Shown here one piece after another: positions 1-64,000 of a DNA stretch of 64,000 nt (its first letter is position 1; every line of letters starts with the position of its first letter). The stretch spans positions 62,001 to 126,000 of the forward strand of contig LNEU01000033.1 of assembly GCA_001464355.1 (NCBI GenBank), in the 5' to 3' direction. A program made the position numbers and the translations under genes. The notes under the pieces were generated by a model that searched no databases, had not been told where the DNA came from, and saw only the letters and a program-made list of their open reading frames with translations. Origin of the DNA: Burkholderiales bacterium Ga0077544. GTDB taxonomy: Bacteria; Pseudomonadota; Gammaproteobacteria; Burkholderiales; Burkholderiaceae_D.

Positions 1-345
1 GCCATCGACGCGCGCCACGATATCCAGGCCGCTGCCTGCCAGCAGTCTTGCGACCGCTTCACGAGCCGAGTAACTGCCTGACAACGCGGAACTGACCAGC
101 CCTTCCGTCAACGCGGGCTCAAAAGACAAGGCAATACCGGCTTGCGCTGCAAAACTGGACAAATTGCGACCGAGCGGACCGGCAGCGATGTTGTAGGACT
201 TGGCGGCGACTGCATCCAGCGTATTGGCCGCAGCGTGGACGTTGATGCTGGTAACGGCAGCACCGACCAACATCATGCTCAGCAGTGCAATGCGGACGGC
301 TTGGTTCAAAGGGCGCTCAACACAGCGCGGACGTGCGGATGACAT
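1..345 (-). CDS. TonB-dependent receptor with N-terminal signalling domain (3' part missing)
   Basis: This reading frame runs off the left edge without a stop; only the first 115 codons are visible. It starts at the ATG at 345-343, preceded by an AAAGGA ribosome site 11 bases upstream. A hydrophobic signal peptide (about residues 17-38, ending near VHAAA) is followed by a secretin/TonB short N-terminal (STN) domain: SYNIAAGPLGRNLSSFAAQAG, then ALSGSYSAREAVARLLAGSG. In the FecA/FpvA families this periplasmic domain contacts a FecR-type anti-sigma protein and reports ligand binding at the outer membrane. The gene lies 110 bp downstream of fecR and fecI on the same strand, the standard order for a ferric-siderophore surface-signalling system. 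The ligand cannot be told because the barrel lies outside the window. Confidence 0.85.
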   Translation of the reverse strand, partial: MSSARPRCVERPLNQAVRIALLSMMLVGAAVTSINVHAAANTLDAVAAKSYNIAAGPLGRNLSSFAAQAGIALSFEPALTEGLVSSALSGSYSAREAVARLLAGSGLDIVARVDG

Positions 346-455
346 GGCAGGGTATTCCTTTCGGATGACAAAGTGGTTTCTTCACCCTGCTTGCCAGCCG
401 AAAGCAAAAAAAGTATCAGCAAATTCGAAAATATTTTTATCCGATGTTATTTCGT

Positions 456-1421
456 TCAACGCGGGATCAGCGTGACCCAACGGCCACCCAGTCGTGTCAC
501 TGCATCAACCGGATAGGTCGATGCCAGCATCGCCAGGGCCTGATCAGTGTCAGCGACCGGGTAGGCACCAGAGATAAGTAAATGCGCTACCGCCGGATCG
601 ACGCGCACGATGCCACTGCGATAGCGCGATAGCTCAGACGCAAAATCCGCAAGGCGCATCTTGTCTGCCATCAACATGTCCTGCAACCAGGCTATTACTG
701 CATCGTCGGCTTCGGTTGAAGCGGCGATATCGCGATTTGTAAATGAGGTTTGCTGGCCTGATTGCAGCACGTGTTGCGTTGAACTGGCATTTTTTGGCGT
801 GATACGTACAGCACCTTCCAGCACCGCAATATGCGTGATGCCGTCTTGCTGACGCACACTAAAGCGCGTCCCTAGCGCCTCCATGTTTCCTTCGATTGAA
901 TTGATGCTGAAAGGTCTGTGGGTAGCCGCAGTATCGGGTGCGGTCTGTATCAAAATTTCGCCTTCGCGCAATTTGACGGTGCGCTGCCTGTGATCAAAAT
1001 ACACATCGATTGCGGTTGCCGTATTCAGCGCGATGCGCGTACCGTCCGCAAGGGTGATGCTGCGTCGTTCACCAACCGCAGTATGGTGATCGGCAGTCCA
1101 TTCTTTTGCATCAATCAGTCGCCACGTACCCCAGCCGGCAGGAACCACTGCCAGTAAAACTGCAAGTTTGATGACGGCGGCGCGTCTTCCGGTATTCGTT
1201 GGGCGGCGCAAGGTCGGCATTGCCAATTCCGGTGGCAAGCCGCCAAGTTTATTCATCAACAGTTCTGCTCGCACCCATGCGCGCGCATGTTCCGGACTGC
1301 GGTTACGCCAACGCTCGCAAGCGCTGCGAGTATTCTCATTGGATGCGCCTTCATGTAACTGCATCAGCCACTCGGCTGCTTCATCGAGAATCTGCGGATC
1401 GATCGCTATAGTGTGGTTCAT
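456..1421 (-). CDS. fecR: FecR-family inner-membrane sigma regulator
   Basis: FecR-type protein of 321 residues that relays the signal from a TonB receptor to its ECF sigma factor. The N-terminus carries the DUF4880 helix (EAAEWLMQLHEG, then RSACERWRNRSPEHARAW), which binds the sigma factor in the cytoplasm. A single membrane helix (VIKLAVLLAVVPAGWGTWRL) follows, then the periplasmic FecR domain (GERRSITLADGTRIALNTAT and later LREGEILIQT). The chosen ATG at 1421 overlaps the fecI stop by four bases (ATGA), which favours it over an upstream in-frame start nine codons earlier. The gap to the receptor gene is about 110 bp. Family membership is clear from sequence; the signalling role is taken from the family. 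Confidence 0.9.
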   Translation of the reverse strand: MNHTIAIDPQILDEAAEWLMQLHEGASNENTRSACERWRNRSPEHARAWVRAELLMNKLGGLPPELAMPTLRRPTNTGRRAAVIKLAVLLAVVPAGWGTWRLIDAKEWTADHHTAVGERRSITLADGTRIALNTATAIDVYFDHRQRTVKLREGEILIQTAPDTAATHRPFSINSIEGNMEALGTRFSVRQQDGITHIAVLEGAVRITPKNASSTQHVLQSGQQTSFTNRDIAASTEADDAVIAWLQDMLMADKMRLADFASELSRYRSGIVRVDPAVAHLLISGAYPVADTDQALAMLASTYPVDAVTRLGGRWVTLIPR

Positions 1422-1936
1422 GATTGATATTCGATGAAACTCAGGCAATGCAGGAAGGCCTGCTTCATATAGCGCTTGACGCTGATCAGCGACACGTCGA
1501 GCTGTTGCGCGATGGCTTCGTACTTCATGCCTTCGATTTGCGACAGCAGGAATGCATGCTTCACTTTTGTCGGCAATGCGTCCAGCATGCGATCGATCTC
1601 ATGCAAGGTTTCCAGAATGATGTAGCGCTGCTCGACTGATGGTGCTTGCTGCTCAGGCAAGATCGCCAATGCATCCAGATAAGCGCGCTCCAAAGCCTGG
1701 CGCTGATACCAGTTGATCAACAAGCCTTTGGCGACCGTCGTCAGATAGGCGCGCGGCTCCTGCACGGTTGTCACATCGCGCGAGGCGAGGATGCGAGTGA
1801 AGGTATCTTGCGCGAGGTCGGCAGCATCGAAAGTATTGCCCAGCTTTTTACCCAGCCACCCTTGCAACCAACTGTGATGGTCGGCGTATAGCGTGCCGAT
1901 ATCGTGCTGCGTGGAGCTTGTTGCGGAAGCAGACAT
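1418..1936 (-). CDS. fecI: FecI-type ECF RNA polymerase sigma factor
   Basis: Sigma-70 family ECF factor of 172 residues. Region 2 (HSWLQGWLGKKLGNTFDAADLAQDTFTRIL, with the AADLAQDTF core) and region 4 (LPTKVKHAFLLSQIEGMKYEAIAQQL then SLISVKRYMKQA helix-turn-helix) are both present. FecI-type factors recruit RNA polymerase to the promoter of the adjacent TonB receptor gene when FecR signals. The gene begins 11 bp after the DUF2325 gene stop and overlaps fecR, so all four genes are likely one transcript. An AAGG ribosome site lies about 10 bases before the ATG at 1936. Confidence 0.92.
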   Translation of the reverse strand: MSASATSSTQHDIGTLYADHHSWLQGWLGKKLGNTFDAADLAQDTFTRILASRDVTTVQEPRAYLTTVAKGLLINWYQRQALERAYLDALAILPEQQAPSVEQRYIILETLHEIDRMLDALPTKVKHAFLLSQIEGMKYEAIAQQLDVSLISVKRYMKQAFLHCLSFIEYQS

Positions 1937-1947
1937 GCGGTACTGCC

Positions 1948-2712
1948 TTATTTTTCAGCAGCGTGCAACGCACAGCCTGGCTCGTCTGCATTCGTATTCG
2001 CCAGCATGGCAGAACCTGCACTCAGGCTGCGCACGAAATGCATGGCCTGTGGCTGCTCGACCAACACGCACTGTTTGCCAGTACGTTTGCAGTGATCCTG
2101 TACTCGCCAGTAAGCGTCATGACTGACGCAACCGGTTTGGCAGATCACCATATCCGCTGCAGTCAGACTTGCCTCCAGCGTAATTTCATCCACGCTGTCC
2201 CGGCCGTCATGACGTAGGAAATGACCACCGGCTTTTTCAATTGCCTGCTGGGCGACGATAGCAGCCGGTTCATCCTGACCTATGCACAGCACTGACTTTT
2301 TATGCAGATCAATAGGTATTGCGAATTCGCCTGATGCAGCCTCGCCCGTGACTATGACTGGCTGAACTTTGCCATGCAAACCCAAACGTTCACGCAACAG
2401 GTCCTGCACATGCTCAGTTAGCGTTTCCACGCGGCGCGCCAGGGTTAAACGTGTAGGCAAGCCGGGTATCGTTGCCTGCAATTTACTCAAATCTTCACGC
2501 GCATACGCCAGCGCACTATCGCGCACCATGACTTCTGCACGCAGATGCATGATTTCTACCCGCATGCGTCCAGCTTCTGTCTGCAAGGCTTCAATCTGAT
2601 CGACCTGTCTTGCCACCAATTCACTGCAGCGATTCTGGACGCGACCGTACTCGTTGAGCAGCACACTGTGCTCACGCGCGATATTCTCGAAATTCTTGCG
2701 GGACTTGCTCAT
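1948..2712 (-). CDS. DUF2325 coiled-coil protein heading the fec operon
   Basis: Protein of 254 residues with two parts. Residues 1-110 form a long heptad-rich coiled coil (NFENIAREHSVLLNEY through REDLSKLQ). Residues 155-250 form a DUF2325 domain (SVLCIGQDEPAAIVAQQAIE, FLRHDGRDSVDEITLE, DMVICQTGCVSHDAYWRVQD, GKQCVLVEQPQAMHF). DUF2325 has no established biochemical role; its cysteines and the Rossmann-like start suggest ligand or metal binding, but that is inference. The start is secure: GGAGG lies seven bases before the ATG at 2712. It is the first gene after a Fur-like box and is separated from fecI by only 11 bp, so it is probably iron-repressed. Confidence 0.82.
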   Translation of the reverse strand: MSKSRKNFENIAREHSVLLNEYGRVQNRCSELVARQVDQIEALQTEAGRMRVEIMHLRAEVMVRDSALAYAREDLSKLQATIPGLPTRLTLARRVETLTEHVQDLLRERLGLHGKVQPVIVTGEAASGEFAIPIDLHKKSVLCIGQDEPAAIVAQQAIEKAGGHFLRHDGRDSVDEITLEASLTAADMVICQTGCVSHDAYWRVQDHCKRTGKQCVLVEQPQAMHFVRSLSAGSAMLANTNADEPGCALHAAEK

Positions 2713-2788
2713 TATTTACCTCCAATACGGTCAATCGCCTGCCCAGCAGAAATGCGTATGGCGACATCTTGAACAGCATAAGAAGTCA

Positions 2789-2810
2789 ATTATAAATGAT
2801 AACCATTCTT
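2789..2810 (-). promoter_or_regulatory. Fur-like box overlapping a -10 element
   Basis: The 19 bases at 2792-2810 (ATAAATGATAACCATTCTT on the plus strand) match the classical Fur box GATAATGATAATCATTATC at 13 of 19 positions, including the core ATGATAA-CATT. On the minus strand a perfect TATAAT (2794-2789) sits at its edge, about 80 bp upstream of the DUF2325 start. Fur binding here would block RNA polymerase entry and so repress the DUF2325-fecI-fecR-receptor operon in iron-replete cells. The site also lies 150 bp upstream of the divergent DUF454 gene. Confidence 0.65.
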
Positions 2811-2962
2811 GTTTGAGAAATATCCATGGTTTCCACATCCCGCCAGTATGCAGCCCGTACCATCAGGATTTTTTTAGCCTGTCCGACCTCGCAAACAGAT
2901 GTATTCTTGCGTTGCCCGATCATCAATCCGCCAGCAATTCAACACGACCTTCGATTTTCTCC

Positions 2963-3397
2963 ATGCCTACCGACCCCAACACGTCAGTCAAAAGCGGCCC
3001 GCCGTCACGCCTCGCCAAGGCGGCATATGGCATTGCCGGTGGCGTATCGCTGATATTGGGCGTGATTGGTATCTTCTTGCCCGGACTGCCCACGACGCCC
3101 TTCATTTTGGTAGCCGCCGCCTGCTTTGCGAAAGCGTCGCCGCGCGTGCATCAATGGATGCTGCAACATCGCCTGCTCGGTCCCGTCTTGCGCAACTGGG
3201 AAGAAGATCGCAGCCTGACGCGCCGGACAAAATGCGTAGCGATCATTTCAATGGTGTTGACGATGGGGGTTTCCGTCTGGGCCTTTGTAGATCAACCATG
3301 GATACAGATAATCTTGGTGCTGCTGGGATTGATAGGTGCAGTGATCGTATTGCGTATACCGACACGCGCTCACAACACAGAGTGGCCACGCCAATAA
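2963..3397 (+). CDS. DUF454 (YbaN-like) inner-membrane protein
   Basis: Membrane protein of 144 residues. Residues 20-50 hold GIAGGVSLILGVIGIFLPGLPTTPFILVAA in two overlapping stretches typical of DUF454/YbaN: a helix, then a GLPTTPF loop, then CFAKASPRVHQWML. Two further helices follow (CVAIISMVLTMGVSVWAF and IQIILVLLGLIGAVIVL). YbaN-type proteins are small inner-membrane proteins of unknown role. The ATG at 2963 was chosen because it starts just before the conserved region; ribosome site is weak. It diverges from the iron-regulated operon and converges on the isocitrate dehydrogenase gene across a strong hairpin. Confidence 0.75.
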   Translation: MPTDPNTSVKSGPPSRLAKAAYGIAGGVSLILGVIGIFLPGLPTTPFILVAAACFAKASPRVHQWMLQHRLLGPVLRNWEEDRSLTRRTKCVAIISMVLTMGVSVWAFVDQPWIQIILVLLGLIGAVIVLRIPTRAHNTEWPRQ

Positions 3398-3415
3398 ATC
3401 ATCTTTCAAAATGAT

Positions 3416-3448
3416 AAAAGCGCATCGTGCAAAACACGATGCGCTTTT
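3416..3448. terminator. Bidirectional rho-independent terminator
   Basis: A perfect 14-bp inverted repeat (AAAAGCGCATCGTG / CACGATGCGCTTTT) with a CAAAA loop and A/T tracts on both flanks lies between the convergent DUF454 and isocitrate dehydrogenase genes. It can stop transcripts from either side. Confidence 0.85.
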
Positions 3449-3523
3449 ACTTTGCGGTATCGACTCCTGTTCATTTCGATGCATTGCGCATCGCCGAACA
3501 TCAATCTTGGCAAGCGAGACTAT

Positions 3524-4570
3524 TTATTTCTTGTCGCGTATCCGTTCAATCAGCAAATCACCGTATTTCGAAGTCGATACCTTGCCGCCGATATCTGCGG
3601 TGCGGCCATCAACCGTCGCGACGGTTGCATCAATTGCATCGCGCAAATCCAGCGCTATTTTATGCAAACCCTTGTGCTCGGCCATCAGCGCTGCGGCCAG
3701 CAACAAAGCGGTTGGATTTGCCAAACCCTGGCCTGCTATATCCGGTGCGGAGCCATGCACCGCTTCAAAAATCGCTGCGCCTTCGCCGATATTGGCACCC
3801 GGCGCCATACCCAAGCCGCCGACCAGACCGGCGATTTGATCGGACAGGATGTCGCCAAACAGATTGGTCGATACCAGCACATCGAATTGCCACGGGTTCA
3901 ATACCAATTGCATCGCACATGCATCGACGATGCGGTCATTGAATTCGATTTGATCGGCGTAATTGAGTCCGACCTGCTTCGCGGTTTCGAGGAATAGTCC
4001 GGTCAATGCTTTCAGCACATTGGCCTTGTGCACGATAGTGACTTTCTTGCGATTGTTGCGCACTGCATAGTCAAAGGCGAACTTGGCGATGCGACGGCTG
4101 CCGGCGCGCGTATTGATGCCAGTCGCCATCGCGACTGCGTGCGCATCGTCGCCGATAGGGACGTAATGTTCGTGACCGACATACAGGCCTTCCAGATTTT
4201 CACGCACCATGACGAGGTCGATTTTTTCGTAACGACCGCCGGGTACGATGGTGCGCGCCGGACGCACGTTGGCATAGAGCTGGAAGGTTTCACGCAGGCG
4301 CACATTGACGGAACGGAAGCCGCCGCCGACCGGCGTCGTCAACGGGCCTTTCAGCGCGAGGCCATTCTGGCGAATACTGTCAAGCGTGGTTTGCGGCAAC
4401 AGGTCGCCGCTTTTTTCAAATGCGTTCAGACCGGCTTGATGTTTTTCCCATGCAAACGGATTGTCCAGGGCATCGAATACACGCTCAACCACATCAACGA
4501 TTTCAGGGCCGATACCATCACCGGGAATAAGCGTTACCGGAATTTTTTGCTGCGTGCCAGGGTTAAGCAT
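3524..4570 (-). CDS. Isocitrate dehydrogenase, NAD-type
   Basis: Isocitrate/isopropylmalate dehydrogenase family enzyme of 348 residues that oxidatively decarboxylates isocitrate to 2-oxoglutarate in the TCA cycle. Visible motifs are the nucleotide-site start LIPGDGIGPEI (residues 14-24), the substrate-binding SVNVRLRETFQLYANVRP (the serine and arginines of the isocitrate site), VRENLEGLY, the catalytic lysine region HKANVLKALTGLF, and the metal-binding signature NLFGDILSDQIAGLVGGLGM. The short length (348, versus about 415 for NADP-type Icd) and lack of the extra clasp segment point to the NAD-dependent homo-oligomeric type. An AGGA site lies eight bases before the ATG. Isopropylmalate or tartrate dehydrogenase is less likely because of the SxNxxLR motif. 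Confidence 0.85.
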   Translation of the reverse strand: MLNPGTQQKIPVTLIPGDGIGPEIVDVVERVFDALDNPFAWEKHQAGLNAFEKSGDLLPQTTLDSIRQNGLALKGPLTTPVGGGFRSVNVRLRETFQLYANVRPARTIVPGGRYEKIDLVMVRENLEGLYVGHEHYVPIGDDAHAVAMATGINTRAGSRRIAKFAFDYAVRNNRKKVTIVHKANVLKALTGLFLETAKQVGLNYADQIEFNDRIVDACAMQLVLNPWQFDVLVSTNLFGDILSDQIAGLVGGLGMAPGANIGEGAAIFEAVHGSAPDIAGQGLANPTALLLAAALMAEHKGLHKIALDLRDAIDATVATVDGRTADIGGKVSTSKYGDLLIERIRDKK

Positions 4571-4648
4571 GTTGTGTCCTATCCATGATCAAGATAATAA
4601 AAGCGCGAATAACTTTGTGTAAAAGCCGGACCTAGTTTAACCCAAAAG

Positions 4649-4667
4649 TCTTATGTCATATATAAGA
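4649..4667. promoter_or_regulatory. Inverted repeat in the isocitrate dehydrogenase promoter region
   Basis: TCTTAT and ATAAGA arms (4649-4654 and 4662-4667) flank seven bases and lie about 80 bp upstream of the isocitrate dehydrogenase start. The 268-bp gap it sits in separates that gene from the divergent OsmC-type gene, and I see no gene in it. The repeat resembles a transcription-factor operator; which factor binds is not shown by the sequence. Confidence 0.4.
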
Positions 4668-4838
4668 GCTGAGGATTTGTATCGTTGAATGAATTTTTGG
4701 CAAGATTACAAATTGACAAACCAAGCCTAAGTCAAGACAGCGTATTTCCGCGTAGGCTATAGTGACGCTCACACTTGATCCCTTGCAGGATCGGGCCAAT
4801 TCACCTCTAAATCATGCATCAAATTAAGGATATTACAG

Positions 4839-5231
4839 ATGGCACAAACCGAAATCAAAGTAAGCAAGGGCGCAGGCAAGTTGCAACATATAGTCTCCGC
4901 CGGTCCACATACACTGATCGCTGATGCACCGTCCGCATTCGGCGGCGACGATGCCGGTTTTGTACCGCACGATTTGCTGGCAGCCGCCTTGGGTGCATGC
5001 ACCGCAGTGACATTGAATATGTATGCAGGTCGCAAGGAATTGCCCTTGGAAAAAGTTGACGTCTCGGTTATCGCGGCCGAACAAGACGGTGCTTATGTCT
5101 TCAATCGCACGTTGACCTACTACGGTGACCTGAGTGCCGAACAAAAAGAAAGCCTGAACAAGATCGCCGATAAATGCCCGGTACACAAAGCCTTGTCGGG
5201 TGACATCAAGATCATCACGCTGTCGAACTAA
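4839..5231 (+). CDS. OsmC/Ohr-family peroxide-detoxifying protein
   Basis: OsmC-family protein of 130 residues. The two redox cysteines of the family are present: one in the central helix (LLAAALGACTAVTLNMYA, near residue 54) and one in KCPVHKALSG near residue 113. Family members reduce organic hydroperoxides in the cytoplasm using these two thiols. The arginine normally found near the N-terminus of Ohr proteins is not obvious, so this is closer to YhfA/OsmC-like than to Ohr proper. The start is supported by an AAGGA about 11 bases upstream. It is followed by a hairpin and then the pirin gene on the same strand. Confidence 0.85.
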   Translation: MAQTEIKVSKGAGKLQHIVSAGPHTLIADAPSAFGGDDAGFVPHDLLAAALGACTAVTLNMYAGRKELPLEKVDVSVIAAEQDGAYVFNRTLTYYGDLSAEQKESLNKIADKCPVHKALSGDIKIITLSN

Positions 5232-5244
5232 GCTGCAAGCAAAT

Positions 5245-5276
5245 GTGCAGATCGTTTCCATCGAAATGATCTGCAC
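5245..5276 (+). terminator. Hairpin after the OsmC gene
   Basis: A 14-bp stem with one mismatch (GTGCAGATCGTTTC / GAAATGATCTGCAC, CATC loop) begins 13 bp after the OsmC-family stop. There is no following T tract, so it may be an attenuator, an mRNA-stabilising stem or a weak terminator before the pirin gene. Confidence 0.45.
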
Positions 5277-5303
5277 TCCTGAAGACAAGAAAGCGAGTTA
5301 CCC

Positions 5304-6221
5304 ATGGATACCGACCTGAGCGCACTGGAAACCGTCGTCGTCCCGCGCACGCGCGACCTCGGCGACAATTTTGAAGTACGTCGCGCCTTGCCGACGACGC
5401 AAAAACGCATGGTCGGCCCTTTCGTGTTTCTGGACCAAATGGGTCCGCATGCGTTTATCGATGGCCGCGGGCTGGATGTACGGCCGCATCCACACATAGG
5501 ACTCGCCACCGTCACGTATTTATACGATGGCGAAATCGAACATCGCGATAGCGTAGGTTCGATTCAAACAATCAAACCGGGCGCCGTAAACTGGATGACA
5601 GCCGGCAGCGGCATCGTCCATTCGGAACGTACAGGCGCGGCATTGCGCGCCAAGGGTTCATCGCTGTACGGTTTGCAGTGCTGGGTCGCGCTACCAAAGA
5701 AATACGAAGAAATAGATCCCGCCTTCCAACATACTGGCGCCGATCAATTACCGATTATTGAAGGCGATGGCGCGACTGCAAAAATTATTGCCGGCAGTTT
5801 TTTCGGTAAAAAATCGCCGGTCGCTACCTTGTCCGATCTGTTTTATGTAGACGTGCAATTGCAAGCGGGTGCACGACTCGATATCCCGGCCGAATATCCG
5901 GAGCAGGCAATGTATGTGATCGAAGGCCGTCTTGATCTGGGACGCGATGGCGTGTTCAATGCAGGACAGTTACTGGTACTGAAAGCAAATACTGCTGTCA
6001 CATTGCGCGGCGTCGGGCCGGGCCTTACCAAAGTGATGCTGCTGGGTGGCGAACCTATGGATGGCTCGCGTTATCTGATGTGGAATTTTGTTTCCAGCTC
6101 CGTAGATAGACTGGAGCAAGCCAGAGAAGATTGGAAAGAACGGCGCTTTGCCGATGTGCCAGGCGAAACCGAATTCATCCCTATGCCGGACATTCCCGGC
6201 ACGCCAGTCGGTTATCCCTGA
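5304..6221 (+). CDS. Pirin-family cupin protein
   Basis: Protein of 305 residues with the two-cupin pirin architecture. The four metal ligands of the N-terminal cupin are visible: the two histidines of RPHPHIGLATVTYL and the His and Glu of SGIVHSE. The conserved LYGLQCWVALP stretch follows, and the C-terminal cupin contains DIPAEYPEQAMYVIEGRL. Bacterial pirins bind iron; some (YhhW) oxidise quercetin, others modulate metabolic enzymes, so the substrate is open. Only a weak purine-rich ribosome site precedes the ATG at 5304. It lies 72 bp downstream of the OsmC gene and may share its transcript. Confidence 0.88.
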   Translation: MDTDLSALETVVVPRTRDLGDNFEVRRALPTTQKRMVGPFVFLDQMGPHAFIDGRGLDVRPHPHIGLATVTYLYDGEIEHRDSVGSIQTIKPGAVNWMTAGSGIVHSERTGAALRAKGSSLYGLQCWVALPKKYEEIDPAFQHTGADQLPIIEGDGATAKIIAGSFFGKKSPVATLSDLFYVDVQLQAGARLDIPAEYPEQAMYVIEGRLDLGRDGVFNAGQLLVLKANTAVTLRGVGPGLTKVMLLGGEPMDGSRYLMWNFVSSSVDRLEQAREDWKERRFADVPGETEFIPMPDIPGTPVGYP

Positions 6222-6266
6222 TCAGCAACCGTTGCAAAACCACCAGCAAACAAGACTGGCACGGTT

Positions 6267-6614
6267 TTATGAATGCTTGCCGTCATAAGCATGATGCGGC
6301 AACGCAGCAGTATCGACATTTTCCAGGCAACGCGTATTGATCGCCGCTATCTCGTTGCCCGATGGATCCTTGCCGAAAGCAAAAGGCTGGCAACCGCAAG
6401 TTGGACAAAAATGATGTGCGATGACATGCTTGTTGAATTTGTAGACGCTTGATTCGTTTTCACCGGCGCGGAAAATGAACTTCGCTCGCGGCACAAACCA
6501 CAACAGCGCACCTTTGCGTGCACAGTAAGAGCAATTGCATGCTATGACTTGCGTGATTTCGCCTTCGGCTTCGAACTTGAGTTTGCCGCAGTGACATGAT
6601 CCTTGATAGTTCAT
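6267..6614 (-). CDS. GFA-family zinc-binding protein
   Basis: Small GFA/CENP-V family protein of 115 residues. The family's cysteine pattern is complete: GSCHCGKLKFEAEG (residues 5-18), ACNCSYCARKGA (about 27-38) and CPTCGCQPFAFG (about 73-84), which together bind two zinc ions. The type member, Gfa, was described as speeding glutathione-formaldehyde adduct formation; for most members the substrate is unknown. An AGGAG site lies eight bases before the ATG at 6614. It converges on the pirin gene. Confidence 0.85.
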   Translation of the reverse strand: MNYQGSCHCGKLKFEAEGEITQVIACNCSYCARKGALLWFVPRAKFIFRAGENESSVYKFNKHVIAHHFCPTCGCQPFAFGKDPSGNEIAAINTRCLENVDTAALPHHAYDGKHS

Positions 6615-6663
6615 GCTTGTCTCCTGATCTTAATATTCCGGAAAACTGCTGGCTGCAAACGCC

Positions 6664-7293
6664 TCAGAACCCCAAATCTATTCCCGGGTCGAAATCCACC
6701 AAACTGTGGTCAAGTGCGGCGCTGGAACCCGGCCCCTTGGCCTTCGCCAACATCAATGCCTGACTGGCGCGCAAAATCATCTTGTCTGCATCATCGTCCT
6801 TCATATTGGTGGTCAGCCCAGTCGAAAAAGTCACCGCCAAAGAAGGCGCGATCGATGCCCAATCCAGCGCAGCCACAGCACTGGTCAAGCGCACAATGGC
6901 GCCGTCGCTTTGATCCAGCCAGGTTGTCGGCAAGATCAGTGCAAACTCATTCGGGCTGATACGACCGAAGGAATCCAGGGAACGGATCAAGGACAGTACC
7001 GCGCCGGTCAGGTTCTTCAATACCTGATCGCTGATGACGCTGCCGTATTGTTCATTCAATGAATGATATTGATCGATGGAAATGACGGCAAACGAAAATG
7101 GATGGCCGGTGCGCTTGGCTCTATCCAGTTCTCCGTCGAGTTTTTCAATCAGGCCGCGCCGGTTCAACGCACCCGTCAAACCGTCGGTGGTTGCAATGGC
7201 GCTTAGGTCATCGAGCGCGGCTTGCAACGCGCGCACCACGGTATCGCCGCCCACGCCGAGCTTGACTTGCTCTAACAGAGCAGTCAACTGCAT
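6664..7293 (-). CDS. Degenerate GGDEF-domain protein, probable c-di-GMP receptor
   Basis: Protein of 209 residues: a short helical N-terminus, then a GGDEF domain that begins at ATTDGLTGALNRRGL. The active-site loop is changed: where active enzymes have GGDEF or GGEEF, this one has SPNEF (in RISPNEFALILP). However the allosteric I-site RxxD, five residues before the loop, is kept (RSLD). Loss of the catalytic glycines with retention of the I-site is the pattern of proteins that bind c-di-GMP without making it. The ATG at 7293 follows GAGGTG; a TTG 13 codons upstream, after GGAGAG, is an alternative. No membrane segments are seen. Confidence 0.8.
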   Translation of the reverse strand: MQLTALLEQVKLGVGGDTVVRALQAALDDLSAIATTDGLTGALNRRGLIEKLDGELDRAKRTGHPFSFAVISIDQYHSLNEQYGSVISDQVLKNLTGAVLSLIRSLDSFGRISPNEFALILPTTWLDQSDGAIVRLTSAVAALDWASIAPSLAVTFSTGLTTNMKDDDADKMILRASQALMLAKAKGPGSSAALDHSLVDFDPGIDLGF

Positions 7294-7581
7294 CGTCACC
7301 TCTTGAAGATTTTGCGCGGGATTGGTTTGCAAATTGCTCTCCGTATTGGAAAAACAGCATTAATAATGTTGGATAGAAATGACAACAGACTCTTGCGACA
7401 GGCTCTTTTCAGAAGCGAACCACACAAAAAAAGCGTCGGCTTGATTGTCGTCATTATTTTGACTGAATGCAACATTCATGCGCGCTCTGGCGGCGCGGAC
7501 GCGACACTTGCACGAAAGAGTCCCACCCATAAGTCCGTCGAGGCCAGCTTACCGGCTTTGGAATGGGGCGAATGTTAATTG

Positions 7582-7672
7582 TTGTAAATGAACGTTGGAA
7601 ATGAGCGTTGCGGATGACTATTGCAAATAAGCGCTGTGAATGAACGCCCGCAATGAATGTAAATTAATGAAT
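7582..7672. repeat. Seven imperfect 13-bp tandem repeats
   Basis: Seven head-to-tail 13-bp units (first unit TTGTAAATGAACG) start at 7582, 7595, 7608, 7621, 7634, 7647 and 7660. The middle ATGA/AATGA is the best-kept part. They fill much of the 429-bp gap (7294-7722) between the degenerate GGDEF gene and the anti-sigma gene. No gene is evident in the gap. Confidence 0.6.
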
Positions 7673-7722
7673 GCCATAAAACAGGGCGCCGCCCCCTCAC
7701 ATCGGCGATCCCGACTGCATGG

Positions 7723-8532
7723 TTATTGCGGCCTGCTCTCCAGCTGATCGTAGACCGCATGCGCTATCCGCGCCAGTTCGCCCTTGCTGACACCACCTGA
7801 CAAGGCATAGCCGAACTTGCCCTCTATCCAGTAAAACACATTGACCGTGCCTTGCTGCGCGAAGCGAAAACCGGTGTCGCTGTTCTGCGCCTGATCGGTA
7901 GAAACATAGAGCGTCAAACGCTGACCGCCTGCTTCCTGATACATGAATTGCGCGACCGGGCTACCGCTGTCGCCCGGCAACAAGCGACCGCCTACCAGTT
8001 CGTAACCGAGCTTGCCCAATTTGGGCGGATGCATGTCTGCGCCTGTCCGTTTGGATAACCAGGCCACCAGTTGCTCTTCCTGATCTGCGCCTATCTCCAC
8101 CGGGCGCCGCACATCCGGCGTGTAGACGCCATGCGCAATCGCAGCCTGCCGCGCAAACCCGGCCAGTGCAATATTGCTGTCCGCATTCTTGATGACAGAA
8201 CCGGCCAACATGCCTGTCTGCACTGAAGCGTGCAGCATCCAGCCGCCAGCCCCGCTGACGATGGCAATCAACAAACCTGCAGCGAGCCGCCAGTAAGGCG
8301 ACGAAGATGCCGAGGCAGGATCCGCAGCCGCCAGGCGCGGCGGCACCGATTCATCCAGCACCGGATTGAAGAGCGCACGCAATCCTTCATTCTGTTCGCG
8401 ATACGCATGGATGCGCGCCATTTCTTCCGGCCGCACAGCCAGATAGGCAGCGACTTCTTCACTGCGTGCATCACTCAGCAAGCCATCCACGTAGGCGTGC
8501 AGGTCTGCCTCAGTCACTACAAGCTGATTCAT
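7723..8532 (-). CDS. Transmembrane anti-sigma factor
   Basis: Anti-sigma protein of 269 residues. The N-terminus is the cytoplasmic sigma-binding part typical of the family (TEADLHAYVDGLLSDARSEE and VAAYLAVRPEEMARIHAYRE), but the zinc-binding HxxxCxxC of ZAS-type anti-sigmas is absent. A membrane helix lies near residues 84-103 (LAAGLLIAIVSGAGGWML), followed by a periplasmic region rich in small residues. Its ATG overlaps the stop of the ECF sigma gene by four bases (ATGA), a normal arrangement for a sigma/anti-sigma pair. The inducing signal is not known. Confidence 0.87.
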   Translation of the reverse strand: MNQLVVTEADLHAYVDGLLSDARSEEVAAYLAVRPEEMARIHAYREQNEGLRALFNPVLDESVPPRLAAADPASASSSPYWRLAAGLLIAIVSGAGGWMLHASVQTGMLAGSVIKNADSNIALAGFARQAAIAHGVYTPDVRRPVEIGADQEEQLVAWLSKRTGADMHPPKLGKLGYELVGGRLLPGDSGSPVAQFMYQEAGGQRLTLYVSTDQAQNSDTGFRFAQQGTVNVFYWIEGKFGYALSGGVSKGELARIAHAVYDQLESRPQ

Positions 8533-9053
8533 TTGACCACCTTCAATGGCGATACTGCCGGAGATACTAATGGAGATACGACAGAACGCCCTTCCATCTG
8601 TGCGCGCAATTTTTGCCGCGCGCGCGACAGCCGCGACATCACGGTACCCACAGGCACACCCAATGTGGTCGCCACTTCCTCGTACGACATTTCTTCCAGC
8701 GCCACCAGCAACAGGATTTCTCTTTGCTCGGCAGGCAATGCCGCCAATGCCGATTGCAGGTCGCGCATTTCCAGACTGTCGGTATGCGGCGCTGCCGGCA
8801 TCGGCATATCGTCATCCAGCGCCTCAGTTGCCATCTCTGGACGCCTTACCTGATCGATATGCAGGTTGTGCATGATGCCGAACAGCCATGCACGCATATC
8901 GCTGCCGCGCTGCCATGACGACAGTTTTTTCCAGCCGCGTTCCAGCGTGTCCTGTACCAGATCGTCGGCACCCGTGCGATTACCTATCAGTGCACGGGCG
9001 TAACGACGCAGGCGCGGGATGCACGCGATCAAGCGATCGCGCTCATCCTGCAT
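8529..9053 (-). CDS. ECF RNA polymerase sigma factor
   Basis: ECF sigma factor of 174 residues. Region 2 (RRYARALIGNRTGADDLVQDTLERGWKKL, then MRAWLFGIMHNLHIDQVRR) and region 4 (LPAEQREILLLVALEEMSYEEVA, then VPVGTVMSRLSRARQKLR) are both clear. The ATG at 9053 is preferred over a GTG four codons earlier because GGAG lies six bases before it. The C-terminal tail repeats VSP three times, encoded by a short duplicated stretch at about 8545-8580. It follows a secreted-protein gene by 43 bp and overlaps its anti-sigma gene, so the three form an operon and the sigma probably controls it. Confidence 0.9.
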   Translation of the reverse strand: MQDERDRLIACIPRLRRYARALIGNRTGADDLVQDTLERGWKKLSSWQRGSDMRAWLFGIMHNLHIDQVRRPEMATEALDDDMPMPAAPHTDSLEMRDLQSALAALPAEQREILLLVALEEMSYEEVATTLGVPVGTVMSRLSRARQKLRAQMEGRSVVSPLVSPAVSPLKVVK

Positions 9054-9096
9054 GACAGTCTCCACGCCAGTGCGGCCGCAATTGCATCAAGCCTGC

Positions 9097-9471
9097 TTAG
9101 TCCTTGACCACGTGCCAGACATCTTTGACCTTGTCGCCGTTACGATCGCCAACTTTAGTGTCGGCAGCAAACAGGTACAAAGGTTTGCCTTTATAAGCAA
9201 CTTGTTTGGAACCATCGTCGCGCGTTACTACCGAGTACGGTGGGCTCAGTTTGGCATCGCCTGTTGCGACCGGTGGCCAGTTGGCAGCACAAGGACCGTT
9301 GCAGGTACTTTTGCCGCTATCGGTAACGTCTTTGTCGAAGGTGTAAACCGTCATGCCGGCGCTGTTGACCAGTATGCCGTCCATTTTTTTAACAGGTGCA
9401 GTTTGCGCGAAAGCTGCGCTGGAAAAAACCAGAGTAGCCGCTGCGGAGAACAGGATCAGTGAACGTTTCAT
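9097..9471 (-). CDS. Secreted COG4315-family repeat protein
   Basis: Exported protein of 124 residues with a cleavable signal peptide ending at AFAQ (residue 22). The mature part has two copies of the COG4315 'lipoprotein_15' repeat: ILVNSAGMTVYTFDKDVTDS with CNGPCAANWPP, then QVAYKGKPLYLFAADTKVGD. The C-x-x-x-C between the repeats is conserved in the family. There is no lipobox cysteine, so it is likely soluble in the periplasm. Its function is unknown; family genes often sit with ECF sigma/anti-sigma pairs, as here. The ribosome site AAGGAA lies nine bases before the ATG. Confidence 0.85.
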   Translation of the reverse strand: MKRSLILFSAAATLVFSSAAFAQTAPVKKMDGILVNSAGMTVYTFDKDVTDSGKSTCNGPCAANWPPVATGDAKLSPPYSVVTRDDGSKQVAYKGKPLYLFAADTKVGDRNGDKVKDVWHVVKD

Positions 9472-10164
9472 TTTTCAATTCCTTTTCGATCAGGTGGGTG
9501 ACGCGAGAGAAACGATAAAAGCGCGATGTCCAGGATTCTTCAAAGCGCTTTCATCGGGCAACTTCAGAATACACAGCAATGCGCTGATATCGAGGTAAAC
9601 GATGGCGCGACAACTTTATTCCATGCAAATGAAAATATTTTTCTGCAACACTTATTGCTGCCCATAGCCTACGGCGACGCGCAAGAACATGCTACTACCA
9701 TCACCGGATAGTGCAAGAGCCGACAGTCAAGGACGATGCACGCCACCACAACAAAATAAGGTCAAAGAAAATTCAAGTTGCCAGGCAAAAATTTGCTCAA
9801 GATTTCTGCGCAAACGCACACGGAAATCGCTTCACACAATCTTAACAACTTACGTACTATCCACAAAAATCATAGGTGGTATCCACACTTCCTATTTCTT
9901 GTCGCGGCGTGAATACGTGATATCCACAATCTGAATATCAGACATTCTTGCTTTTACCCATTGCGACGGTTTATCTCTTCTCTGATAGTTGCGGCGTTGA
10001 ATTTAATAAACACGGATCGCATCCACGCAGCCGGCTGAATTACCCGCTTGCTGAAAGATGGTTGCGATTGCAAATGATCGAATGAATCAGTTGTTTATTG
10101 CAACGAGCGCACCGAGTAATACATAGGTGCATTCCCATACCTGAGAGTTGAGAGAAGGCAAAAA
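9472..10164. other. Long gene-free region upstream of oxlT
   Basis: This 693-bp gap lies between two divergently read genes. No frame in it has convincing codon use or a ribosome site. It is AT-richer than the surroundings and holds three NTATCCACA motifs (listed separately). It should contain the promoters of oxlT and of the secreted-protein/ECF operon. The oxlT ribosome site is a purine-rich GAGAGAAGGC just before the ATG at 10165. Confidence 0.6.
9857..9928 (+). repeat. Three direct DnaA-box-like motifs
   Basis: CTATCCACA (9857-9865), GTATCCACA (9879-9887) and ATATCCACA (9920-9928) each match the DnaA box TTATCCACA at eight of nine bases and share one orientation, with starts 22 and 41 bp apart. 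They lie 237-308 bp before oxlT. They might be DnaA sites or the operator of an unknown regulator. Confidence 0.45.
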
Positions 10165-11451
10165 ATGAATCAAGCAACTACTGCTGGTGCAGCAAGCACC
10201 GTTAGTCGTCCAGCGTCCTTTCGCTGGATACAATTGATCCTGGGTATCGTCGCCATGGCGATGATTGCAAACTTGCAGTACGGCTGGACGCTGTTCGTCG
10301 ATCCTATCGCTGCAAAGCACGGCTGGAGTCGCGCTGCGATTCAAGTCGCATTCACGATCTTCGTTCTGACCGAAACATGGTTGGTTCCTATCGAAGGCTG
10401 GTTCGTCGATAAATTCGGCCCACGTCCGGTTGTTATGGTTGGTGGCTTATTGTGCGGTCTGGGTTGGTACATCAACTCGTTTGCTGATTCCCTCGCCATG
10501 TTGTACTTCGCTGCAGTCGTCAGCGGTATCGGCGCAGGCGCTGTATACGGTACATGCGTTGGTAACGCGTTGAAATGGTTTCCGGACCGTCGCGGTCTGG
10601 CAGCTGGCTTGACCGCTGCCGGTTTCGGCGCTGGTTCCGCTGTCACCATCATTCCTATCTCGGCAATGATCGCTACCCGTGGTTACCAGGATGCGTTCCT
10701 GTACTTCGGTATCGGCCAGGGCATCATCGTGGTGCTGCTTTCACTGTTCCTGTTCCGTGCTCCAGAACACAAAAAAGGCGATGCAGTCGCCAACGTTCAA
10801 CAAACCAAACGCGATTACAAACCATCGGAAGTTTTGCGTGAACCAGTGTTCTGGATCATGTACGCGATGTTCGTCATGGTTGCAGCTGGTGGCCTGATGG
10901 CAACTGCTCAATTGGGCTCGATCGCTCGTGACTTCAAAGTGTTCGACGTTCAAGTCAGCATGATGGGCCTCACCTTGCCAGCGTTGACATTTGCGCTGGC
11001 TATCGACCGCGTATTGAACGGCTTGACCCGTCCATTCTTCGGCTGGGTATCGGATCAAATCGGCCGTGAACCAACCATGTTCATCGCGTTTGCTATCGAA
11101 GCTGTTGGTATCCTGGCTCTGTTCCACTACGGCCACAACCCATTCGCATTCGTTATCCTGACCGGTATCGTGTTCTTTGCATGGGGCGAAATCTACTCGC
11201 TGTTCCCATCGACTTGCGCTGATACATTCGGCAGCAAATATGCAGCATCCAATGCTGGCTTGCTGTACACAGCTAAAGGTACAGCTTCGTTGCTGGTCCC
11301 ACTGTCAGCAGTGCTGGCTTCGGCTACCGGTGGTTGGTATGCAGTGTTCGTCGTTGCGAGTGCATTGAATGCAACTGCAGCGCTGATGGCATGGTTTGTG
11401 TTGAAACCTATGCGCGCCAAGCACATGGCTAAACCAGCTGTCGCTGAATAA
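10165..11451 (+). CDS. oxlT: Oxalate/formate antiporter (MFS)
   Basis: Major facilitator of 428 residues with 12 predicted membrane helices, resembling OxlT, which exchanges external oxalate for internal formate. The two substrate-binding basic residues known in Oxalobacter OxlT have counterparts: Arg289 in NGLTRPFFGWVSD and Lys371 in LLYTAKGTASL. Other OxlT/OFA-family stretches are VDKFGPRPVVM, KWFPDRRGLAAGLTAAGFG and EIYSLFPSTCADTFGSKYA. Codon choice differs from the neighbours (Pro mostly CCA, Gly GGT, Ala GCT, Val GTT), a sign of very high expression. No oxalyl-CoA decarboxylase or formyl-CoA transferase gene lies in the window, so a different small-carboxylate substrate in this subfamily remains possible. 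Confidence 0.82.
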   Translation: MNQATTAGAASTVSRPASFRWIQLILGIVAMAMIANLQYGWTLFVDPIAAKHGWSRAAIQVAFTIFVLTETWLVPIEGWFVDKFGPRPVVMVGGLLCGLGWYINSFADSLAMLYFAAVVSGIGAGAVYGTCVGNALKWFPDRRGLAAGLTAAGFGAGSAVTIIPISAMIATRGYQDAFLYFGIGQGIIVVLLSLFLFRAPEHKKGDAVANVQQTKRDYKPSEVLREPVFWIMYAMFVMVAAGGLMATAQLGSIARDFKVFDVQVSMMGLTLPALTFALAIDRVLNGLTRPFFGWVSDQIGREPTMFIAFAIEAVGILALFHYGHNPFAFVILTGIVFFAWGEIYSLFPSTCADTFGSKYAASNAGLLYTAKGTASLLVPLSAVLASATGGWYAVFVVASALNATAALMAWFVLKPMRAKHMAKPAVAE

Positions 11452-11477
11452 GTCTAGAAATACCTGTTGTCCTTACA

Positions 11478-11502
11478 GACCGGCTCAGGCCGGTCTTTTT
11501 TT
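11478..11502 (+). terminator. Rho-independent terminator of oxlT
   Basis: GACCGGC-TCAG-GCCGGTC followed by seven T residues, 26 bp after the oxlT stop. Confidence 0.92.
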
Positions 11503-11707
11503 GTCTGTGAATTTCGCCACAGTCACTTCTGCGTTGTGGCACGTAGGCTTGCCCTGCACGTTTATATCCGTCAACACCGCTTCACCGGTCGGCGTTGCCG
11601 CCGTTCCGCGATCGCCTCATATGTGAGCTGACGCGCTCACTTTGCGCACAAGTTCAGGTAGCATGCCTGAATCCACAATGCGCGCCGCTCAAGCTGCCAC
11701 CCACCAC

Positions 11708-12787
11708 ATGAACTATCCAGAGATACAGCAAAAAACCTTCCTGACTTTATTGGTCGTCTTTTCGCTCGCGTTCATCGCCATCCTGTTGCCGTTTTATGGC
11801 GCCGTATTCTGGGCTGCCGTGCTGGCCATCCTGTTTTCACCGTTCTACCGCAAACTGCTGATCAAGATGAATCAGCGTGCCAACCTGGCCGCACTTGCCA
11901 CGCTGGGCATATGCATGGTGGTCGTGATTATTCCGCTGGTATTGATATCCATCTCGCTGGTGCATGAAGCCACGAATCTGTATAACAATCTGCGTTCCGG
12001 CCAGATCGACTTTGGCGTATTTTTTCAAAGGATAGTCGCCGCATTGCCGACCTGGGTCGTCAATCTGCTGGATCGCTTCGGCCTGACCGATTTCACTACG
12101 CTGCAGGACAAGCTGTCGAATGCAGCGGTACAGGGTAGCGAGTTCATCACCAAGCAAGCGATCAGCATCGGTCAAAACACATTCAGCTTCCTGGTCAGTT
12201 TCACGATCATGCTGTACATCCTGTTCTTCCTGCTGCGCGATGGCGACAAGATTGTCATGCGGATCAGGCAGGCAGCCCCGCTGAATCCGGAACACAAGCG
12301 CACACTGTTCAACAACCTGACCACCGCCATACGCGCGACGGTTAAAGGCAACATCATCGTGGCGGCGGTACAAGGCACGCTTGGCGGCATGGCGTTCTGG
12401 TTCCTCGGTGTACAAGGTGCACTATTGTGGGCGGTGCTGATGGCTTTTCTATCGTTGTTGCCGGCAGTAGGCGCTGCCCTGATCTGGGTGCCGGTGGCGA
12501 TTTACTTTTTGGTGACTGGTGCAATCTGGCAAGGTGCGACGCTGATCGCATTCGGCGTGCTGGTGATAGGCCTGGTGGATAACATCCTGCGCCCGATTCT
12601 GGTCGGCAAGGATACGAAATTGCCAGACTTCATCGTCTTGATTTCCACCGTCGGCGGCATGGCCTTGCTGGGATTGAATGGCTTTGTGATCGGTCCTGTG
12701 ATTGCCGCGCTGTTCATTTCCCTGTGGGAGATGTTTTCTGCTGGAAAACAAAAACAGGAAACCGACAAACACCATCGACCTGACTGA
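11708..12787 (+). CDS. AI-2E family (PerM-like) membrane transporter
   Basis: Membrane protein of 359 residues of the AI-2E transporter family. It begins with a hydrophobic pair (TLLVVFSLAFIAILLPFYGAVFWAAVLAILFSPFYRKLL split over two helices), has a central soluble stretch, and ends with the characteristic FLGVQGALLWAVLMAFLSLLPAVG region, DNILRPILVGKDTKLPDFIVLIS and GGMALLGLNGFVIGPVIAAL. Members include TqsA (autoinducer-2 export) and Na/H antiporters, so the substrate is open. The ATG at 11708 is the start nearest the conserved region; an upstream ATG at 11663 with a CAGGTAG element is possible. Confidence 0.85.
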   Translation: MNYPEIQQKTFLTLLVVFSLAFIAILLPFYGAVFWAAVLAILFSPFYRKLLIKMNQRANLAALATLGICMVVVIIPLVLISISLVHEATNLYNNLRSGQIDFGVFFQRIVAALPTWVVNLLDRFGLTDFTTLQDKLSNAAVQGSEFITKQAISIGQNTFSFLVSFTIMLYILFFLLRDGDKIVMRIRQAAPLNPEHKRTLFNNLTTAIRATVKGNIIVAAVQGTLGGMAFWFLGVQGALLWAVLMAFLSLLPAVGAALIWVPVAIYFLVTGAIWQGATLIAFGVLVIGLVDNILRPILVGKDTKLPDFIVLISTVGGMALLGLNGFVIGPVIAALFISLWEMFSAGKQKQETDKHHRPD

Positions 12788-12812
12788 AACCGATCAGATT
12801 AAATACTGTGTT

Positions 12813-13112
12813 TTAAGTACTGCACCGCTTTTGATGCACCACTTGCGTCTTTTTCTCAGCATGTTTATAGCGTAAATACAGATATTGTCCGAACACTGCG
12901 GTGCCAAGCAATAGCAAATTGGTAAAGACGAAGACGGCGTTATCCACTGCCAAGCTGTAGATGACAAAGCCGAACGATGCGCTGATCTGTCCGATGAACA
13001 GCCATTTGGATACCCCCGCGCTGGTTTTGCTGCGCCATTGCTTCCATACCTGAGATAGCACTGTGCACAACAGTATCAAGGCACTCGCCCATCCTATCGC
13101 TTCGGTCATCAT
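12813..13112 (-). CDS. Small PQ-loop/SemiSWEET-like membrane protein
   Basis: Protein of 99 residues with three hydrophobic helices (EAIGWASALILLCTVLSQV, KWLFIGQISASFGFVIYSLA, NAVFVFTNLLLLGTAVFGQYLYL). The spacing of three helices and the QVWKQWRSKTSAGVSKWLF stretch resemble a half-SWEET/PQ-loop protein, in which a Pro-Gln pair would sit where SQ is seen here. Such proteins move sugars or act as small carriers, but the missing proline makes the assignment tentative. It converges on the AI-2E transporter gene 25 bp away. Confidence 0.65.
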   Translation of the reverse strand: MMTEAIGWASALILLCTVLSQVWKQWRSKTSAGVSKWLFIGQISASFGFVIYSLAVDNAVFVFTNLLLLGTAVFGQYLYLRYKHAEKKTQVVHQKRCST

Positions 13113-13184
13113 GGTTATATCTGCTTCCCGCTTTTGCGCCGCTCAATGCTTGCGGCTCAGTCCATACCGTTAAATCCGTACAGT

Positions 13185-13385
13185 TCAAAAAACCTTGCTG
13201 TCGCGCTTGGTCGGCGTCTTGGCATTTTTATGCGCTTCATCAGCCAGTTCCGCAGTGAGTTCAGTCGGTGGGTCAGGCAATTCTTCGTTATCAATCAGAT
13301 TACTGATTCCTGAATTGCCATCTACGTGGCTTTGCTCGCCGCTGGCATCGTCATTGTCATTGATGCCGCCATTTTTCTTGCTCAT
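13185..13385 (-). CDS. Small hydrophilic hypothetical protein
   Basis: Sixty-six residues, very polar and acidic with no membrane segment (MSKKNGGINDNDDASGEQ at the start, then NEELPDPPTELTAELADEA). GGAG lies seven bases before the ATG at 13385, which is a better start than one ten codons earlier. Composition suggests a disordered protein; I do not recognise a family. It lies 56 bp downstream of the hemerythrin gene on the same strand and may be cotranscribed. Confidence 0.55.
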   Translation of the reverse strand: MSKKNGGINDNDDASGEQSHVDGNSGISNLIDNEELPDPPTELTAELADEAHKNAKTPTKRDSKVF

Positions 13386-13441
13386 ATCTACTCCGTCTTG
13401 TTGAGCTGGCGGCATCCTGCATCAGAGTGCCGCCAGCGATT

Positions 13442-13966
13442 TCAGGTTAATGCCATCATCAACTCTTCCTTGCGCTCCATCATTTCTACCGCCAGTCCTT
13501 CCAGATCCATTTTTGCCTTCTTCGCCTTTGGAAACATCTCTGTCTCTTCTTCTTCGACGTGGTGATCGACGTACTCGCTGAGTACTTTGACCTTGGCGTC
13601 GTACAGCGGATCATCACCGGACATCTGCTCGATTTGTGCAATCAGGTCTTTGGCAGTTGCATGCTCCACTTCAGCCTCGTTCAGCAAATCGTCGTCCTTG
13701 ATAGCTGCACGTGCGGCCGGATAAAAGATTTCTTCTTCGACCTGCGCGTGTACCGTCAGCTCTTCACAAATCTGCATCGCGACCTCAACCTTGCCTTCAA
13801 CATCATCCTTCCTGGCCAGCTTTTCATAATCCTTGAAAAGCTTTTTCACTTTCTTGTGATCGTCCATCAATAAAGTCACAGCATCAGGACCGGCTGCCGT
13901 AGAAGCAGATTTGGCTGGCGATTTCCTGGCTGGCTTGGCATTCGATTTAGTTGCAGTTGTCATCAT
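13442..13966 (-). CDS. Hemerythrin-domain (HHE) protein
   Basis: Protein of 174 residues with a basic, Ala/Pro/Lys-rich N-terminal tail (residues 1-27) and an HHE four-helix bundle. The likely di-iron ligands are His37 (MDDHKKV), His73 and Glu77 (VHAQVEEE), His102 (VEHATA), and His135/136 with Glu140 (VDHHVEEEETEMFP). HHE proteins bind oxygen, NO or iron, and some repair iron-sulphur clusters. Tandem ATGs at 13966 and 13963 follow GGGAG; the second has the better spacing. The 226-bp gap to trhO holds only a short CGGGCT-GGC-AGCCCG hairpin. Confidence 0.88.
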   Translation of the reverse strand: MMTTATKSNAKPARKSPAKSASTAAGPDAVTLLMDDHKKVKKLFKDYEKLARKDDVEGKVEVAMQICEELTVHAQVEEEIFYPAARAAIKDDDLLNEAEVEHATAKDLIAQIEQMSGDDPLYDAKVKVLSEYVDHHVEEEETEMFPKAKKAKMDLEGLAVEMMERKEELMMALT

Positions 13967-14192
13967 GACTCCCGAAAGAAAAAATATTAGGTAGTCGGGC
14001 TGGCAGCCCGCTGCTGGGTAAGACGCTTGCTCCGCAACAGCCGAACGTTGCGTCCGCCAGTCAATGTAGTACTGTGCGCGGTGCCTTGCGTATCAGACAG
14101 CGACTTCAGTTGATGTAAGAATTTGCCGCTCTTGCCCTGCTTCAACGGCAGCGCGCATGCAATCCCTGCAGCAAATCTGCGACAATCCCGGT

Positions 14193-15032
14193 ATGAACCA
14201 AACTATGCCTTTGGCAGCAGAACCCTTGCTGCATACCGCCTTCTACAAATTCGTCGCGCTAGCGGATGCCGACGTTGTCGTCACGCATTTACGCGAACTG
14301 ACGCGCGATTTGCTCGGCAGCATCCTGGTCGCAGATGAAGGGATTAATGGCGTGCTGGCTGGCACTAGCGCAGCGGTTTATGCCTTCGAGCAAGCCTTGC
14401 GCAATGACGTATTTTTTGAAGGTCGGTTTGCCGATATCGCTTTCAAACGCAGCGCCTGTCAGACTGCGCCCTTTGCGCGCATGAAGGTGCACAAGAAATC
14501 CGAAATCGTTTTCCTCGGCGTCGATGGCGTCGATGCGGTCAGCAAAACCGGCATCGATGTCAGCCCGCAGGAATGGCGCGAGCTGATTGCGCAAGACGAC
14601 GTAGTTGTCATCGACAATCGCAACAGCTTTGAATTCAAGTTGGGCAAATTCAAGAATGCAATCGATCCCGGCGTCGATAATTTCCGCGACTTCCCCAAAT
14701 ACATAGAAGACCATGTGCCGCAATGGCAAGCGGACGGCAAGCGCGTCGCGATGTATTGCACCGGCGGCATACGCTGCGAAAAAACCAGCGCATGGATGCT
14801 GGACATGGGCGTACCCGTGTATCAACTCGAAGGGGGCGTACTCAACTATTTCGAGAAAATGCCGGATGCGGAAAAAGACTGGGAAGGCGAATGTTTTGTC
14901 TTCGACAATCGGATCGCACTCGATACCAAACTGCAGGAAACCGCTACCACGCTGGAAGATGTCTACGGCGGCGTGCCGGAATGGGAATGGCGTTTGCAGC
15001 GTGCCAAACGTCTGGACCAAGACAGCGATTGA
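14193..15032 (+). CDS. trhO: tRNA uridine-34 hydroxylase TrhO (rhodanese-like)
   Basis: Protein of 279 residues of the YceA/TrhO family, which hydroxylates U34 of certain tRNAs in an oxygen-dependent step toward 5-methoxyuridine. It has the N-terminal acylphosphatase-like UPF0176 domain (LVADEGINGVLAG) and a rhodanese domain with the active cysteine in MYCTGGIRCEKTSAWM, plus VIDNRNSFEFKLGKF. The ATG at 14193 fits the conserved start (LLHTAFYKFVAL soon after); an earlier ATG at 14157 is possible. The stop overlaps the first candidate start of the next gene, so the two RNA-modification genes are probably cotranscribed. Confidence 0.9.
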   Translation: MNQTMPLAAEPLLHTAFYKFVALADADVVVTHLRELTRDLLGSILVADEGINGVLAGTSAAVYAFEQALRNDVFFEGRFADIAFKRSACQTAPFARMKVHKKSEIVFLGVDGVDAVSKTGIDVSPQEWRELIAQDDVVVIDNRNSFEFKLGKFKNAIDPGVDNFRDFPKYIEDHVPQWQADGKRVAMYCTGGIRCEKTSAWMLDMGVPVYQLEGGVLNYFEKMPDAEKDWEGECFVFDNRIALDTKLQETATTLEDVYGGVPEWEWRLQRAKRLDQDSD

Positions 15033-15040
15033 ATCAGAGA

Positions 15041-15955
15041 GTGAATCAGCACGTGAATGAGCACACCAAGCCAGCCAGCAGAAATGGCGTAGGCCCGAGC
15101 AGCGTGGCCTTGCCGTCCGGGCCATGGCAAACCCTTATCGATTTTCTGGTCGAACAGTTTCCGGCGATACCACGCAGCGAGTGGCTGGCCCGCATGCAGC
15201 GCGGCGATGTGCTGGATGCGCAAGGTCAGGCATTAAGCGTGACGAGCGGCTATCAGGCAAACAGCAAGATTTTTTACTTCCGCAGCCTGCCGGTAGAGCC
15301 GCGTATTCCATTCGATGAAGTGGTGCTGTATCAGGACGATTACTTGATCGTGGTCGACAAGCCGCATTTTCTGCCGGTCACGCCGGCCGGCCGCTATCTG
15401 CAAGAAACTTTACTGGTACGGCTGAAAAATTCCCTCGGCATCGACACGCTGGCGCCCATGCACCGCATCGATAGAGAGACCGCCGGTTTGGTGCTGTTCA
15501 CGATACAGCCGCACACGCGCAATCTATATCAAACACTGTTCCGCGAACGCAGCGTCAGCAAAACGTACGAAGCCATTGCGCCGTATCGCGCCGACCTGAC
15601 GCTTCCAGCAATTTATCGCAGCCGCCTGCTGGAAAGCGCCGCTTTCATGAAGATGGAAGAAGTCGCAGGCGAACCGAATGCAGAGACGGCAATCGATTTG
15701 ATGGAAGTAAAAGGTGCACTGGCGCGTTACAAGCTGGAACCAGTCAGCGGCCAGAAACATCAACTGCGCGCGCATATGGCGGCGCTCGGGATACCGATAG
15801 TGAACGACAGGATTTATCCCGAGCTTTATCCGGATGAAGGTGCGGACCAGGATTACAGCCAGCCGCTTAAGTTATTGGCGAAGGCGATACAATTTAGCGA
15901 TCCTGTCTCTGGGCAGATGCACCAATTCGCCAGTACGCGTAGCCTGTCATTTTGA
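15041..15955 (+). CDS. RluA-family pseudouridine synthase
   Basis: Pseudouridine synthase of about 304 residues acting on rRNA or tRNA. The catalytic aspartate is in APMHRIDRETAGLVLF; other family stretches are VLYQDDYLIVVDKPHFLPVTP and GQKHQLRAHMAALGIPIVND. An N-terminal S4-like region (SEWLARMQRGDVLDAQG) precedes the catalytic domain. There is no ATG before the conserved region: candidate starts are GTG at 15041 (after CAGAGA), GTG at 15053 and TTG at 15029, the last overlapping the trhO stop. I take 15041, with low certainty on the start. The target uridine cannot be told. Confidence 0.85.
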   Translation: MNQHVNEHTKPASRNGVGPSSVALPSGPWQTLIDFLVEQFPAIPRSEWLARMQRGDVLDAQGQALSVTSGYQANSKIFYFRSLPVEPRIPFDEVVLYQDDYLIVVDKPHFLPVTPAGRYLQETLLVRLKNSLGIDTLAPMHRIDRETAGLVLFTIQPHTRNLYQTLFRERSVSKTYEAIAPYRADLTLPAIYRSRLLESAAFMKMEEVAGEPNAETAIDLMEVKGALARYKLEPVSGQKHQLRAHMAALGIPIVNDRIYPELYPDEGADQDYSQPLKLLAKAIQFSDPVSGQMHQFASTRSLSF

Positions 15956-16033
15956 ATTTCAAATGCCATCCATCGATTTCAGATATCGCTGCGCTGAAGT
16001 AATTATCGGCAACAACATCAATAAAGGACATCC

Positions 16034-16261
16034 ATGTCACTGCAAAAAGTAAGCGACTTTATCGGAAGTATGGTGAACCCACTGGCCACCGTGATCACCG
16101 AAAAAATTACCGCCCGTTTTGGCAAAAGCGAATCGCCATTGCGACACATGGCGATTCAGAGTGTGGCATTCGTGCTGCTGCTGATACCTCTTTTGCTGGT
16201 CGCACTCATGTTGGTAGGCATGACTATTTTCAGTTTTCAAATGCTGTATTCAGGTATTTGA
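16034..16261 (+). CDS. Small single-span membrane protein
   Basis: Seventy-five residues: an amphipathic N-terminus (SDFIGSMVNPLATVITEKI), then one long hydrophobic stretch (VAFVLLLIPLLLVALMLVGM). AAAGGA lies eight bases before the ATG at 16034, so translation is likely. No family is recognised. It stands alone between the pseudouridine synthase gene and the convergent opgH gene. Confidence 0.65.
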   Translation: MSLQKVSDFIGSMVNPLATVITEKITARFGKSESPLRHMAIQSVAFVLLLIPLLLVALMLVGMTIFSFQMLYSGI

Positions 16262-16291
16262 AGTCAGCGTCCAACGATTGCGCTACGTCGC

Positions 16292-18931
16292 TTAACTCAA
16301 TGCGTGCAATGCATGCACGTCATCTTTAGCTGTCGCCGATAGTGATGACGGCAGCAATCTCGCCAGCCATTCCGAGTGCGCATGACCTGACGTCCATACG
16401 GCCAGGTGCAGTTGCGACAGATGCAAGGGATCGCTCAACAAGATATTTTTCTGTGTATCAGACAACGTAGACGGCCCATCCAGCAAAGCAGCCCGCACCA
16501 GATTCGCACTGATCTTTTGCGCCGCAGATGAGCGTCGCAAATGCAATTTGCCACTTGCGCACACCACGCCATTGAAATTCGGCTCGACCACCGCCGCGAT
16601 AAAATCCGGTTGCGGCGGCGTCGCCTTCACATGCGCAACGGTTGCCAATAATTCGACCGGCGGTTCGGCCTCTTCCGGAATCAGGAACAGCTTCTTCTTG
16701 CGGAAGCGCAAGCCGTTAGACACCTTGCTCGAATAAATCGAGATTGGAATCGCCAGCGCCAGCGAACCGACGATGGGCAGCAACCACGGCAGGAAAGTCG
16801 GATTCAACCAGAATACGGCAGCGCCCCACGCCAAACCCAGCAAGGTATGCAAGCCGTGATGACGAAAGGCTTCGCGCGGACTGGTTTCTGTATCTTCACG
16901 CGGCGGCGACTTCCAGCGCAAGGCCCAACCCATGAACGCCGCAATCACAAAATGCGTGTGGAACAACATGCGTACTGGTGCCAGCAACATCGAGAAAAAC
17001 ATTTCTATCAATACGCTGAACAGCAAACGCATCTGACCGCCAAACTGTTTCGCACCTTGCATGCAAATCAGCAGCGCGCTCAGTATTTTTGGCAGGAACA
17101 GCAAGGTCGCAGTCGCGCTGAACAAGGCCAGCGCTTTTTCCGGATGCCATTGCGGCCAGTTCGGGAACAACTGCCACGGCTCGGTAAAGTAAGTCGGCTC
17201 GGTCAATGTGTGTTGCGCCAGCAAGCCGGTGGAAAGTATCAGGAATAAAAACCACAAAGGTGCAGACAGATAGGCCATCACGCCGGTCACGAAAACCGCG
17301 CGATGTACCGAATGCATGCCGCGCGACAGAAACAGGCGGAAGTTCATCAGATTGCCCTGACACCAGCGGCGGTCGCGTTTCAATTCATCCAGCAGATTCG
17401 GCGGCATCTCTTCATAACTGCCATCCAGATCGTAGGCGATCCAGACCTTCCAGCCGGCACGGCGCATCAACGCCGCCTCGATAAAATCGTGTGACAGAAT
17501 TTCGCCGGCGAAAGGACCTTTGCCCGGCAGCAGCGACAAGGCGCAATGTTCGATAAAAGGTTTGACGCGGATAATCGCGTTATGCCCCCAGTAATGCGAT
17601 TCGCCTAACTGCCAGTAATGCAGCCCTGCAGTGAACAGCGGACCGTACACACGTGTAGAAAATTGCTGGATGCGCGCATACAAGGTATCGCGGCCGGCGG
17701 CACGCGGCGCGGTCTGGATAATACCGGCATCCGGATTGGCTTCCATCGATTGCACCAGCTTGCTCAGGCAATCGCCGCTCATCACACTATCGGCATCGAG
17801 CACGATCATGTAGCGATAATTATTCCCCCAGCGTCGGCAAAAATCATCGATGTTGCCGCTCTTGCGCCGTGTGCGACGTTGACGCCGACGATAAAAGATC
17901 CGCCCGAAACCATCGACCGCTTTGCACAGCGCCGCCCACGCTGCCACTTCTGCGGCGCAGGTATCGCTGTTGCCGCTATCGCTCAAGACGAAGAAATCGA
18001 AATGGTCGAGTTGGCCGGTCTTTTGCACCGATTCGTAAGTCGCCCGCAAACCGGCAAACACACGTGTCACATCTTCATTACAGATGGGCATCACGATCGC
18101 AGTCCGAGCACCTGCGTCTATCGCCCCCTTGGCGATTGCCGTTTGGGAAATCAGGAAAGGGTCCTTGCCACGCGCCAGCAAAAGAAAGCCCGTCATCGCC
18201 GTCCAGAAACCGGCAGACACCCAGCAAAACAGCAGCGCAAACAATGCCAGCAGCGCGATTTCCAGCGGCTCCTTGCCTTGATACGGCAATACGCGACTCA
18301 TGTAATACGTTGCCAATGCCGTTTGGCCCAGCATCAGGAATAACAGGATCAAACGCCGGACGCCGCCGTTGGCTTGGCGCCCTGTGGTCGGTGCACGTTC
18401 GCTTGTCGCAGCGTCCGGCATTGTGTCGTGATGCGCGGTGCTTGCGTTCACTGCTGCATTTTCCACATCCGCATTTTCTGCATGTGCCACTGCATTCACA
18501 GCCTTCACGTCTGCAGCATCGGCCTCGCCAACTTGCACACGACCGAACACACGCTGCAACCAGCGCGTCAGCGGATTCAGCGCGCCCCACGGATGCGGCA
18601 CCATGGACGCGCGATTCAGCGGTGGTGCCACGCATAATTGAGCAGACTCACTGGGTACGACAGCGTTTGCAGCGCGTGTCGGTTCATCGCACCCACACAC
18701 GGCGGCACGGCCGAGCGCAAGCTGGGTGCGAGCGATCACCGATCCAAAAGCCGGATTGTCACTATCGGCATTTTTCTGCGCGAGGATGTGATGCAGGCGC
18801 GTCATCGCATCGCGTGCAGACAAGGTCGGCGTTTCGGCCAGTTGCGCTTCTATACCGTCGCGCACTGCGGGCGGCAGGCCTAGCCGATCAAGATAGTGTC
18901 GGCACGGCAGCGGAATAACGGGCGCGTCCAT
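16292..18931 (-). CDS. opgH: Osmoregulated periplasmic glucan glucosyltransferase
   Basis: OpgH (MdoH) of 879 residues, the inner-membrane enzyme that makes the linear beta-1,2-glucan backbone of osmoregulated periplasmic glucans from UDP-glucose. Residues 1-180 form a variable cytoplasmic N-terminus. GT2 motifs follow the first helices: [15 protein letters not shown], the DADSVMSGD metal-binding aspartates, and the acceptor/processivity motif [15 protein letters not shown]. Several more helices follow ([18 protein letters not shown] and others). Length and layout fit the family. Its start overlaps the opgG stop by one base (TGATG), so the two are translationally coupled. Confidence 0.95.
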
Positions 18932-20475
18932 CAGTCAGCCGGCAGTATGTAACTCCACGTTTCCGATAGAGTTGTGTTGACGGTTTGCAGGAAACCGCGC
19001 ATTTCCACCGGCTTCTTGTCATCGACACGCTTGATGCGCAGCGCGGCGCGATAGCCGCCCGTGGCTTCATTGCGCACCACATGCGACTCCAGAATCTCGC
19101 CATTGCCATCGGCCGATACGCGCATGTTTATCTTGGCTTCCTTCGCCAATTTCTTGAAGATAGGTCCTTCGAAATCGACAAACAAGGCAATGCTGTCATC
19201 CGGCTTGCGCAAGTAGCCGTGGCCGCGTCGTGTCTGCGCCACCCACGACAAAGGCGGCAATTTCTGTTCGCCCTTATGCCACGATAAACGGTAGTCGAAA
19301 TTGAGTGGCATGCCCGGCTTGGGCAATTGATCCGGCACCCAGTAAGACACGATATTGTCGTTCAACTCATCCGGTGTCGGTATCTGCACCAGTTCGACGC
19401 GGCCCGATCCCCATTTTCCCATTGGTTCCACCCAGGCACTCGGGCGCGCTTCGTAACGCGCTTCCAGATCTTCGTAATTGCCCTGCTTTTGATCGCGCTG
19501 CATCAAGCCGAAACCGGATGGATTGCTGAGCGCATACGAAGTCACCAGCAAACGCTTGGGATTCACCAGCGGCCGCCAGATCCACTCGCCGGTGCCGGAT
19601 TGTATCGACAGGCCATCCGAGTCATGCACCTCAGGACGGTAATCTTCGGTTTCTGCGCGCTGGTTTTCGCCAAAGAAATACATACTGGTCAGCGGTGCGA
19701 TGCCGAGCTTGCTCACGTTCTCGCGCAGATACAACTGCGACTTCACTTCGGTAATGGTTTGCTCGCCCGGCTTGACGACAAAGCGATAAGCACCCGACAC
19801 ACGGCGCGAATCCAGCAACGCATAAATCGTCAGCTGCTTGCTATTTGCGCTTGGCCGCTCAACCCAGAATTCCACAAAACGCGGAAATTCCTCACCCGAG
19901 TTCAAAGCGGTATCGACCGCCAGCCCGCGCGCCGACAAGCCGTAAATCTGTTCCTTGGCAACGGCGCGCAAATAACTGGCGCCCAGAAACACCACGACCT
20001 CGTCCTTGTACGATGCCTTGTTGATCGGGTAATGCACGCGGAAACCGGCAAAGCCGGCCTGCTTCAAATCCTGCGGGCTTAATTTATTTTTGCCGTAGTC
20101 GAAATTACGCGCATCGAAAGGAATCGGCCGTGCGCGGTTGCTGGCGATCTCGTTAATCTTGACCGCGCTGGCGAACTGGCGACCCTGATGGAAGAAGGTC
20201 AGTTCGAACGGCAGTTTGGAGGTGCGCCAGTAAGCGTTGTCGCGTTTATAGCGGATGTCGCGGTATTGGTCGTAGTTCAGATTCTCCAGGCCTTTGGAGA
20301 TGTTTTTTTTCGGTTCCTTGTATGAGGTCGCCGCCAGTTGCTTCGCCTTGATGGCGACATCGTTGAAATCAAATGCCAGCGCCGGAACGCTAAACACAAA
20401 AGAAAGAGCCAGCACCACACTACCTGCCTGACCCCGTCGGGCAGTAACGCCATCAGTAAAAAAATTCCGCAACAT
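18931..20475 (-). CDS. opgG: Periplasmic glucan biosynthesis protein OpgG
   Basis: OpgG (MdoG) of 514 residues, the periplasmic partner of OpgH needed for glucan branching or release. A signal peptide ends at VPALA before [14 protein letters not shown], the family's typical mature start. Other stretches are [44 protein letters not shown] and [24 protein letters not shown]. The ATG at 20475 gives a normal signal peptide; an in-frame start ten codons upstream would put extra polar residues before it. It is the first gene of the opgGH operon. Confidence 0.95.
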
Positions 20476-20901
20476 GTTTTCCAACTTATACCAACCTATC
20501 AGCAAAAAATATCAAGCCGCCTCGCCGGGCGGCAAACAATCTCTGAAACATGACCGGGACGACGGTACCATCTGAGACAAAAAATGTTTTTTGGCAGAAC
20601 AGCGCCATCCGGTGTGCCTTCAATTTTCGGCGTCTTTTTGTCCTGGATGCGCCTGTCGATTAAATCGGATTGCATACAATCAATAAAGTTCCGCTATCAG
20701 GCGGCTTCGCGTTTTTCAGCAATCTTTCCTGAATGCACATTGCATGCCAATAATGCGGGATTCCGTACCGAGCGTTTCATCCGGCAACAGCATACTGCCA
20801 GTCAACCCCGATCATGGTTACCGATCTTGCTGGCCGATTGCGCGCTCATCCAGCGCGCACATCGACATCAAATCAGCACCACCGACGCACAAGGAGCTTG
20901 C
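20476..20901. other. Divergent intergenic region
   Basis: The 426 bp between opgG and the divergent phosphatase gene carry no convincing gene, although one frame stays open into the phosphatase. They should hold both promoters. A GCCGCCTCGCCGGGCGGC hairpin-like stretch lies at about 20517-20534. Confidence 0.5.
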
Positions 20902-21684
20902 ATGGCAAACACAAAATGGCCAGACCAGATATGGCTGGTCCGTCACGGTCAAAGTGCGGGCAATGTCGCACGCGAACTGGCTGAAACTGGCGGACTGGAA
21001 CTGATAGACATCGCCGAGCGCGACATTGATGTACCGCTTTCCGATCTGGGCCGCCAACAGGCGCAGACGCTAGCGCACTGGTTCGGCAATTTGCCAGCTA
21101 CGCAAAGGCCGACAGTGGTGCTGTCCTCGCCCTATTTGCGCGCATGGCACACCGCGCAAATCATTACCGACAATCTTGGCCCGACGATAGACAAGCCCGG
21201 CCATTTCCACACCTTCATCAGCGATGAACGGCTGCGCGAAAAGGAATTCGGCATCCTCGACCGTCTGACCATACTCGGCATTGCGCAAAAACACCCAGAC
21301 TTGTACGACCAGCGCCAGCATGTAGGCAAATTTTATTTCCGCCCACCCGGTGGCGAAAGCTGGTGCGATGTCATCCTGCGCCTGCGCAATGTACTCGATA
21401 CGATCACGCGCGAATATCCGGGCGAGCGCGTGCTCATCATCGGCCATCAAGTCATCGTCAATTGTTTCCGCTACCTGCTGGAACACATGACCGAAGAAGA
21501 AATCCTCAGCGCCGATCGCGCCGGCGACGTACCCAACTGTTCCGTCACGTCCTATCAATTCAATCCCGCCATCGGCAAGTTCGGCCAGCTCGAACTGCAA
21601 CTCGTCAATTTCGTTGCGCCGCTGCTCGAAGCCGGCACGGCCGTGACCGCCGCACCCGACATGTCGGGTGCACCCAAGCCATAA
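20902..21684 (+). CDS. Histidine phosphatase (phosphoglycerate mutase-like) family protein
   Basis: Protein of 260 residues with the RHG active-site motif at its start (IWLVRHGQSAGNVAREL, phospho-accepting histidine) and the second histidine in VLIIGHQVIVNCFRYLLE. VLSSPYLRAWHTAQII and RLREKEFGILD give the other conserved arginine and glutamate. Members remove phosphate from sugars, nucleotides or proteins; substrate unknown. AAGGAGC five bases before the ATG at 20902 decides the start, although the frame is open upstream. The next gene begins 7 bp after its stop, so the two are one operon. Confidence 0.88.
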   Translation: MANTKWPDQIWLVRHGQSAGNVARELAETGGLELIDIAERDIDVPLSDLGRQQAQTLAHWFGNLPATQRPTVVLSSPYLRAWHTAQIITDNLGPTIDKPGHFHTFISDERLREKEFGILDRLTILGIAQKHPDLYDQRQHVGKFYFRPPGGESWCDVILRLRNVLDTITREYPGERVLIIGHQVIVNCFRYLLEHMTEEEILSADRAGDVPNCSVTSYQFNPAIGKFGQLELQLVNFVAPLLEAGTAVTAAPDMSGAPKP

Positions 21685-21691
21685 GGCCATG

Positions 21692-22735
21692 ATGAAAACG
21701 AATATGGAATCGCGGCCAAACCAGCAACAAGCTCAACCGCAAAATCAACCGCAAGCTCGGCAAAGCGATGCAGCGTCCGAACGCAGTAGCGCACGCGTGC
21801 AAAAATTGGACAAGGAATTGCTTCTGAACTGGCCGCTGCCCATGCCCTCAGGCGATGGCGACAAGGAAGATCGCGGCCACGTACTCGTCATTGGTGGTTC
21901 GCGTGAAATGCCGGGTGCCGTCATCCTCGCCGCCACCGCGGCCTTGCGTGCCGGTGCGGGCAAACTGACGGTCGCCACCGGCGCCAGCGTGGCGCAACTG
22001 GTCGCCTCCGCATTGCCGGAGTCGCGCGTCATCGGCCTGCCCGAAACCGCCGAGGGCGGCATCGAACTGGCCTCCGCCGATTTGCTGGATCAATTGATAG
22101 GCAAGGTAGATGCCGTGTTAATCGGTCCCGGCATGCAGGACGAACCGGCGATCTGCGCCTTCGTGCAGGCGCTGCTGCCAAAATTCTCCGACACCAGGAT
22201 CGTGCTGGATGCGTGCGCGATGGGCGTCGTGCGCAATATGCAGAGCGCGCAACCTGATCCAGCCGCCAGCCCCGGCCATGACGCCGGCAGTCGCCATGCC
22301 GCGCAGGTACGACTGGCCAATCTGGTCCTCACCCCACATGCCGGCGAAATGGCGCACCTTACCGGCGATGACAAAGACAGCATACAAGCCGACCCGCTAG
22401 CTGCGGTGTGCGCCGCTGCCATCAAATGGAATGCCGTCGTTGCATTGAAAGGTGCAGCCACCTTCATCACGTCGCCAGCCGGCGATGTATGGCAACACGA
22501 AGGCGGCAATATCGGCCTCGCGATTTCCGGCTCGGGCGACACGCTGGCCGGCATCATCGCCGGCCTCGCCGCACGCGGCGCGAGTTTGGAGCAAGCAACT
22601 GCTTGGGGCGTAGCGCTGCATGCGCAAGCAGGAGAGCAACTGGCACAACGCATAGGTTCGCTCGGTTATCTGGCGCGGGATATTGCGGGTGAAGTGCCGG
22701 GATTGCTGGATAGGTTTGGACGGCAGGCGATTTGA
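21692..22735 (+). CDS. nnrD: ADP/ATP-dependent NAD(P)H-hydrate dehydratase
   Basis: Protein of 347 residues with the ribokinase-like YjeF C-terminal domain that repairs hydrated NAD(P)H (the S form) using a nucleotide phosphate. Motifs are GHVLVIGGSREMPGAVILAA, VDAVLIGPGM, LTPHAGEMAHLTG and the catalytic GNIGLAISGSGDTLAGIIAG. The partner epimerase domain (YjeF N) is not fused here and not nearby. The first 45 residues are Gln/Pro-rich and probably disordered. Overlapping ATGs at 21689 and 21692 follow AAGG; 21692 has the better spacing, with 21704 also possible. A terminator follows. Confidence 0.9.
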   Translation: MKTNMESRPNQQQAQPQNQPQARQSDAASERSSARVQKLDKELLLNWPLPMPSGDGDKEDRGHVLVIGGSREMPGAVILAATAALRAGAGKLTVATGASVAQLVASALPESRVIGLPETAEGGIELASADLLDQLIGKVDAVLIGPGMQDEPAICAFVQALLPKFSDTRIVLDACAMGVVRNMQSAQPDPAASPGHDAGSRHAAQVRLANLVLTPHAGEMAHLTGDDKDSIQADPLAAVCAAAIKWNAVVALKGAATFITSPAGDVWQHEGGNIGLAISGSGDTLAGIIAGLAARGASLEQATAWGVALHAQAGEQLAQRIGSLGYLARDIAGEVPGLLDRFGRQAI

Positions 22736-22781
22736 AAGCAAGATAGAACGACGCAGCTTGGCTAGTTAAAATTTCCTCAAT

Positions 22782-22813
22782 AAAAATCCGATCAGGGTCT
22801 GGTCGGATTTTTT
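22782..22813 (+). terminator. Rho-independent terminator after nnrD
   Basis: AAAAATCCGATCAG pairs with CTGGTCGGATTTTT (one G-T pair) around a GGT loop and ends in a T run. It isolates nnrD from the OLD nuclease gene. Confidence 0.88.
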
Positions 22814-22947
22814 ATTTCAAAATTTAACATTTACAAGCCAATACGTCACGATCATGGGATTGGCAAAGCACATTTAATACCCCATTCTCTGAACTGCTTA
22901 ATACAGTGTGCATTAGCCTTCGATAACAAATTCAATCAGGGAGCTCC

Positions 22948-24780
22948 ATGAAACTAAAATCGGTATCAATAAAAAACTTTCGATGCTATTCAGAAGAAAT
23001 CCACGTAGAACTTGAAAAGCTAACGACTTTTATTGGCAGAAACGACATAGGAAAATCTTCTGTATTAGAAGCCCTAGAAATATTTTTCAACAATGACACT
23101 GTTGTGATTGAGTCAGGTGATGCAAATATTTATAGCGACCAGACTAAAGTAGAAATCACTTGTGAATTTGACGACCTTCCAGCCTCACTAAGCTTAGACG
23201 CTGGAGCCGAAACTTCCCTTTCAGACGAATATCTTTTGAATGCAAAGGGGACCCTAACAATCCGAAAAGTTTTCGACTGCGGCAACAAGAAACCTTCTGT
23301 TGAGGTGTTTGTTATTGCGAATCATCCGACGGCACCAGAGGTTCATAATTTGTTAGAACTCAAAGAAAAAGATTTACAAGCACTTGTAAAACAAAGAAGT
23401 TTGGACGTTGGATTGAAAGGGAATCCACGTATGCGTAAAGCAATCTGGTCATCAGTGCCAGATCTTTTGCTTAGTGAAATAGCGATTCCAGCAAGTAAGG
23501 CAAAAGAGGATGGCAAACGGATCTGGGAGCAAATCGAAAGTCATCTTCCAATTTTTGCCTTATTCCAAAGTGATAGAAGTAGCCGAGACTCAGATGACGA
23601 AGTACAAAATCCTATGAAGGCGGCAGTTGCTGTCGCAATTTCTGAGGTCCAAGACGACATTCTTCGAATTCAAAAACGGGTCCAAGAAAAGGCCGAGGAA
23701 ATTGCTAAAAGCACCCATGAAGCGTTAAAGAAAATCGATCCAAATCTAGCGAGCCAATTGACACCAGAATTTACTCCTCCCATTCCTTCAAAATGGATTA
23801 GTTTATTTTCTGTTGGCTTGAACACTGATTCGGGAATTCCGCTTAACAAAAGAGGGAGTGGCGTACGGCGGCTTGTATTAGTTAGTTTTTTTAAAGCTGA
23901 AGCAGAACGCCGCCTTAAAATTAGCAACAAACGTAGCATTATTTACGCAATCGAAGAACCAGAAACAGCTCAACACCCGAATAACCAGAGAATTTTGATT
24001 GAATCTTTTAAATCATTATCTAGTGAGCCAGGTTGCCAAGTATTACTTACAACGCATAGCCCGGGATTTGCCTCCGAGCTTCCCGTACAAAGCATTCGAT
24101 ACGTCAATCGAAACGACGAAACTAAGAAACCTGCAATTGATTCTGGCATCGACGTATTTGGCGCTGTAGCCGATGCTCTTGGCATCACCCCAGATAGTCG
24201 AGTAAAGGTTCTGCTTTGCGTTGAAGGACCTACAGACGTAACAATTTTTAAATGCCTTAGCAAGGTTATGCATGCCAATGACCCAACTTTACCTAATCTA
24301 TCCACCGACGAACGAATTGCCTTTGTCGTTTTGGGCGGAGGAAATTTAAAACATTGGGTCGATGAAAAGTATTTGCAGGCGTTGCGTCGGCCTGAAATTC
24401 ATATATATGATCGAGATGTTGCATCATATGCAGACGCAGTAGCTAAAGTAAATGCAAGAACTGACGGATCATGGGCGACTCAAACGAACAAACACGAAAT
24501 CGAAAGCTACCTTCATTCCGACGCTATACGAGAAGCGTTTGGAGTCGAAATGCAAGTAACTGATCATCCAGTTGATGGGAAAGCCGTACCAAAAATATTC
24601 GCCGAAGCCTTTTCTATTGCTCAAGGTTTTGATGGAGTCATGAAAGATGGCAACGCTAAAATGAGATTAGCAGAAAAGGCCTTCCCATTGATGACGACAG
24701 AACGTATCAACGAAAGAGATCCTGAAGGTGAAATACGAGGATGGTTACGTCGGATTGCTACTTTAATAGCTACTCCATAA
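22948..24780 (+). CDS. OLD-family ATP-dependent nuclease (AAA ATPase + TOPRIM)
   Basis: Protein of 610 residues. The N-terminal ABC/SMC-type ATPase has Walker A at 30-38 (GRNDIGKSS), a signature-like stretch at 302-308 (RGSGVRR), Walker B at 331-339 (IIYAIEEPE) and an H-loop His370 (LLTTHSPGF). A TOPRIM nuclease domain begins near 420: Glu426 in LLCVEGPTD, the acidic pair Asp488/Asp490 in IHIYDRD, and KHEIESYL at 515-522. This is the layout of OLD nucleases, several of which are anti-phage. No UvrD-like helicase gene follows, so it is a solitary (class 1-like) OLD, not a Gabija pair. Its sequence is clearly AT-richer than both neighbours, suggesting acquisition by transfer. GGGAG lies before the ATG. 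Confidence 0.88.
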   Translation: MKLKSVSIKNFRCYSEEIHVELEKLTTFIGRNDIGKSSVLEALEIFFNNDTVVIESGDANIYSDQTKVEITCEFDDLPASLSLDAGAETSLSDEYLLNAKGTLTIRKVFDCGNKKPSVEVFVIANHPTAPEVHNLLELKEKDLQALVKQRSLDVGLKGNPRMRKAIWSSVPDLLLSEIAIPASKAKEDGKRIWEQIESHLPIFALFQSDRSSRDSDDEVQNPMKAAVAVAISEVQDDILRIQKRVQEKAEEIAKSTHEALKKIDPNLASQLTPEFTPPIPSKWISLFSVGLNTDSGIPLNKRGSGVRRLVLVSFFKAEAERRLKISNKRSIIYAIEEPETAQHPNNQRILIESFKSLSSEPGCQVLLTTHSPGFASELPVQSIRYVNRNDETKKPAIDSGIDVFGAVADALGITPDSRVKVLLCVEGPTDVTIFKCLSKVMHANDPTLPNLSTDERIAFVVLGGGNLKHWVDEKYLQALRRPEIHIYDRDVASYADAVAKVNARTDGSWATQTNKHEIESYLHSDAIREAFGVEMQVTDHPVDGKAVPKIFAEAFSIAQGFDGVMKDGNAKMRLAEKAFPLMTTERINERDPEGEIRGWLRRIATLIATP

Positions 24781-24841
24781 AACCGCAGAAGTATTGAAGC
24801 CCTGTTCTAAATAGACGGAATTGGGCTTCTCTTCGCTACCC

Positions 24842-25168
24842 TCAAGCCTGCCAAACCCCATACCCCGCTTCACGCAAACCTATCCCGAGTTCCACTTCCA
24901 TCTCGCACGCCGCCTGATACGGCATAGGGTTATAGACCGCATATAACTCCGGCAGCAAACGCAGGCCGAATTTCTCCACGTATTTATTGCTCTGAATACC
25001 AGCCTTGTGTTTGTCGAAGCGCAGGTCAGGATCGAGGCCGGTCATGCCTACATACACGCAAGGCTTGCCGGGAATGTAGTCGGGATTGCCTTTCTTGAAG
25101 CGCGGCTCGTACATGACGTCGGGCGACAGTTCGACGACATAGACGTGATGATGGTGGCGGCGCGACAT
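24842..25168 (-). CDS. GIY-YIG-like nuclease-family protein
   Basis: Protein of 108 residues. VYVVELS (residues 9-15) and CVYVGMTGLDPDLRFDKHKAG (about 37-57) resemble the GIY and YIG strands with the conserved arginine and a following His; the C-terminal ACEMEVELGIGLREAGYGVW supplies a glutamate where the family has its metal ligand. The canonical Gly-Ile-Tyr is altered, so nuclease activity is uncertain. Base composition matches the host, unlike the OLD gene beside it, and the two genes converge, so they are probably unrelated. An MSRRHHHH start gives a histidine-rich N-terminus. Confidence 0.65.
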   Translation of the reverse strand: MSRRHHHHVYVVELSPDVMYEPRFKKGNPDYIPGKPCVYVGMTGLDPDLRFDKHKAGIQSNKYVEKFGLRLLPELYAVYNPMPYQAACEMEVELGIGLREAGYGVWQA

Positions 25169-25327
25169 GGATATGGTTGACTGTAGGGTGAACGATGCGG
25201 AAACGAGCGATCAGCATAGCAGGCCTGACTGCGGCGATGCGCATTGAAACATCGGCGCCACTATCGGTACAATCGCCTTAGCTGTCATGCAAGCACACCA
25301 CCCGATACGCAGAAAGCGAGCGTCGTA

Positions 25328-26215
25328 ATGAATCAAGGCCATTTAAGCGAAGCATGGGCGATCACCAGACAAGCGGTGACGGCATGGATCGATGATTTTG
25401 CGCCCAGCATGGGTGCGGCGCTGGCGTATTACACGATCTTTTCGCTGGCACCGATGTTGATCATCGTGATTGCGATTGCCGGCTTCTTCTTTGGCCACCA
25501 TACGGCGCAGGGTGAAATCATCCAGCAGTTGCGCGACCTGGTCGGCGATACCGGCGCGGTCGCAATCGAAGGCTTGTTGAAGTCGGTCAGCGAACCGGGC
25601 AAGGGCATCGTCGCGGCCACGCTCGGCACCTTGACCTTGATGATAGGCGCGACTGCGGTGTTCGGCGAATTGCAAAGTGCGCTGGACCGCATCTGGAAAG
25701 TACCGCCGGAAACCAAGCGCGGCGGCTTGTGGAAAATGGCACGCAAGCGCCTGCTGTCCTTCGGCATGGTCATGGGGCTGGGTTTCATGCTGCTGATTTC
25801 GCTGGTGTTGAGCGCGGCCTTGGCGGCACTCGGCAAATGGTGGGGCAACCTGCTCGGCAACTGGGGCATCGTGCTGCAGGTGTTGAATCTCGCCGTCTCG
25901 TTCGGCGTCATCACGGTGCTGTTTGCGATGATTTACAAGTTCATGCCGCGCGCATCAATACCGTGGCGCGATGTGTGGGTAGGCGCGGCCGTGACGGCGA
26001 TGTTGTTCACGCTGGGGAAATTTCTGATCGGCCTGTATCTGGGCAGCAGCAATATGGCGTCCGGCTTCGGCGCTGCCGGTTCGCTGGTGATTCTATTGGC
26101 GTGGATTTATTATTCGTCACAAATATTTTTGCTGGGCGCAGAATTTACCTGGGTATTTTCGCAAAGACGGCTGGCGCGCATGAATGCCGGCACAGAAGCA
26201 AAGCCGCAGCCATGA
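25328..26215 (+). CDS. YihY/BrkB-family inner-membrane protein
   Basis: Membrane protein of 295 residues. The family signature follows a short cytoplasmic start: DDFAPSMGAALAYYTIFSLAPMLIIVIAI, then ELQSALDRIWKVPP, LTLMIGATAVFGEL, RASIPWRDVWVGAAVTAMLFTLGKFLIGLYLG and AAGSLVILLAWIYYSSQIFLLGAEFTWVF. Six helices are expected. The older name 'ribonuclease BN' for this family is wrong; function is unknown, with BrkB of Bordetella linked to serum resistance. The ATG at 25328 is chosen as the last start before the conserved region. Confidence 0.9.
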   Translation: MNQGHLSEAWAITRQAVTAWIDDFAPSMGAALAYYTIFSLAPMLIIVIAIAGFFFGHHTAQGEIIQQLRDLVGDTGAVAIEGLLKSVSEPGKGIVAATLGTLTLMIGATAVFGELQSALDRIWKVPPETKRGGLWKMARKRLLSFGMVMGLGFMLLISLVLSAALAALGKWWGNLLGNWGIVLQVLNLAVSFGVITVLFAMIYKFMPRASIPWRDVWVGAAVTAMLFTLGKFLIGLYLGSSNMASGFGAAGSLVILLAWIYYSSQIFLLGAEFTWVFSQRRLARMNAGTEAKPQP

Positions 26216-26231
26216 TTTTTTACTGCCGATA

Positions 26232-26260
26232 GGCCTGGCACCTGCAGCAGGAGCCAGGCC
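26232..26260. terminator. Bidirectional hairpin terminator
   Basis: A 13-bp stem with one mismatch (GGCCTGGCACCTG / CAGGAGCCAGGCC, CAG loop) lies between the convergent BrkB and lipoprotein genes. Confidence 0.65.
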
Positions 26261-26269
26261 ATTTACCCA

Positions 26270-26947
26270 TTATTTTTTCGCGGCGATCTTTGCCGGCGCT
26301 AATTTTGTTGCGGCTTGCGTACGATAATCAGTCAAGGCAGCATCAATAATTTCTATCCACGCGCCATCCGTCACGAGCTGACGTCCATCCTCGACATGCA
26401 CACTGACTGTGGTCGGTGCAACACTTCCCGACAAGACAAGGTCGGTGGCAATGTCTGCATTCAGTGTCAGCGCCCAGAAGCCAGGTTTCATCCACGCCCA
26501 GAATTTTTTGATGCGCACATCGACGATCAATACCGATGGATCATCGGTTCCGCCGGTGATCACGCGATAGCCGGCTTGTTCGAAGGATGCGGTCAGGTTG
26601 GCGCGCACTACGCTTTCTACCGTCTGATTTCCTTCGAGCATGACATCGCCCAAGGCCTTGCCAAAGGTGTTTCGCTTGCGCGCGATCGCACGCAACTTGA
26701 GTTCTGCTGTCGCTTTGCTGGCACCTTCAAAGCCTAGCGACGGTGTACTCGGATTGCTGGGTTCCTGTTCAAAAACACGCTCATCCTTCACCGAGCGGAT
26801 CGCAACTACGTACCCATTCGAGGCAACAGCCTGCGTCGTATTTGCGGCAGGAACCGAAATCTTGACTTCACTGCGGCTGGTTGCGCAACCAGCCAGAATG
26901 GCGCACAACATGAGAAAAGATATTTTTATACTTTTATTGAGTAGCAT
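26270..26947 (-). CDS. Putative outer-membrane lipoprotein
   Basis: Protein of 225 residues starting MLLNKSIKISFLMLCAILAGC: a lipoprotein signal peptide with an LAGC lipobox, so the mature protein begins at that cysteine. The mature part contains VVAIRSVKDERVFEQEPSNP, MLEGNQTVESVVRANLTASF and QAGYRVI then VLIVDVRIKKFWAWM. The arrangement of a 'late-gene' style extension (Ser-rich N-terminus, then an amphipathic TV-LT repeat) is reminiscent of the YajG lipoprotein family, but similarity is weak. Function unknown. The ATG at 26947 is chosen because it places the signal peptide at the very N-terminus; upstream starts would not. Confidence 0.65.
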   Translation of the reverse strand: MLLNKSIKISFLMLCAILAGCATSRSEVKISVPAANTTQAVASNGYVVAIRSVKDERVFEQEPSNPSTPSLGFEGASKATAELKLRAIARKRNTFGKALGDVMLEGNQTVESVVRANLTASFEQAGYRVITGGTDDPSVLIVDVRIKKFWAWMKPGFWALTLNADIATDLVLSGSVAPTTVSVHVEDGRQLVTDGAWIEIIDAALTDYRTQAATKLAPAKIAAKK

Positions 26948-27180
26948 AGCGTTTGGATTGATAAGAATTGTTGTTGGAACGCGCAATGGCAGTAGGCATT
27001 CTCTGAATTGCGCGGGCATACGAGATGATCACTCCCCGACTTATCATCCCCGCAACACAATACTCTGAGGATCATGGCAGAGCAATGTTCCAGTCTTGCT
27101 TGTTGTTCCGTGACCTCTAATTTAATTGCCAGCACTTACACTATCGCTACTTGTCGCGTCGAATAACTTCAACTCCTTTC

Positions 27181-28416
27181 ATGATCAACCATCACTCCGC
27201 ATCACATTCCTCGCGCTCCGCCCGCATAGACGCCCTGCGCGGAATCGCCGTCTTTGGCATCCTGCTGGTGAATGTATGGTCTTTTATCTGGGGCTTCGAG
27301 AGCTTGCGCTACGGTGTGTTGCCGGCCACCGCATCGATCTTCGATGTGCTGGCGGTGGCGTTCACGGCTTTCTTTGCCGAGCAAAAGTTTTACCCTATCT
27401 TTGCCTTCCTGTTCGGTGTCGGCTTTGTGCTGGTGACGCGTTCGCTGAAACAAAAGTTAGGGCGCTGGAGTGATGCCGAGCGCTTGTACCGTCGTCGTTT
27501 GAAATGGTTGCTGGCCTGCGGTGTTGTGCACGGCACCTTGATCTGGTTCGGCGACATCCTGACCGTCTATGCGATTGCCGGCTTCTTTGTATTGGCGAGC
27601 CTGACGGGTGCGCGCTTGCGTCGCGTACGCAACACATTGCTTATATGGGGCATCATTTTCTTTGCGCTATTGCTAGGGAATTTTCTGCTCGGCATGCAAA
27701 TGGTCAGTCCTGAAGCCTTGCAGGAACAGGCGATCAACACTGTCGCTGCGGTAGAAGCCGGCCGCGTCGTTTATACAGAAGGCAATCTGCTGAGCATAGG
27801 CATGCAGCGCCTAGGCGACTATGCATCTGTCACCACGCAATCGCTATTTATCCTGCCGCATATCGCACTGCTGTTTCTATTGGGTGCGATATCGGTGCGA
27901 CTCGGCTGGCTGACGCACGCGGCACGGCACCAAATATTCTGGCGCAGAGTGCAATGGGCAGGCTTTGCGATTGGCATTCCATTCAATCTCGCGTGGGCCA
28001 CGCTGGTAGTGGCAGAGGCTATCGATCCGCTGCATCCATCGATCTATTCATTTTTGCTGTACGCATGGCTGCCGGTCGGCGGCACTTGCCTGGCAGCGGC
28101 GTATGTCGCGACTATTCTGCTGGCGAAAAATGCCATCGGTCGCTGGCTGGATAACTGGCTGGCACCGGTCGGCAAGATGGCATTGACGCATTATCTGCTG
28201 CAATCCTTGCTGTGCTCTATCTTGATACAAGGCTTTGGTTTTGGATTAGGTGCTGTATGGCCACCTGCGGGCTGGCTGGTAATTGCCTTCGCGATCATGC
28301 TGCTGCAATTGTTTTTCAGTCGCTGGTGGCTGGCGCGTTACACGCAAGGCCCTCTTGAAATATTGTGGCGGCGCTACGTTAACAAGGGCATCGATGATGC
28401 CGACAAAAATAGCTGA
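27181..28416 (+). CDS. DUF418-family membrane protein
   Basis: Membrane protein of 411 residues with about eight hydrophobic segments. The N-terminus (RIDALRGIAVFGILLVNV) and the C-terminal DUF418 domain (LPVGGTCLAAAYVATILLA, then WLDNWLAPVGKMALTHYLLQ) are typical. The family is related to acyltransferase-like membrane proteins of the COG2311 group; its reaction is unknown. The ATG at 27181 has no clear ribosome site. The gene converges on the peptide ABC operon with only 9 bp between stops. Confidence 0.85.
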   Translation: MINHHSASHSSRSARIDALRGIAVFGILLVNVWSFIWGFESLRYGVLPATASIFDVLAVAFTAFFAEQKFYPIFAFLFGVGFVLVTRSLKQKLGRWSDAERLYRRRLKWLLACGVVHGTLIWFGDILTVYAIAGFFVLASLTGARLRRVRNTLLIWGIIFFALLLGNFLLGMQMVSPEALQEQAINTVAAVEAGRVVYTEGNLLSIGMQRLGDYASVTTQSLFILPHIALLFLLGAISVRLGWLTHAARHQIFWRRVQWAGFAIGIPFNLAWATLVVAEAIDPLHPSIYSFLLYAWLPVGGTCLAAAYVATILLAKNAIGRWLDNWLAPVGKMALTHYLLQSLLCSILIQGFGFGLGAVWPPAGWLVIAFAIMLLQLFFSRWWLARYTQGPLEILWRRYVNKGIDDADKNS

Positions 28417-28425
28417 TGCCTTGCC

Positions 28426-29454
28426 CTAGTTGCTGCTGTCGTTCAAATGACAGGCAGAGAAATGACCGGGTGCGATTTCTTTCAACAGCGGTTGCTCGAC
28501 ACTGCAACGCGGCATCGCATGCGGGCAACGCGGATGGAAATGGCAGCCCGAGGGCGGATGCAGCGGCGATGGAATTTCGCCCTTGACCGCATAGAAATCT
28601 ATTTTCTTCACTTCCAGTTTGGGTGCCGATGCCAGCAAGGCAACCGTGTACGGATGGTTCGGTCGCGAAAATAATTCTGCAGTCGGCGACGACTCGACGA
28701 TGCGACCCAGATACATGATGGCGACACGATCAGACACATGACGCACGACACCGAGATCGTGACTGATGAACAGATACGTCAGGTTCAATTCATCGCGCAG
28801 CTTGATAAACAGATTAAGCACCTGCGCCTGTATCGATACATCGAGCGCCGCCACTGCTTCATCGCATACCAGCAGTTGCGGATTGACCGCCAAGGCGCGC
28901 GCAATGCCTATGCGCGCACGCTGACCACCGGAGAATTGATGCGGAAAGCGTCGCGCCAGGGCTGGATCGAGATTCACTTTTTGCAATAGCTGCGCGACAT
29001 AGTCCTTCTGCTGCGCACCGGGAATCATGCCGTGGGCTACAGGCGCTTCACCAACAATGTCTTGAATCCGCATGCGTGGATTGAGCGATGCATACGGATC
29101 CTGAAAAATCATTTGCATCGCCAGTTGCTGCTGCCGTCTTTGCGCCACGCTGACGGTGGCGAGATCGACGCCTTGCCACCAGCGCGTGCCGGATGACAGT
29201 GTATGCAGGCCGACCGCCATACGACCCAGCGTCGACTTGCCGCAACCGGATTCACCGACCAGACCGACGACTTCGCCGGAATGTATCGTCAGCGAGACCT
29301 GATCGACGGCGTGCACGACTTCTGCCGTTTTCTTTGCGCCAAACATGTTGGCAACTTTGGCGAGCGCATCCAAAGGTTTGGCGAAACGCTTGCTGACGCT
29401 GCGCAATTCAAGAAGCGGCTGCAGATGCGTTGATTGCTGAAGAGACTCATTCAT
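28426..29454 (-). CDS. Peptide ABC importer, ATP-binding subunit (DppF-like)
   Basis: ATPase of 342 residues that powers a family-5 oligopeptide/dipeptide importer. Walker A is GLVGESGCGKST, signature FSGGQRARIGIARAL, Walker B LLVCDEAVAALDVS and the H-loop FISHDLGVV. The C-terminal oligopeptide-transporter extension has the cysteine cluster PSGCHFHPRCPHAMPRC seen in DppF/OppF. It is the last gene of a five-gene operon; its start overlaps the preceding ATPase gene by eight bases. Confidence 0.92.
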   Translation of the reverse strand: MNESLQQSTHLQPLLELRSVSKRFAKPLDALAKVANMFGAKKTAEVVHAVDQVSLTIHSGEVVGLVGESGCGKSTLGRMAVGLHTLSSGTRWWQGVDLATVSVAQRRQQQLAMQMIFQDPYASLNPRMRIQDIVGEAPVAHGMIPGAQQKDYVAQLLQKVNLDPALARRFPHQFSGGQRARIGIARALAVNPQLLVCDEAVAALDVSIQAQVLNLFIKLRDELNLTYLFISHDLGVVRHVSDRVAIMYLGRIVESSPTAELFSRPNHPYTVALLASAPKLEVKKIDFYAVKGEIPSPLHPPSGCHFHPRCPHAMPRCSVEQPLLKEIAPGHFSACHLNDSSN

Positions 29455-30457
29455 GATTGCCCCCAGACACCAATTTCATTGCATCTTGCATGGGATGGAA
29501 GCAACGCAGGGTTCGCGTACCGTCTGTTGATATTGGAGGCGTGTTTTCGCACACGGATGTCGCCCGTTCACAGCGTGTGCGGAAGGCGCAACCGGAGGGC
29601 AGATTCAACAACGATGGCGTCATCCCTGCAATCTGATGCAGCGACTGGCCGGGCTGATTGCGCGATGGTGACGATGCGATCAAACCGTGGGTATATGGAT
29701 GCTGTGGTTTCTCCAGCACGTCTTGCACGTTACCGCTTTCGACAATTTTTCCTGCATACATCACGCACACTGCATCGGCCAGGCCGGCGATCACCGACAG
29801 ATCATGCGTGATCCAGATCAGCGCGGTGCCGGATTCTCTACACAGCTTTTGCATCTCGTACAAAATCTGGCCCTGTATCGTCACATCGAGTGCGGTCGTC
29901 GGCTCATCGCAAATGATCAGATCCGGCTTGTTCAGCAATGCAATTGCGATCGCGACGCGCTGCCGCATACCGCCGGAAAATTGATGCGGGTAGGCGAGCA
30001 AGCGTTCATCCGGCGAGGCAATCCCGACACGCACCAGCGCATCGCGCGCCATCGCGCGTGCTGTTGCCTTGCTGACTTTTTGATGCGCAAGAACCGCCTC
30101 GATCATTTGCGTATCGATGCGCAAGACAGGATTGAGCGTCATCATCGGGTCTTGAAAAATCATCGCGATGCGATTGCCGCGTATGCGACGCATCGCTTCC
30201 GGTGACAGATCGCGCAGGTTCTGATCCTTCAACAGAATTTTCCCGCCGACGATTTTGCCCGGTGGGTCTATCAAACCCATGATCGAATATGCAGTCATCG
30301 ATTTTCCCGAACCCGATTCGCCTACCAGGCCCATGATCTGGCCGGGCGCAACCGAGAAGGACACGTCTTCCACCGCTTTCACAATGCCGTCGCGTGCAGA
30401 GAAATGCATCTGCAGGTTTTGCACGGTCAGGGTGGGCAGAATGTTGGTCATGGTCAT
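29447..30457 (-). CDS. Peptide ABC importer, ATP-binding subunit (DppD-like)
   Basis: ATPase of 336 residues partnering the DppF-like subunit. Walker A is GLVGESGSGKS, signature FSGGMRQRVAIAIAL, Walker B LIICDEPTTALDVT, H-loop WITHDLSVIAGLAD. The C-terminal cysteine extension reads LPSGCAFRTRCERATSVC. Its ATG overlaps the stop of the permease gene by four bases (ATGA), indicating translational coupling. Confidence 0.92.
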   Translation of the reverse strand: MTMTNILPTLTVQNLQMHFSARDGIVKAVEDVSFSVAPGQIMGLVGESGSGKSMTAYSIMGLIDPPGKIVGGKILLKDQNLRDLSPEAMRRIRGNRIAMIFQDPMMTLNPVLRIDTQMIEAVLAHQKVSKATARAMARDALVRVGIASPDERLLAYPHQFSGGMRQRVAIAIALLNKPDLIICDEPTTALDVTIQGQILYEMQKLCRESGTALIWITHDLSVIAGLADAVCVMYAGKIVESGNVQDVLEKPQHPYTHGLIASSPSRNQPGQSLHQIAGMTPSLLNLPSGCAFRTRCERATSVCENTPPISTDGTRTLRCFHPMQDAMKLVSGGNHE

Positions 30458-31380
30458 TGCGTCTGCAGGCGCGGATTCAATACATCGCGCAATTGATCGG
30501 CGACCAGATTGATGGCCACCACCGTCACCAGCAAGGCGATGCCGGGAAAGACGCTGATCCAGTATTTGCCAGACATCATGTAGTCGAAACCGTTAGCGAT
30601 CAGCAAACCCAGCGACGGTTCGGTGACCGGCAAACCGAGGCCGAGAAACGACAAGGTCGCTTCCAGTGAAATCGCCGATGCCACTTGCAATGCAGCGATG
30701 ACGATCAGCGGCGGCAGGCAATTCGGCAATAGGTGACGGAACACGATGCGCAATGGCGACAGGCCGAGACCGCTGGCTGCTTCCATATATTCTTTCTTGC
30801 GCTCGACCAGCGCGGCACTGCGCGCAGTGCGTGCGTAATATGCCCATTGCACGGCGACCAATGCGATCACGATCTTGCTGGTGCCCGGTCCCATCAGTGC
30901 CAGCAAGATTAGCGCTACCAGAATCGGTGGAAATGATAATTGAATATCGGCGATGCGCATGATCACACCTTCGACGCGACCGCCAAAATATCCGGCGAAC
31001 AAACCCAGCGTCAAACCGATCAGCAATGCAATCGCCGTACTCACCACACCGACGATGATGGAAATACGCAGCCCATACAAAATTGCCGACAGCATGTCGC
31101 GTCCCTGCTCATCCGTCCCGAGCAGATACGTGAAACTTTGATCGAAATTTTGCCCGCCGGGTGCCAGTCGAGAATCCATGATGTCGATCTGCGCTAGATC
31201 ATACGGATTTTGCGGCGCGATGACTGGAGCGAAGATCGCCGCCAGCACGATCAGACTCAGGATGACGGCACCAGCCGCGGCAATCTTGCTGGAAAAGAAG
31301 TTGCGTGCAAAACGCCTGAATGGCGTTTCCACCGCAAGCACGCGTTTTTCTTCATCGGCTGGGTTGATAGCGGTTTCCAT
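30454..31380 (-). CDS. Peptide ABC importer permease (DppC-like)
   Basis: Permease of 308 residues with about six helices. An N-terminal OppC-type segment (ARNFFSSKIAAAGAVILSLI) precedes the LGTDEQGRDMLSAILYGLRISIIVG motif typical of DppC subunits, and the EAA-loop that contacts the ATPase is EAASGLGLSPLRIVFRHLLPN. It is coupled to the DppB-like gene (2 bp between stop and start) and overlaps the ATPase gene. Confidence 0.93.
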   Translation of the reverse strand: METAINPADEEKRVLAVETPFRRFARNFFSSKIAAAGAVILSLIVLAAIFAPVIAPQNPYDLAQIDIMDSRLAPGGQNFDQSFTYLLGTDEQGRDMLSAILYGLRISIIVGVVSTAIALLIGLTLGLFAGYFGGRVEGVIMRIADIQLSFPPILVALILLALMGPGTSKIVIALVAVQWAYYARTARSAALVERKKEYMEAASGLGLSPLRIVFRHLLPNCLPPLIVIAALQVASAISLEATLSFLGLGLPVTEPSLGLLIANGFDYMMSGKYWISVFPGIALLVTVVAINLVADQLRDVLNPRLQTQ

Positions 31381-31382
31381 CC

Positions 31383-32360
31383 TCAGCCTTTCGCGTCCGA
31401 GAGGCGCACGCGCGGATCCAGCATCGAATACACGACATCGACGATCAGGTTGATCACGATGAACAGCGCAACGATCAGCATCAGATATGCAACGATCACC
31501 GGTCTATCCAGTACGCGTATCGAATCGATGATCAGCTTACCCATGCCCGGCCATGCAAACACCGATTCGGTCACGATCGCAAACGCGATGATGGAACCGA
31601 ACTGCAATGCAATGACGGTGACAATCGGGATCAAGATATTTTTCAGCACGTGCACGCCGATGATGCGGCTATTGCGCAATCCCTTGGCGCGTGCAAACTT
31701 GACGTAGTCTTGCAGCAACGCCTCCTGCGCACCGGCGCGTGTCAGTCGTATCACTAGTGCAATATTGAACAAGGCAAGATTGAATGCGGGTAGCAGCAGA
31801 TGCTGCAAACCATCCAGCGTCAGAAAGCTGACCGGAACGCCAAACAGTAATGTGGTTTCACCGCGCCCACCGGATGGCAGCCAACCGAGTTGCACGGCGA
31901 ACACCATGATCAGCATCAGGCCGACCCAGAACGTCGGCAAGGAAAAGCCGAGGATGGACACCGCCATGATGCTTTTGCCGGTCCAGCTGTTCGGGCGCAG
32001 GCCAGCCCACAGACCAAGTGGAATCCCGAGCGCTATCGCGATGAGGATCGCGCAGATTGCCAGTTCCAAGGTTGCCGGCAAGCGTTCAAGGATCAGCGCC
32101 AATGCCGACGTGCCGAATGAAAACGAGCGGCCGAGATCTCCGCTCAGTGCCTGCTGAATAAAAATGAAATATTGCTGCCACAACGGTTTGTCGAGACCGA
32201 AGGCGGCGATCGTCCGTGCGCGTTCCAGCTGATCGGCATCCGGACTGATCAGCATGTCGATAGGATTGCCTATCGCATAAACGCCGATGAACACCAGCAA
32301 GGACATCACGGCCAGCACCAAAATGCTCTGGGCCAGACGGCGCAGGATGAAGTCGAGCAT
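31383..32360 (-). CDS. Peptide ABC importer permease (DppB-like)
   Basis: Permease of 325 residues with six helices. It has the DppB start (FILRRLAQSILVLAVMSLLVFIG), the long periplasmic loop with PLWQQYFIFIQQALSGDLGRS, and the EAA loop YVKFARAKGLRNSRIIGVHVLKN. It follows the binding-protein gene by 63 bp. The substrate cannot be read from the permeases. Confidence 0.93.
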   Translation of the reverse strand: MLDFILRRLAQSILVLAVMSLLVFIGVYAIGNPIDMLISPDADQLERARTIAAFGLDKPLWQQYFIFIQQALSGDLGRSFSFGTSALALILERLPATLELAICAILIAIALGIPLGLWAGLRPNSWTGKSIMAVSILGFSLPTFWVGLMLIMVFAVQLGWLPSGGRGETTLLFGVPVSFLTLDGLQHLLLPAFNLALFNIALVIRLTRAGAQEALLQDYVKFARAKGLRNSRIIGVHVLKNILIPIVTVIALQFGSIIAFAIVTESVFAWPGMGKLIIDSIRVLDRPVIVAYLMLIVALFIVINLIVDVVYSMLDPRVRLSDAKG

Positions 32361-32423
32361 GATCAGTTCGCGCCCATCAAAGAACGAGCGCGAACGTCCG
32401 GCACATGCGATTGCACGCGAGGT

Positions 32424-34010
32424 TTATTCAGGATGGAACTGATGTGCGAAGGTGAATTCATCGGTACGCGCAGTGTACTTCAAGCCTTTGCGCAGCGCCC
32501 AGGTCGCATACTGATGATGCAAGGGCACGACCGCGTAATCCTGCAGCGCGACTGCCGCCGCATCCTTCGCAAACGCCTCGCGCTTGGTTTGATCCACCGA
32601 GGACAATGAGGACGTGATCAATTTATCCGCTGCCGGATTACTGTACTTGCCCCAGTTCCACGAACCCCAGCCAGTTTCCGCATTCGGGGTTCCAACCAAG
32701 GTGCGCAAACCAAAATCACCGGCCAGCGTGCCCCATCCCAACAGCGACATGCTGAATTCGCCGGCACGCGCCTTGGCGAAATACACAGACAGCGGCAAGG
32801 TCGCGACCTTGGTTTGTATGCCGATGCGATTCAGGAATTGCGCTACGGTCTGCACCACTTGCTCATCATTGATGTAGCGATCATTCGGGCCGTGTATCGT
32901 CAATGCAAAGCCGTTCGGATAACCGGCTTGCGCCAGTAATTTCTTCGCGCCGTCAGGATCGTAGGCTTCTACTTTCAACGCATCGTTGTAGCCGAATATA
33001 CCGGGCGACACGATGTTCGATGCTGGCACCGCCAGCCCTTCCATCGTGCGTTCAACCATGGCCTGACGATTGATCGCTTTCGAGATTGCCTGACGCACGC
33101 GCACATCGGCCAGGGGATTTTTTGGCAAAGGCTTGCCGGCCTTGTCGGTCACATACGGTGAAGGACCGGCGGACTGATCCAGCTCCCAGAAGATCGTGCG
33201 CCAGGATATTTTTTGCGCAAAGCCGAATTTGGCATTGTTCTTCAGACGCGATAAATCTGCAGTCGGCACACCTTCAATCGCATCGACGTCGCCGGACAAT
33301 AAGGCCGCCAGTCGCGGTGCAGAATTGGTGATGATGCGGAAGGTGACTTTTTCCCAGTCCGATTTGCCACCCCAATAGTTATCGTTGCGCGCGACTTCGA
33401 TTCGGTCGCCGCGTTTGAAGCTGATGAATTTATAAGGACCGGTTCCTATCAATGCCTTGCCGCTGTTGAAGTCATCAGTGCTCGCTTTTTCTGCGGCCTT
33501 TTTCGAGACGATGAATACCGCACTCATGTCCAGCGTCAATGGTCCGTAAGGCGCAGCAGTCGTCAGGCGCACGGTGTAAGGATCGACAATTTTCTTGGCG
33601 ACGATCTGCTTGGTGTAGGCAGTGAACGGACCCGGGCTATTCGTCAGCTTGGCGGGTCTATCCAGTGAAAAAATTACATCCTCTGCGGTGAAATCCGAGC
33701 CGTCGTGAAATTTCACGCCGCGCCGTAATTTGAATTCCCAGGTTGTCGCATCGACTGCGCGCCAGGAGGTCGCGAGGCCCGGCACCAGTTTGCCATTGGC
33801 GTCAACATTCAACAGGGCGTCGAAGAGATGCGCAGAGAACGCAACGTTCGGTGCAATATTCAGATAATGCGGATCAAGCGAAGACACGTCAGCGGACAAA
33901 CCGATTTTCAAGTCGGCAGCATGCGCTGAGTAAATCGTCAGCGTCGCCGCACAGGCAAGAACGCTGGCTAATGCCAGCGCAGATAAGTTTTTTGCTTGGA
34001 GACCGAACAT
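32424..34010 (-). CDS. Family-5 periplasmic substrate-binding protein
   Basis: Binding protein of 528 residues that delivers substrate to the permease pair. A signal peptide ends at SAHAAD (about residue 31). Family stretches include SLDPHYLNIAPNVAFSAHLF, KFHDGSDFTAEDVIFSLDR, IGTGPYKFISFKRGDRIEVA and VRQAISKAINRQAMVE. SBP_bac_5 proteins bind peptides, nickel complexes, glutathione or opines; no lipobox is present, as expected in Gram-negatives. First gene of the operon; a 314-bp gap lies upstream. Confidence 0.92.
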   Translation of the reverse strand: MFGLQAKNLSALALASVLACAATLTIYSAHAADLKIGLSADVSSLDPHYLNIAPNVAFSAHLFDALLNVDANGKLVPGLATSWRAVDATTWEFKLRRGVKFHDGSDFTAEDVIFSLDRPAKLTNSPGPFTAYTKQIVAKKIVDPYTVRLTTAAPYGPLTLDMSAVFIVSKKAAEKASTDDFNSGKALIGTGPYKFISFKRGDRIEVARNDNYWGGKSDWEKVTFRIITNSAPRLAALLSGDVDAIEGVPTADLSRLKNNAKFGFAQKISWRTIFWELDQSAGPSPYVTDKAGKPLPKNPLADVRVRQAISKAINRQAMVERTMEGLAVPASNIVSPGIFGYNDALKVEAYDPDGAKKLLAQAGYPNGFALTIHGPNDRYINDEQVVQTVAQFLNRIGIQTKVATLPLSVYFAKARAGEFSMSLLGWGTLAGDFGLRTLVGTPNAETGWGSWNWGKYSNPAADKLITSSLSSVDQTKREAFAKDAAAVALQDYAVVPLHHQYATWALRKGLKYTARTDEFTFAHQFHPE

Positions 34011-34324
34011 GGTGTGCTTTCAGTAAAACGATAGGTAACGGTGGCGATGGTTCCGATCTGCGCAAGTATGCACGAGCAACGTCGCACAGCGATGTTAGTC
34101 ACCTCCCCCACGAATGTAAATAATCCATTTCGACTATGGATAGTTCAAAAACGAATAGCGGTAAGCAAAGCTGCGCTCATCGGCGGATAATAATCAATCT
34201 GGGTCTGGGCCGATGCCTAGTGGACGTTTTCCTGCAATACACATTATATAAACGTGAGCATGGAACCGCGCTGAGGTGCTTGCGCTCCAAGTATTTATCG
34301 CTGCCGCCACGTATGGAGATAGTC
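34011..34324. other. Divergent intergenic region
   Basis: Between the importer operon and the CzcE-like gene. I see no gene. A plausible promoter for the CzcE-like gene is TGGACG (about 34220) with TATATAA about 18 bp downstream (34245-34251). No CueR-type dyad is evident. Confidence 0.4.
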
Positions 34325-34657
34325 ATGTTGAACCGATCACTCACCTTTGCTTTTGCCGCGCTATTGGCATTCAGCATCCCCGCTTTTTCCGAGCCACGGT
34401 TGGACTTGGTCGGCAATCCCGCGCCTTCCAATGCAGCCCAGCGCACCATCGTCATCACTCCAGACACCAAATGGGTCAATGTAGAAGGCGGCGAAATCGT
34501 CAACTTCGTGGTCGGCGACAAATCTTTTGCGTGGGACTTTTATGTAGGGTTCACCGTATCGTCCTTCGATCTCAGCCGTGTTGCACCACCCGGCATATTG
34601 AATCGGCGCATCGTAGCCTATGTATCCCCCGATCCGCGCTATAGCGGCAGGGATTAA
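34325..34657 (+). CDS. CzcE-like periplasmic copper-binding protein
   Basis: Exported protein of 110 residues with a signal peptide (LTFAFAALLAFSIPAFSE). The mature sequence has the CzcE-family pattern: TIVITPDTKWVNVEGGEIV, NFVVGDKSFAWDFYVG, FDLSRVAPPG and VAYVSPDPRY. CzcE of Cupriavidus is a periplasmic copper-binding protein. The histidines that bind copper there are not visible here, so metal binding is unproven. GGAG six bases before the ATG at 34325 decides the start. It is followed by cueR, which supports a copper role. Confidence 0.8.
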   Translation: MLNRSLTFAFAALLAFSIPAFSEPRLDLVGNPAPSNAAQRTIVITPDTKWVNVEGGEIVNFVVGDKSFAWDFYVGFTVSSFDLSRVAPPGILNRRIVAYVSPDPRYSGRD

Positions 34658-34734
34658 TGCCACCGTCATGCAATCGACGCTAGCGCATTCGTGAAATAGT
34701 TGTTGTACACGCGAGCCCATACAAGAGGAATCTC

Positions 34735-35154
34735 ATGAACATCGGTCAAGCCGCAAGTGCCTCCGGCATTTCCGCGAAAATGATACGCCACTACGAATCC
34801 ATACATCTGATCAAAGCCAGCACGCGCACCGATGCCGGCTATCGTACGTACACCGATAGCGATCTGCATGCATTGCGCTTCATCAAGCGCGGACGATCAC
34901 TGGGATTTTCACTGGATCAGATCAAGGATTTGCTATCACTGTGGAATGACGCACATCGTGCCAGCGCCGATGTAAAGGCGATTGCATTGACGCATGTTGC
35001 CGACCTGGAAAAACGTATAGCGGAGCTGAGCGAAATGCGCGACACTTTGCAGGATCTGGCGCAATCCTGTTCCGGCGATGCGCGCGCAGATTGCCCTATC
35101 TTGCGCGGACTCGCGCAGGAAAACCAGGGTACGGAACGTGGTGGATGCCACTAA
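34735..35154 (+). CDS. cueR: Copper-responsive MerR-family regulator CueR
   Basis: MerR-family activator of 139 residues. The N-terminal winged helix reads MNIGQAASASGISAKMIRHY, and the metal-binding loop contains Cys112 and Cys120 (CSGDARADC), the exact positions of the Cu(I)-binding cysteines of E. coli CueR. A C-terminal GGCH adds a further cysteine and histidine. AGAGGA precedes the ATG. CueR activates promoters with a 19-bp spacer by untwisting DNA; one such promoter is seen before copZ. Confidence 0.93.
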   Translation: MNIGQAASASGISAKMIRHYESIHLIKASTRTDAGYRTYTDSDLHALRFIKRGRSLGFSLDQIKDLLSLWNDAHRASADVKAIALTHVADLEKRIAELSEMRDTLQDLAQSCSGDARADCPILRGLAQENQGTERGGCH

Positions 35155-35178
35155 GCGTTGCGCCGGATAACGGACAAT

Positions 35179-35214
35179 AAAAAAGCGAGCCGGCTCATCA
35201 CCGCTCGCTTTTTT
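35179..35214. terminator. Bidirectional rho-independent terminator
   Basis: A 12-bp perfect stem (AAAAAAGCGAGC / GCTCGCTTTTTT) with a 12-base loop lies between the convergent cueR and copZ genes. Confidence 0.9.
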
Positions 35215-35229
35215 ATGTCTGTCTGCAAA

Positions 35230-35436
35230 TTAATTCGTCGCGCTAGCCACCACCGGATAACCGGCCGCCACGATAGCCTCAGCGATTTTGCCCAGTTCTG
35301 CGGCAGACTGCACACGTACCGTGCGTTGTGCAAGATCAACTTCCACCTTGGCTTGCGCATCGATTGCCTGCACCGATTTGGTCACTGCGCTGACGCAATG
35401 GCCGCAACTCATTTTTTCAACTTGCAATTCATACAT
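35230..35436 (-). CDS. copZ: Copper chaperone (heavy-metal-associated domain)
   Basis: Single HMA domain of 68 residues with the metal-binding loop MSCGHC at residues 9-14 and the usual beta-alpha-beta-beta-alpha-beta order (AVTKSVQAIDAQAKVEVDL, VRVQSAAELGKIAEAIVAAGYPV). It carries Cu(I) in the cytoplasm. The ATG at 35436 gives a normal HMA start; the longer frame upstream would overlap the CueR promoter. No copper P-type ATPase lies nearby in the window. Confidence 0.9.
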   Translation of the reverse strand: MYELQVEKMSCGHCVSAVTKSVQAIDAQAKVEVDLAQRTVRVQSAAELGKIAEAIVAAGYPVVASATN

Positions 35437-35468
35437 GACTGCGCTCCTTGTAGTGAGTGAACGCCTTG

Positions 35469-35499
35469 ACTTTAGAGCTTGCCATGATGGGAAGGTCAA
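35469..35499 (-). promoter_or_regulatory. CueR-type promoter of copZ
   Basis: On the minus strand, -35 TTGACC (35499-35494) and -10 TAAAGT (35474-35469) are separated by exactly 19 bp, the overlong spacer of MerR-family promoters. Within the spacer region ACCTTCC and GCAAGCT form the imperfect dyad of a CueR box (consensus ACCTTCC-N7-GGAAGGT, five of seven in the second arm). It lies 33 bp before copZ and overlaps the last codons of the upstream membrane-protein gene. Confidence 0.8.
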
Positions 35500-35972
35500 G
35501 CATCTTTTTCATCCAACGGCTTGCTTTTTGCAGCACCTATTTTGGTCTCGGCAATGCGTACGATCACATATGCGATCAATGCAAACATGAAGAAGATCAA
35601 TAGCATCCACGCGATCCCTTGCAGGGTTTCGATCGCGGTTTGATACAGCTCCAGCACCCAGCGCTGGGTGGTGAATTCGACTACTTTCGCATCTTTATCC
35701 CAGCGCGAAGGCGAAATGTATTTTTCAAATTCACGCACGCGCACGCCGGACGACACGCCAACTACCAGAATCGCAAACTTCAGATATTTGAGCCATGCGG
35801 CGCTAATCGCATCGGCAATGATCCGGTACAGGATGGCATTCAGCGGCTTGGCAAACGCCTGCATGACTGCTATTGAAATGCCGACCGAAATCAACAAGGT
35901 GACCGCCAGCAATAAGATAAACATGTACCACTCCACAGTAAGGTGAACGCCGACGGCGCTCAAAAATTTCAC
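35496..35972 (-). CDS. Membrane protein of unknown function
   Basis: Protein of 158 residues with two strongly hydrophobic segments (WYMFILLLAVTLLISVGIS near 15-34, and GIAWMLLIFFMFALIAYVIV near 119-138). Between them a polar stretch reads ISPSRWDKDAKVVEFTTQRW. No family is recognised. Its stop codon sits inside the -35 of the copZ promoter, so it is not cotranscribed with copZ by necessity. The 476-bp AT-rich region upstream holds its promoter. Confidence 0.65.
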   Translation of the reverse strand: MKFLSAVGVHLTVEWYMFILLLAVTLLISVGISIAVMQAFAKPLNAILYRIIADAISAAWLKYLKFAILVVGVSSGVRVREFEKYISPSRWDKDAKVVEFTTQRWVLELYQTAIETLQGIAWMLLIFFMFALIAYVIVRIAETKIGAAKSKPLDEKDA

Positions 35973-36448
35973 GCTATTGTGTCCGCGACAAGCTTGCCGT
36001 ACAAGAAATTAATTACACCTTTGCATTAAAAGACTGGGTACAGAATTTGCATGAGTGCTGTCTATTCAGTGCGTCGTTTTCCCCACAGCATGCAAGAGCA
36101 CCGATTAAATTTCCACATGGAAATATATTTGTTACATTTTTGAAATCGTCTGTTGTCCGTCTGCCACTTGCTTCATAGGAAAGAAAAATGGCAAACGTAA
36201 AATGTCGTTACGATTCCCCGACGAGTGATGTTGTTACAAGGTATTCGACTAAAATAGTGCACTTTAAATGGGCAATAAAAATATATAAATCAATCAGTTG
36301 GACTTTTTTGCGCGCTTGAAATTAGCTTCTCATAATAGAAATTTTCTTGAAGTCACGCTCACATGCTCACACAGATTCGCCACATAAATACTGATCACCG
36401 GTTCGGCATGGGTTCATTTTGAACAACATTGTGACTAAAGATCCTTCA
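35973..36448. other. AT-rich gene-free region
   Basis: Divergent gap between the membrane-protein gene and a diguanylate cyclase gene. It is AT-rich with several A/T runs and no gene I can support. It must hold the promoters of both flanking genes; I see no clear operator. Confidence 0.5.
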
Positions 36449-37495
36449 ATGATGGGATCTCTGCTGGACCATCTAGTAGAGATCACCGGCCATCGCGATC
36501 ATGACCTGCTCGACATCTCGGTGATGACGGCACTGCTGAACATGATCGGCGTGCATCGTGCACGCGTGATGGAGTTGTTTCAATCGCGCGGCGATTTGCT
36601 GATACGCCCGCGTGTATGGATCATCGACGGCAAAGTACACACCGTGGATGACGACACGTCCACCTCGGAACTTGCCGGTGAACCGATCGTCGATTACCCG
36701 GGGCTGGTAGCGTGTATTGCCCAACGCAAGAATCGCCTGGAAGAAGAACGGCCGGGAGGTCAACACGCCTTGTGGATTCCGATCTGGCAAAACGACAAGG
36801 TCTCGACCTGCCTCGAAGTAGTCAACGAAACCCCCTTCACGCCGCAGATGCTGCAGGTGATGGAAGGCATACTCAGCGTGTATCGCAACTATCAAAGCCT
36901 GCTTGACTACAGTGAACGTGATTCGCTGACAGGTTTGCTGAATCGCAAAACCTTCGATGAAAAATTTGCGCGCATGGTGCACGCCCGGCCACAGGAACCA
37001 ACGCCACGCGAAGATGAAGAGCGTCGTCACCATGGCGAAATCAAGTCGCAATGGCTGGCCGTGATTGATATCGATCACTTCAAGCGCGTCAACGATGTGT
37101 TCGGTCATTTGTATGGCGATGAAGTGCTGATCCTGGTTGCCAACGTGTTACGGTCATCGTTCCGCTCGCAGGATCGCGTGTTCCGGTTTGGCGGCGAAGA
37201 GTTTGTCGTCTTGCTGCGTTCAGCCACTCTGGCTGATGCACAAATGGTATTCGAGCGTTTCCGTGAAAATATCGAGCAACACGCATTTCCGCAAGTTGGC
37301 CAAATCACTGTGAGCGTCGGCTTTGCCAGCATTTCACAAGAAACCCCTGTCGTCATTCTTGGCCATGCCGATCAGGCGCTGTATTACGCCAAGGATCACG
37401 GCCGCAATCAGGTCTGTCATTACGAAGCCTTACTTGAACAGGGACATTTGCAGGCCGACAGAAAATCCGAATCGGTAGAATTCTTCTTCGACTGA
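36449..37495 (+). CDS. Diguanylate cyclase (GGDEF) with N-terminal sensor domain
   Basis: Protein of 348 residues. The first 160 residues (LVEITGHRDHDLLDISVMTALL, then HALWIPIWQNDKVSTCLEVV) look like a cytoplasmic GAF-like sensor. The GGDEF domain starts at ERDSLTGLLNRKTFDEKF and includes the metal-binding VIDIDHFKRVNDVFGHLYGD and an intact RFGGEEF. The I-site RSQD lies five residues before GGEEF, so the enzyme should be inhibited by its product c-di-GMP. Several starts are possible; the ATG at 36449 is taken, with GTG 36431 and TTG 36419 as alternatives, none with a good ribosome site. Confidence 0.88.
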   Translation: MMGSLLDHLVEITGHRDHDLLDISVMTALLNMIGVHRARVMELFQSRGDLLIRPRVWIIDGKVHTVDDDTSTSELAGEPIVDYPGLVACIAQRKNRLEEERPGGQHALWIPIWQNDKVSTCLEVVNETPFTPQMLQVMEGILSVYRNYQSLLDYSERDSLTGLLNRKTFDEKFARMVHARPQEPTPREDEERRHHGEIKSQWLAVIDIDHFKRVNDVFGHLYGDEVLILVANVLRSSFRSQDRVFRFGGEEFVVLLRSATLADAQMVFERFRENIEQHAFPQVGQITVSVGFASISQETPVVILGHADQALYYAKDHGRNQVCHYEALLEQGHLQADRKSESVEFFFD

Positions 37496-37691
37496 TCGTT
37501 AAGTAATTGCTGTAGTGCCTTCGCAGTTGCCACCTCTTCTCCATCGTAGAAGACCATGCAAGCCGCATTTTTTTCATTTCTCGATCTATTCCGCGCTCCC
37601 TCAGTTGAGCAGTTGTTTAACCACAACAAGTATTTCTTATAAATATCAAATACTTATGAGAAAACGTTTTCAATACCCCGCCCACCCAGAA

Positions 37692-37716
37692 AATATTGAG
37701 AATCATTCTCAATATT
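37692..37716. promoter_or_regulatory. Perfect 25-bp Fur palindrome
   Basis: AATATTGAGAAT-C-ATTCTCAATATT is a perfect inverted repeat around one central base and contains the core GAGAATCATTCTC of Fur boxes. It lies 125 bp upstream of the TonB receptor gene at 37841, in a 345-bp gap that holds no other gene. Strong iron-dependent repression of that receptor is expected. Confidence 0.8.
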
Positions 37717-37840
37717 GCGTTAAGATTTCGTTAAATTTTTAGCAGCCAGCCACATCCGCATTCGGTTACCTCGCCCAACAGCACCAGCCAGTGTCGCATC
37801 CAGCCAGCCAATACCTTTTTCTGACTACTGGAGCATTGAC

Positions 37841-39979
37841 ATGGCTTTACCGCTTTCCCCGGATTTTGCACGCCTCCCCTTATTGCGCACGACCACAGAA
37901 AGCCCGCTGGAGCGTCACGCGCGCCTTGTCTGGCCGCTGGCGGCGGCGTTGTTGACAGCCAGCACCTTTGCATCGGCACAAGTCGCTCCGCAAGAACAGC
38001 AATTGCAGGAAGTCGTCGTCAGCGCCTCGGGCTTTGAACAAACAATCAAGGAAGCGCCGGCCAGCATCACCGTCATTACACGCGAGCAGCTGGAAACAAA
38101 TCGCGTGAGCAGTATTGCTGAAGCCTTGCGCGGTGTAGAAGGCGTTGATGTTGGCGATGCGCCAGGCAAGACCGGCGGGCTGAATATCAGCATGCGCGGC
38201 ATGGACAGTCGCTTTACGCTGATCCTGATTGACGGCCGGCGTCAAAACACAGCTGGCGGTGTAACCCCTAACGGTTTCGGTGAAACATCCACCTCATTTT
38301 TGCCACCACCATCCGCCATCGAGCGTATCGAGATCATTCGCGGCCCGATGTCTACACTGTACGGCTCGGATGCGATGGGCGGTGTCGTGAATATCATCAC
38401 GCGTAAAGTCGGCAAGGTTTGGTCTGGCTCGATCACCGCAGAAAGTACATTTCAAGGTGATTCGGAGTTCGGTGATTCGCGTGCAGGCAGTGTGTATCTG
38501 AGCGGGCCTCTAGTCGAAAATCTGTTGGGTTTGCAGATCCGTGCCCGCAAATATCATCGCGACGACTCAAATATCCAGTGGCCGGGAAAAGTACCGGGAA
38601 GCCTGACTCTGGGCAATGATCCTGTCAAATCAGATATAGAAAATGTCGGCGCCAAGTTGTCCTTCACACCGAACCGGAATAACGATCTTTCACTCGACAT
38701 TGACAGCACACGTCAAAAATACGATAACAGCCGGGGTCAACTGGGCACGCTCGATACCCCCGCCAATGCGCGCGGCTATCTTCCGGAACAGAATTTCAAT
38801 CGTGATCAGGTCACGCTCGCACATACGCTGCGCCTTGCCAACAGCGTACTGGAATCTAACCTGTCACGTAGCGAAACTGAAACTGTTGGGCGCACCATTC
38901 CGGCAGGAACGCCGGGCAAGATTGCAGGTTCGCCGCGTCAATTAAAGACGGACAATACGATTTTTGACACCAAGCTGGTTACTGCCATCGGCACCAATAT
39001 ATTGAGCGTAGGCGGTCAATGGTGGGAAGCCAATATGATCGATGGCGTTGCGACGCGCGCATACACGCAAGAGCAATACGGCATATTTGCAGAAAACGAA
39101 TGGCGCATCCGCCCTGATTTGGCACTAACGGTCGGTTTGCGCCACGACAACCACAGTACATTCGGCGGCGCCAACACTCCACGCGCCTATCTGGTGTGGA
39201 ATACAACGGATTTGTGGACGCTTAAGGGCGGGATCAGCAAAGCATATCGCACACCTGGCCTGGATCAGTTGTTTGATGGCGTGACAGGTTACGGCGCACA
39301 AGGAACACGCCCAATTTATGGCAACCCGAACCTGAAACCAGAGGACAGCACCAGTAGCGAACTCGGCGCTTACTTTGATACTAAAAATGGTTTCCGTGCC
39401 CATGTCACTGTGTTCCACACTGACTTCAAGAATGCCATCAGCAACCAGGATTACACTCCGCCGGTAGGTATTGCTGGCAGCAGGCCGATCAATGTCGACA
39501 ATGCCTCCATCAAAGGCCTGGAGCTTGGCAGCAGCATTGACTTTGCCCGCAACTGGAAATTGACCGGCAATTACACCCATACCGATAGCGAACAAAAAAG
39601 CGGCGCAAATATCGGCAAACCTTTGACGAACACGCCAAAGCACGCGGCCAACGCCAAACTGGATTGGAGCGCTAGCCCGCAACTCAATCTCTGGACCCAA
39701 GCTGAATATAAAAGCGAACGGTATCGTGGTGAAGACAATGCAACCAGCAATACGAAGGCGCTATTGGGCGACTATAAAGCCTACTACCTGCTCAACATTG
39801 GTGGCACGTATAAAGTCAACAAGAGCTTCGCAATCAACATGGCCATCTACAATTTGCTGGATAAGGATTTCGTCCAGTATCGGGCAGTCAGAAGCAACAA
39901 CAATCCAGCGTTTACAAACGAATACATCAGCACGATGGAACCGCGTCGCTTGTGGGTTTCAGCCAACTATACGTTCTGA
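37841..39979 (+). CDS. TonB-dependent siderophore receptor (FepA/CirA-like)
   Basis: Outer-membrane receptor of 712 residues. An N-terminal signal region with a hydrophobic core (LVWPLAAALLTASTFASAQ) precedes a TonB box (LQEVVVSASG) and the plug (ASITVITREQLETNRV, ALRGVEGVDV, SMRGMDSRFTLILIDGRRQN, IERIEIIRGPMSTLYGSDAMGGVVNI). The 22-strand barrel ends in the terminal phenylalanine of WVSANYTF, needed for Bam insertion. The plug and barrel style resemble catecholate siderophore receptors such as FepA and CirA; no N-terminal STN domain is present, so it is not a signalling receptor. GGAG lies eight bases before the ATG. A terminator follows. Confidence 0.92.
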   Translation: MALPLSPDFARLPLLRTTTESPLERHARLVWPLAAALLTASTFASAQVAPQEQQLQEVVVSASGFEQTIKEAPASITVITREQLETNRVSSIAEALRGVEGVDVGDAPGKTGGLNISMRGMDSRFTLILIDGRRQNTAGGVTPNGFGETSTSFLPPPSAIERIEIIRGPMSTLYGSDAMGGVVNIITRKVGKVWSGSITAESTFQGDSEFGDSRAGSVYLSGPLVENLLGLQIRARKYHRDDSNIQWPGKVPGSLTLGNDPVKSDIENVGAKLSFTPNRNNDLSLDIDSTRQKYDNSRGQLGTLDTPANARGYLPEQNFNRDQVTLAHTLRLANSVLESNLSRSETETVGRTIPAGTPGKIAGSPRQLKTDNTIFDTKLVTAIGTNILSVGGQWWEANMIDGVATRAYTQEQYGIFAENEWRIRPDLALTVGLRHDNHSTFGGANTPRAYLVWNTTDLWTLKGGISKAYRTPGLDQLFDGVTGYGAQGTRPIYGNPNLKPEDSTSSELGAYFDTKNGFRAHVTVFHTDFKNAISNQDYTPPVGIAGSRPINVDNASIKGLELGSSIDFARNWKLTGNYTHTDSEQKSGANIGKPLTNTPKHAANAKLDWSASPQLNLWTQAEYKSERYRGEDNATSNTKALLGDYKAYYLLNIGGTYKVNKSFAINMAIYNLLDKDFVQYRAVRSNNNPAFTNEYISTMEPRRLWVSANYTF

Positions 39980-40008
39980 TATTCAGACCTGACTGCAGAC
40001 ATCTAAAT

Positions 40009-40044
40009 AAAAGCGTTTCAGCCACAAGCTTGAAACGCTTTTTT
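40009..40044 (+). terminator. Rho-independent terminator of the TonB receptor gene
   Basis: AAAAGCGTTTCA / TGAAACGCTTTT with a 10-base loop and a T run. Confidence 0.9.
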
Positions 40045-40187
40045 GTTTTCTTCTTCACCCATTCAAGTACAGCGGATTGCACGCGAAGCAGAGTGCGTCG
40101 CAAGCTGCGATAATCTGGCTTTCGCCGTCTTCCCGCAGCAACACTATCGTTGCCGCGCTTCCGTCATTTTCTACCGTCAATTCCGTC

Positions 40188-41078
40188 ATGAACCCCGGCA
40201 TACTTTACGCCCTCTGCGCTTATGTGATCTGGGGCATGTTCCCGATTTACTTCAAGTCGCTGCAGGAAATCCCACCGATGGAAGTCCTGATGTATCGGAT
40301 GGTGTGGGCGTTGGCGTTTCTTGCGATTGTATTGAGCGTGCGCAAGCAATGGGCATGGCTGGGGCCGGTCTTGCGACGGCCAAAAGTGTTGGCAGGTTTT
40401 ACAGCAAGTGCATTGCTGTTGTCGAGTAACTGGTTTCTGTATATCTGGGCCGTGAATCAGGATCGCGTGGTTGATGCGAGTCTGGGTTACTTCATGACGC
40501 CGCTGGTGAATGTGCTGCTCGGCTCTGTCATTCTGAAAGAACGATTGCGCATGTTGCAGTGGATGGCTGTCGGCATGGCTGCACTTGGTGTGTTGTGGCT
40601 GAGCTGGCAAAGCGGTCATCCACCGTGGATCAGCCTGCTGATAGGCATTACCTTCGGCATGTATGGTCTGCTGCGCAAAACGGCATCGCTGGGAACGCTG
40701 GAAGGCTTGTCGCTGGAAACCATGCTGCTATTTCCGCTAGCGCTGATTTCCCTGCTATTCATGACGTATCAGGGTGCGCACGGATTCGCCGATGCCTCGA
40801 CCACGACCAAGTTGCTGATGATTGCATCCGGTCCGATTACCGCAGTGCCGCTGCTGATGTTTGCCGCGGCTGCGCGGCTGGTGCCGCTTTCCACGATGGG
40901 GCTCATGCAGTACATCACGCCGTCGCTGCAACTAGTTGCCGGCATTTGGCTGTATCACGAACCTTTCGGCGGTGCGCGCCTGATCGGTTTTGCGGCCATC
41001 TGGATTGCATTGGCGCTTTACACAATAGACGGTCTGTGGTCCAGCTACGGACCATCAAAAAAAATCAGCGCAAGATAA
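40188..41078 (+). CDS. rarD: RarD family EamA-type transporter
   Basis: Membrane protein of 296 residues with ten predicted helices in two EamA repeats. RarD stretches are ALCAYVIWGMFPIYFKSLQ, LLLSSNWFLYIWAVNQ, VDASLGYFMTPLVNVLLG and AARLVPLSTMGLMQYITPSLQ. E. coli RarD belongs to the drug/metabolite transporter superfamily; the substrate is unknown. The ATG at 40188 was chosen since the frame upstream is not membrane-like. Terminator follows. Confidence 0.9.
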   Translation: MNPGILYALCAYVIWGMFPIYFKSLQEIPPMEVLMYRMVWALAFLAIVLSVRKQWAWLGPVLRRPKVLAGFTASALLLSSNWFLYIWAVNQDRVVDASLGYFMTPLVNVLLGSVILKERLRMLQWMAVGMAALGVLWLSWQSGHPPWISLLIGITFGMYGLLRKTASLGTLEGLSLETMLLFPLALISLLFMTYQGAHGFADASTTTKLLMIASGPITAVPLLMFAAAARLVPLSTMGLMQYITPSLQLVAGIWLYHEPFGGARLIGFAAIWIALALYTIDGLWSSYGPSKKISAR

Positions 41079-41086
41079 AACCTAGC

Positions 41087-41121
41087 AAATAAAAAGGACG
41101 GCAATGCCGTCCTTTTTATTT
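41087..41121. terminator. Bidirectional rho-independent terminator
   Basis: A perfect 16-bp stem (AAATAAAAAGGACGGC / GCCGTCCTTTTTATTT) with an AAT loop lies between the convergent rarD and kup genes. Confidence 0.93.
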
Positions 41122-41153
41122 GTATTGCTCATTTGCGCGCCAATACGCTGCGC

Positions 41154-43031
41154 TTAAATCTCGACCTTGGTACCAAGCTCAATCACACGGTTCGATGGGA
41201 TTTGATAATAATCGGCTGCGCCGCGTGCATGACGCGACATTGCGACGAAAATATGTTCGCGCCACAAAGCCATGCCGCGTACCGGATTGGCAACCACCGT
41301 CTGGCGTGCGATGAAGAAAGAGGTTTCCATCATTTCAAATTCCAGTCCCTGATCCTGCGCCAGATAAAGCGCAGCCGGAATATCCGGTACGTTCTTGAAG
41401 CCGTATCTTACATTCATCTGATAGCACTCGTTGCCCAGCACCTCGACGCGAACCTGATCTTCTTCCGGCACATAGGGTACTTCCTGCATCACCACGGTCA
41501 GGAACACGACACGTTCATGCAGCACCTTGTTATGCGACAGGTTATGCAGCATCGCATGCGGCACGCCATCCGATTCACCGCGCAGAAAAATCGCGGTTCC
41601 GGGCACCCGTGCCGGCGGCGAAATGAACAATGAGGCCAGAAAATCTTCCAAAGGGATCGCATGCTTTTGCAGGTTCTCGAACACCAGTTCGCGACCGCGC
41701 TTCCACGTCAGCATCATCGTGAACAGGAAGGCACCCAGCAACAACGGAAACCAGCCGCCATGCAACAGCTTCAGCATATTGGATGAGAAGTAGGCGATAT
41801 CAATCACCAGAAAAAATCCGGTCGCCGCAAAACAGAGAATAAGGTTGTAGTGCCAGCGATAACGGATCACGAAGAAGGTCAGTATCGTGGTCACCAGCAT
41901 CGTCGCAGTCACGGCGATACCGTAAGCGGCCGCCAGATTGGATGAAGAACCAAAACCAATCACCGCCATCAGCACCACGATCATTTGCAACCAGTTCACC
42001 GCTGGAATATAAATCTGGCCGATCTGACTGGCCGATGTGAATTCAATTTTCATGCGCGGCAAAAAGCCCAGCGCAATCGCCTGCTTGGTCATCGAGAAGG
42101 TCCCCGAGATCGTCGCTTGCGAAGCGATGATCGCGGCCATGGTCGCCAGCACCACCAGTGGATACACACTCCACGGACCGAGTTGCTGATAGAAGGGATT
42201 GCTGACCGCTGCCGGATTCAGCATCAGCAAGGCGCCCTGTCCCAGATAGTTCAATGCAAGTCCCGGAAAGGCAACCATGAACCACGCCATGCGGATAGGC
42301 TTGGCACCGAAGTGACCCATATCGGCATACAGCGCTTCTGCACCAGTGAACGCCAGCACCACTGCGCCTAGCGAAATAAACGCAAGCAGTTCATTCCCTT
42401 CCAGAAAATGCATCGCATGCCATGGATTCAACGCGGCCAGAATCTGCGGTGCCTCGACGATGTTGATAATCCCCATCGTGGCCAGCGAGCCGAACCACAC
42501 GATCATGACGGGGCCGAACCATTTGCCGATGCCAGCCGTGCCCTTGGCTTGCAGCGAGTACAGGCCGACCAGTATGACCACCGTCAATGGCACCACATAA
42601 GGATCGAACGCGGATGTCGCCACGCGCAAACCCTCGACTGCCGACAACACGGAAATCGCCGGTGTAATGACGCTATCACCATAAAAAAGCGTGGCGCCGA
42701 ACAAACCCATCACCATCAGCGGGAAATACCAGCGGGAATGTTTGGTTACCGAAGAAAGCGCCAGCGCCATCAGCGCCATGATGCCGCCTTCGCCACGATT
42801 ATTCGCGCGCAGCACCAGGGTGACGTATTTAAGTGAAACGATGATGATCAAGCCCCACACAATCAGCGATACCACGCCAAGTATGTTTTCGTTCGTGAGT
42901 GCAAGGCCGTGCTCTTTAGAGAACACTTCCTTCATCGTATATAAAGGGCTGGTACCGATATCGCCATAGACGATGCCGACAGCTGCCAGCGTCAATGCTG
43001 CGAGGCCGTTTTTTTTATCTGTTGAAGACAA
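41154..43031 (-). CDS. kup: Low-affinity potassium uptake protein Kup
   Basis: Kup/HAK/KT potassium-proton symporter of 625 residues. About 12 helices are followed by a cytoplasmic C-terminal domain of 150 residues. Characteristic stretches are GIVYGDIGTSPLYTMKEVF, FGATLFYGDSVITPAISVLSAVEGL, EALYADMGHFGAKPIRMAWF and VPGTAIFLRGESDGVPHAMLHNL. Length matches the family. It stands alone, convergent with rarD. Confidence 0.96.
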   Translation of the reverse strand: MSSTDKKNGLAALTLAAVGIVYGDIGTSPLYTMKEVFSKEHGLALTNENILGVVSLIVWGLIIIVSLKYVTLVLRANNRGEGGIMALMALALSSVTKHSRWYFPLMVMGLFGATLFYGDSVITPAISVLSAVEGLRVATSAFDPYVVPLTVVILVGLYSLQAKGTAGIGKWFGPVMIVWFGSLATMGIINIVEAPQILAALNPWHAMHFLEGNELLAFISLGAVVLAFTGAEALYADMGHFGAKPIRMAWFMVAFPGLALNYLGQGALLMLNPAAVSNPFYQQLGPWSVYPLVVLATMAAIIASQATISGTFSMTKQAIALGFLPRMKIEFTSASQIGQIYIPAVNWLQMIVVLMAVIGFGSSSNLAAAYGIAVTATMLVTTILTFFVIRYRWHYNLILCFAATGFFLVIDIAYFSSNMLKLLHGGWFPLLLGAFLFTMMLTWKRGRELVFENLQKHAIPLEDFLASLFISPPARVPGTAIFLRGESDGVPHAMLHNLSHNKVLHERVVFLTVVMQEVPYVPEEDQVRVEVLGNECYQMNVRYGFKNVPDIPAALYLAQDQGLEFEMMETSFFIARQTVVANPVRGMALWREHIFVAMSRHARGAADYYQIPSNRVIELGTKVEI

Positions 43032-43286
43032 AGAATGCTCTCTTTAGAGGGGATTGTGCATCGCACAATAGGTCAACAAACTTCATAATGCAAGAAAATT
43101 TGCCTGTGTGCATCAACACTGTTGCGTCGGTGCTGAAATGTGCGTTTGCGTATTTACAAACACAAAAATCTTTCGGTTTTTATTCAGTATTGCAGTCGAT
43201 ATCTGCAATGCAGAATACCCGCACTGCCCCGCCATCGGTTATCCTTGCACCCACTTCCCGCAAGCAACTCCTTATTGAAAATAATC

Positions 43287-44954
<1,668 letters not shown>

Positions 44955-45005
44955 GCAACCGATGCTGCGGTAGCCATTCCATCGCATCGACTTCAAGAAA
45001 CAGCG

Positions 45006-45042
45006 AAGCCTGCATCAATCAAAAATTGATGCAGGCTTTTTT
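45006..45042 (+). terminator. Rho-independent terminator of ettA
   Basis: AAGCCTGCATCAAT / ATTGATGCAGGCTT with a CAAAA loop and six T residues. It also separates ettA from the convergent mrpX gene. Confidence 0.9.
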
Positions 45043-45062
45043 GATACGGAATTTTTTAATGC

Positions 45063-45341
45063 TTACTTCTTCATTTCATCTTTAGACATAGCATCTTTAC
45101 CCATGCTGTCCTTCTTCATGCCGTCTTTTGCCATGTGATCTTTTTTCATCGCATCCTTCGACATGCTGTCTTTTTTCATTTCATCTTTTTTCATGCCGTC
45201 CTTGGCCATGTGATCTTTTTTCATTGCATCTTTCGACATGCTGTCTTTCGCCATGCCGTCTTTTTTCATTTCATCCATTGCAAAAGCAGCGCTGGACATC
45301 AACAGGCAAGCGGAGAGAATTGTGGTAGTGATTGTTTTCAT
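45063..45341 (-). CDS. mrpX: Periplasmic methionine-rich MxKDx-repeat peptide (MrpX-like)
   Basis: Protein of 92 residues with a signal peptide (ILSACLLMSSAAFA, 21 residues). The mature 71 residues consist of 13 pentapeptides M-[KSAG]-K-D-x plus a partial one, giving 15 methionines. It belongs to the pentapeptide MXKDX family. In Azospira the equivalent MrpX is a periplasmic sink that is oxidised by hypochlorite and reduced again by the YedY1/YedZ1 methionine sulfoxide reductase. Here it lies 88 bp downstream of yedY1 on the same strand, in the same regulon-like block as sigF-nrsF. The lysine-aspartate pairs might also bind metal. Confidence 0.88.
   Translation of the reverse strand: MKTITTTILSACLLMSSAAFAMDEMKKDGMAKDSMSKDAMKKDHMAKDGMKKDEMKKDSMSKDAMKKDHMAKDGMKKDSMGKDAMSKDEMKK
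45066..45269 (-). repeat. 15-bp coding repeats with a 75-bp higher-order duplication
   Basis: The mrpX repeats are 15 bp each. Residues 30-54 and 55-79 (45180-45254 and 45105-45179) are near-copies of a 25-residue block, showing recent expansion by 75-bp duplication. Confidence 0.8.
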
Positions 45342-45377
45342 GATGATTTTCCTTTGATTAAATTAAAAAATAACTGC

Positions 45378-45386
45378 GGGGGGGGG
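45378..45386. repeat. Nine-G homopolymer before mrpX
   Basis: Nine consecutive G on the plus strand (C on the mrpX sense strand), 37 bp upstream of the mrpX start. Tracts of this length are prone to slippage. On the minus strand the tract directly follows GTAAT, a partial SigF-type -35. Confidence 0.6.
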
Positions 45387-45429
45387 ATTACTACTCTTGA
45401 AACTTCAGGGCAGCTGCATTGCATATAGC

Positions 45430-46203
45430 TCAACTGCCGCCGAACCAGTTGTACCCCTGGTCTTCCCAGTAACCGCCGGGGTAGGTATTTGTGACGAACA
45501 TCGCCTGTATGTGTTTCGGATTTTTGTAGCCGAGCTTGGTTGGCATGCGCAACTTCATCGGGTAGCCATATTTCGGTGGCAATTCTTCACCGTCGTACGT
45601 CAGCGCCATCAAGGTTTGCGGATGCAGTGCAGTTGCCATATCGATGCTGGTGTAATAGTCGTCGAAGCATTTGAAACCGATATACTTCGCACTCAGGTCC
45701 GCGCCTATGCGTTTGAGAAAATGCGAGAACGGCACACCACCCCATTTGCCGATCGCACTCCAGCCTTCGACGCAGATATGGCGCGTGACTTGGTCGGTCT
45801 GCGGCAGATTGCGCAGTTGCGCCAGCGACCACGGCTTCTTGTCCATCACCAGCCCGCTCAGTTCCAGTCGCCACGCATTGCCGTCAACTTCCTTCACTTC
45901 GTTTTCGCCGTAAAAGGCATTGAAGGGAAACGGCCGCGTGATCATCGACTCTGGATAAGTCGGTGCGAGTCGATTCGGATCAAACAAAGCACCTTGTACC
46001 TTGTCATTGAACTGCGACACCTTCATCAAGGCGGCTTCAACACTACTGTTGTCGCTGATCGAGCATCCGGTCAGCAAAGACAAGCCGCCCAATGTCAGAC
46101 TGCGCTGCAAAAATGCGCGGCGCGATGGCTGGCTGATATTGCGTATCGCATCATTCAGCATCGCGACGCTATCGCCCGGCATTACAATTTTCTTCTTGAT
46201 CAT
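45430..46203 (-). CDS. yedY1: YedY-type molybdopterin oxidoreductase (MsrP-like)
   Basis: Sulfite-oxidase-fold molybdoenzyme of 257 residues, in the group of periplasmic methionine sulfoxide reductases. A twin-arginine signal (SRRAFLQRSLTLGGLSLLTG, also containing GC) shows folded export through Tat. The molybdenum-binding cysteine is in RHICVEGWSAIGKWGGVP, and GYPMKLRMPTKLGYKNPKHI is the family C-terminal signature. It is shorter than E. coli MsrP (334) but close to the YedY1 group. It lies 25 bp after the cytochrome b gene, its electron donor. Confidence 0.88.
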   Translation of the reverse strand: MIKKKIVMPGDSVAMLNDAIRNISQPSRRAFLQRSLTLGGLSLLTGCSISDNSSVEAALMKVSQFNDKVQGALFDPNRLAPTYPESMITRPFPFNAFYGENEVKEVDGNAWRLELSGLVMDKKPWSLAQLRNLPQTDQVTRHICVEGWSAIGKWGGVPFSHFLKRIGADLSAKYIGFKCFDDYYTSIDMATALHPQTLMALTYDGEELPPKYGYPMKLRMPTKLGYKNPKHIQAMFVTNTYPGGYWEDQGYNWFGGS

Positions 46204-46228
46204 GATGCTTATCCTTTGCGTTGCTGTA

Positions 46229-46828
46229 TTAACGTCCGCGTATCATCGTCAGCAAGGTGCGCGGCACCAGCGCTACCATCACCAGATGCACAGCGACAAA
46301 TCCGACCAGTGCAGCCATCGTAAAGAAATGTACGCGCCGCGCCGCTTCATAGCCGCCCATCAGTTCACGCAATAAGGGAAACTGCACCGACTTCCACAAC
46401 ACCAGTCCGGACAACACAATCAACACGATATCGACCATGACGAACAGATAGGCCACGCGTTGCACCGTGTTGTACTTGCGTGGATCAGCGTGCGCCAGCT
46501 TGCCTTTGAATGCCGCTGCCATGTCTTGCACAAATGCGCGTGGCGACAAGGGGAAGAACTGCCTGCGCAAACGTCCAGAGAAAAAATTGATCAGCAAGTA
46601 AGCGATGCCATTAATCAGCAATAACCACATCGCGAAGAAGTGCCACTGCAAGGCACCGCCCAGCCAACCGCCCAGCGTCAGATTCGCTGGAATCGTGAAT
46701 GAAAAAAATGGTGCGGCGTTGTAGATGCGCCAGCCGCTGGTGACCAGCAGCAGCACCGCGAGGGCATTGATCCAGTGCGTGGCGCGCAACCAGCGCGGAT
46801 GAATAATGGAATTTTTATCTGTCTGCAT
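46229..46828 (-). CDS. yedZ1: YedZ1-type cytochrome b (electron donor to YedY1)
   Basis: Cytochrome b561-like protein of 199 residues with four helices. Likely heme-ligand histidines are in IIHPRWLRATHWINALAVLLL, LQWHFFAMWLLLI and VHFFTMAALVGFVAVHLVMV. It would pass electrons from quinol to the periplasmic molybdoenzyme. The ATG at 46828 overlaps the stop of the DUF1223 gene by one base (TGATG); an open frame continues upstream but has no membrane start. This is the b561 type, distinct from E. coli MsrQ/YedZ. Confidence 0.87.
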   Translation of the reverse strand: MQTDKNSIIHPRWLRATHWINALAVLLLVTSGWRIYNAAPFFSFTIPANLTLGGWLGGALQWHFFAMWLLLINGIAYLLINFFSGRLRRQFFPLSPRAFVQDMAAAFKGKLAHADPRKYNTVQRVAYLFVMVDIVLIVLSGLVLWKSVQFPLLRELMGGYEAARRVHFFTMAALVGFVAVHLVMVALVPRTLLTMIRGR

Positions 46829-47631
46829 CACAAGCCTTTCGACTGCTTGCACTGCGCAGTGCTGACTGCCTGCAGCACATTGCCGCTGGCTTGATCCTGC
46901 ACAAAAGCCACCGCTTGCAGTTGGTCGCGTTTCCATCCGGCTGGAATATTCACGTCCTGCTGCAGGCGGCCACTGCCTTGCGCCAGAGGTACAGGACCGA
47001 ACCACAGCCGCACAGTATCGTCATGTGTCAGCGTGACGCCGCTGTTTTCACCGCGCAGTACGCGTGAAGTCAGTGCACTTTCACTGATGGCCAGATACAG
47101 TGCGCCATTGGTTTTGGCATCGTGTGCGACCACATCGGCGCTCACCGTGATTCTGTTATCTGCCAAAGGGTTGGATTTCAATGTGATCGTCAACGGTGCA
47201 GCTTGCGCATTGATCTGGCGTATCTGTTTCGGCAAATCGTTTTGCCAGCCGCGCAGTTCCGTACCGTTGACAAAGAACTGCGGCGTGTAAACCACACGAT
47301 TTTTGCGATTCGCCAGCAATTGCCTCTGGCGGGCATCAAAAGCCTTTTGTGCAAAGACATCCTGCCAACCTATCGCATCCCAGTAACTGACATGCAAGGC
47401 CAAAGGCACGATCACGCCGTTGGCATCGCTTTGTTGTCGCAAACGGCTCAATTGTTTATCCGCCGGAGGACAGCTGGAACAACCCTCGCTGGTGTAGAGT
47501 TCGACCAGCGCCGCAGTTGTCGCGCCGCTTTTGACTTCGCAGGCATTACCGGCATACGATGACGGCGCGATGAAAAATGCACAGCTTGCGGCGGTCATGG
47601 CAAAGGGTTTTATATATGCAGTTGATTTCAT
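46828..47631 (-). CDS. DUF1223 thioredoxin-like periplasmic protein
   Basis: Protein of 267 residues with a signal peptide (AFFIAPSSYAG end). The N-terminal half is thioredoxin-like with a CSSCPPADKQLSRL motif after VELYTSEG, and later VVYTPQFFVNGTELRGW containing a cis-proline-like VYTPQ. The C-terminal half (LTITLKSNPLADNRITVSAD) is a beta-domain. DUF1223 has no known enzymatic role. It is the first gene of the operon with yedZ1 and yedY1 and follows a SigF-type promoter, so it may take part in periplasmic thiol or methionine repair; that is inference. Confidence 0.85.
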   Translation of the reverse strand: MKSTAYIKPFAMTAASCAFFIAPSSYAGNACEVKSGATTAALVELYTSEGCSSCPPADKQLSRLRQQSDANGVIVPLALHVSYWDAIGWQDVFAQKAFDARQRQLLANRKNRVVYTPQFFVNGTELRGWQNDLPKQIRQINAQAAPLTITLKSNPLADNRITVSADVVAHDAKTNGALYLAISESALTSRVLRGENSGVTLTHDDTVRLWFGPVPLAQGSGRLQQDVNIPAGWKRDQLQAVAFVQDQASGNVLQAVSTAQCKQSKGL

Positions 47632-47667
47632 GTGGCGAGCGATTTCAGCAAGTGATGTACAAGGTAA

Positions 47668-47693
47668 TTCGCAGCAGCTTGAAATTTGGTTAC
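47668..47693 (-). promoter_or_regulatory. SigF-type ECF promoter
   Basis: On the minus strand GTAACC (47693-47688) and CGAA (47671-47668) are separated by exactly 16 bp. This equals the SigF promoter pattern GTAACC-N16-CGAA reported for Caulobacter as I recall it. It lies 37 bp before the DUF1223 start, giving a leader of about 30 bases. It is divergent from the sigF-nrsF pair. Confidence 0.75.
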
Positions 47694-47760
47694 AGGAAAA
47701 GTGAAAATAATTTCAGCATCAAGAAAATTTATTTTGTAAACGGTGTCACCGAAAGCCTGA

Positions 47761-48360
47761 ATGCAACGAATACCCAATAGAGACGAGCCAAATGACAATG
47801 TGGGCAACGCACGCAATCAGCTGATTGAAGTGCGGCTGCATGCGCTACTGCTGCAAGGTCTGACTGGCGATGAAGCGGCATATCGTGATTTTTTGCAGGC
47901 AACAGCGACGCATTTGCGTGCCTTCCTGCGCCGCCGATTAAGTCGCTGGCCGGATGAAGTGGAAGATTTGCTACAGGAATCGTTGCTGGCGATTCATAAC
48001 CAGCGCATGACGTATGATCCGAGCGCACCGGTAACGGCGTGGCTGTATGCAATAGCAAGATACAAGCTGATCGATTGGCTGCGTCGCCATGCCAGGCGCG
48101 AGATGCAAAACGATGTACTGGATGACGAAAATGAATTGTTTTCCACTGCTGACGCCGATGCCCATGAGGCACAGCGGGATCTGGGGAAATTACTGGAATT
48201 GCTGCCTGAGCAGCAACGCGCTGCCATCATGCATACCAAGGTCGATGGCTGGTCGGTGCGCGACACGGCGGTAGCGTTGAATATCTCGGAGGCATCCGTG
48301 AAGGTCGCCGTGCATCGCGGCTTGAAGGTATTGGCAGAAAAATTACGGGGTAAATCATGA
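47761..48360 (+). CDS. sigF: SigF-type ECF sigma factor
   Basis: ECF sigma factor of up to 199 residues. Region 2 is [43 protein letters not shown] and [21 protein letters not shown]; region 4 is [23 protein letters not shown] and [18 protein letters not shown]. The downstream partner is an NrsF-type anti-sigma, which defines the SigF/NrsF group responding to hypochlorite or heavy metals. The ATG at 47761 may not be the real start: a SigF-like promoter overlaps it, in which case GTG at 47800 would be used. The stop overlaps nrsF by four bases. Confidence 0.9.
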
Positions 48361-48998
48361 AAACAGATGAATTGATCAACATGCTGGCCAGCGGGCCCGA
48401 TGTTGCCGCGCCGAAGATGCCGGTGCGACGCTTCCTTATGCTGGTCGCACTAGGCATATTGGCAAGCACCGTCATCATGTTGACGACGCTGGGTCTGCGC
48501 CCGAACATGGCTGAATTTGTGATATTGCCCGCGTTCTGGATCAAGATGGCATTTGTCATCGCACTTGCGGGTATCGGCTGGATGACCGTTATGCGTCTTG
48601 CATCGCCCGGCGTCCGTACCGCCATTTTGCCGCTATTGATTGCGGCGCCTGTTGTGCTGATATGGATAGTGGCTGCGTCGGCCTTAATGAATGCTGCGCC
48701 GCAAGAACGTGCTGCGCTTTTTTGGGGTGACACCTGGCACTATTGCTCGTCGCTGATCGCCATCCTGTCATTGCCGATTTTTGCCGCGATCCTGAAGGTG
48801 GTGCGCAATCTGGCACCCACGCGCTTGCGGCTGGCCGGGGCTGGTGCAGGTTTCGCGGCTGGCGCGATCGCGACCTTGGTCTATTCATTCCATTGTCCGG
48901 AAATCGCGGCACCCTTCATAGGCTTCTGGTATGTGCTGGGCATACTGGTGCCGACCGGCATGGGTGCGCTGATCGGGCCACGCATTTTGCGCTGGTGA
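48357..48998 (+). CDS. nrsF: NrsF-type (DUF1109) anti-sigma factor
   Basis: Membrane anti-sigma of 213 residues with six helices after a short cytoplasmic N-terminus ([19 protein letters not shown]). DUF1109 stretches are [42 protein letters not shown]-like [21 protein letters not shown] split by loops, and [23 protein letters not shown]. Cysteines in YCSSLIAIL and FHCPEIAAP may be the redox sensor. NrsF proteins hold SigF at the membrane until oxidant or metal stress. The start overlaps sigF (ATGA). Confidence 0.88.
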
Positions 48999-49073
48999 TT
49001 TTTCGCTGATAACTTTGCGCTTACCAAGAATGCGGCAGCTCTGCAGTCAATTTATCTCCACATTTCCATACGC

Positions 49074-49679
49074 ATGTATCAACTTGCTGCACCTGTCACC
49101 GCCGAAATCGAAATCAAGAAGAGCCGCTTCATAGGCTTGCTGTATCCGCTAACCACGCGTGCCGAAGCGCGTGCAAAGCTATTGGCATTGCGTGCAGAAC
49201 ACCCGAACGCCGTGCATTTTTGCTGGGTGCTGATATGCGATGGCGATTCCGGCCTGGATGATGACGGCGAACCGTCAGGCACGGCAGCGCGGCCGATGTA
49301 CAACGTACTGGTGCACAAGGATGTGTTCAATGTGCTGGCGGTAGTCGTGCGTTACTGGGGCGGCATCAAACTCGGCGCCGGCGGTTTGACGCGCGCTTAT
49401 GGCCAGGCGATTTCAGAAGCGATCAAGACCGCAGAACTGATACCGATGGAAGCAATGTGCGAACGGCGCTTCGTCGTTCAGTTTGCCGATGAATCGACAT
49501 TGCGCCGACTGTGTGAACAATGCGAAGTGTCGGTGCTGGATGCGCAGTACGGCGATGCGGTGACGCTGCGCTTGAACATGAAATCCAGTCAGGCAAATGC
49601 GTTTACGCAGCAGGCTTTTGATTTGCTGCGCGGTGCGCTGGAAGATCAAGGCGACCCGACGTTGAATTCTTCGAATTAA
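49074..49679 (+). CDS. IMPACT/YigZ-family protein
   Basis: Protein of 201 residues with the N-terminal UPF0029 domain (IEIKKSRFIGLLYPL, then HFCWVLICDGDSGLDDDGEPSGTA) and the signature YWGGIKLGAGGLTRAYGQA. YigZ proteins are conserved regulators with homology to eukaryotic IMPACT; the bacterial role is unclear, perhaps ribosome or nucleotide related. The start MYQLAAPVTAEIEIKKS is the usual family start. It lies alone between nrsF and a convergent reductase gene. Confidence 0.9.
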   Translation: MYQLAAPVTAEIEIKKSRFIGLLYPLTTRAEARAKLLALRAEHPNAVHFCWVLICDGDSGLDDDGEPSGTAARPMYNVLVHKDVFNVLAVVVRYWGGIKLGAGGLTRAYGQAISEAIKTAELIPMEAMCERRFVVQFADESTLRRLCEQCEVSVLDAQYGDAVTLRLNMKSSQANAFTQQAFDLLRGALEDQGDPTLNSSN

Positions 49680-49745
49680 CACCACGCAAATCATATGGTG
49701 GCGGCCGCAGTCGCAGCGCCTCTTCAGCGCGTGTCCCATCTGTAC

Positions 49746-50579
49746 TCAAATCATTTCCAGCGATTCCGGCCCGTTTGGCGGCGGGAAAGCCTCATCCAGC
49801 TCCGCCAGGTCTTCCTCCGTCAATTTGACTTCGAGCGCGGCGTGATTATCTTGTACATGGCTGAGCGTCGATGCTTTTGGAATCGCGATCACGCCTTGCT
49901 GGCGCAATACCCAGGCCAATGCAATTTGTGCCGGCGTGACGCCATGCCGATCCGCGATCTCTTCTACTTCCGGATATTCAGTCAGGCGGCCCTGCTCGAT
50001 AGGCGAATACGCCATCAGCGGCAATCCTCTGGCCTGCGCCTGCGGCAACAGATCGTATTCAATTCCACGCCGCATCAGGTTGTACAGCACCTGATTGGTA
50101 GCCATGGCATCGCCGCCGGACGCGTGTGCGATTTCCTGCATATCGCCTACATCCATGTTACTGACGCCCCAATGGCGGATTTTCCCGGCATCCTGCAAGG
50201 CTTCGAAGGCGGCGATGGTTTCAGCAAACGGCGTGCGGCCACGCCAATGCAATAAGTACAAATCGATACGATCAGTGCCAAGTCGCCTGAGGCTGCGCTC
50301 GCATGCCGCAATCGTGCCGCTGCGCGATGCATTGCTCGGCAATACTTTACTGACCAGGAACACTTCATCGCGACGGCCGGCAATCGCCTCGCCCACCAAT
50401 TTTTCAGATGCGCCTTCGCCATACATTTCCGCGGTATCGATCAAGCTCATCCCGAGATCAAGTCCCAGTCGCAGCGTGGTAATTTCCTCGGCTCGGCGCT
50501 GCGGTTCATCACCCATATACCAGGTACCCTGACCGAGTACCGGTATCGATTCACCAGATGGAAGTTTAGTTTTACGCAT
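49746..50579 (-). CDS. Aldo/keto reductase
   Basis: NAD(P)H-dependent aldo/keto reductase of 277 residues. The catalytic tetrad is visible: Asp and Tyr in SLIDTAEMYGEGASE, Lys in VFLVSKVLPSNASR and His in IDLYLLHWRGRTP. WGVSNMDVGDMQEI and AYSPIEQGRLTEYPEVEEIADR follow as in the COG0656/0667 group. Substrate unknown. Stands alone, with a ribosome site near the ATG at 50579. Confidence 0.9.
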   Translation of the reverse strand: MRKTKLPSGESIPVLGQGTWYMGDEPQRRAEEITTLRLGLDLGMSLIDTAEMYGEGASEKLVGEAIAGRRDEVFLVSKVLPSNASRSGTIAACERSLRRLGTDRIDLYLLHWRGRTPFAETIAAFEALQDAGKIRHWGVSNMDVGDMQEIAHASGGDAMATNQVLYNLMRRGIEYDLLPQAQARGLPLMAYSPIEQGRLTEYPEVEEIADRHGVTPAQIALAWVLRQQGVIAIPKASTLSHVQDNHAALEVKLTEEDLAELDEAFPPPNGPESLEMI

Positions 50580-50668
50580 AGCGATTTTTCCTATTGTTCG
50601 GATGCGCCGACTGCGGCACGCATCTCCAGGTATTGAATCTGCGGATACGGAATCCGCTTTTTACCGAA

Positions 50669-51193
50669 TCAGGTTTTATTCAGCCAGGGTTGCAGGCTGG
50701 AACGTATTTCGCCTTCGCTGTAACCACGAATCACTTTGTCGCCAATCACGATCAGCGGCACACCATTGCCATTGAGTTTTTTATGCCCCTCGTAACCGGC
50801 ACTGGATTTTTCGACGTCCAGTTCCGTGTATGCAATCCCGTTGGCGTCGAACAGTTGGCGCGCCGCAGCGCAGTAGCCGCACCACTCAGTGGCATACAAT
50901 GTCACTTCCGGCTGTGCCGCGTTGGCGATGGCTACCGTTGAAGCCTGCTTGCCAGACCAGAATGGCAGGCCCAAATAGAGGCCAGCTACGAAAAGCGCGG
51001 GTATGACTAGCCACTTGAGTACAGCGGACGACGACTTGCGTTTTGCAACTGGCGTGTCGTGGCGTCGGTAACCGGCAGACAACGGTTCACCGGATGCCTT
51101 GATGTAGGCGACCTGGCAGGATGGACATTGCCATTCGGGCGCTTCATCAGCCGGCTTGCGAACGTAGGAACACTTGGGACAGATACGCGTCAT
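50669..51193 (-). CDS. Zinc-ribbon/membrane-anchored glutaredoxin-like protein
   Basis: Protein of 174 residues in three parts: an N-terminal zinc ribbon (CPKCSYVRKPADEAPEWQC then PSC, residues 5-26), one membrane helix (VLKWLVIPALFVAGLYLGL, near 58-76), and a glutaredoxin domain with CGYC in LYATEWCGYCAAARQLFD and NGNGVPLIVIGDKVIRGY. The ribbon would face the cytoplasm and the glutaredoxin the periplasm, so the CxxC would act on periplasmic thiols or as an electron carrier. Function not established. Confidence 0.85.
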   Translation of the reverse strand: MTRICPKCSYVRKPADEAPEWQCPSCQVAYIKASGEPLSAGYRRHDTPVAKRKSSSAVLKWLVIPALFVAGLYLGLPFWSGKQASTVAIANAAQPEVTLYATEWCGYCAAARQLFDANGIAYTELDVEKSSAGYEGHKKLNGNGVPLIVIGDKVIRGYSEGEIRSSLQPWLNKT

Positions 51194-51303
51194 GATGAAA
51201 GAGCGAGTTCGAATTTTTTCATTATACGGAAATGTGATTCACACCCAAACCGGGACGCACAGATACGAATGAGGTGCCGCCACAAGCGCGCGCGGCAATT
51301 AAC

Positions 51304-51813
51304 ATGAATCAAGCACATAACACGATGAACAAGCCACAAGAGAAGCAGCCTCCAAGCCAGATCGGCACCCTGTATACCTGCCACCCACAAGATATGGAGT
51401 GGTTGCCGTGGGCAATGCCAGGCGCGTATTTCAAATTGCTGCATGCAGATGCCGTCACCGGCCGCTTTACGCTGCTGATCAAATTTGCAGCAGGGGCGGC
51501 CGCACCCATGCATCGCCACGTGGGCGCAGTGGAAGGCTATATGCTGGAAGGTGGATTCCATTATCGGGACGAGCCGGAACGCCCATTTGAAACCGGCTGC
51601 TACCTGTGGGAAAGCGATGGCGCCGTGCACCAGCCGGTCAGCCCTAATGGTGCCGTGATGTTCGCCGTCTTTCACGGTCCGGTAGAGGGTCTGGATGACG
51701 AAGGCAATTTGACGGGACGCATCAACTGGAAGTGGCACGTCGATAAATGGCAGGCTGCCGGCCATGCTTTTCAGCCTAGCGGCCTGCCGGCAGTCACACC
51801 GGATTCGCGTTAA
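51304..51813 (+). CDS. Cupin-domain protein (ChrR/DAD-like)
   Basis: Protein of 169 residues with one cupin. Metal ligands are the histidines and glutamate of AAPMHRHVGAVEGYMLEGGF; a further histidine follows in AVHQPVSPNGAVMF. MEWLPWAMPGAYFKLLHAD and FETGCYLWESDG resemble 2,4'-dihydroxyacetophenone dioxygenase and acetylacetone-cleaving cupins, but substrate cannot be told. Starts at 51304 and 51325 are both possible; neither has a strong ribosome site. Confidence 0.75.
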   Translation: MNQAHNTMNKPQEKQPPSQIGTLYTCHPQDMEWLPWAMPGAYFKLLHADAVTGRFTLLIKFAAGAAAPMHRHVGAVEGYMLEGGFHYRDEPERPFETGCYLWESDGAVHQPVSPNGAVMFAVFHGPVEGLDDEGNLTGRINWKWHVDKWQAAGHAFQPSGLPAVTPDSR

Positions 51814-51905
51814 GCGTCTCTATGCAACAAGAGCAACCAGCAGAAACACTGGCTTTATAATGCCGACTGTCGCAATCAGCGGCCAATCCTCTTCGTCAAG
51901 AATTC

Positions 51906-53384
51906 ATGCGCCTCTTTTCCGAAAAATATCGCCTACTCACGTGGATCAGCATTTTGCTGATTGGTGGATTTTTGACCACGATAGTCGCCAGCTACATCGT
52001 TTCGCGCGATGCGATCCGGCAGAACGTGGTGGAGCAGGCCTTGCCGCTGACCAGCGACAATATTTATTCCGAAATTCAAAAGGACATACTGCGCCCTGCC
52101 TTTATCTCATCCTTGATGGCGAGCGATACTTTTTTGCGCGACTGGATCATCGCCGGTGAAACAGACATTACGCAAATCACGCGCTATCTGAAAGAGGTCA
52201 AGGACAAGTACAACACCATCACCAGCTTTCTCGTTTCCGAAAATACCCGACATTACTACTATGCAGGCGGCTTGCTGAAAACCGTCGGCAAGGATGAGCC
52301 GCGCGATACATGGTTCTACCGGGTCCGGGAAATGAAGGCCGACTATGAAACCAATGTCGATAACGACATGGCTAACCGCGACACGATGACGATTTTCATC
52401 AATCATCGTGTATACGATTACGATGGCAAATTTATCGGGGCGACCGGGGTCGGCCTGACGCTGGACACGATGACCGAAATTCTGGACAGCTACCAGAAGC
52501 GCTTCCATCGCAATATTTATTTCATCGACGACAAAGGCGAAATCAAGATTGCCGGTAAATCAATGAAGGATGTTCACGGCCCGATTACCAAGCTGCCAGG
52601 TGTTTCCTCTATCGCCAAAGACATTCTGAATCGCGATATCCGTCCGACGCAACTTGAGTACCAACATGATGGCGCGACGATCCTGATGAGCTCGCGCTTC
52701 ATTCCCGAGCTGGATTGGTATCTGCTGGTCGAGCAGGACATTACCGATGACGTGCGGCCTATCGAGCGCGTGTTTTTTATCAATATCATCATCAGCGCCA
52801 TCGTGACGCTGCTGATCCTCGCCCTGACCTTGTTCGCCGTCAATCGCTATCAACGCCGACTGGCAATCATCGCCGGCACTGACGCGCTGACCGGCTTGCT
52901 GAATCGCCAGGCATTTGAAATCGTATTCCAGCAAGCGATTCTGGATAGCGAACGCCGCCGCATACCCTTGTCGGCCATCCTGTTCGATATCGATTTCTTC
53001 AAGCTGGTGAATGACAACCACGGTCATCTGGCCGGTGACCGCATCCTGCAAAACATCGCCACTATCACCAAAGGTGCGGTACGCGAAAGTGATATCGTCA
53101 CGCGCTGGGGTGGTGAAGAATTTTTGGTATTGCTGAAGGATTGTTCATTGGATCAAGCTGCTGCACTAGCCGAGAAAATACGCTGCCTGATCGCCGGTCA
53201 CGATTTCGAATTGCCGGCGAGCGAGCTATGTCTGACGACCAGTCTGGGCGTGGTCGAATATGCTTATCGCGAAACATGGTTAAGCTTCTTCGGCCGCGCC
53301 GATAAAGCACTGTATCAAGCGAAAAGCGAGGGTCGCAATCGGGTAATCGTTTCCAGTCCAGAGGTAACGACTGCCGCCCAGTAA
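51906..53384 (+). CDS. Membrane diguanylate cyclase with Cache-type sensor
   Basis: Protein of 492 residues: a first membrane helix (LLTWISILLIGGFLTTIVASYI), a periplasmic Cache/PDC domain (about 40-280, containing DTWFYRVREMKADYETNVDND and YDYDGKFIGATGVGLTL), a second helix (FFINIIISAIVTLLILALTLFAV), and a GGDEF domain starting at AGTDALTGLLNRQAF. The catalytic loop is intact (RWGGEEF) and the I-site RESD lies five residues before it. A small ligand in the periplasm should control c-di-GMP synthesis. ATG at 51906. Confidence 0.92.
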   Translation: MRLFSEKYRLLTWISILLIGGFLTTIVASYIVSRDAIRQNVVEQALPLTSDNIYSEIQKDILRPAFISSLMASDTFLRDWIIAGETDITQITRYLKEVKDKYNTITSFLVSENTRHYYYAGGLLKTVGKDEPRDTWFYRVREMKADYETNVDNDMANRDTMTIFINHRVYDYDGKFIGATGVGLTLDTMTEILDSYQKRFHRNIYFIDDKGEIKIAGKSMKDVHGPITKLPGVSSIAKDILNRDIRPTQLEYQHDGATILMSSRFIPELDWYLLVEQDITDDVRPIERVFFINIIISAIVTLLILALTLFAVNRYQRRLAIIAGTDALTGLLNRQAFEIVFQQAILDSERRRIPLSAILFDIDFFKLVNDNHGHLAGDRILQNIATITKGAVRESDIVTRWGGEEFLVLLKDCSLDQAAALAEKIRCLIAGHDFELPASELCLTTSLGVVEYAYRETWLSFFGRADKALYQAKSEGRNRVIVSSPEVTTAAQ

Positions 53385-53467
53385 GCCACTGCGCCAACTC
53401 AACACGCAGCCTGAACTGGCGCTACACTGATCCTCTGGAACCGATTTAATCCGCGACGGCATTCAAT

Positions 53468-54259
53468 ATGAGCAAGACACACACGACCGCAATGGACACT
53501 GTACTTTCCGGCGAACAAATTCAGCAATTCAAGACCGATGGTTATCTGGTTTTCCGCACGATGCTGGAGCCTGCAGCTTGCGAACACATGCTGGCGGTTG
53601 CGGCAGAACAGTTACGTGCTGCCTTACCGCCATTGGAATATGAAGCAGAACTCGGATACGCCGGTGCGCCTAGCTCGCTGGACGCAGAAGGCGGCAGAAC
53701 GATACGTCGTTTGCGCGGTGCTTATGATCGCGATCCATGCTTTCACGATTGGGCCGAAGATACGCGCGTGGTTTCCAGGCTGCGCCAATTATTCGATGAG
53801 CCGGTGTGCCTGACACTGGCGCATCACAACTGCGTGATGACCAAGCATCCGCAATATGGCACCGCAACCGGATGGCATCGCGACATTCGTTACTGGTCCT
53901 TCACGCAACCGGATCTGATTTGCGTATGGCTGGCATTGGGCGACGAAACACCGGACAACGGCGGCTTGAAGTTCATCCCCGGCTCGCATCGCCTGCACAT
54001 CGCACGTGAGCAACTCGATGAACTGGACTTTTTGCGCCCGGAACATCCCGCGAATCAAAAGATTTTTGCACAAGGAAAAGCGGTCGAGTTGCAGCAGGGC
54101 GACGTCGTGTTCTTTCATAGCTGGCTGTTTCATGCTGCCGGCGTGAACGCAACGCCGGCAGTCAAAACTTCCGTGGCGTTTGCCTATCACGGTTGCAGCA
54201 ATCAAGCTGTTGCCGGCAGCCGCTCTGCGGTATCACCCGATGTACAAGTGACTGATTAA
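53468..54259 (+). CDS. Phytanoyl-CoA dioxygenase-family protein
   Basis: Fe(II)/2-oxoglutarate-dependent oxygenase-fold protein of 263 residues. The N-terminus reads QQFKTDGYLVFRTMLEPAAC. The iron-binding His-x-Asp is in GTATGWHRDIRYWSF, the second His in DVVFFHSWLFHAAGVN, and PDNGGLKFIPGSHRLH lies between. The substrate is unknown. It follows the diguanylate cyclase by 83 bp on the same strand. An inverted repeat comes after its stop. Confidence 0.85.
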   Translation: MSKTHTTAMDTVLSGEQIQQFKTDGYLVFRTMLEPAACEHMLAVAAEQLRAALPPLEYEAELGYAGAPSSLDAEGGRTIRRLRGAYDRDPCFHDWAEDTRVVSRLRQLFDEPVCLTLAHHNCVMTKHPQYGTATGWHRDIRYWSFTQPDLICVWLALGDETPDNGGLKFIPGSHRLHIAREQLDELDFLRPEHPANQKIFAQGKAVELQQGDVVFFHSWLFHAAGVNATPAVKTSVAFAYHGCSNQAVAGSRSAVSPDVQVTD

Positions 54260-54265
54260 TCCGCA

Positions 54266-54297
54266 ACCTTGAGTTCGCACTATGGCCAACTCAAGGT
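54266..54297. terminator. Hairpin between convergent genes
   Basis: ACCTTGAGTT / AACTCAAGGT, a perfect 10-bp stem with a 12-base loop, six bases after the dioxygenase gene and before the convergent hypothetical gene. No T tract on either side, so a weak terminator. Confidence 0.5.
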
Positions 54298-54323
54298 CAT
54301 GCTGACTTACCGTGCGACGCGCA

Positions 54324-54638
54324 CTATTTCTTTGGAATGCTGGGCGGCATACGCGATGATGCAGGGATATCCTCCTGTACGTTGCCCGGTTTCTTGCGCT
54401 CGACTTCTTCCACGCCCGGCATCCCGCGCCGGTCGGTATCCATCTGCCCTTCCTCGATATCGTCAAACGCCTGCTTGATCTCCTCGCGTGGTTCGTCTTG
54501 CTGGCTATCTACAGATTCATCACGCTCATGCGGCAAGCGCGGCGACTGTTCATTTTTATCTGAAACAGGGTCGGTGCTTTCTTTACCCCCATGTTTTTTA
54601 ACGGTAGAAATTTCTGCTTGGGGAAGTTTGGTGGCCAT
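54324..54638 (-). CDS. Hydrophilic hypothetical protein
   Basis: Protein of 104 residues, highly charged and Pro/Glu/Lys/Asp-rich (SPRLPHERDESVDSQQDEP, then EEIKQAFDDIEEGQMDTDRR), with no membrane or signal segment; likely disordered. AAGGAAA precedes the ATG at 54638, supporting translation. I do not recognise a family. Confidence 0.6.
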   Translation of the reverse strand: MATKLPQAEISTVKKHGGKESTDPVSDKNEQSPRLPHERDESVDSQQDEPREEIKQAFDDIEEGQMDTDRRGMPGVEEVERKKPGNVQEDIPASSRMPPSIPKK

Positions 54639-54770
54639 GATTTTTCCTTGTAATTTTTACATTGCCTAATAACCAGGCTAAGAAATAGTCTGCATTACGG
54701 GCGTGCTGCAAATTGGAGTTAAACGAACAGCAATAATTCCCCAAATCGAAAAAGCAGCGGGTCAAAAGGT

Positions 54771-54799
54771 TTGTTTCTGATAAGCGGCTCTGCTATCAT
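54771..54799 (+). promoter_or_regulatory. Promoter of the manganese riboswitch transcript
   Basis: TTGTTT (54771-54776) and TATCAT (54794-54799) with a 17-bp spacer, placing the transcription start a few bases before the riboswitch. Confidence 0.6.
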
Positions 54800-54810
54800 T
54801 CGCTTCGAAC

Positions 54811-54975
54811 GTTGGGGAGTAGCCGGCCTTTGGCAACAAAGGCATCTGCATCAACACTCTTGGCCCGCAGGCCATGGTGCAGATAGTCGAAAGATTTGGC
54901 GAGACCATAGCTCAAATGACGACCGCATGGGCCGGGGTCGCTGTTTGGGCTTTGGTTATGATTCCGGCCCCAGAA
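54811..54975 (+). promoter_or_regulatory. yybP-ykoY manganese riboswitch
   Basis: The 165-base leader begins with TTGGGGAGTAGCC, the hallmark GGGGAGUAG of yybP-ykoY RNAs, and closes with CCCCAG at 54968-54973, which pairs with TTGGGG to form P1. Inside, two stacked arms are visible, including ATCTGCATCA...TGGTGCAGAT and the conserved GGCGAGACCATAGCTCAAATGACGACCGC region split over two loops. This class binds Mn2+ and turns on export genes. It ends 15 bp before the ATG of a UPF0016 exporter, whose upstream CCCCC (54983-54987) could pair with the GGGGAG in the off state. Confidence 0.88.
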
Positions 54976-54989
54976 AGTTTATCCCCCTC

Positions 54990-55565
54990 ATGGAAGCATT
55001 CTTCGTCTCTACCGGCATTGTTGCGCTCGCTGAAATCGGCGACAAAACACAGCTACTCGCATTTCTCCTTGCCGCAAAATTCCGTCGTCCCTTGCCTATC
55101 GTGCTCGGGATTCTGGTAGCAACGATTGCCAATCACGCATTCGCCGCTGCTATCGGCACCTGGATCACGACCGTGCTCGGGCCTGAAACCTTGCGCTGGG
55201 TACTCGGCATTTCATTCCTGTTGATGGCTGGCTGGATACTGATACCGGACAAGCTCGATGAAGGTGATGCCAAACTCGCGAAGTACGGCGTCTTCACGAC
55301 CACGCTGATCGCCTTCTTTCTGGCTGAAATGGGCGACAAGACGCAAATAGCGACGGTTGCATTGGCGGCTCAATACCATTCATTTTTTTGGGTGGTAGCC
55401 GGCACGACATTCGGCATGATGCTGGCGAATGCACCTGCGGTTTATTTCGGCGACAAGATTGCCAATCGGATGCCGGTGAAACTCGTGCATCGGATTGCGG
55501 CGGTGATTTTTGTTGTATTGGGCATTGCGACGCTGATGGGCGCAGGTGCAAGCTTTGGTTTTTAA
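54990..55565 (+). CDS. TMEM165/UPF0016-family manganese exporter
   Basis: Membrane protein of 191 residues with six helices in two repeats, each carrying the family metal motif: EIGDKTQLLAF (residues 15-25) and EMGDKTQIATVALAA. UPF0016 members such as MneA of Vibrio export Mn2+, and the yybP-ykoY riboswitch directly upstream fits that role strongly. The ATG at 54990 has no Shine-Dalgarno, consistent with riboswitch control of translation. Longer upstream frames would cross the riboswitch and are rejected. Confidence 0.9.
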   Translation: MEAFFVSTGIVALAEIGDKTQLLAFLLAAKFRRPLPIVLGILVATIANHAFAAAIGTWITTVLGPETLRWVLGISFLLMAGWILIPDKLDEGDAKLAKYGVFTTTLIAFFLAEMGDKTQIATVALAAQYHSFFWVVAGTTFGMMLANAPAVYFGDKIANRMPVKLVHRIAAVIFVVLGIATLMGAGASFGF

Positions 55566-55645
55566 AGCGAAGTTTTAACCAAGCTAAAAAACTAGAAAAT
55601 TTGCGTCTCCGGTTCTCGTTAGGTACGGGAATCGGGCGCTTAAAT

Positions 55646-56629
55646 TTATGAAATTTCCAGACGTGCTTTCGCCGTAGAGTACTCAGCACTTAATTGCTTA
55701 ACGATCTCGGCGACGCTCCCCACCTCGTCGATCAAACCAACACCCTGGCCTGCGCCCCAGATATCGCGCCACGCCTTGATTTTGCTCGCGCTGCCTGAAC
55801 CGAAATTCATTACCGTTTTATCCGCTTGCGGCAGATTATCTGGATCTAGTCCCGCATTGATAATGGATTGGCGCAGGTAGTTGCCGTGCACGCCAGTAAA
55901 CAAGTTGCTGTAAATCACATCAGCTGCTGTCGATGACACGATGCCCTGACGATACGCTTCATCGACATTCGCTTCCTTGCTCGCCAGCCAGCGTGAGCCT
56001 ATGTACGCAAAGTCTGCGCCCATCGCCTGCGCCGCCAGCACCGCATCACCAGTCGCAATTGCGCCCGACAAGGCAATCGGCCCCTTGAAGAATTTTCGTA
56101 TTTCGCCCACCAATGCGAATGGCGACAACAAGCCGGCGTGACCGCCCGCTCCTGCCGCTACCAATATCAAGCCGTCGACGCCAGCTTCCAATGCTTTTTG
56201 CGCATGGCGTATCGAGATCACATCGTGCAACACGATGCCGCCGTAACTATGGATGGAATCCATCATTTCTTTCGGTGGTGCACGCAAGGATGAAATGATG
56301 ATGGGCACGCGATGTTTGACGCAGACCTCGACATCATGCGCGAGGCGGTCATTCGATTGATGGACGATTTGATTGACGGCTATCGGGCCGATGATGGCAT
56401 CGGGATGTGCCGCCTTGTGTGCAGCCAGATCTGCCTGCATTTCGGTCAGCCAGGTATCCAGCAATTCAGCAGGTCGCGCATTCAATGCAGGAAAAGCGCC
56501 GACTATGCCGGCCTTGCATTGCGCCAGTACCAAAGCAGGGCCGCTGGCGATAAACATCGGGGCTGCAATGACGGGCAAGACGAGATTCTGTAATGCGCTT
56601 GGCAAATGATTCTGCGAGCGACTGGACAT
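55646..56629 (-). CDS. NAD(P)H-dependent flavin oxidoreductase (nitronate monooxygenase family)
   Basis: FMN-dependent TIM-barrel enzyme of 327 residues. Family stretches are LVLPVIAAPMFIASGPALVLA, LILVAAGAGGHAGLLSPFALVGEIR, PIALSGAIATGDAVLAAQAMGADFAYIGSRWLAS and a C-terminal GIVSSTAADVIYSNLFTGVHGNYLR. Known members oxidise alkyl nitronates or reduce enones; substrate uncertain. The ATG at 56629 gives the family's usual start. Stands just downstream (same strand) of the cyanophycin-associated ABC pair, but 60 bp apart. Confidence 0.88.
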   Translation of the reverse strand: MSSRSQNHLPSALQNLVLPVIAAPMFIASGPALVLAQCKAGIVGAFPALNARPAELLDTWLTEMQADLAAHKAAHPDAIIGPIAVNQIVHQSNDRLAHDVEVCVKHRVPIIISSLRAPPKEMMDSIHSYGGIVLHDVISIRHAQKALEAGVDGLILVAAGAGGHAGLLSPFALVGEIRKFFKGPIALSGAIATGDAVLAAQAMGADFAYIGSRWLASKEANVDEAYRQGIVSSTAADVIYSNLFTGVHGNYLRQSIINAGLDPDNLPQADKTVMNFGSGSASKIKAWRDIWGAGQGVGLIDEVGSVAEIVKQLSAEYSTAKARLEIS

Positions 56630-56689
56630 CGGCTTTACTCCTTTTTGCGGATTGCCTGCGCATGCATTGCACAGCGTGCATGCAATCGA

Positions 56690-57187
56690 TTACAGGAATC
56701 GGTCCAGTAGTTTACGGCTGTGCTTATCCAGCTGTTTCAAATCGCGAATCAGAAACTGGATGCCATGCGTATCGGCGATGATTAATGCCGATTCTCCTAT
56801 GCGGCGTATATCTTCTTCGCCTTTCAACACCAGCATCGCATCGCCACGATTGGTGGCGACAGTCCAGGTGCTAGGCGAGGCGAAAACGGATACATGCTTG
56901 ATCTCTTTGATCTCTGGCAGGAATTCGCGATTGGCTAATTCCTCTTCCAGCAGCAAGCGAATTGCATCCGGCAAGTCGCTGAGTTTTTCTATCCATGCCA
57001 GTTCACGACCATCGGTGCTGACGATGGCAATGCCAACGTCAGGCGCGGCGATAGGAAAGGAGCGCACGGGTACGACACCTTCATGCACTTCATCGTCACC
57101 GGCTGCGGTATAAATCAATTTGCCGAAGGCGTTGCGGCTGAGCTGGAACTGTTTGGATTGAGTTGATTGAATATCGTTGTCGCTCAT
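56690..57187 (-). CDS. DUF1854 protein, cyanophycin-associated
   Basis: Protein of 165 residues of the DUF1854 family: FQLSRNAFGKLIYTAAGDDEVHEGV, VVPVRSFPIAAPDVGIAIVS, GRELAWIEKLSDLPDAIRLLLEEELANREFLPEI (in pieces) and LIIADTHGIQFLIRDLKQLDKHSRKLLDRF. DUF1854 genes occur next to cyanophycin synthetase genes and an ABC transporter in proteobacteria; the function is unknown. Its start overlaps the ABC gene by four bases (ATGA), so the two are translationally coupled and probably act as one complex. Confidence 0.85.
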   Translation of the reverse strand: MSDNDIQSTQSKQFQLSRNAFGKLIYTAAGDDEVHEGVVPVRSFPIAAPDVGIAIVSTDGRELAWIEKLSDLPDAIRLLLEEELANREFLPEIKEIKHVSVFASPSTWTVATNRGDAMLVLKGEEDIRRIGESALIIADTHGIQFLIRDLKQLDKHSRKLLDRFL

Positions 57188-59445
57188 GCCGCTTCCTTCC
57201 CTGCATTGTCTTCCAGCATATCTTCTGCTTGTCGTTGTTGCGCTTGATACAGTTTGTAGTACGCGCCTTCACGTGCCAGCAATTCATCGTGCGAACCGAC
57301 TTCAACGATGTAACCTCTATCCATCACAACGATGCGATCGGCGCGACGCAGTGTGGACAGCCGATGGGCAATCGCTATCGTGGTACGACCGCGTACCAGA
57401 TTGTCCAGCGCCTTTTGAATCTCGCGTTCGGTCGTAGTATCAACCGATGAGGTTGCTTCATCCAGAATCAGAATATGCGGATCGATCAACAATGCGCGCG
57501 CGATGGAAATGCGCTGACGCTCGCCACCAGACAGAGTTTGTCCGCGTTCACCGACCATGGAATCGTAACCGTGCGGCAGGCGCAAAATGAATTCATGCGC
57601 ATTGGCTGCACGTGCGGCAGCGATGATGTCTTCACGGCTTGCATCCGGTTTACCGTAAGCGATGTTGTCGGCAATGGTACCGAAGAACAGGAAAGGTTCT
57701 TGCAACACGAGACCGATATTGCGGCGATATTCAGGGATTGCGATCGAACGTATATCGACGCCATCCACCATGATGGAACCCTGCGACACATCGTAGAAGC
57801 GGCAGATCAAATTGACCAGCGTACTTTTACCAGAACCGCTATGGCCAACCAAACCTATCATTTCGCCCGGTTGAATATTCAGGTCGAGGCCACGTATCAC
57901 TGCACGATTACCATAACGGAAACCAATGTCCCGTATCGTGATGCGGCCCTGCACTTTTTCCATGCGTACCGGATTCACTGCTTCCGGCACGCTGGAAACA
58001 TGATCGAGAATATCGAAAATCCGTTTGGCGCCGGTCGCTGCCTTTTGCGTCACAGACACAATACGGCTCATCGAATCGAGGCGCGTATAAAAACGACTGA
58101 TGTAAGCAAGAAATGCGACCAGCACACCAACCGTGATCATGCCGCGCTGTACCTGCCAGATACCGAATGCCCACACCACCAGCAATCCGATTTCAGTCAG
58201 GAAGGTAACGGTTGGCGAAAACAGCGACCAGACTTTATTGACGCGATCGTTGATCACCAGATTGTGATTATTCGCTTCGCGGAAACGCGCTGCTTCACGT
58301 TTTTCTTGGGCGAACGCTTTCACTACGCGGATGCCGGGAATCGTATCAGCCAACACATTGGTTACTTGCGACCAGATGCGATCGACTTTTTCGAAACCAT
58401 TGCGCAACTTGTCGCGCACCACATGAATCATCCACGCGATGAATGGCAAGGGCAACAAAGTCACAAGCGCCAGCCAAGGATTAATAGACGCCAGAATCAC
58501 CGCCGTCATCACGATCATCAATACATCGGTGAAAAAATCCAGTAAATGCAGCGACAGGAAAACGCAGATGCGATCGGTCTCTGAACCGATGCGCGTCATC
58601 AGATCGCCAGTACGTTTACCGCCGAAATATTGCAGCGACAGGCGCAACAGATGTTCGTAAGTCGTGGTGCGCAGATCGGCACCGATGCGCTCGCTAACCA
58701 GCGCCAGAATATACGTTTTGGCCCAACCCAAACCCCAGGCGACCAAAGCCGCGCCGAACAAACCGCCCAGATAAAGCGAAACCAAAGCAGTGTCTAGCGG
58801 CGCGCCATTTTGGTACGGAATCAAGACGTTATCCATCAAAGGCATCGTCAGATATGGCGGCACCAGTGTCGCCGCAGTAGAGGCCAGCGTCAGCAGGAAA
58901 CCGGCCAGCAATTGGCCGCGATAAGGTTTCGCAAAACGCCACAAGCGAAATAGCGACGCCGTGGATGGTGCTTGTTCTTCTGCCGCGCCTTCTTTTTCGG
59001 CATCAGCCTCTTCTTCGGTATCTTCATCCGGCTCGGCGACAGCCGCCTTCACACCGGTAGTGATTTCCACGCGCAAGCGATCGAACTGCGTCAGCAATAT
59101 CAGCGCATCCGGATTTTGCGCGAGCGTATAGCGCCAACTTGCCAGACGGGAAGTGGCATCGTGTAATTCCAGCGTACCCACACCGGCGTGATCGAAATGT
59201 TTAAGCGCCAGATCGGCAGTGTGGCAGGACCAGCTCTGCCAGGCAGATTCTCCGAGGGAGCGGGTCAACAGGCGCAAATTCGTCAAAATCACGATGCCAG
59301 GTACAAAATGCAGACTCAGGTCAAGATCAAGTTCCAGATGAGCGAGTATGATTTCGTCGCCACTCAATTGACTATTCGCATCTTGCCACTGGGCAGGAAT
59401 GGCATGTCTTGTTGACAATAATGGTGGAAAAGCGGTTTTCATCAA
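57184..59445 (-). CDS. Cyanophycin-associated ABC exporter with PH-like N-terminal domain
   Basis: Half-size exporter of 753 residues. Residues 25-130 (LSGDEIILAHLELDLDLSLHF, LTNLRLLTRS, SAWQSWSC, GVGTLELHD, LASWRYTLAQNPDALILLTQF in order) have the pattern of a bacterial PH-like domain. An acidic linker (137-158) leads to six helices (165-470) and an ATPase with Walker A GLVGHSGSGKST, signature LSGGERQRISIARALL and Walker B ILILDEATSSVDTT. The PH-like assignment is inference. It is divergent from cphA'-cphA and coupled to the DUF1854 gene; the substrate is unknown, with cyanophycin dipeptides or another polymer intermediate possible. Confidence 0.85.
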   Translation of the reverse strand: MMKTAFPPLLSTRHAIPAQWQDANSQLSGDEIILAHLELDLDLSLHFVPGIVILTNLRLLTRSLGESAWQSWSCHTADLALKHFDHAGVGTLELHDATSRLASWRYTLAQNPDALILLTQFDRLRVEITTGVKAAVAEPDEDTEEEADAEKEGAAEEQAPSTASLFRLWRFAKPYRGQLLAGFLLTLASTAATLVPPYLTMPLMDNVLIPYQNGAPLDTALVSLYLGGLFGAALVAWGLGWAKTYILALVSERIGADLRTTTYEHLLRLSLQYFGGKRTGDLMTRIGSETDRICVFLSLHLLDFFTDVLMIVMTAVILASINPWLALVTLLPLPFIAWMIHVVRDKLRNGFEKVDRIWSQVTNVLADTIPGIRVVKAFAQEKREAARFREANNHNLVINDRVNKVWSLFSPTVTFLTEIGLLVVWAFGIWQVQRGMITVGVLVAFLAYISRFYTRLDSMSRIVSVTQKAATGAKRIFDILDHVSSVPEAVNPVRMEKVQGRITIRDIGFRYGNRAVIRGLDLNIQPGEMIGLVGHSGSGKSTLVNLICRFYDVSQGSIMVDGVDIRSIAIPEYRRNIGLVLQEPFLFFGTIADNIAYGKPDASREDIIAAARAANAHEFILRLPHGYDSMVGERGQTLSGGERQRISIARALLIDPHILILDEATSSVDTTTEREIQKALDNLVRGRTTIAIAHRLSTLRRADRIVVMDRGYIVEVGSHDELLAREGAYYKLYQAQQRQAEDMLEDNAGKEAA

Positions 59446-59673
59446 GGCAGGAAGGTGTTTCGTGAAGAACGGATGTTGATTGAACTTGCAAGCAAACTAT
59501 ATGGTTTTATCTCAGATTGCGGCCAGTATATCCAAACGCCCCCGAGTTGTTACTGCGTATTTAGCAACACGTAAAATATAATCGCGAAACAAGTAAACCA
59601 AATAACGCCGACAGCGTTACATCAATTTTAGCCATCGAGATTTTGGCTTAGACACATACCCACACCTTATAAA

Positions 59674-61845
59674 ATGAACAATAAAACCATCGAGATCATC
59701 GATGTACTGAGTCTGCGTGGACCGAATATCTGGACGTATCGACCTGTGCTTGAGGCTTGGGTAGACATAGGCGATCTGGAAGATTCGCCATCCAATACCA
59801 TCCCTGGATTCTATGAACGCCTGACTGCGTGGCTGCCCAGCCTGGTCGAGCATCATTGCGGCGTCGGCGTACACGGCGGCTTTTTAATGCGCTTGCGTGA
59901 AGGCACCTGGCCCGGCCACATCATGGAACACGTGATGATCGAGCTGCAAAATCTTGCCGGCATGCAAAGTGGTTTCGGCAAAGCGCGCGAAACCGGCAAA
60001 CGCGGCGTCTACAAAGTAGTCGTTCGCGCCCGTCATGAAGAAGTCAGTCGCGCCGCTTTATACGCCGCCCGCGATCTAGTGATGGCCGCCATCGAAGACA
60101 AACCCTACGATGTTAAATCGACAGTGGACAATTTGCGCAACATTCTGGAATCCGTCGCCTTGGGCCCTAGCACCGGCTGCATCGTCGAAGCCGCCACCGA
60201 CCGCCGTATTCCATCGATGCGTCTGAACGACGGCAATCTGGTGCAACTTGGCTATGGCATCAAGCAACGCCGTATCTGGACCGCCGAAACCGACCAGACC
60301 AGCGCAATTGCCGAAACCATCTCGCGCGATAAAGAACTGACCAAAACCCTGCTGCAGTCTTGTGGCGTACCCGTACCGGAAGGCAGCATTGTCGACTCAG
60401 CGAATGCGGCATGGGACGCGGCAGAAAGTATCGGTCTGCCAGTCGTGGTCAAGCCGCTCGACGGCAACCACGGTCGCGGTGTGTCGATTAACCTCAACAC
60501 CGAAGCCGAAGTACGCGCGGCGTTTGAACTGGCCGAGCAGGAAAGCAGCGACGTCATTGTCGAACGTTTTGTGCGCGGCGACGAACACCGTCTGCTGGTC
60601 GTTGGCGGCAAGCTGGTCGCAGCTGCCCGCGGCGAAGAAGCCTGGATCACCGGCGACGGCGTATCCACCGTGATGCAGCTGATTGAGGGCCAACTCAATA
60701 ACGACCCACGTCGCGGCAGCAGTGAAGAACATCCACTCAATCTGATCCTGACCGATCCGGACGATGATCCACGCCCAGTCTTGCTGCAATTGGCACGGCA
60801 AGGCTTTACGACCGAATCCGTACCGAAAAATGATGAACGCGTTTTAGTGCAACGTAACGGCAATGTCTCCTGCGATGTGACCGATCTGGTTCATCCTAGC
60901 GTTGCCGCTACCGCCGCGCTGGCAGCCCGCATCGTCGGACTGGATATCGCCGGCGTCGATCTGGTGGTCGAAGATATTTCCAAACCATTGAGCGAACAAG
61001 GCGGCGCGATTGTTGAAGTCAATGCCGGCCCGGGTTTGCTGATGCATTTGAAACCGGCCGACGGCCCGGCACGTCCGGTTGGTCGCGCGATCGTCGATCA
61101 TCTGTTTGCAGAGAATGAAAGCGGCCGCATCCCTATCGTTGGCGTCACCGGTTCACACGGGACCACCGCCGTCTCGCGCCTGATCGCATGGTTGCTGCAT
61201 CTGCAAGGCACGTATGTCGGCCTTGCATGCAAGGATGGTTTATTCCTGCGTCAACGCCAGGTTTTGAAAAAGGCCAGCGACAACTGGGATGCCTCGCGCC
61301 AAGTGCTGATTAACCGCATGGTTGAAACCGCTGTGTTTGAAAACAGCAGCAAAGCCATCCTGTCGGAAGGCCTGGCCTACGACTGGTGTCAGGTTGGCGT
61401 GGTCACGAATATCGATCCGGCTGACAGCCTGCCCGATTTCTATATCGACGATGCAGATCAGATGAGCCGCGTGGCACGCACACAGGTCGATGTCGTGTTG
61501 CCAACCGGCGTCGCGGTATTGAATGCCGCCGATGCGCGTGTCGCAGAACTCGCTTCTTTGTGTGACGGTAGCGTGATTTTCTTTGCTGCGTCAGCCAGTA
61601 TCGCCGCCATCGCTACGCATCTGGAAGTCGGCCAACGCGCCGTTTTCTTGCGTGACGACCAAATCGTGCTGGCGTCCGGCAAGGAAGAAATTCTGATTCC
61701 CAACACCACACAAAATCACGCAAGCCTGAATATTGAAATTGTATTAGCCGCCATTGCAGCTGCATGGGCACTTGGCGTCAGCCCCGACTTGATGCGCGTC
61801 GGGATTGAGTCGTTTGAACCAACCGAAGCGGCCATCGCCGCCTAA
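59674..61845 (+). CDS. cphA': Cyanophycin synthetase-like CphA'
   Basis: Protein of 723 residues. The N-domain (SLRGPNIWTYRPVLEA) and the ATP-grasp domain (LPVVVKPLDGNHGRGVSINL; IVEVNAGPGLLMHLKP) are intact. The Mur-ligase-like part is degenerate: residues 490-497 read GVTGSHGT, with His-Gly-Thr where active CphA has Asn-Gly-Lys, so the P-loop lysine is lost, and the protein ends about 150 residues short of CphA. This resembles CphA2 enzymes, which polymerise ready-made beta-aspartyl-arginine dipeptides with only the ATP-grasp site. It is followed by cphA 131 bp downstream on the same strand. Confidence 0.88.
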   Translation: MNNKTIEIIDVLSLRGPNIWTYRPVLEAWVDIGDLEDSPSNTIPGFYERLTAWLPSLVEHHCGVGVHGGFLMRLREGTWPGHIMEHVMIELQNLAGMQSGFGKARETGKRGVYKVVVRARHEEVSRAALYAARDLVMAAIEDKPYDVKSTVDNLRNILESVALGPSTGCIVEAATDRRIPSMRLNDGNLVQLGYGIKQRRIWTAETDQTSAIAETISRDKELTKTLLQSCGVPVPEGSIVDSANAAWDAAESIGLPVVVKPLDGNHGRGVSINLNTEAEVRAAFELAEQESSDVIVERFVRGDEHRLLVVGGKLVAAARGEEAWITGDGVSTVMQLIEGQLNNDPRRGSSEEHPLNLILTDPDDDPRPVLLQLARQGFTTESVPKNDERVLVQRNGNVSCDVTDLVHPSVAATAALAARIVGLDIAGVDLVVEDISKPLSEQGGAIVEVNAGPGLLMHLKPADGPARPVGRAIVDHLFAENESGRIPIVGVTGSHGTTAVSRLIAWLLHLQGTYVGLACKDGLFLRQRQVLKKASDNWDASRQVLINRMVETAVFENSSKAILSEGLAYDWCQVGVVTNIDPADSLPDFYIDDADQMSRVARTQVDVVLPTGVAVLNAADARVAELASLCDGSVIFFAASASIAAIATHLEVGQRAVFLRDDQIVLASGKEEILIPNTTQNHASLNIEIVLAAIAAAWALGVSPDLMRVGIESFEPTEAAIAA

Positions 61846-61976
61846 ACGCCATGAGCACTGTTTTCGCATATCACGACAATAAACAGACGGATGCAGTTTA
61901 CACTGCTGCATCTAATAACAAAGTGCCGCGCAAAGCGAAGCCTAGGCAGGCTGCTGCGCCAAGAAGGAAGATGTCC

Positions 61977-64000
61977 ATGGAAATATCCCGCGTTCGCGCC
62001 CTGCGCGGCCCCAACCTTTGGAGCCGGCACACGTCGATCGAAGCCATTGTGTCGTGCAATGCATCAGAGCAAGACATTGCCGCAATCCCCGGTTTCGAAG
62101 ACCGCTTGCGCGCCCGCTTTCCTGAAATCAAGTTCATTCAAAGCGCACGCCCGAAACAAGCGTTTTCGATGGCCGACGTGCTGGAATTCGCAGCGCTGGG
62201 CTTGCAAGCGCAAGCCGGTTGCCCGGTGACATTCAGCCGCACCATAGAAACCGTTGAAAAAGATACCTATCAGGTCGTTGTCGAGTACACCGAAGAAGCT
62301 GTAGGCCGCCTTGCCTTTGAACTGGCGCAAGAACTTTGCCGCGCCGCGGTGGAAGATACACTGTTCAATCTGGCAACCGCGCTGGCCAGGCTGCGCGAAC
62401 TGGATGAAGACATTCGCCTCGGACCATCGACCGGCTCCATCGTCGATGCAGCAGTGGCGCGCGGCATTCCGTATCGCCGTCTGACCGAAGGCAGCATGGT
62501 GCAATTCGGCTGGGGCAGCAAACAATTGCGTATTCAGGCGGCGGAAACCGGATTCACCAGCGCAATTGCCGAATCAATTGCGCAAGACAAGGAAATGACC
62601 AAGCTGCTGTTAAGTGCAGCAGGCGTACCAGTTCCTGACGGCCGCTCGGTCACCACTGCGGAAGATGCGTGGAAAGCAGCCGGCGAAATCGGCGCCGCCG
62701 TCGTCATCAAACCACGTGACGGCAATCAGGGCAAAGGCGTTTCCGTCAATCTGAAAACACGTGAAGAAATCGAAGCCGGTTTTGCCGCAGCACAGATCAT
62801 TTGCGACGACGTCGTGATCGAGCGCTATATCTCGGGGCAGGATTATCGCTTCCTCGTGGTGGGCAAACAGTTGATCGCGGCGGCTCGTCGCACCCCGCCC
62901 GAAGTCATAGGCGATGGCGTGCAAACGATCCAGCAATTGATCGACCAGGTCAATCTCGATCCTTTGCGGGGCGATGGTCATGCCACACCGTTGACCAAGA
63001 TCAAGGTCGACAACACGACGCTGGCGACGCTCGAAAAACAAAATTTCACTCTGGCCAGCATTCCCGCCAAAGGTTCGCCGGTCCTGCTGCGCAACAATGC
63101 CAACCTGAGCACCGGCGGCATCGCAACCGACGTCACCGACGATGTACATCCTGAGATGGCGGCACGCGTCATCGAGGCAGCCCAAATGATAGGTCTGGAT
63201 ATCTGCGGCGTGGATCTGGTGTGCGAAACCGTCAACAAGACCATGGAAGAACAAGGCGGCGGTATCGTCGAAGTCAATGCAGCACCTGGCTTGCGCATGC
63301 ACATCAAACCCTCCTTCGGCAAAGGCCGTCCGGTCGGTGAAGCGATTATTTCGACGATGTTTGCCGTAGGTGACGATGGCCGTATCCCGGTGGTCGCGGT
63401 AGCCGGCACCAATGGCAAAACCACCACCGTCCGTTTGATCGCACATATCTTGCAAGCCAATCAACATCGGGTCGGCATGACGACTACCGATGGCGTATAC
63501 ATCGAAAATGAACGTATCGATACCGGTGATTGCAGCGGCCCGCGCAGCGCACGCAATGTATTGATGCATCCGGATGTGGACGCGGCCGTGTTTGAAACAG
63601 CGCGCGGCGGCGTCTTGCGCGAAGGCTTGGGTTTTGATCGTTGCAACGTTGCAGTTGTCACTAATATCGGCGTCGGCGATCACCTCGGCCTGAACTTCAT
63701 TTCAACCGTAGAAGATCTGGCTGTCGTCAAGCGCGTCATCGTGCAAAACGTCGCGCCTAACGGTACCGCTGTATTAAATGCTGCCGATCCCATGGTTGCC
63801 AACATGGCAAACAGCTGCACCAGCAGCATTACCTTCTTTGCCAAAGACGGCAATCAAGCCGTACTCGCGACACACCGCGCACAAGGCAATCGTGTTGTGT
63901 ATGTGGACGGCGCGGATATCGTCGCATCAGAAGGCAGCTTCGAACATCGGATCAAGTTGTCCGATATTGCCATCACACACAATGGCTTGATCGGCTTCCA
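61977..64000 (+). CDS. cphA: Cyanophycin synthetase CphA (3' part missing)
   Basis: The frame runs off the right edge; 674 codons of about 870 are visible. CphA joins aspartate and arginine alternately into the storage polymer cyanophycin. Its ATP-grasp domain (AAVVIKPRDGNQGKGVSVNL, then GGGIVEVNAAPGLRMHIKPS) and its Mur-ligase domain P-loop VAGTNGKTTTVRL (Lys481) are both intact, unlike CphA'. The ATG at 61977 is chosen over one two codons earlier because GGA lies eight bases upstream. It is read in the same direction as cphA' and diverges from the ABC/DUF1854 genes. Confidence 0.95.
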   Translation, partial: MEISRVRALRGPNLWSRHTSIEAIVSCNASEQDIAAIPGFEDRLRARFPEIKFIQSARPKQAFSMADVLEFAALGLQAQAGCPVTFSRTIETVEKDTYQVVVEYTEEAVGRLAFELAQELCRAAVEDTLFNLATALARLRELDEDIRLGPSTGSIVDAAVARGIPYRRLTEGSMVQFGWGSKQLRIQAAETGFTSAIAESIAQDKEMTKLLLSAAGVPVPDGRSVTTAEDAWKAAGEIGAAVVIKPRDGNQGKGVSVNLKTREEIEAGFAAAQIICDDVVIERYISGQDYRFLVVGKQLIAAARRTPPEVIGDGVQTIQQLIDQVNLDPLRGDGHATPLTKIKVDNTTLATLEKQNFTLASIPAKGSPVLLRNNANLSTGGIATDVTDDVHPEMAARVIEAAQMIGLDICGVDLVCETVNKTMEEQGGGIVEVNAAPGLRMHIKPSFGKGRPVGEAIISTMFAVGDDGRIPVVAVAGTNGKTTTVRLIAHILQANQHRVGMTTTDGVYIENERIDTGDCSGPRSARNVLMHPDVDAAVFETARGGVLREGLGFDRCNVAVVTNIGVGDHLGLNFISTVEDLAVVKRVIVQNVAPNGTAVLNAADPMVANMANSCTSSITFFAKDGNQAVLATHRAQGNRVVYVDGADIVASEGSFEHRIKLSDIAITHNGLIGF

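Follow-up and report, generated by a model that had tools for sequence, protein, structure and literature searches.

The locus described here raises the question of what a DUF1223 protein does at the head of an operon that otherwise looks like the SigF/NrsF-YedY1Z1-MrpX hypochlorite response reportedly found in Azospira suillum by Melnyk et al. in 2015. The window (the whole stretch of DNA analysed, 64,000 nucleotides) comes from a relative of Herminiimonas. An ORF check of the window located all six genes that a preliminary description had named, each in its place and orientation, and family matches bear the naming out. On the plus strand, sigF (47761..48360 as listed), encoding an ECF sigma factor, and nrsF (48357..48998), encoding a DUF1109 anti-sigma factor, share 4 bases; divergent from them on the minus strand are DUF1223 (46828..47631), a yedZ1-type cytochrome b561 gene (Ni_hydr_CYTB; 46229..46828, 199 aa), a yedY1-type molybdopterin enzyme gene (45430..46203, 257 aa) and mrpX (45063..45341, 92 aa). 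The cytochrome start was set at 46828 and not at the longer ORF at 47005, and the sequence TGATG, read by eye, joins the DUF1223 stop to the yedZ start with one base in common. All six genes were found in 25 of 75 stretches that other Burkholderiaceae genomes hold around an NrsF match, a recurrence that places the gene set beyond chance; these 25 include one stretch with only a DUF1223 fragment (L094) and two that differ in gene order, with yedY divergent (L098 and L140).

SigF matched sigma-70 region 2 at 43.8 bits (cut-off 24), region 4_2 at 52.2 (cut-off 25.7) and NF009188 at 285.7 (cut-off 250). NrsF scored 209.7 bits against PF06532 (cut-off 26.8) and fell below the stricter NCBIfam equivalog NF042994 (139.1 bits vs 300); its Cys130 and Cys180 were both kept in 90/90 aligned sequences, counting only those above 150 bits and including the duplicate loci L045-L048, and were equally invariant in loci without DUF1223. 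MrpX, an exported Met-rich MXKDX repeat peptide, matched TIGR02953 penta_MxKDx at 115.8 bits (cut-off 41) and contains 13 M.KD. units and 17 methionines, 15 of which, the number first reported, follow AFA, taken as the end of a signal peptide judged by eye. A Tat-type YedY molybdoenzyme and a membrane cytochrome are both present by Pfam and motifs: YedY matched PF00174 at 102.9 bits (cut-off 24) and carries the twin-arginine motif SRRAFLQ, a lipobox-like LTGC and RHICVEGW, and the cytochrome matched PF01292 at 93.2 bits (cut-off 30.1) as its sole Pfam match. By NCBIfam score at least, YedY is not an MsrP equivalog (81.7 bits vs 207), and no MsrQ model was among the NCBIfam matches of the cytochrome at E <= 0.001. 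These families, the gene order, the NrsF cysteines and the ECF16 promoter described below support the earlier proposal that the locus belongs to the known SigF/NrsF-YedYZ-MrpX kind of hypochlorite response.

A predicted ECF16/SigF promoter (47667..47694, minus strand, TGTAACC-N16-CGAAT) lies directly before DUF1223, its GTAACC-N16-CGAA ending 36 bp upstream of the start codon; the published ECF16 consensus, in the available part of its source, is tGTAACc-N16-CGAA (PMC3420878). Within the window the pattern gave one match against 0.20 expected, and 17 shuffles held at least one; because this match is unexceptional, it is conservation, not window statistics, that makes the case for the promoter. 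The motif preceded DUF1223 in 31/31 betaproteobacterial genes linked to sigF/nrsF vs 0/29 unlinked ones, and outside that set in 14/21 linked vs 4/66 unlinked genes, while the reversed motif was found in none of the four groups. These counts leave out a contig-end copy (L114), a DUF1223 gene with an in-frame stop (L258) and L045-L048, which are the same loci as L084, L085, L089 and L147 and were likewise omitted from the analyses of motif conservation around the sigF start and from the linked-clade tree; L154, with no gene match, was dropped beforehand, and L235 and L246, being the linked genes of G526 and G795, were not counted as unlinked. Of the 21 linked genes from elsewhere, 19 belong to a different class of the phylum (presumably Alphaproteobacteria), one to a Sphingomonas plasmid (L155) and one to a Paraburkholderia plasmid (L156), the last having been grouped with the alphaproteobacterial genes in error.

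On the sigF side, of 41 loci with effector genes, that of the window among them, 39 had the motif within 520 bp around the sigF start, and in the remaining two it stood immediately before the effector gene; elsewhere in 466 kb there were 3 sites, those two included, and the reversed control gave 0 inside and 1 outside. A probable sigF autoregulatory promoter (47744..47771, plus strand, TGTCAC-N17-CGAAT, one mismatch) is conserved in relatives and within the window alone is not beyond chance (4 one-mismatch matches against 1.74 expected, with 13 shuffles reaching that number). Since its -10 element (47767-47771) falls inside the listed ORF, GTG 47800 may be the likelier sigF start. As a genome-wide regulon finder the promoter pattern was rejected: the window's own genome held 7 sites vs 9 for the reversed pattern, which is no enrichment. 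The ORFs around these genome-wide sites were inspected and nothing was drawn from them.

The association of DUF1223 with the sigma factor recurs widely. Of 88 DUF1223 matches, 30 had NrsF less than 5 kb away and on the other strand; these come from 29 of the 39 genomes holding both. In the tree of linked and unlinked sequences, a 100/100 branch has all 30 linked betaproteobacterial ones on the same side. On a 146-row DUF1223 tree (a quick tree with no bootstrap, L258 left out), at least four label changes were forced. By promoter and neighbourhood, DUF1223 recurs in other bacteria as a companion gene behind this promoter, and the view that it is an additional first gene of the operon is strengthened, because the promoter directly precedes it and the association extends beyond genus and class. 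DUF1223 is nevertheless dispensable in such loci: 7 of the 75 stretches carry yedZ-yedY-mrpX without it, and so do plasmid loci of Caballeronia and Microvirga. DUF1223 genes without linkage to NrsF are numerous, and the 11 neighbours typed, out of many, around such genes in Burkholderiaceae included no evident redox partner, being a glutamyl-type tRNA synthetase, a LytTR regulator, a histidine kinase, a chemotaxis receptor, an amidase, a porin and similar genes.

The DUF1223 protein matched PF06764 at 173.1 bits (cut-off 30.7) and 2axo_A by sequence at E 2e-17, and is predicted to be an exported thioredoxin-fold protein. It has a CXXCPP motif (C51-S-S-C54-P-P), of which C51 and C54 were present in all 146 aligned sequences. 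A second pair, C31/C261, was present in 30/30 linked and 14/29 unlinked betaproteobacterial sequences and in 0/21 linked sequences from elsewhere; a C31-C261 disulfide is likely, because the two cysteines come and go together. The pair was ruled out as a marker of the SigF-linked form, given its presence in the 14 unlinked and absence from the 21 linked others. The fold assignment is not based on our own structure models: the single-sequence model was unusable (mean pLDDT 37.3), and Foldseek with a weak six-row model (mean pLDDT 62.3) gave mainly local matches to beta-sandwiches, including Omp28, with no thioredoxin among the best 50. Pfam, NCBIfam and 2axo_A-type sequence searches showed no sulfoxide-reductase homology.

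The novelty lies in the evidence on DUF1223, within a known kind of bleach-response set. Like the present locus, the Azospira suillum hypochlorite system has a sigma/anti-sigma pair, a methionine-rich peptide and YedYZ; DUF1223, here the first gene of the operon, is not mentioned for Azospira in the available portions of its sources (PMC5748585, PMC4623255). The HOCl-induced BcrS/AbcS-BcrXQP system of Brucella shares with the window an ECF16 sigma factor, a DUF1109 anti-sigma factor, an MXKDX peptide, an MsrPQ-like pair and a GTAACC...GCGAA promoter; however, the text available describes its adjacent operon as three genes, without DUF1223 (PMC8315932). Bradyrhizobium EcfF/OsrA likewise has an ECF16 promoter and a two-cysteine anti-sigma factor, the NrsF homologue OsrA, whose Cys129 and Cys179 matter for binding and the H2O2 response. 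As predicted for the present locus, the EcfF/OsrA regulon includes methionine sulfoxide reductases, although of MsrA/B type instead of YedYZ, and a periplasmic thioredoxin (Bll1026, not called DUF1223 in the excerpts), along with a DsbD-like protein (PMC3420878). Bufferin (MNIO) SigF/NrsF loci share the sigma/anti-sigma pair with the window and, unlike it, carry MNIO/DUF2282 cargo with no MrpX or YedYZ match (PMC12452194; Caulobacter, PMC3511200). In the accessible part of the latter, the Caulobacter sigma-F-dependent gene list lacks DUF1223, a family that the Caulobacter genome does hold.

No published DUF1223-SigF link was found in the literature searched, and the earlier statement that the protein's part in such a system is undescribed thus holds for SigF; it does not hold for the family, since the Sinorhizobium meliloti homologue SrlA has published phenotypes. 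Deletion of srlA sensitises cells to H2O2 and cumene hydroperoxide, and a C61S change in the CXXC weakens autorepression of its promoter and still complemented the salt phenotype, indicating that the CXXC is not needed for every SrlA function (PMC9561847, as far as available). SrlA and Atu2684 (PDB 2AXO; PMC3091736) resemble the window protein in signal peptide, predicted thioredoxin fold, CXXC and proposed oxidative-stress role; unlike it, SrlA answers to CenK-CenR instead of SigF, and in the accessible text neither is reported with SigF, MrpX or YedYZ.

Altogether, the locus is probably a SigF/NrsF-controlled response to hypochlorite-type envelope damage, with DUF1223 as the regulon's periplasmic cysteine arm. 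NrsF, until oxidised on its periplasmic side, would keep SigF bound at the membrane, and freed SigF would transcribe sigF-nrsF and the operon DUF1223-yedZ-yedY-mrpX from back-to-back promoters. By analogy with relatives, MrpX would serve as a sacrificial methionine sink, whose methionine sulfoxide YedYZ would reduce with quinol electrons. DUF1223 is most likely a SigF-induced periplasmic thiol oxidoreductase, with a predicted thioredoxin fold and a CXXC that would reduce oxidised periplasmic thiols, plausibly including the NrsF cysteine pair; SigF regulation in vivo, the inducer, the reducing direction and the clients are what we infer. As a recurrent partner under one promoter, this little-studied protein has a job that can now be tested, and what promoter and clade show connects a widespread family with a regulon, with partners and with a few candidate substrates. 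This bears on how oxidised cysteines are handled in the envelope under hypochlorite and on what shuts SigF/NrsF systems down.

It is very unlikely that DUF1223 is a mere neighbour, carried along by the promoter and of no use to the response; seven fetched loci do manage without it, but the motif counts (31/31 and 14/21 linked vs 0/29 and 4/66 unlinked) and the label changes forced on the quick tree speak against this. A direct role on MrpX, in which DUF1223 would carry out cysteine-based repair or recycling alongside or replacing YedYZ, is rather unlikely. It would fit eight loci (L049, L102, L176, L177, L256, L257, L259 and L263) in which DUF1223 neighbours a Met-rich exported peptide and the fetched stretch shows no intact yedZY, among them that of Duganella callida (L049), where yedZ and yedY are reduced to remnants and DUF1223 and mrpX remain. 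However, these eight represent about five lineages, with yedYZ/msrAB looked for at the locus only, and DUF1223, which lacks sulfoxide-reductase homology, also occurs in three MNIO-type SigF loci with no MrpX or YedYZ match (L155, L174 and L175) and in one with neither MNIO nor MrpX/YedYZ (L086). Mutual exclusion of DUF1223 and yedZY was ruled out by the 25 stretches that hold both.

The Streptomyces sigma-R/RsrA/thioredoxin loop would have a periplasmic counterpart if DUF1223 re-reduced the two invariant NrsF cysteines and re-armed the anti-sigma factor. This NrsF reset is the boldest reading, and we regard it as tentative; equally tentative is the combined picture of DUF1223 as a SigF off-switch acting outside the cytoplasm and a cysteine-repair arm beside MrpX/YedYZ. 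SigF/NrsF is what the MrpX-, YedYZ- and MNIO-type loci with DUF1223 have in common, but because the loci were fetched by sigF-nrsF linkage this is partly built in, and the 90/90 conservation of the NrsF cysteines is offset by their equal invariance without DUF1223. In the available text OsrA Cys179 is required for the response (PMC3420878), and repression by SrlA of its own promoter depends on the CXXC, although in another regulatory system (PMC9561847). A broader ECF16 response, with a metal or another envelope oxidative stress as the natural inducer instead of hypochlorite, is possible but doubtful: Caulobacter SigF answers chromium and cadmium, peroxides having failed to induce the genes tested there (PMC3511200, in part), and Bradyrhizobium EcfF/OsrA answers H2O2, yet it is the MXKDX-YedYZ type, found here, that the accessible sources connect with hypochlorite in Azospira and Brucella. 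As to the clade of the YedY and cytochrome proteins, the closest named plasmid relatives were from Rahnella (68.9%) and Burkholderia contaminans (67.3%).

The preliminary description placed six genes of a hypochlorite-response module at 45063-48998, and reading of the open reading frames bore out these positions; furthermore, all six products scored above their family cut-offs in Pfam and NCBIfam profile searches. DUF1223, yedZ, yedY and mrpX are consecutive on the minus strand, with short gaps or overlap between them, and look like one operon from which sigF-nrsF diverges. The genome (3.25 Mb, 34 contigs) holds a single DUF1223 gene, whose closest relative is in the Oxalobacteraceae assembly UBA4003 (96% identity), followed by those of Herminiimonas species (65-67%). 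The window YedY (45430-46203) carries a lipobox-like LTGC besides the twin-arginine stretch, and because a lipobox-like motif is present in 29 of 34 YedY sequences examined, enzymes of this type may be Tat lipoproteins.

An ECF16-type promoter, TGTAACC-N16-CGAAT, lies on the minus strand at 47694-47667 and ends 36 bp upstream of the DUF1223 start codon. This site agrees with the ECF16 consensus tGTAACc-N16-CGAA quoted in PMC3420878 and is similar to the sites given for BcrS in PMC8315932. In the window alone, the match could be chance. The motif (GTAACC-N16-CGAA) was searched in 41 loci, the window included, that encode SigF together with DUF1223, YedY, MrpX or more than one of these, and 39 of the 41 have it inside a 520-bp region around the sigF start; in the remaining two, L090 and L142, it lies directly upstream of DUF1223 and mrpX, respectively. 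One further site occurred in the 466 kb searched (locus L133), and the reversed pattern, as a control, occurred nowhere inside the 520 bp regions and once outside. The motif in the relatives is not chance. Towards sigF, a search allowing at most one mismatch gave a candidate promoter, TGTCAC-N17-CGAAT, on the plus strand at 47744-47771. By a hand count, 37 of 42 effector-bearing loci (L049 in addition to the 41) have such a site, mismatched at one position or none and with 17 bases of spacer as measured from TGTAAC. Since the window candidate overlaps the listed sigF start, translation may begin instead at GTG 47800; for ecfF, too, a distal start that yields a shorter product has been proposed (PMC3420878).

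Among 245 Burkholderiaceae genomes, including that of the window, NrsF was present in 70, DUF1223 in 86 and both in 39, and DUF1223 lay less than 5 kb from NrsF in 29 of these 39. Linked DUF1223 matches (30/88) were, every one, on the strand opposite NrsF. All six genes were present in 25 of 75 fetched NrsF stretches; yedZ-yedY-mrpX without DUF1223 was found in 7, mrpX as the only effector in 4, DUF1223 with fewer partners in 5 more, and none of the effector set in 34 (26 with SigF and NrsF only, 5 with SigF only, 2 with NrsF only, and 1 with nothing). Genome G292 carries sigF-nrsF twice, with DUF1223 alone in L086 and yedZ-yedY-mrpX alone in L087.

The 330 bp before DUF1223 matches were likewise searched, with linked genes picked by nearness to NrsF and not by motif. 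The motif was upstream of 31/31 linked betaproteobacterial genes, 14/21 linked genes from elsewhere, 0/29 unlinked Burkholderiaceae genes (the best-scoring 29 of 58 unlinked matches) and 4/66 unlinked genes of the other class, presumably Alphaproteobacteria; the reversed pattern gave 0 in each of the four groups. Because divergent loci share the DUF1223/sigF upstream region, the 31/31 is not independent of the 39/41 for sigF regions, and loci with DUF1223 away from sigF yet with its own motif are stronger cases. In one such locus, L251, sigF, yedZ-yedY and DUF1223-mrpX are each preceded by a motif of their own, three in all. Of the four unlinked positives, three (L226, L230 and L234) show the GTAACC site in full and lack an adjoining Met-rich gene; these DUF1223 genes may belong to the regulon in trans or be matches by chance. 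Against membership, some loci of this kind lack DUF1223. The proposal that DUF1223 is an additional gene of the module was upheld: the module is real and of a known kind, DUF1223 is its extra gene, and its membership in the SigF/NrsF-YedYZ-MrpX module, which is what the present analysis adds, is now well supported.

In a tree of 61 sequences, a 100/100 branch has all 30 linked betaproteobacterial DUF1223 on the same side. A quick 146-row tree, built without bootstrap, requires the label "linked" to change 7 times or more, with 4 of the changes forced by well-supported branches, and linkage to NrsF was therefore gained or lost several times. C51 and C54 are present in 146/146 sequences. A second pair, C31/C261, is present in 30/30 linked and 14/29 unlinked betaproteobacterial DUF1223 and is absent, as a pair, from all the rest of the 146; with one exception, the two were gained or lost together. 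DUF1223 matched 2axo_A (Atu2684; E 2e-17) with the CXXCPP motif aligned, and the family has been placed in the thioredoxin clan (PMC3091736); a structure model, including a Foldseek search of it, was too weak to inform. Based on its relation to 2AXO, SrlA of S. meliloti, 58% identical to Atu2684, is probably a DUF1223 homologue. An srlA deletion mutant is sensitive to salt on plates, to H2O2 and to cumene hydroperoxide; SrlA represses its own CenK-CenR-dependent promoter, C61S in the CXXC weakens this repression, and the C61S mutant still complements the salt defect (PMC9561847).

Across a phylum sample of 249 genomes, DUF1223 was present in 58 and NrsF in 42 (38 above cut-off), and by eye the two lay within a few kb in 5, the window's own included. 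In the family of genome G526, 123 of 149 genomes have DUF1223 and 89 NrsF, with the two within 7 kb in at least 15 (by eye); in that of G522, the counts are 80 and 71 of 119, with 3 linked. DUF1223 accompanies yedZ-yedY, with mrpX present or absent, in L249-L253, L255 and L260-L262; a Met-rich peptide, with no yedZY in the stretch, in L176, L177, L256, L257, L259 and L263; an MNIO gene in L155, L174 and L175; and no other match of the effector set in L248 and L254. Betaproteobacterial L102 and L049 bring loci with DUF1223 and a Met-rich peptide, without intact yedZY in the fetched stretch, to eight, or about five lineages (genera g244, g286 and g366, and two betaproteobacteria). In L049 (Duganella callida), only remnants of yedZ and yedY (5612-6226) lie between intact DUF1223 and mrpX. 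The peptide adjoining DUF1223 in L251, L253, L255 and L260 repeats M-S-S/T-G-A at five-residue spacing, not MXKDX, and is low-scoring or missed by the family model. In L168, L174 and L175 (genomes G601 and G607), DUF1223 is downstream of MNIO (PF05114) genes in SigF/NrsF loci; a term search of the main text of an MNIO-cluster survey (PMC12452194) did not find the name DUF1223. In L156 (Paraburkholderia plasmid PPGU16_p2, 149-3021), the gene immediately after DUF1223 encodes a disulfide reductase with a DsbD domain, which may donate electrons to DUF1223; sigF-nrsF is a few kb away.

Most likely, NrsF would detect envelope oxidation via its cysteines, both invariant in 90/90 aligned sequences, and SigF, once freed, would fire two back-to-back promoters; MrpX and YedYZ would form a methionine arm, as reported for Azospira (PMC5748585, PMC4623255), and DUF1223 would add a cysteine arm. 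OsrA requires Cys129 to bind and Cys179 to respond to H2O2 (PMC3420878). A parallel to the cysteine arm is the Bradyrhizobium EcfF regulon, which includes a periplasmic thioredoxin and a DsbD-like protein suggested by the authors to feed electrons to a sulfoxide reductase (PMC3420878). Candidate clients of DUF1223, which sequence does not distinguish, are general oxidised thiols, NrsF and MrpX; that DUF1223 reduces NrsF is rather unlikely, and co-variation lends this reading no support. In contrast to the window operon, the Brucella operon is described in PMC8315932 as three genes without DUF1223, and DUF1223 is absent from the Caulobacter SigF list as available in PMC3511200. A literature search, with subscription papers (the Azospira paper included) outside its scope, found no paper linking DUF1223 with SigF/NrsF, and neither of the two papers in which the name DUF1223 appears concerns SigF; the subscription literature may note the link.

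MrpX-YedYZ sets also occur alongside other regulators. On a Rahnella sikkimica plasmid (L264, 2009-6127), yedZ-yedY-MXKDX has as its divergent neighbours genes for a histidine kinase and a response regulator in place of sigF-nrsF. L267, the single Escherichia record examined (E. coli plasmid NZ_CP069461.1, 1203-8590), is such a set under a regulator other than SigF/NrsF: two IS26 transposase genes flank a two-component pair, a cytochrome b, a YedY with approximately 60% identity to the window YedY, and a Met-rich peptide gene.
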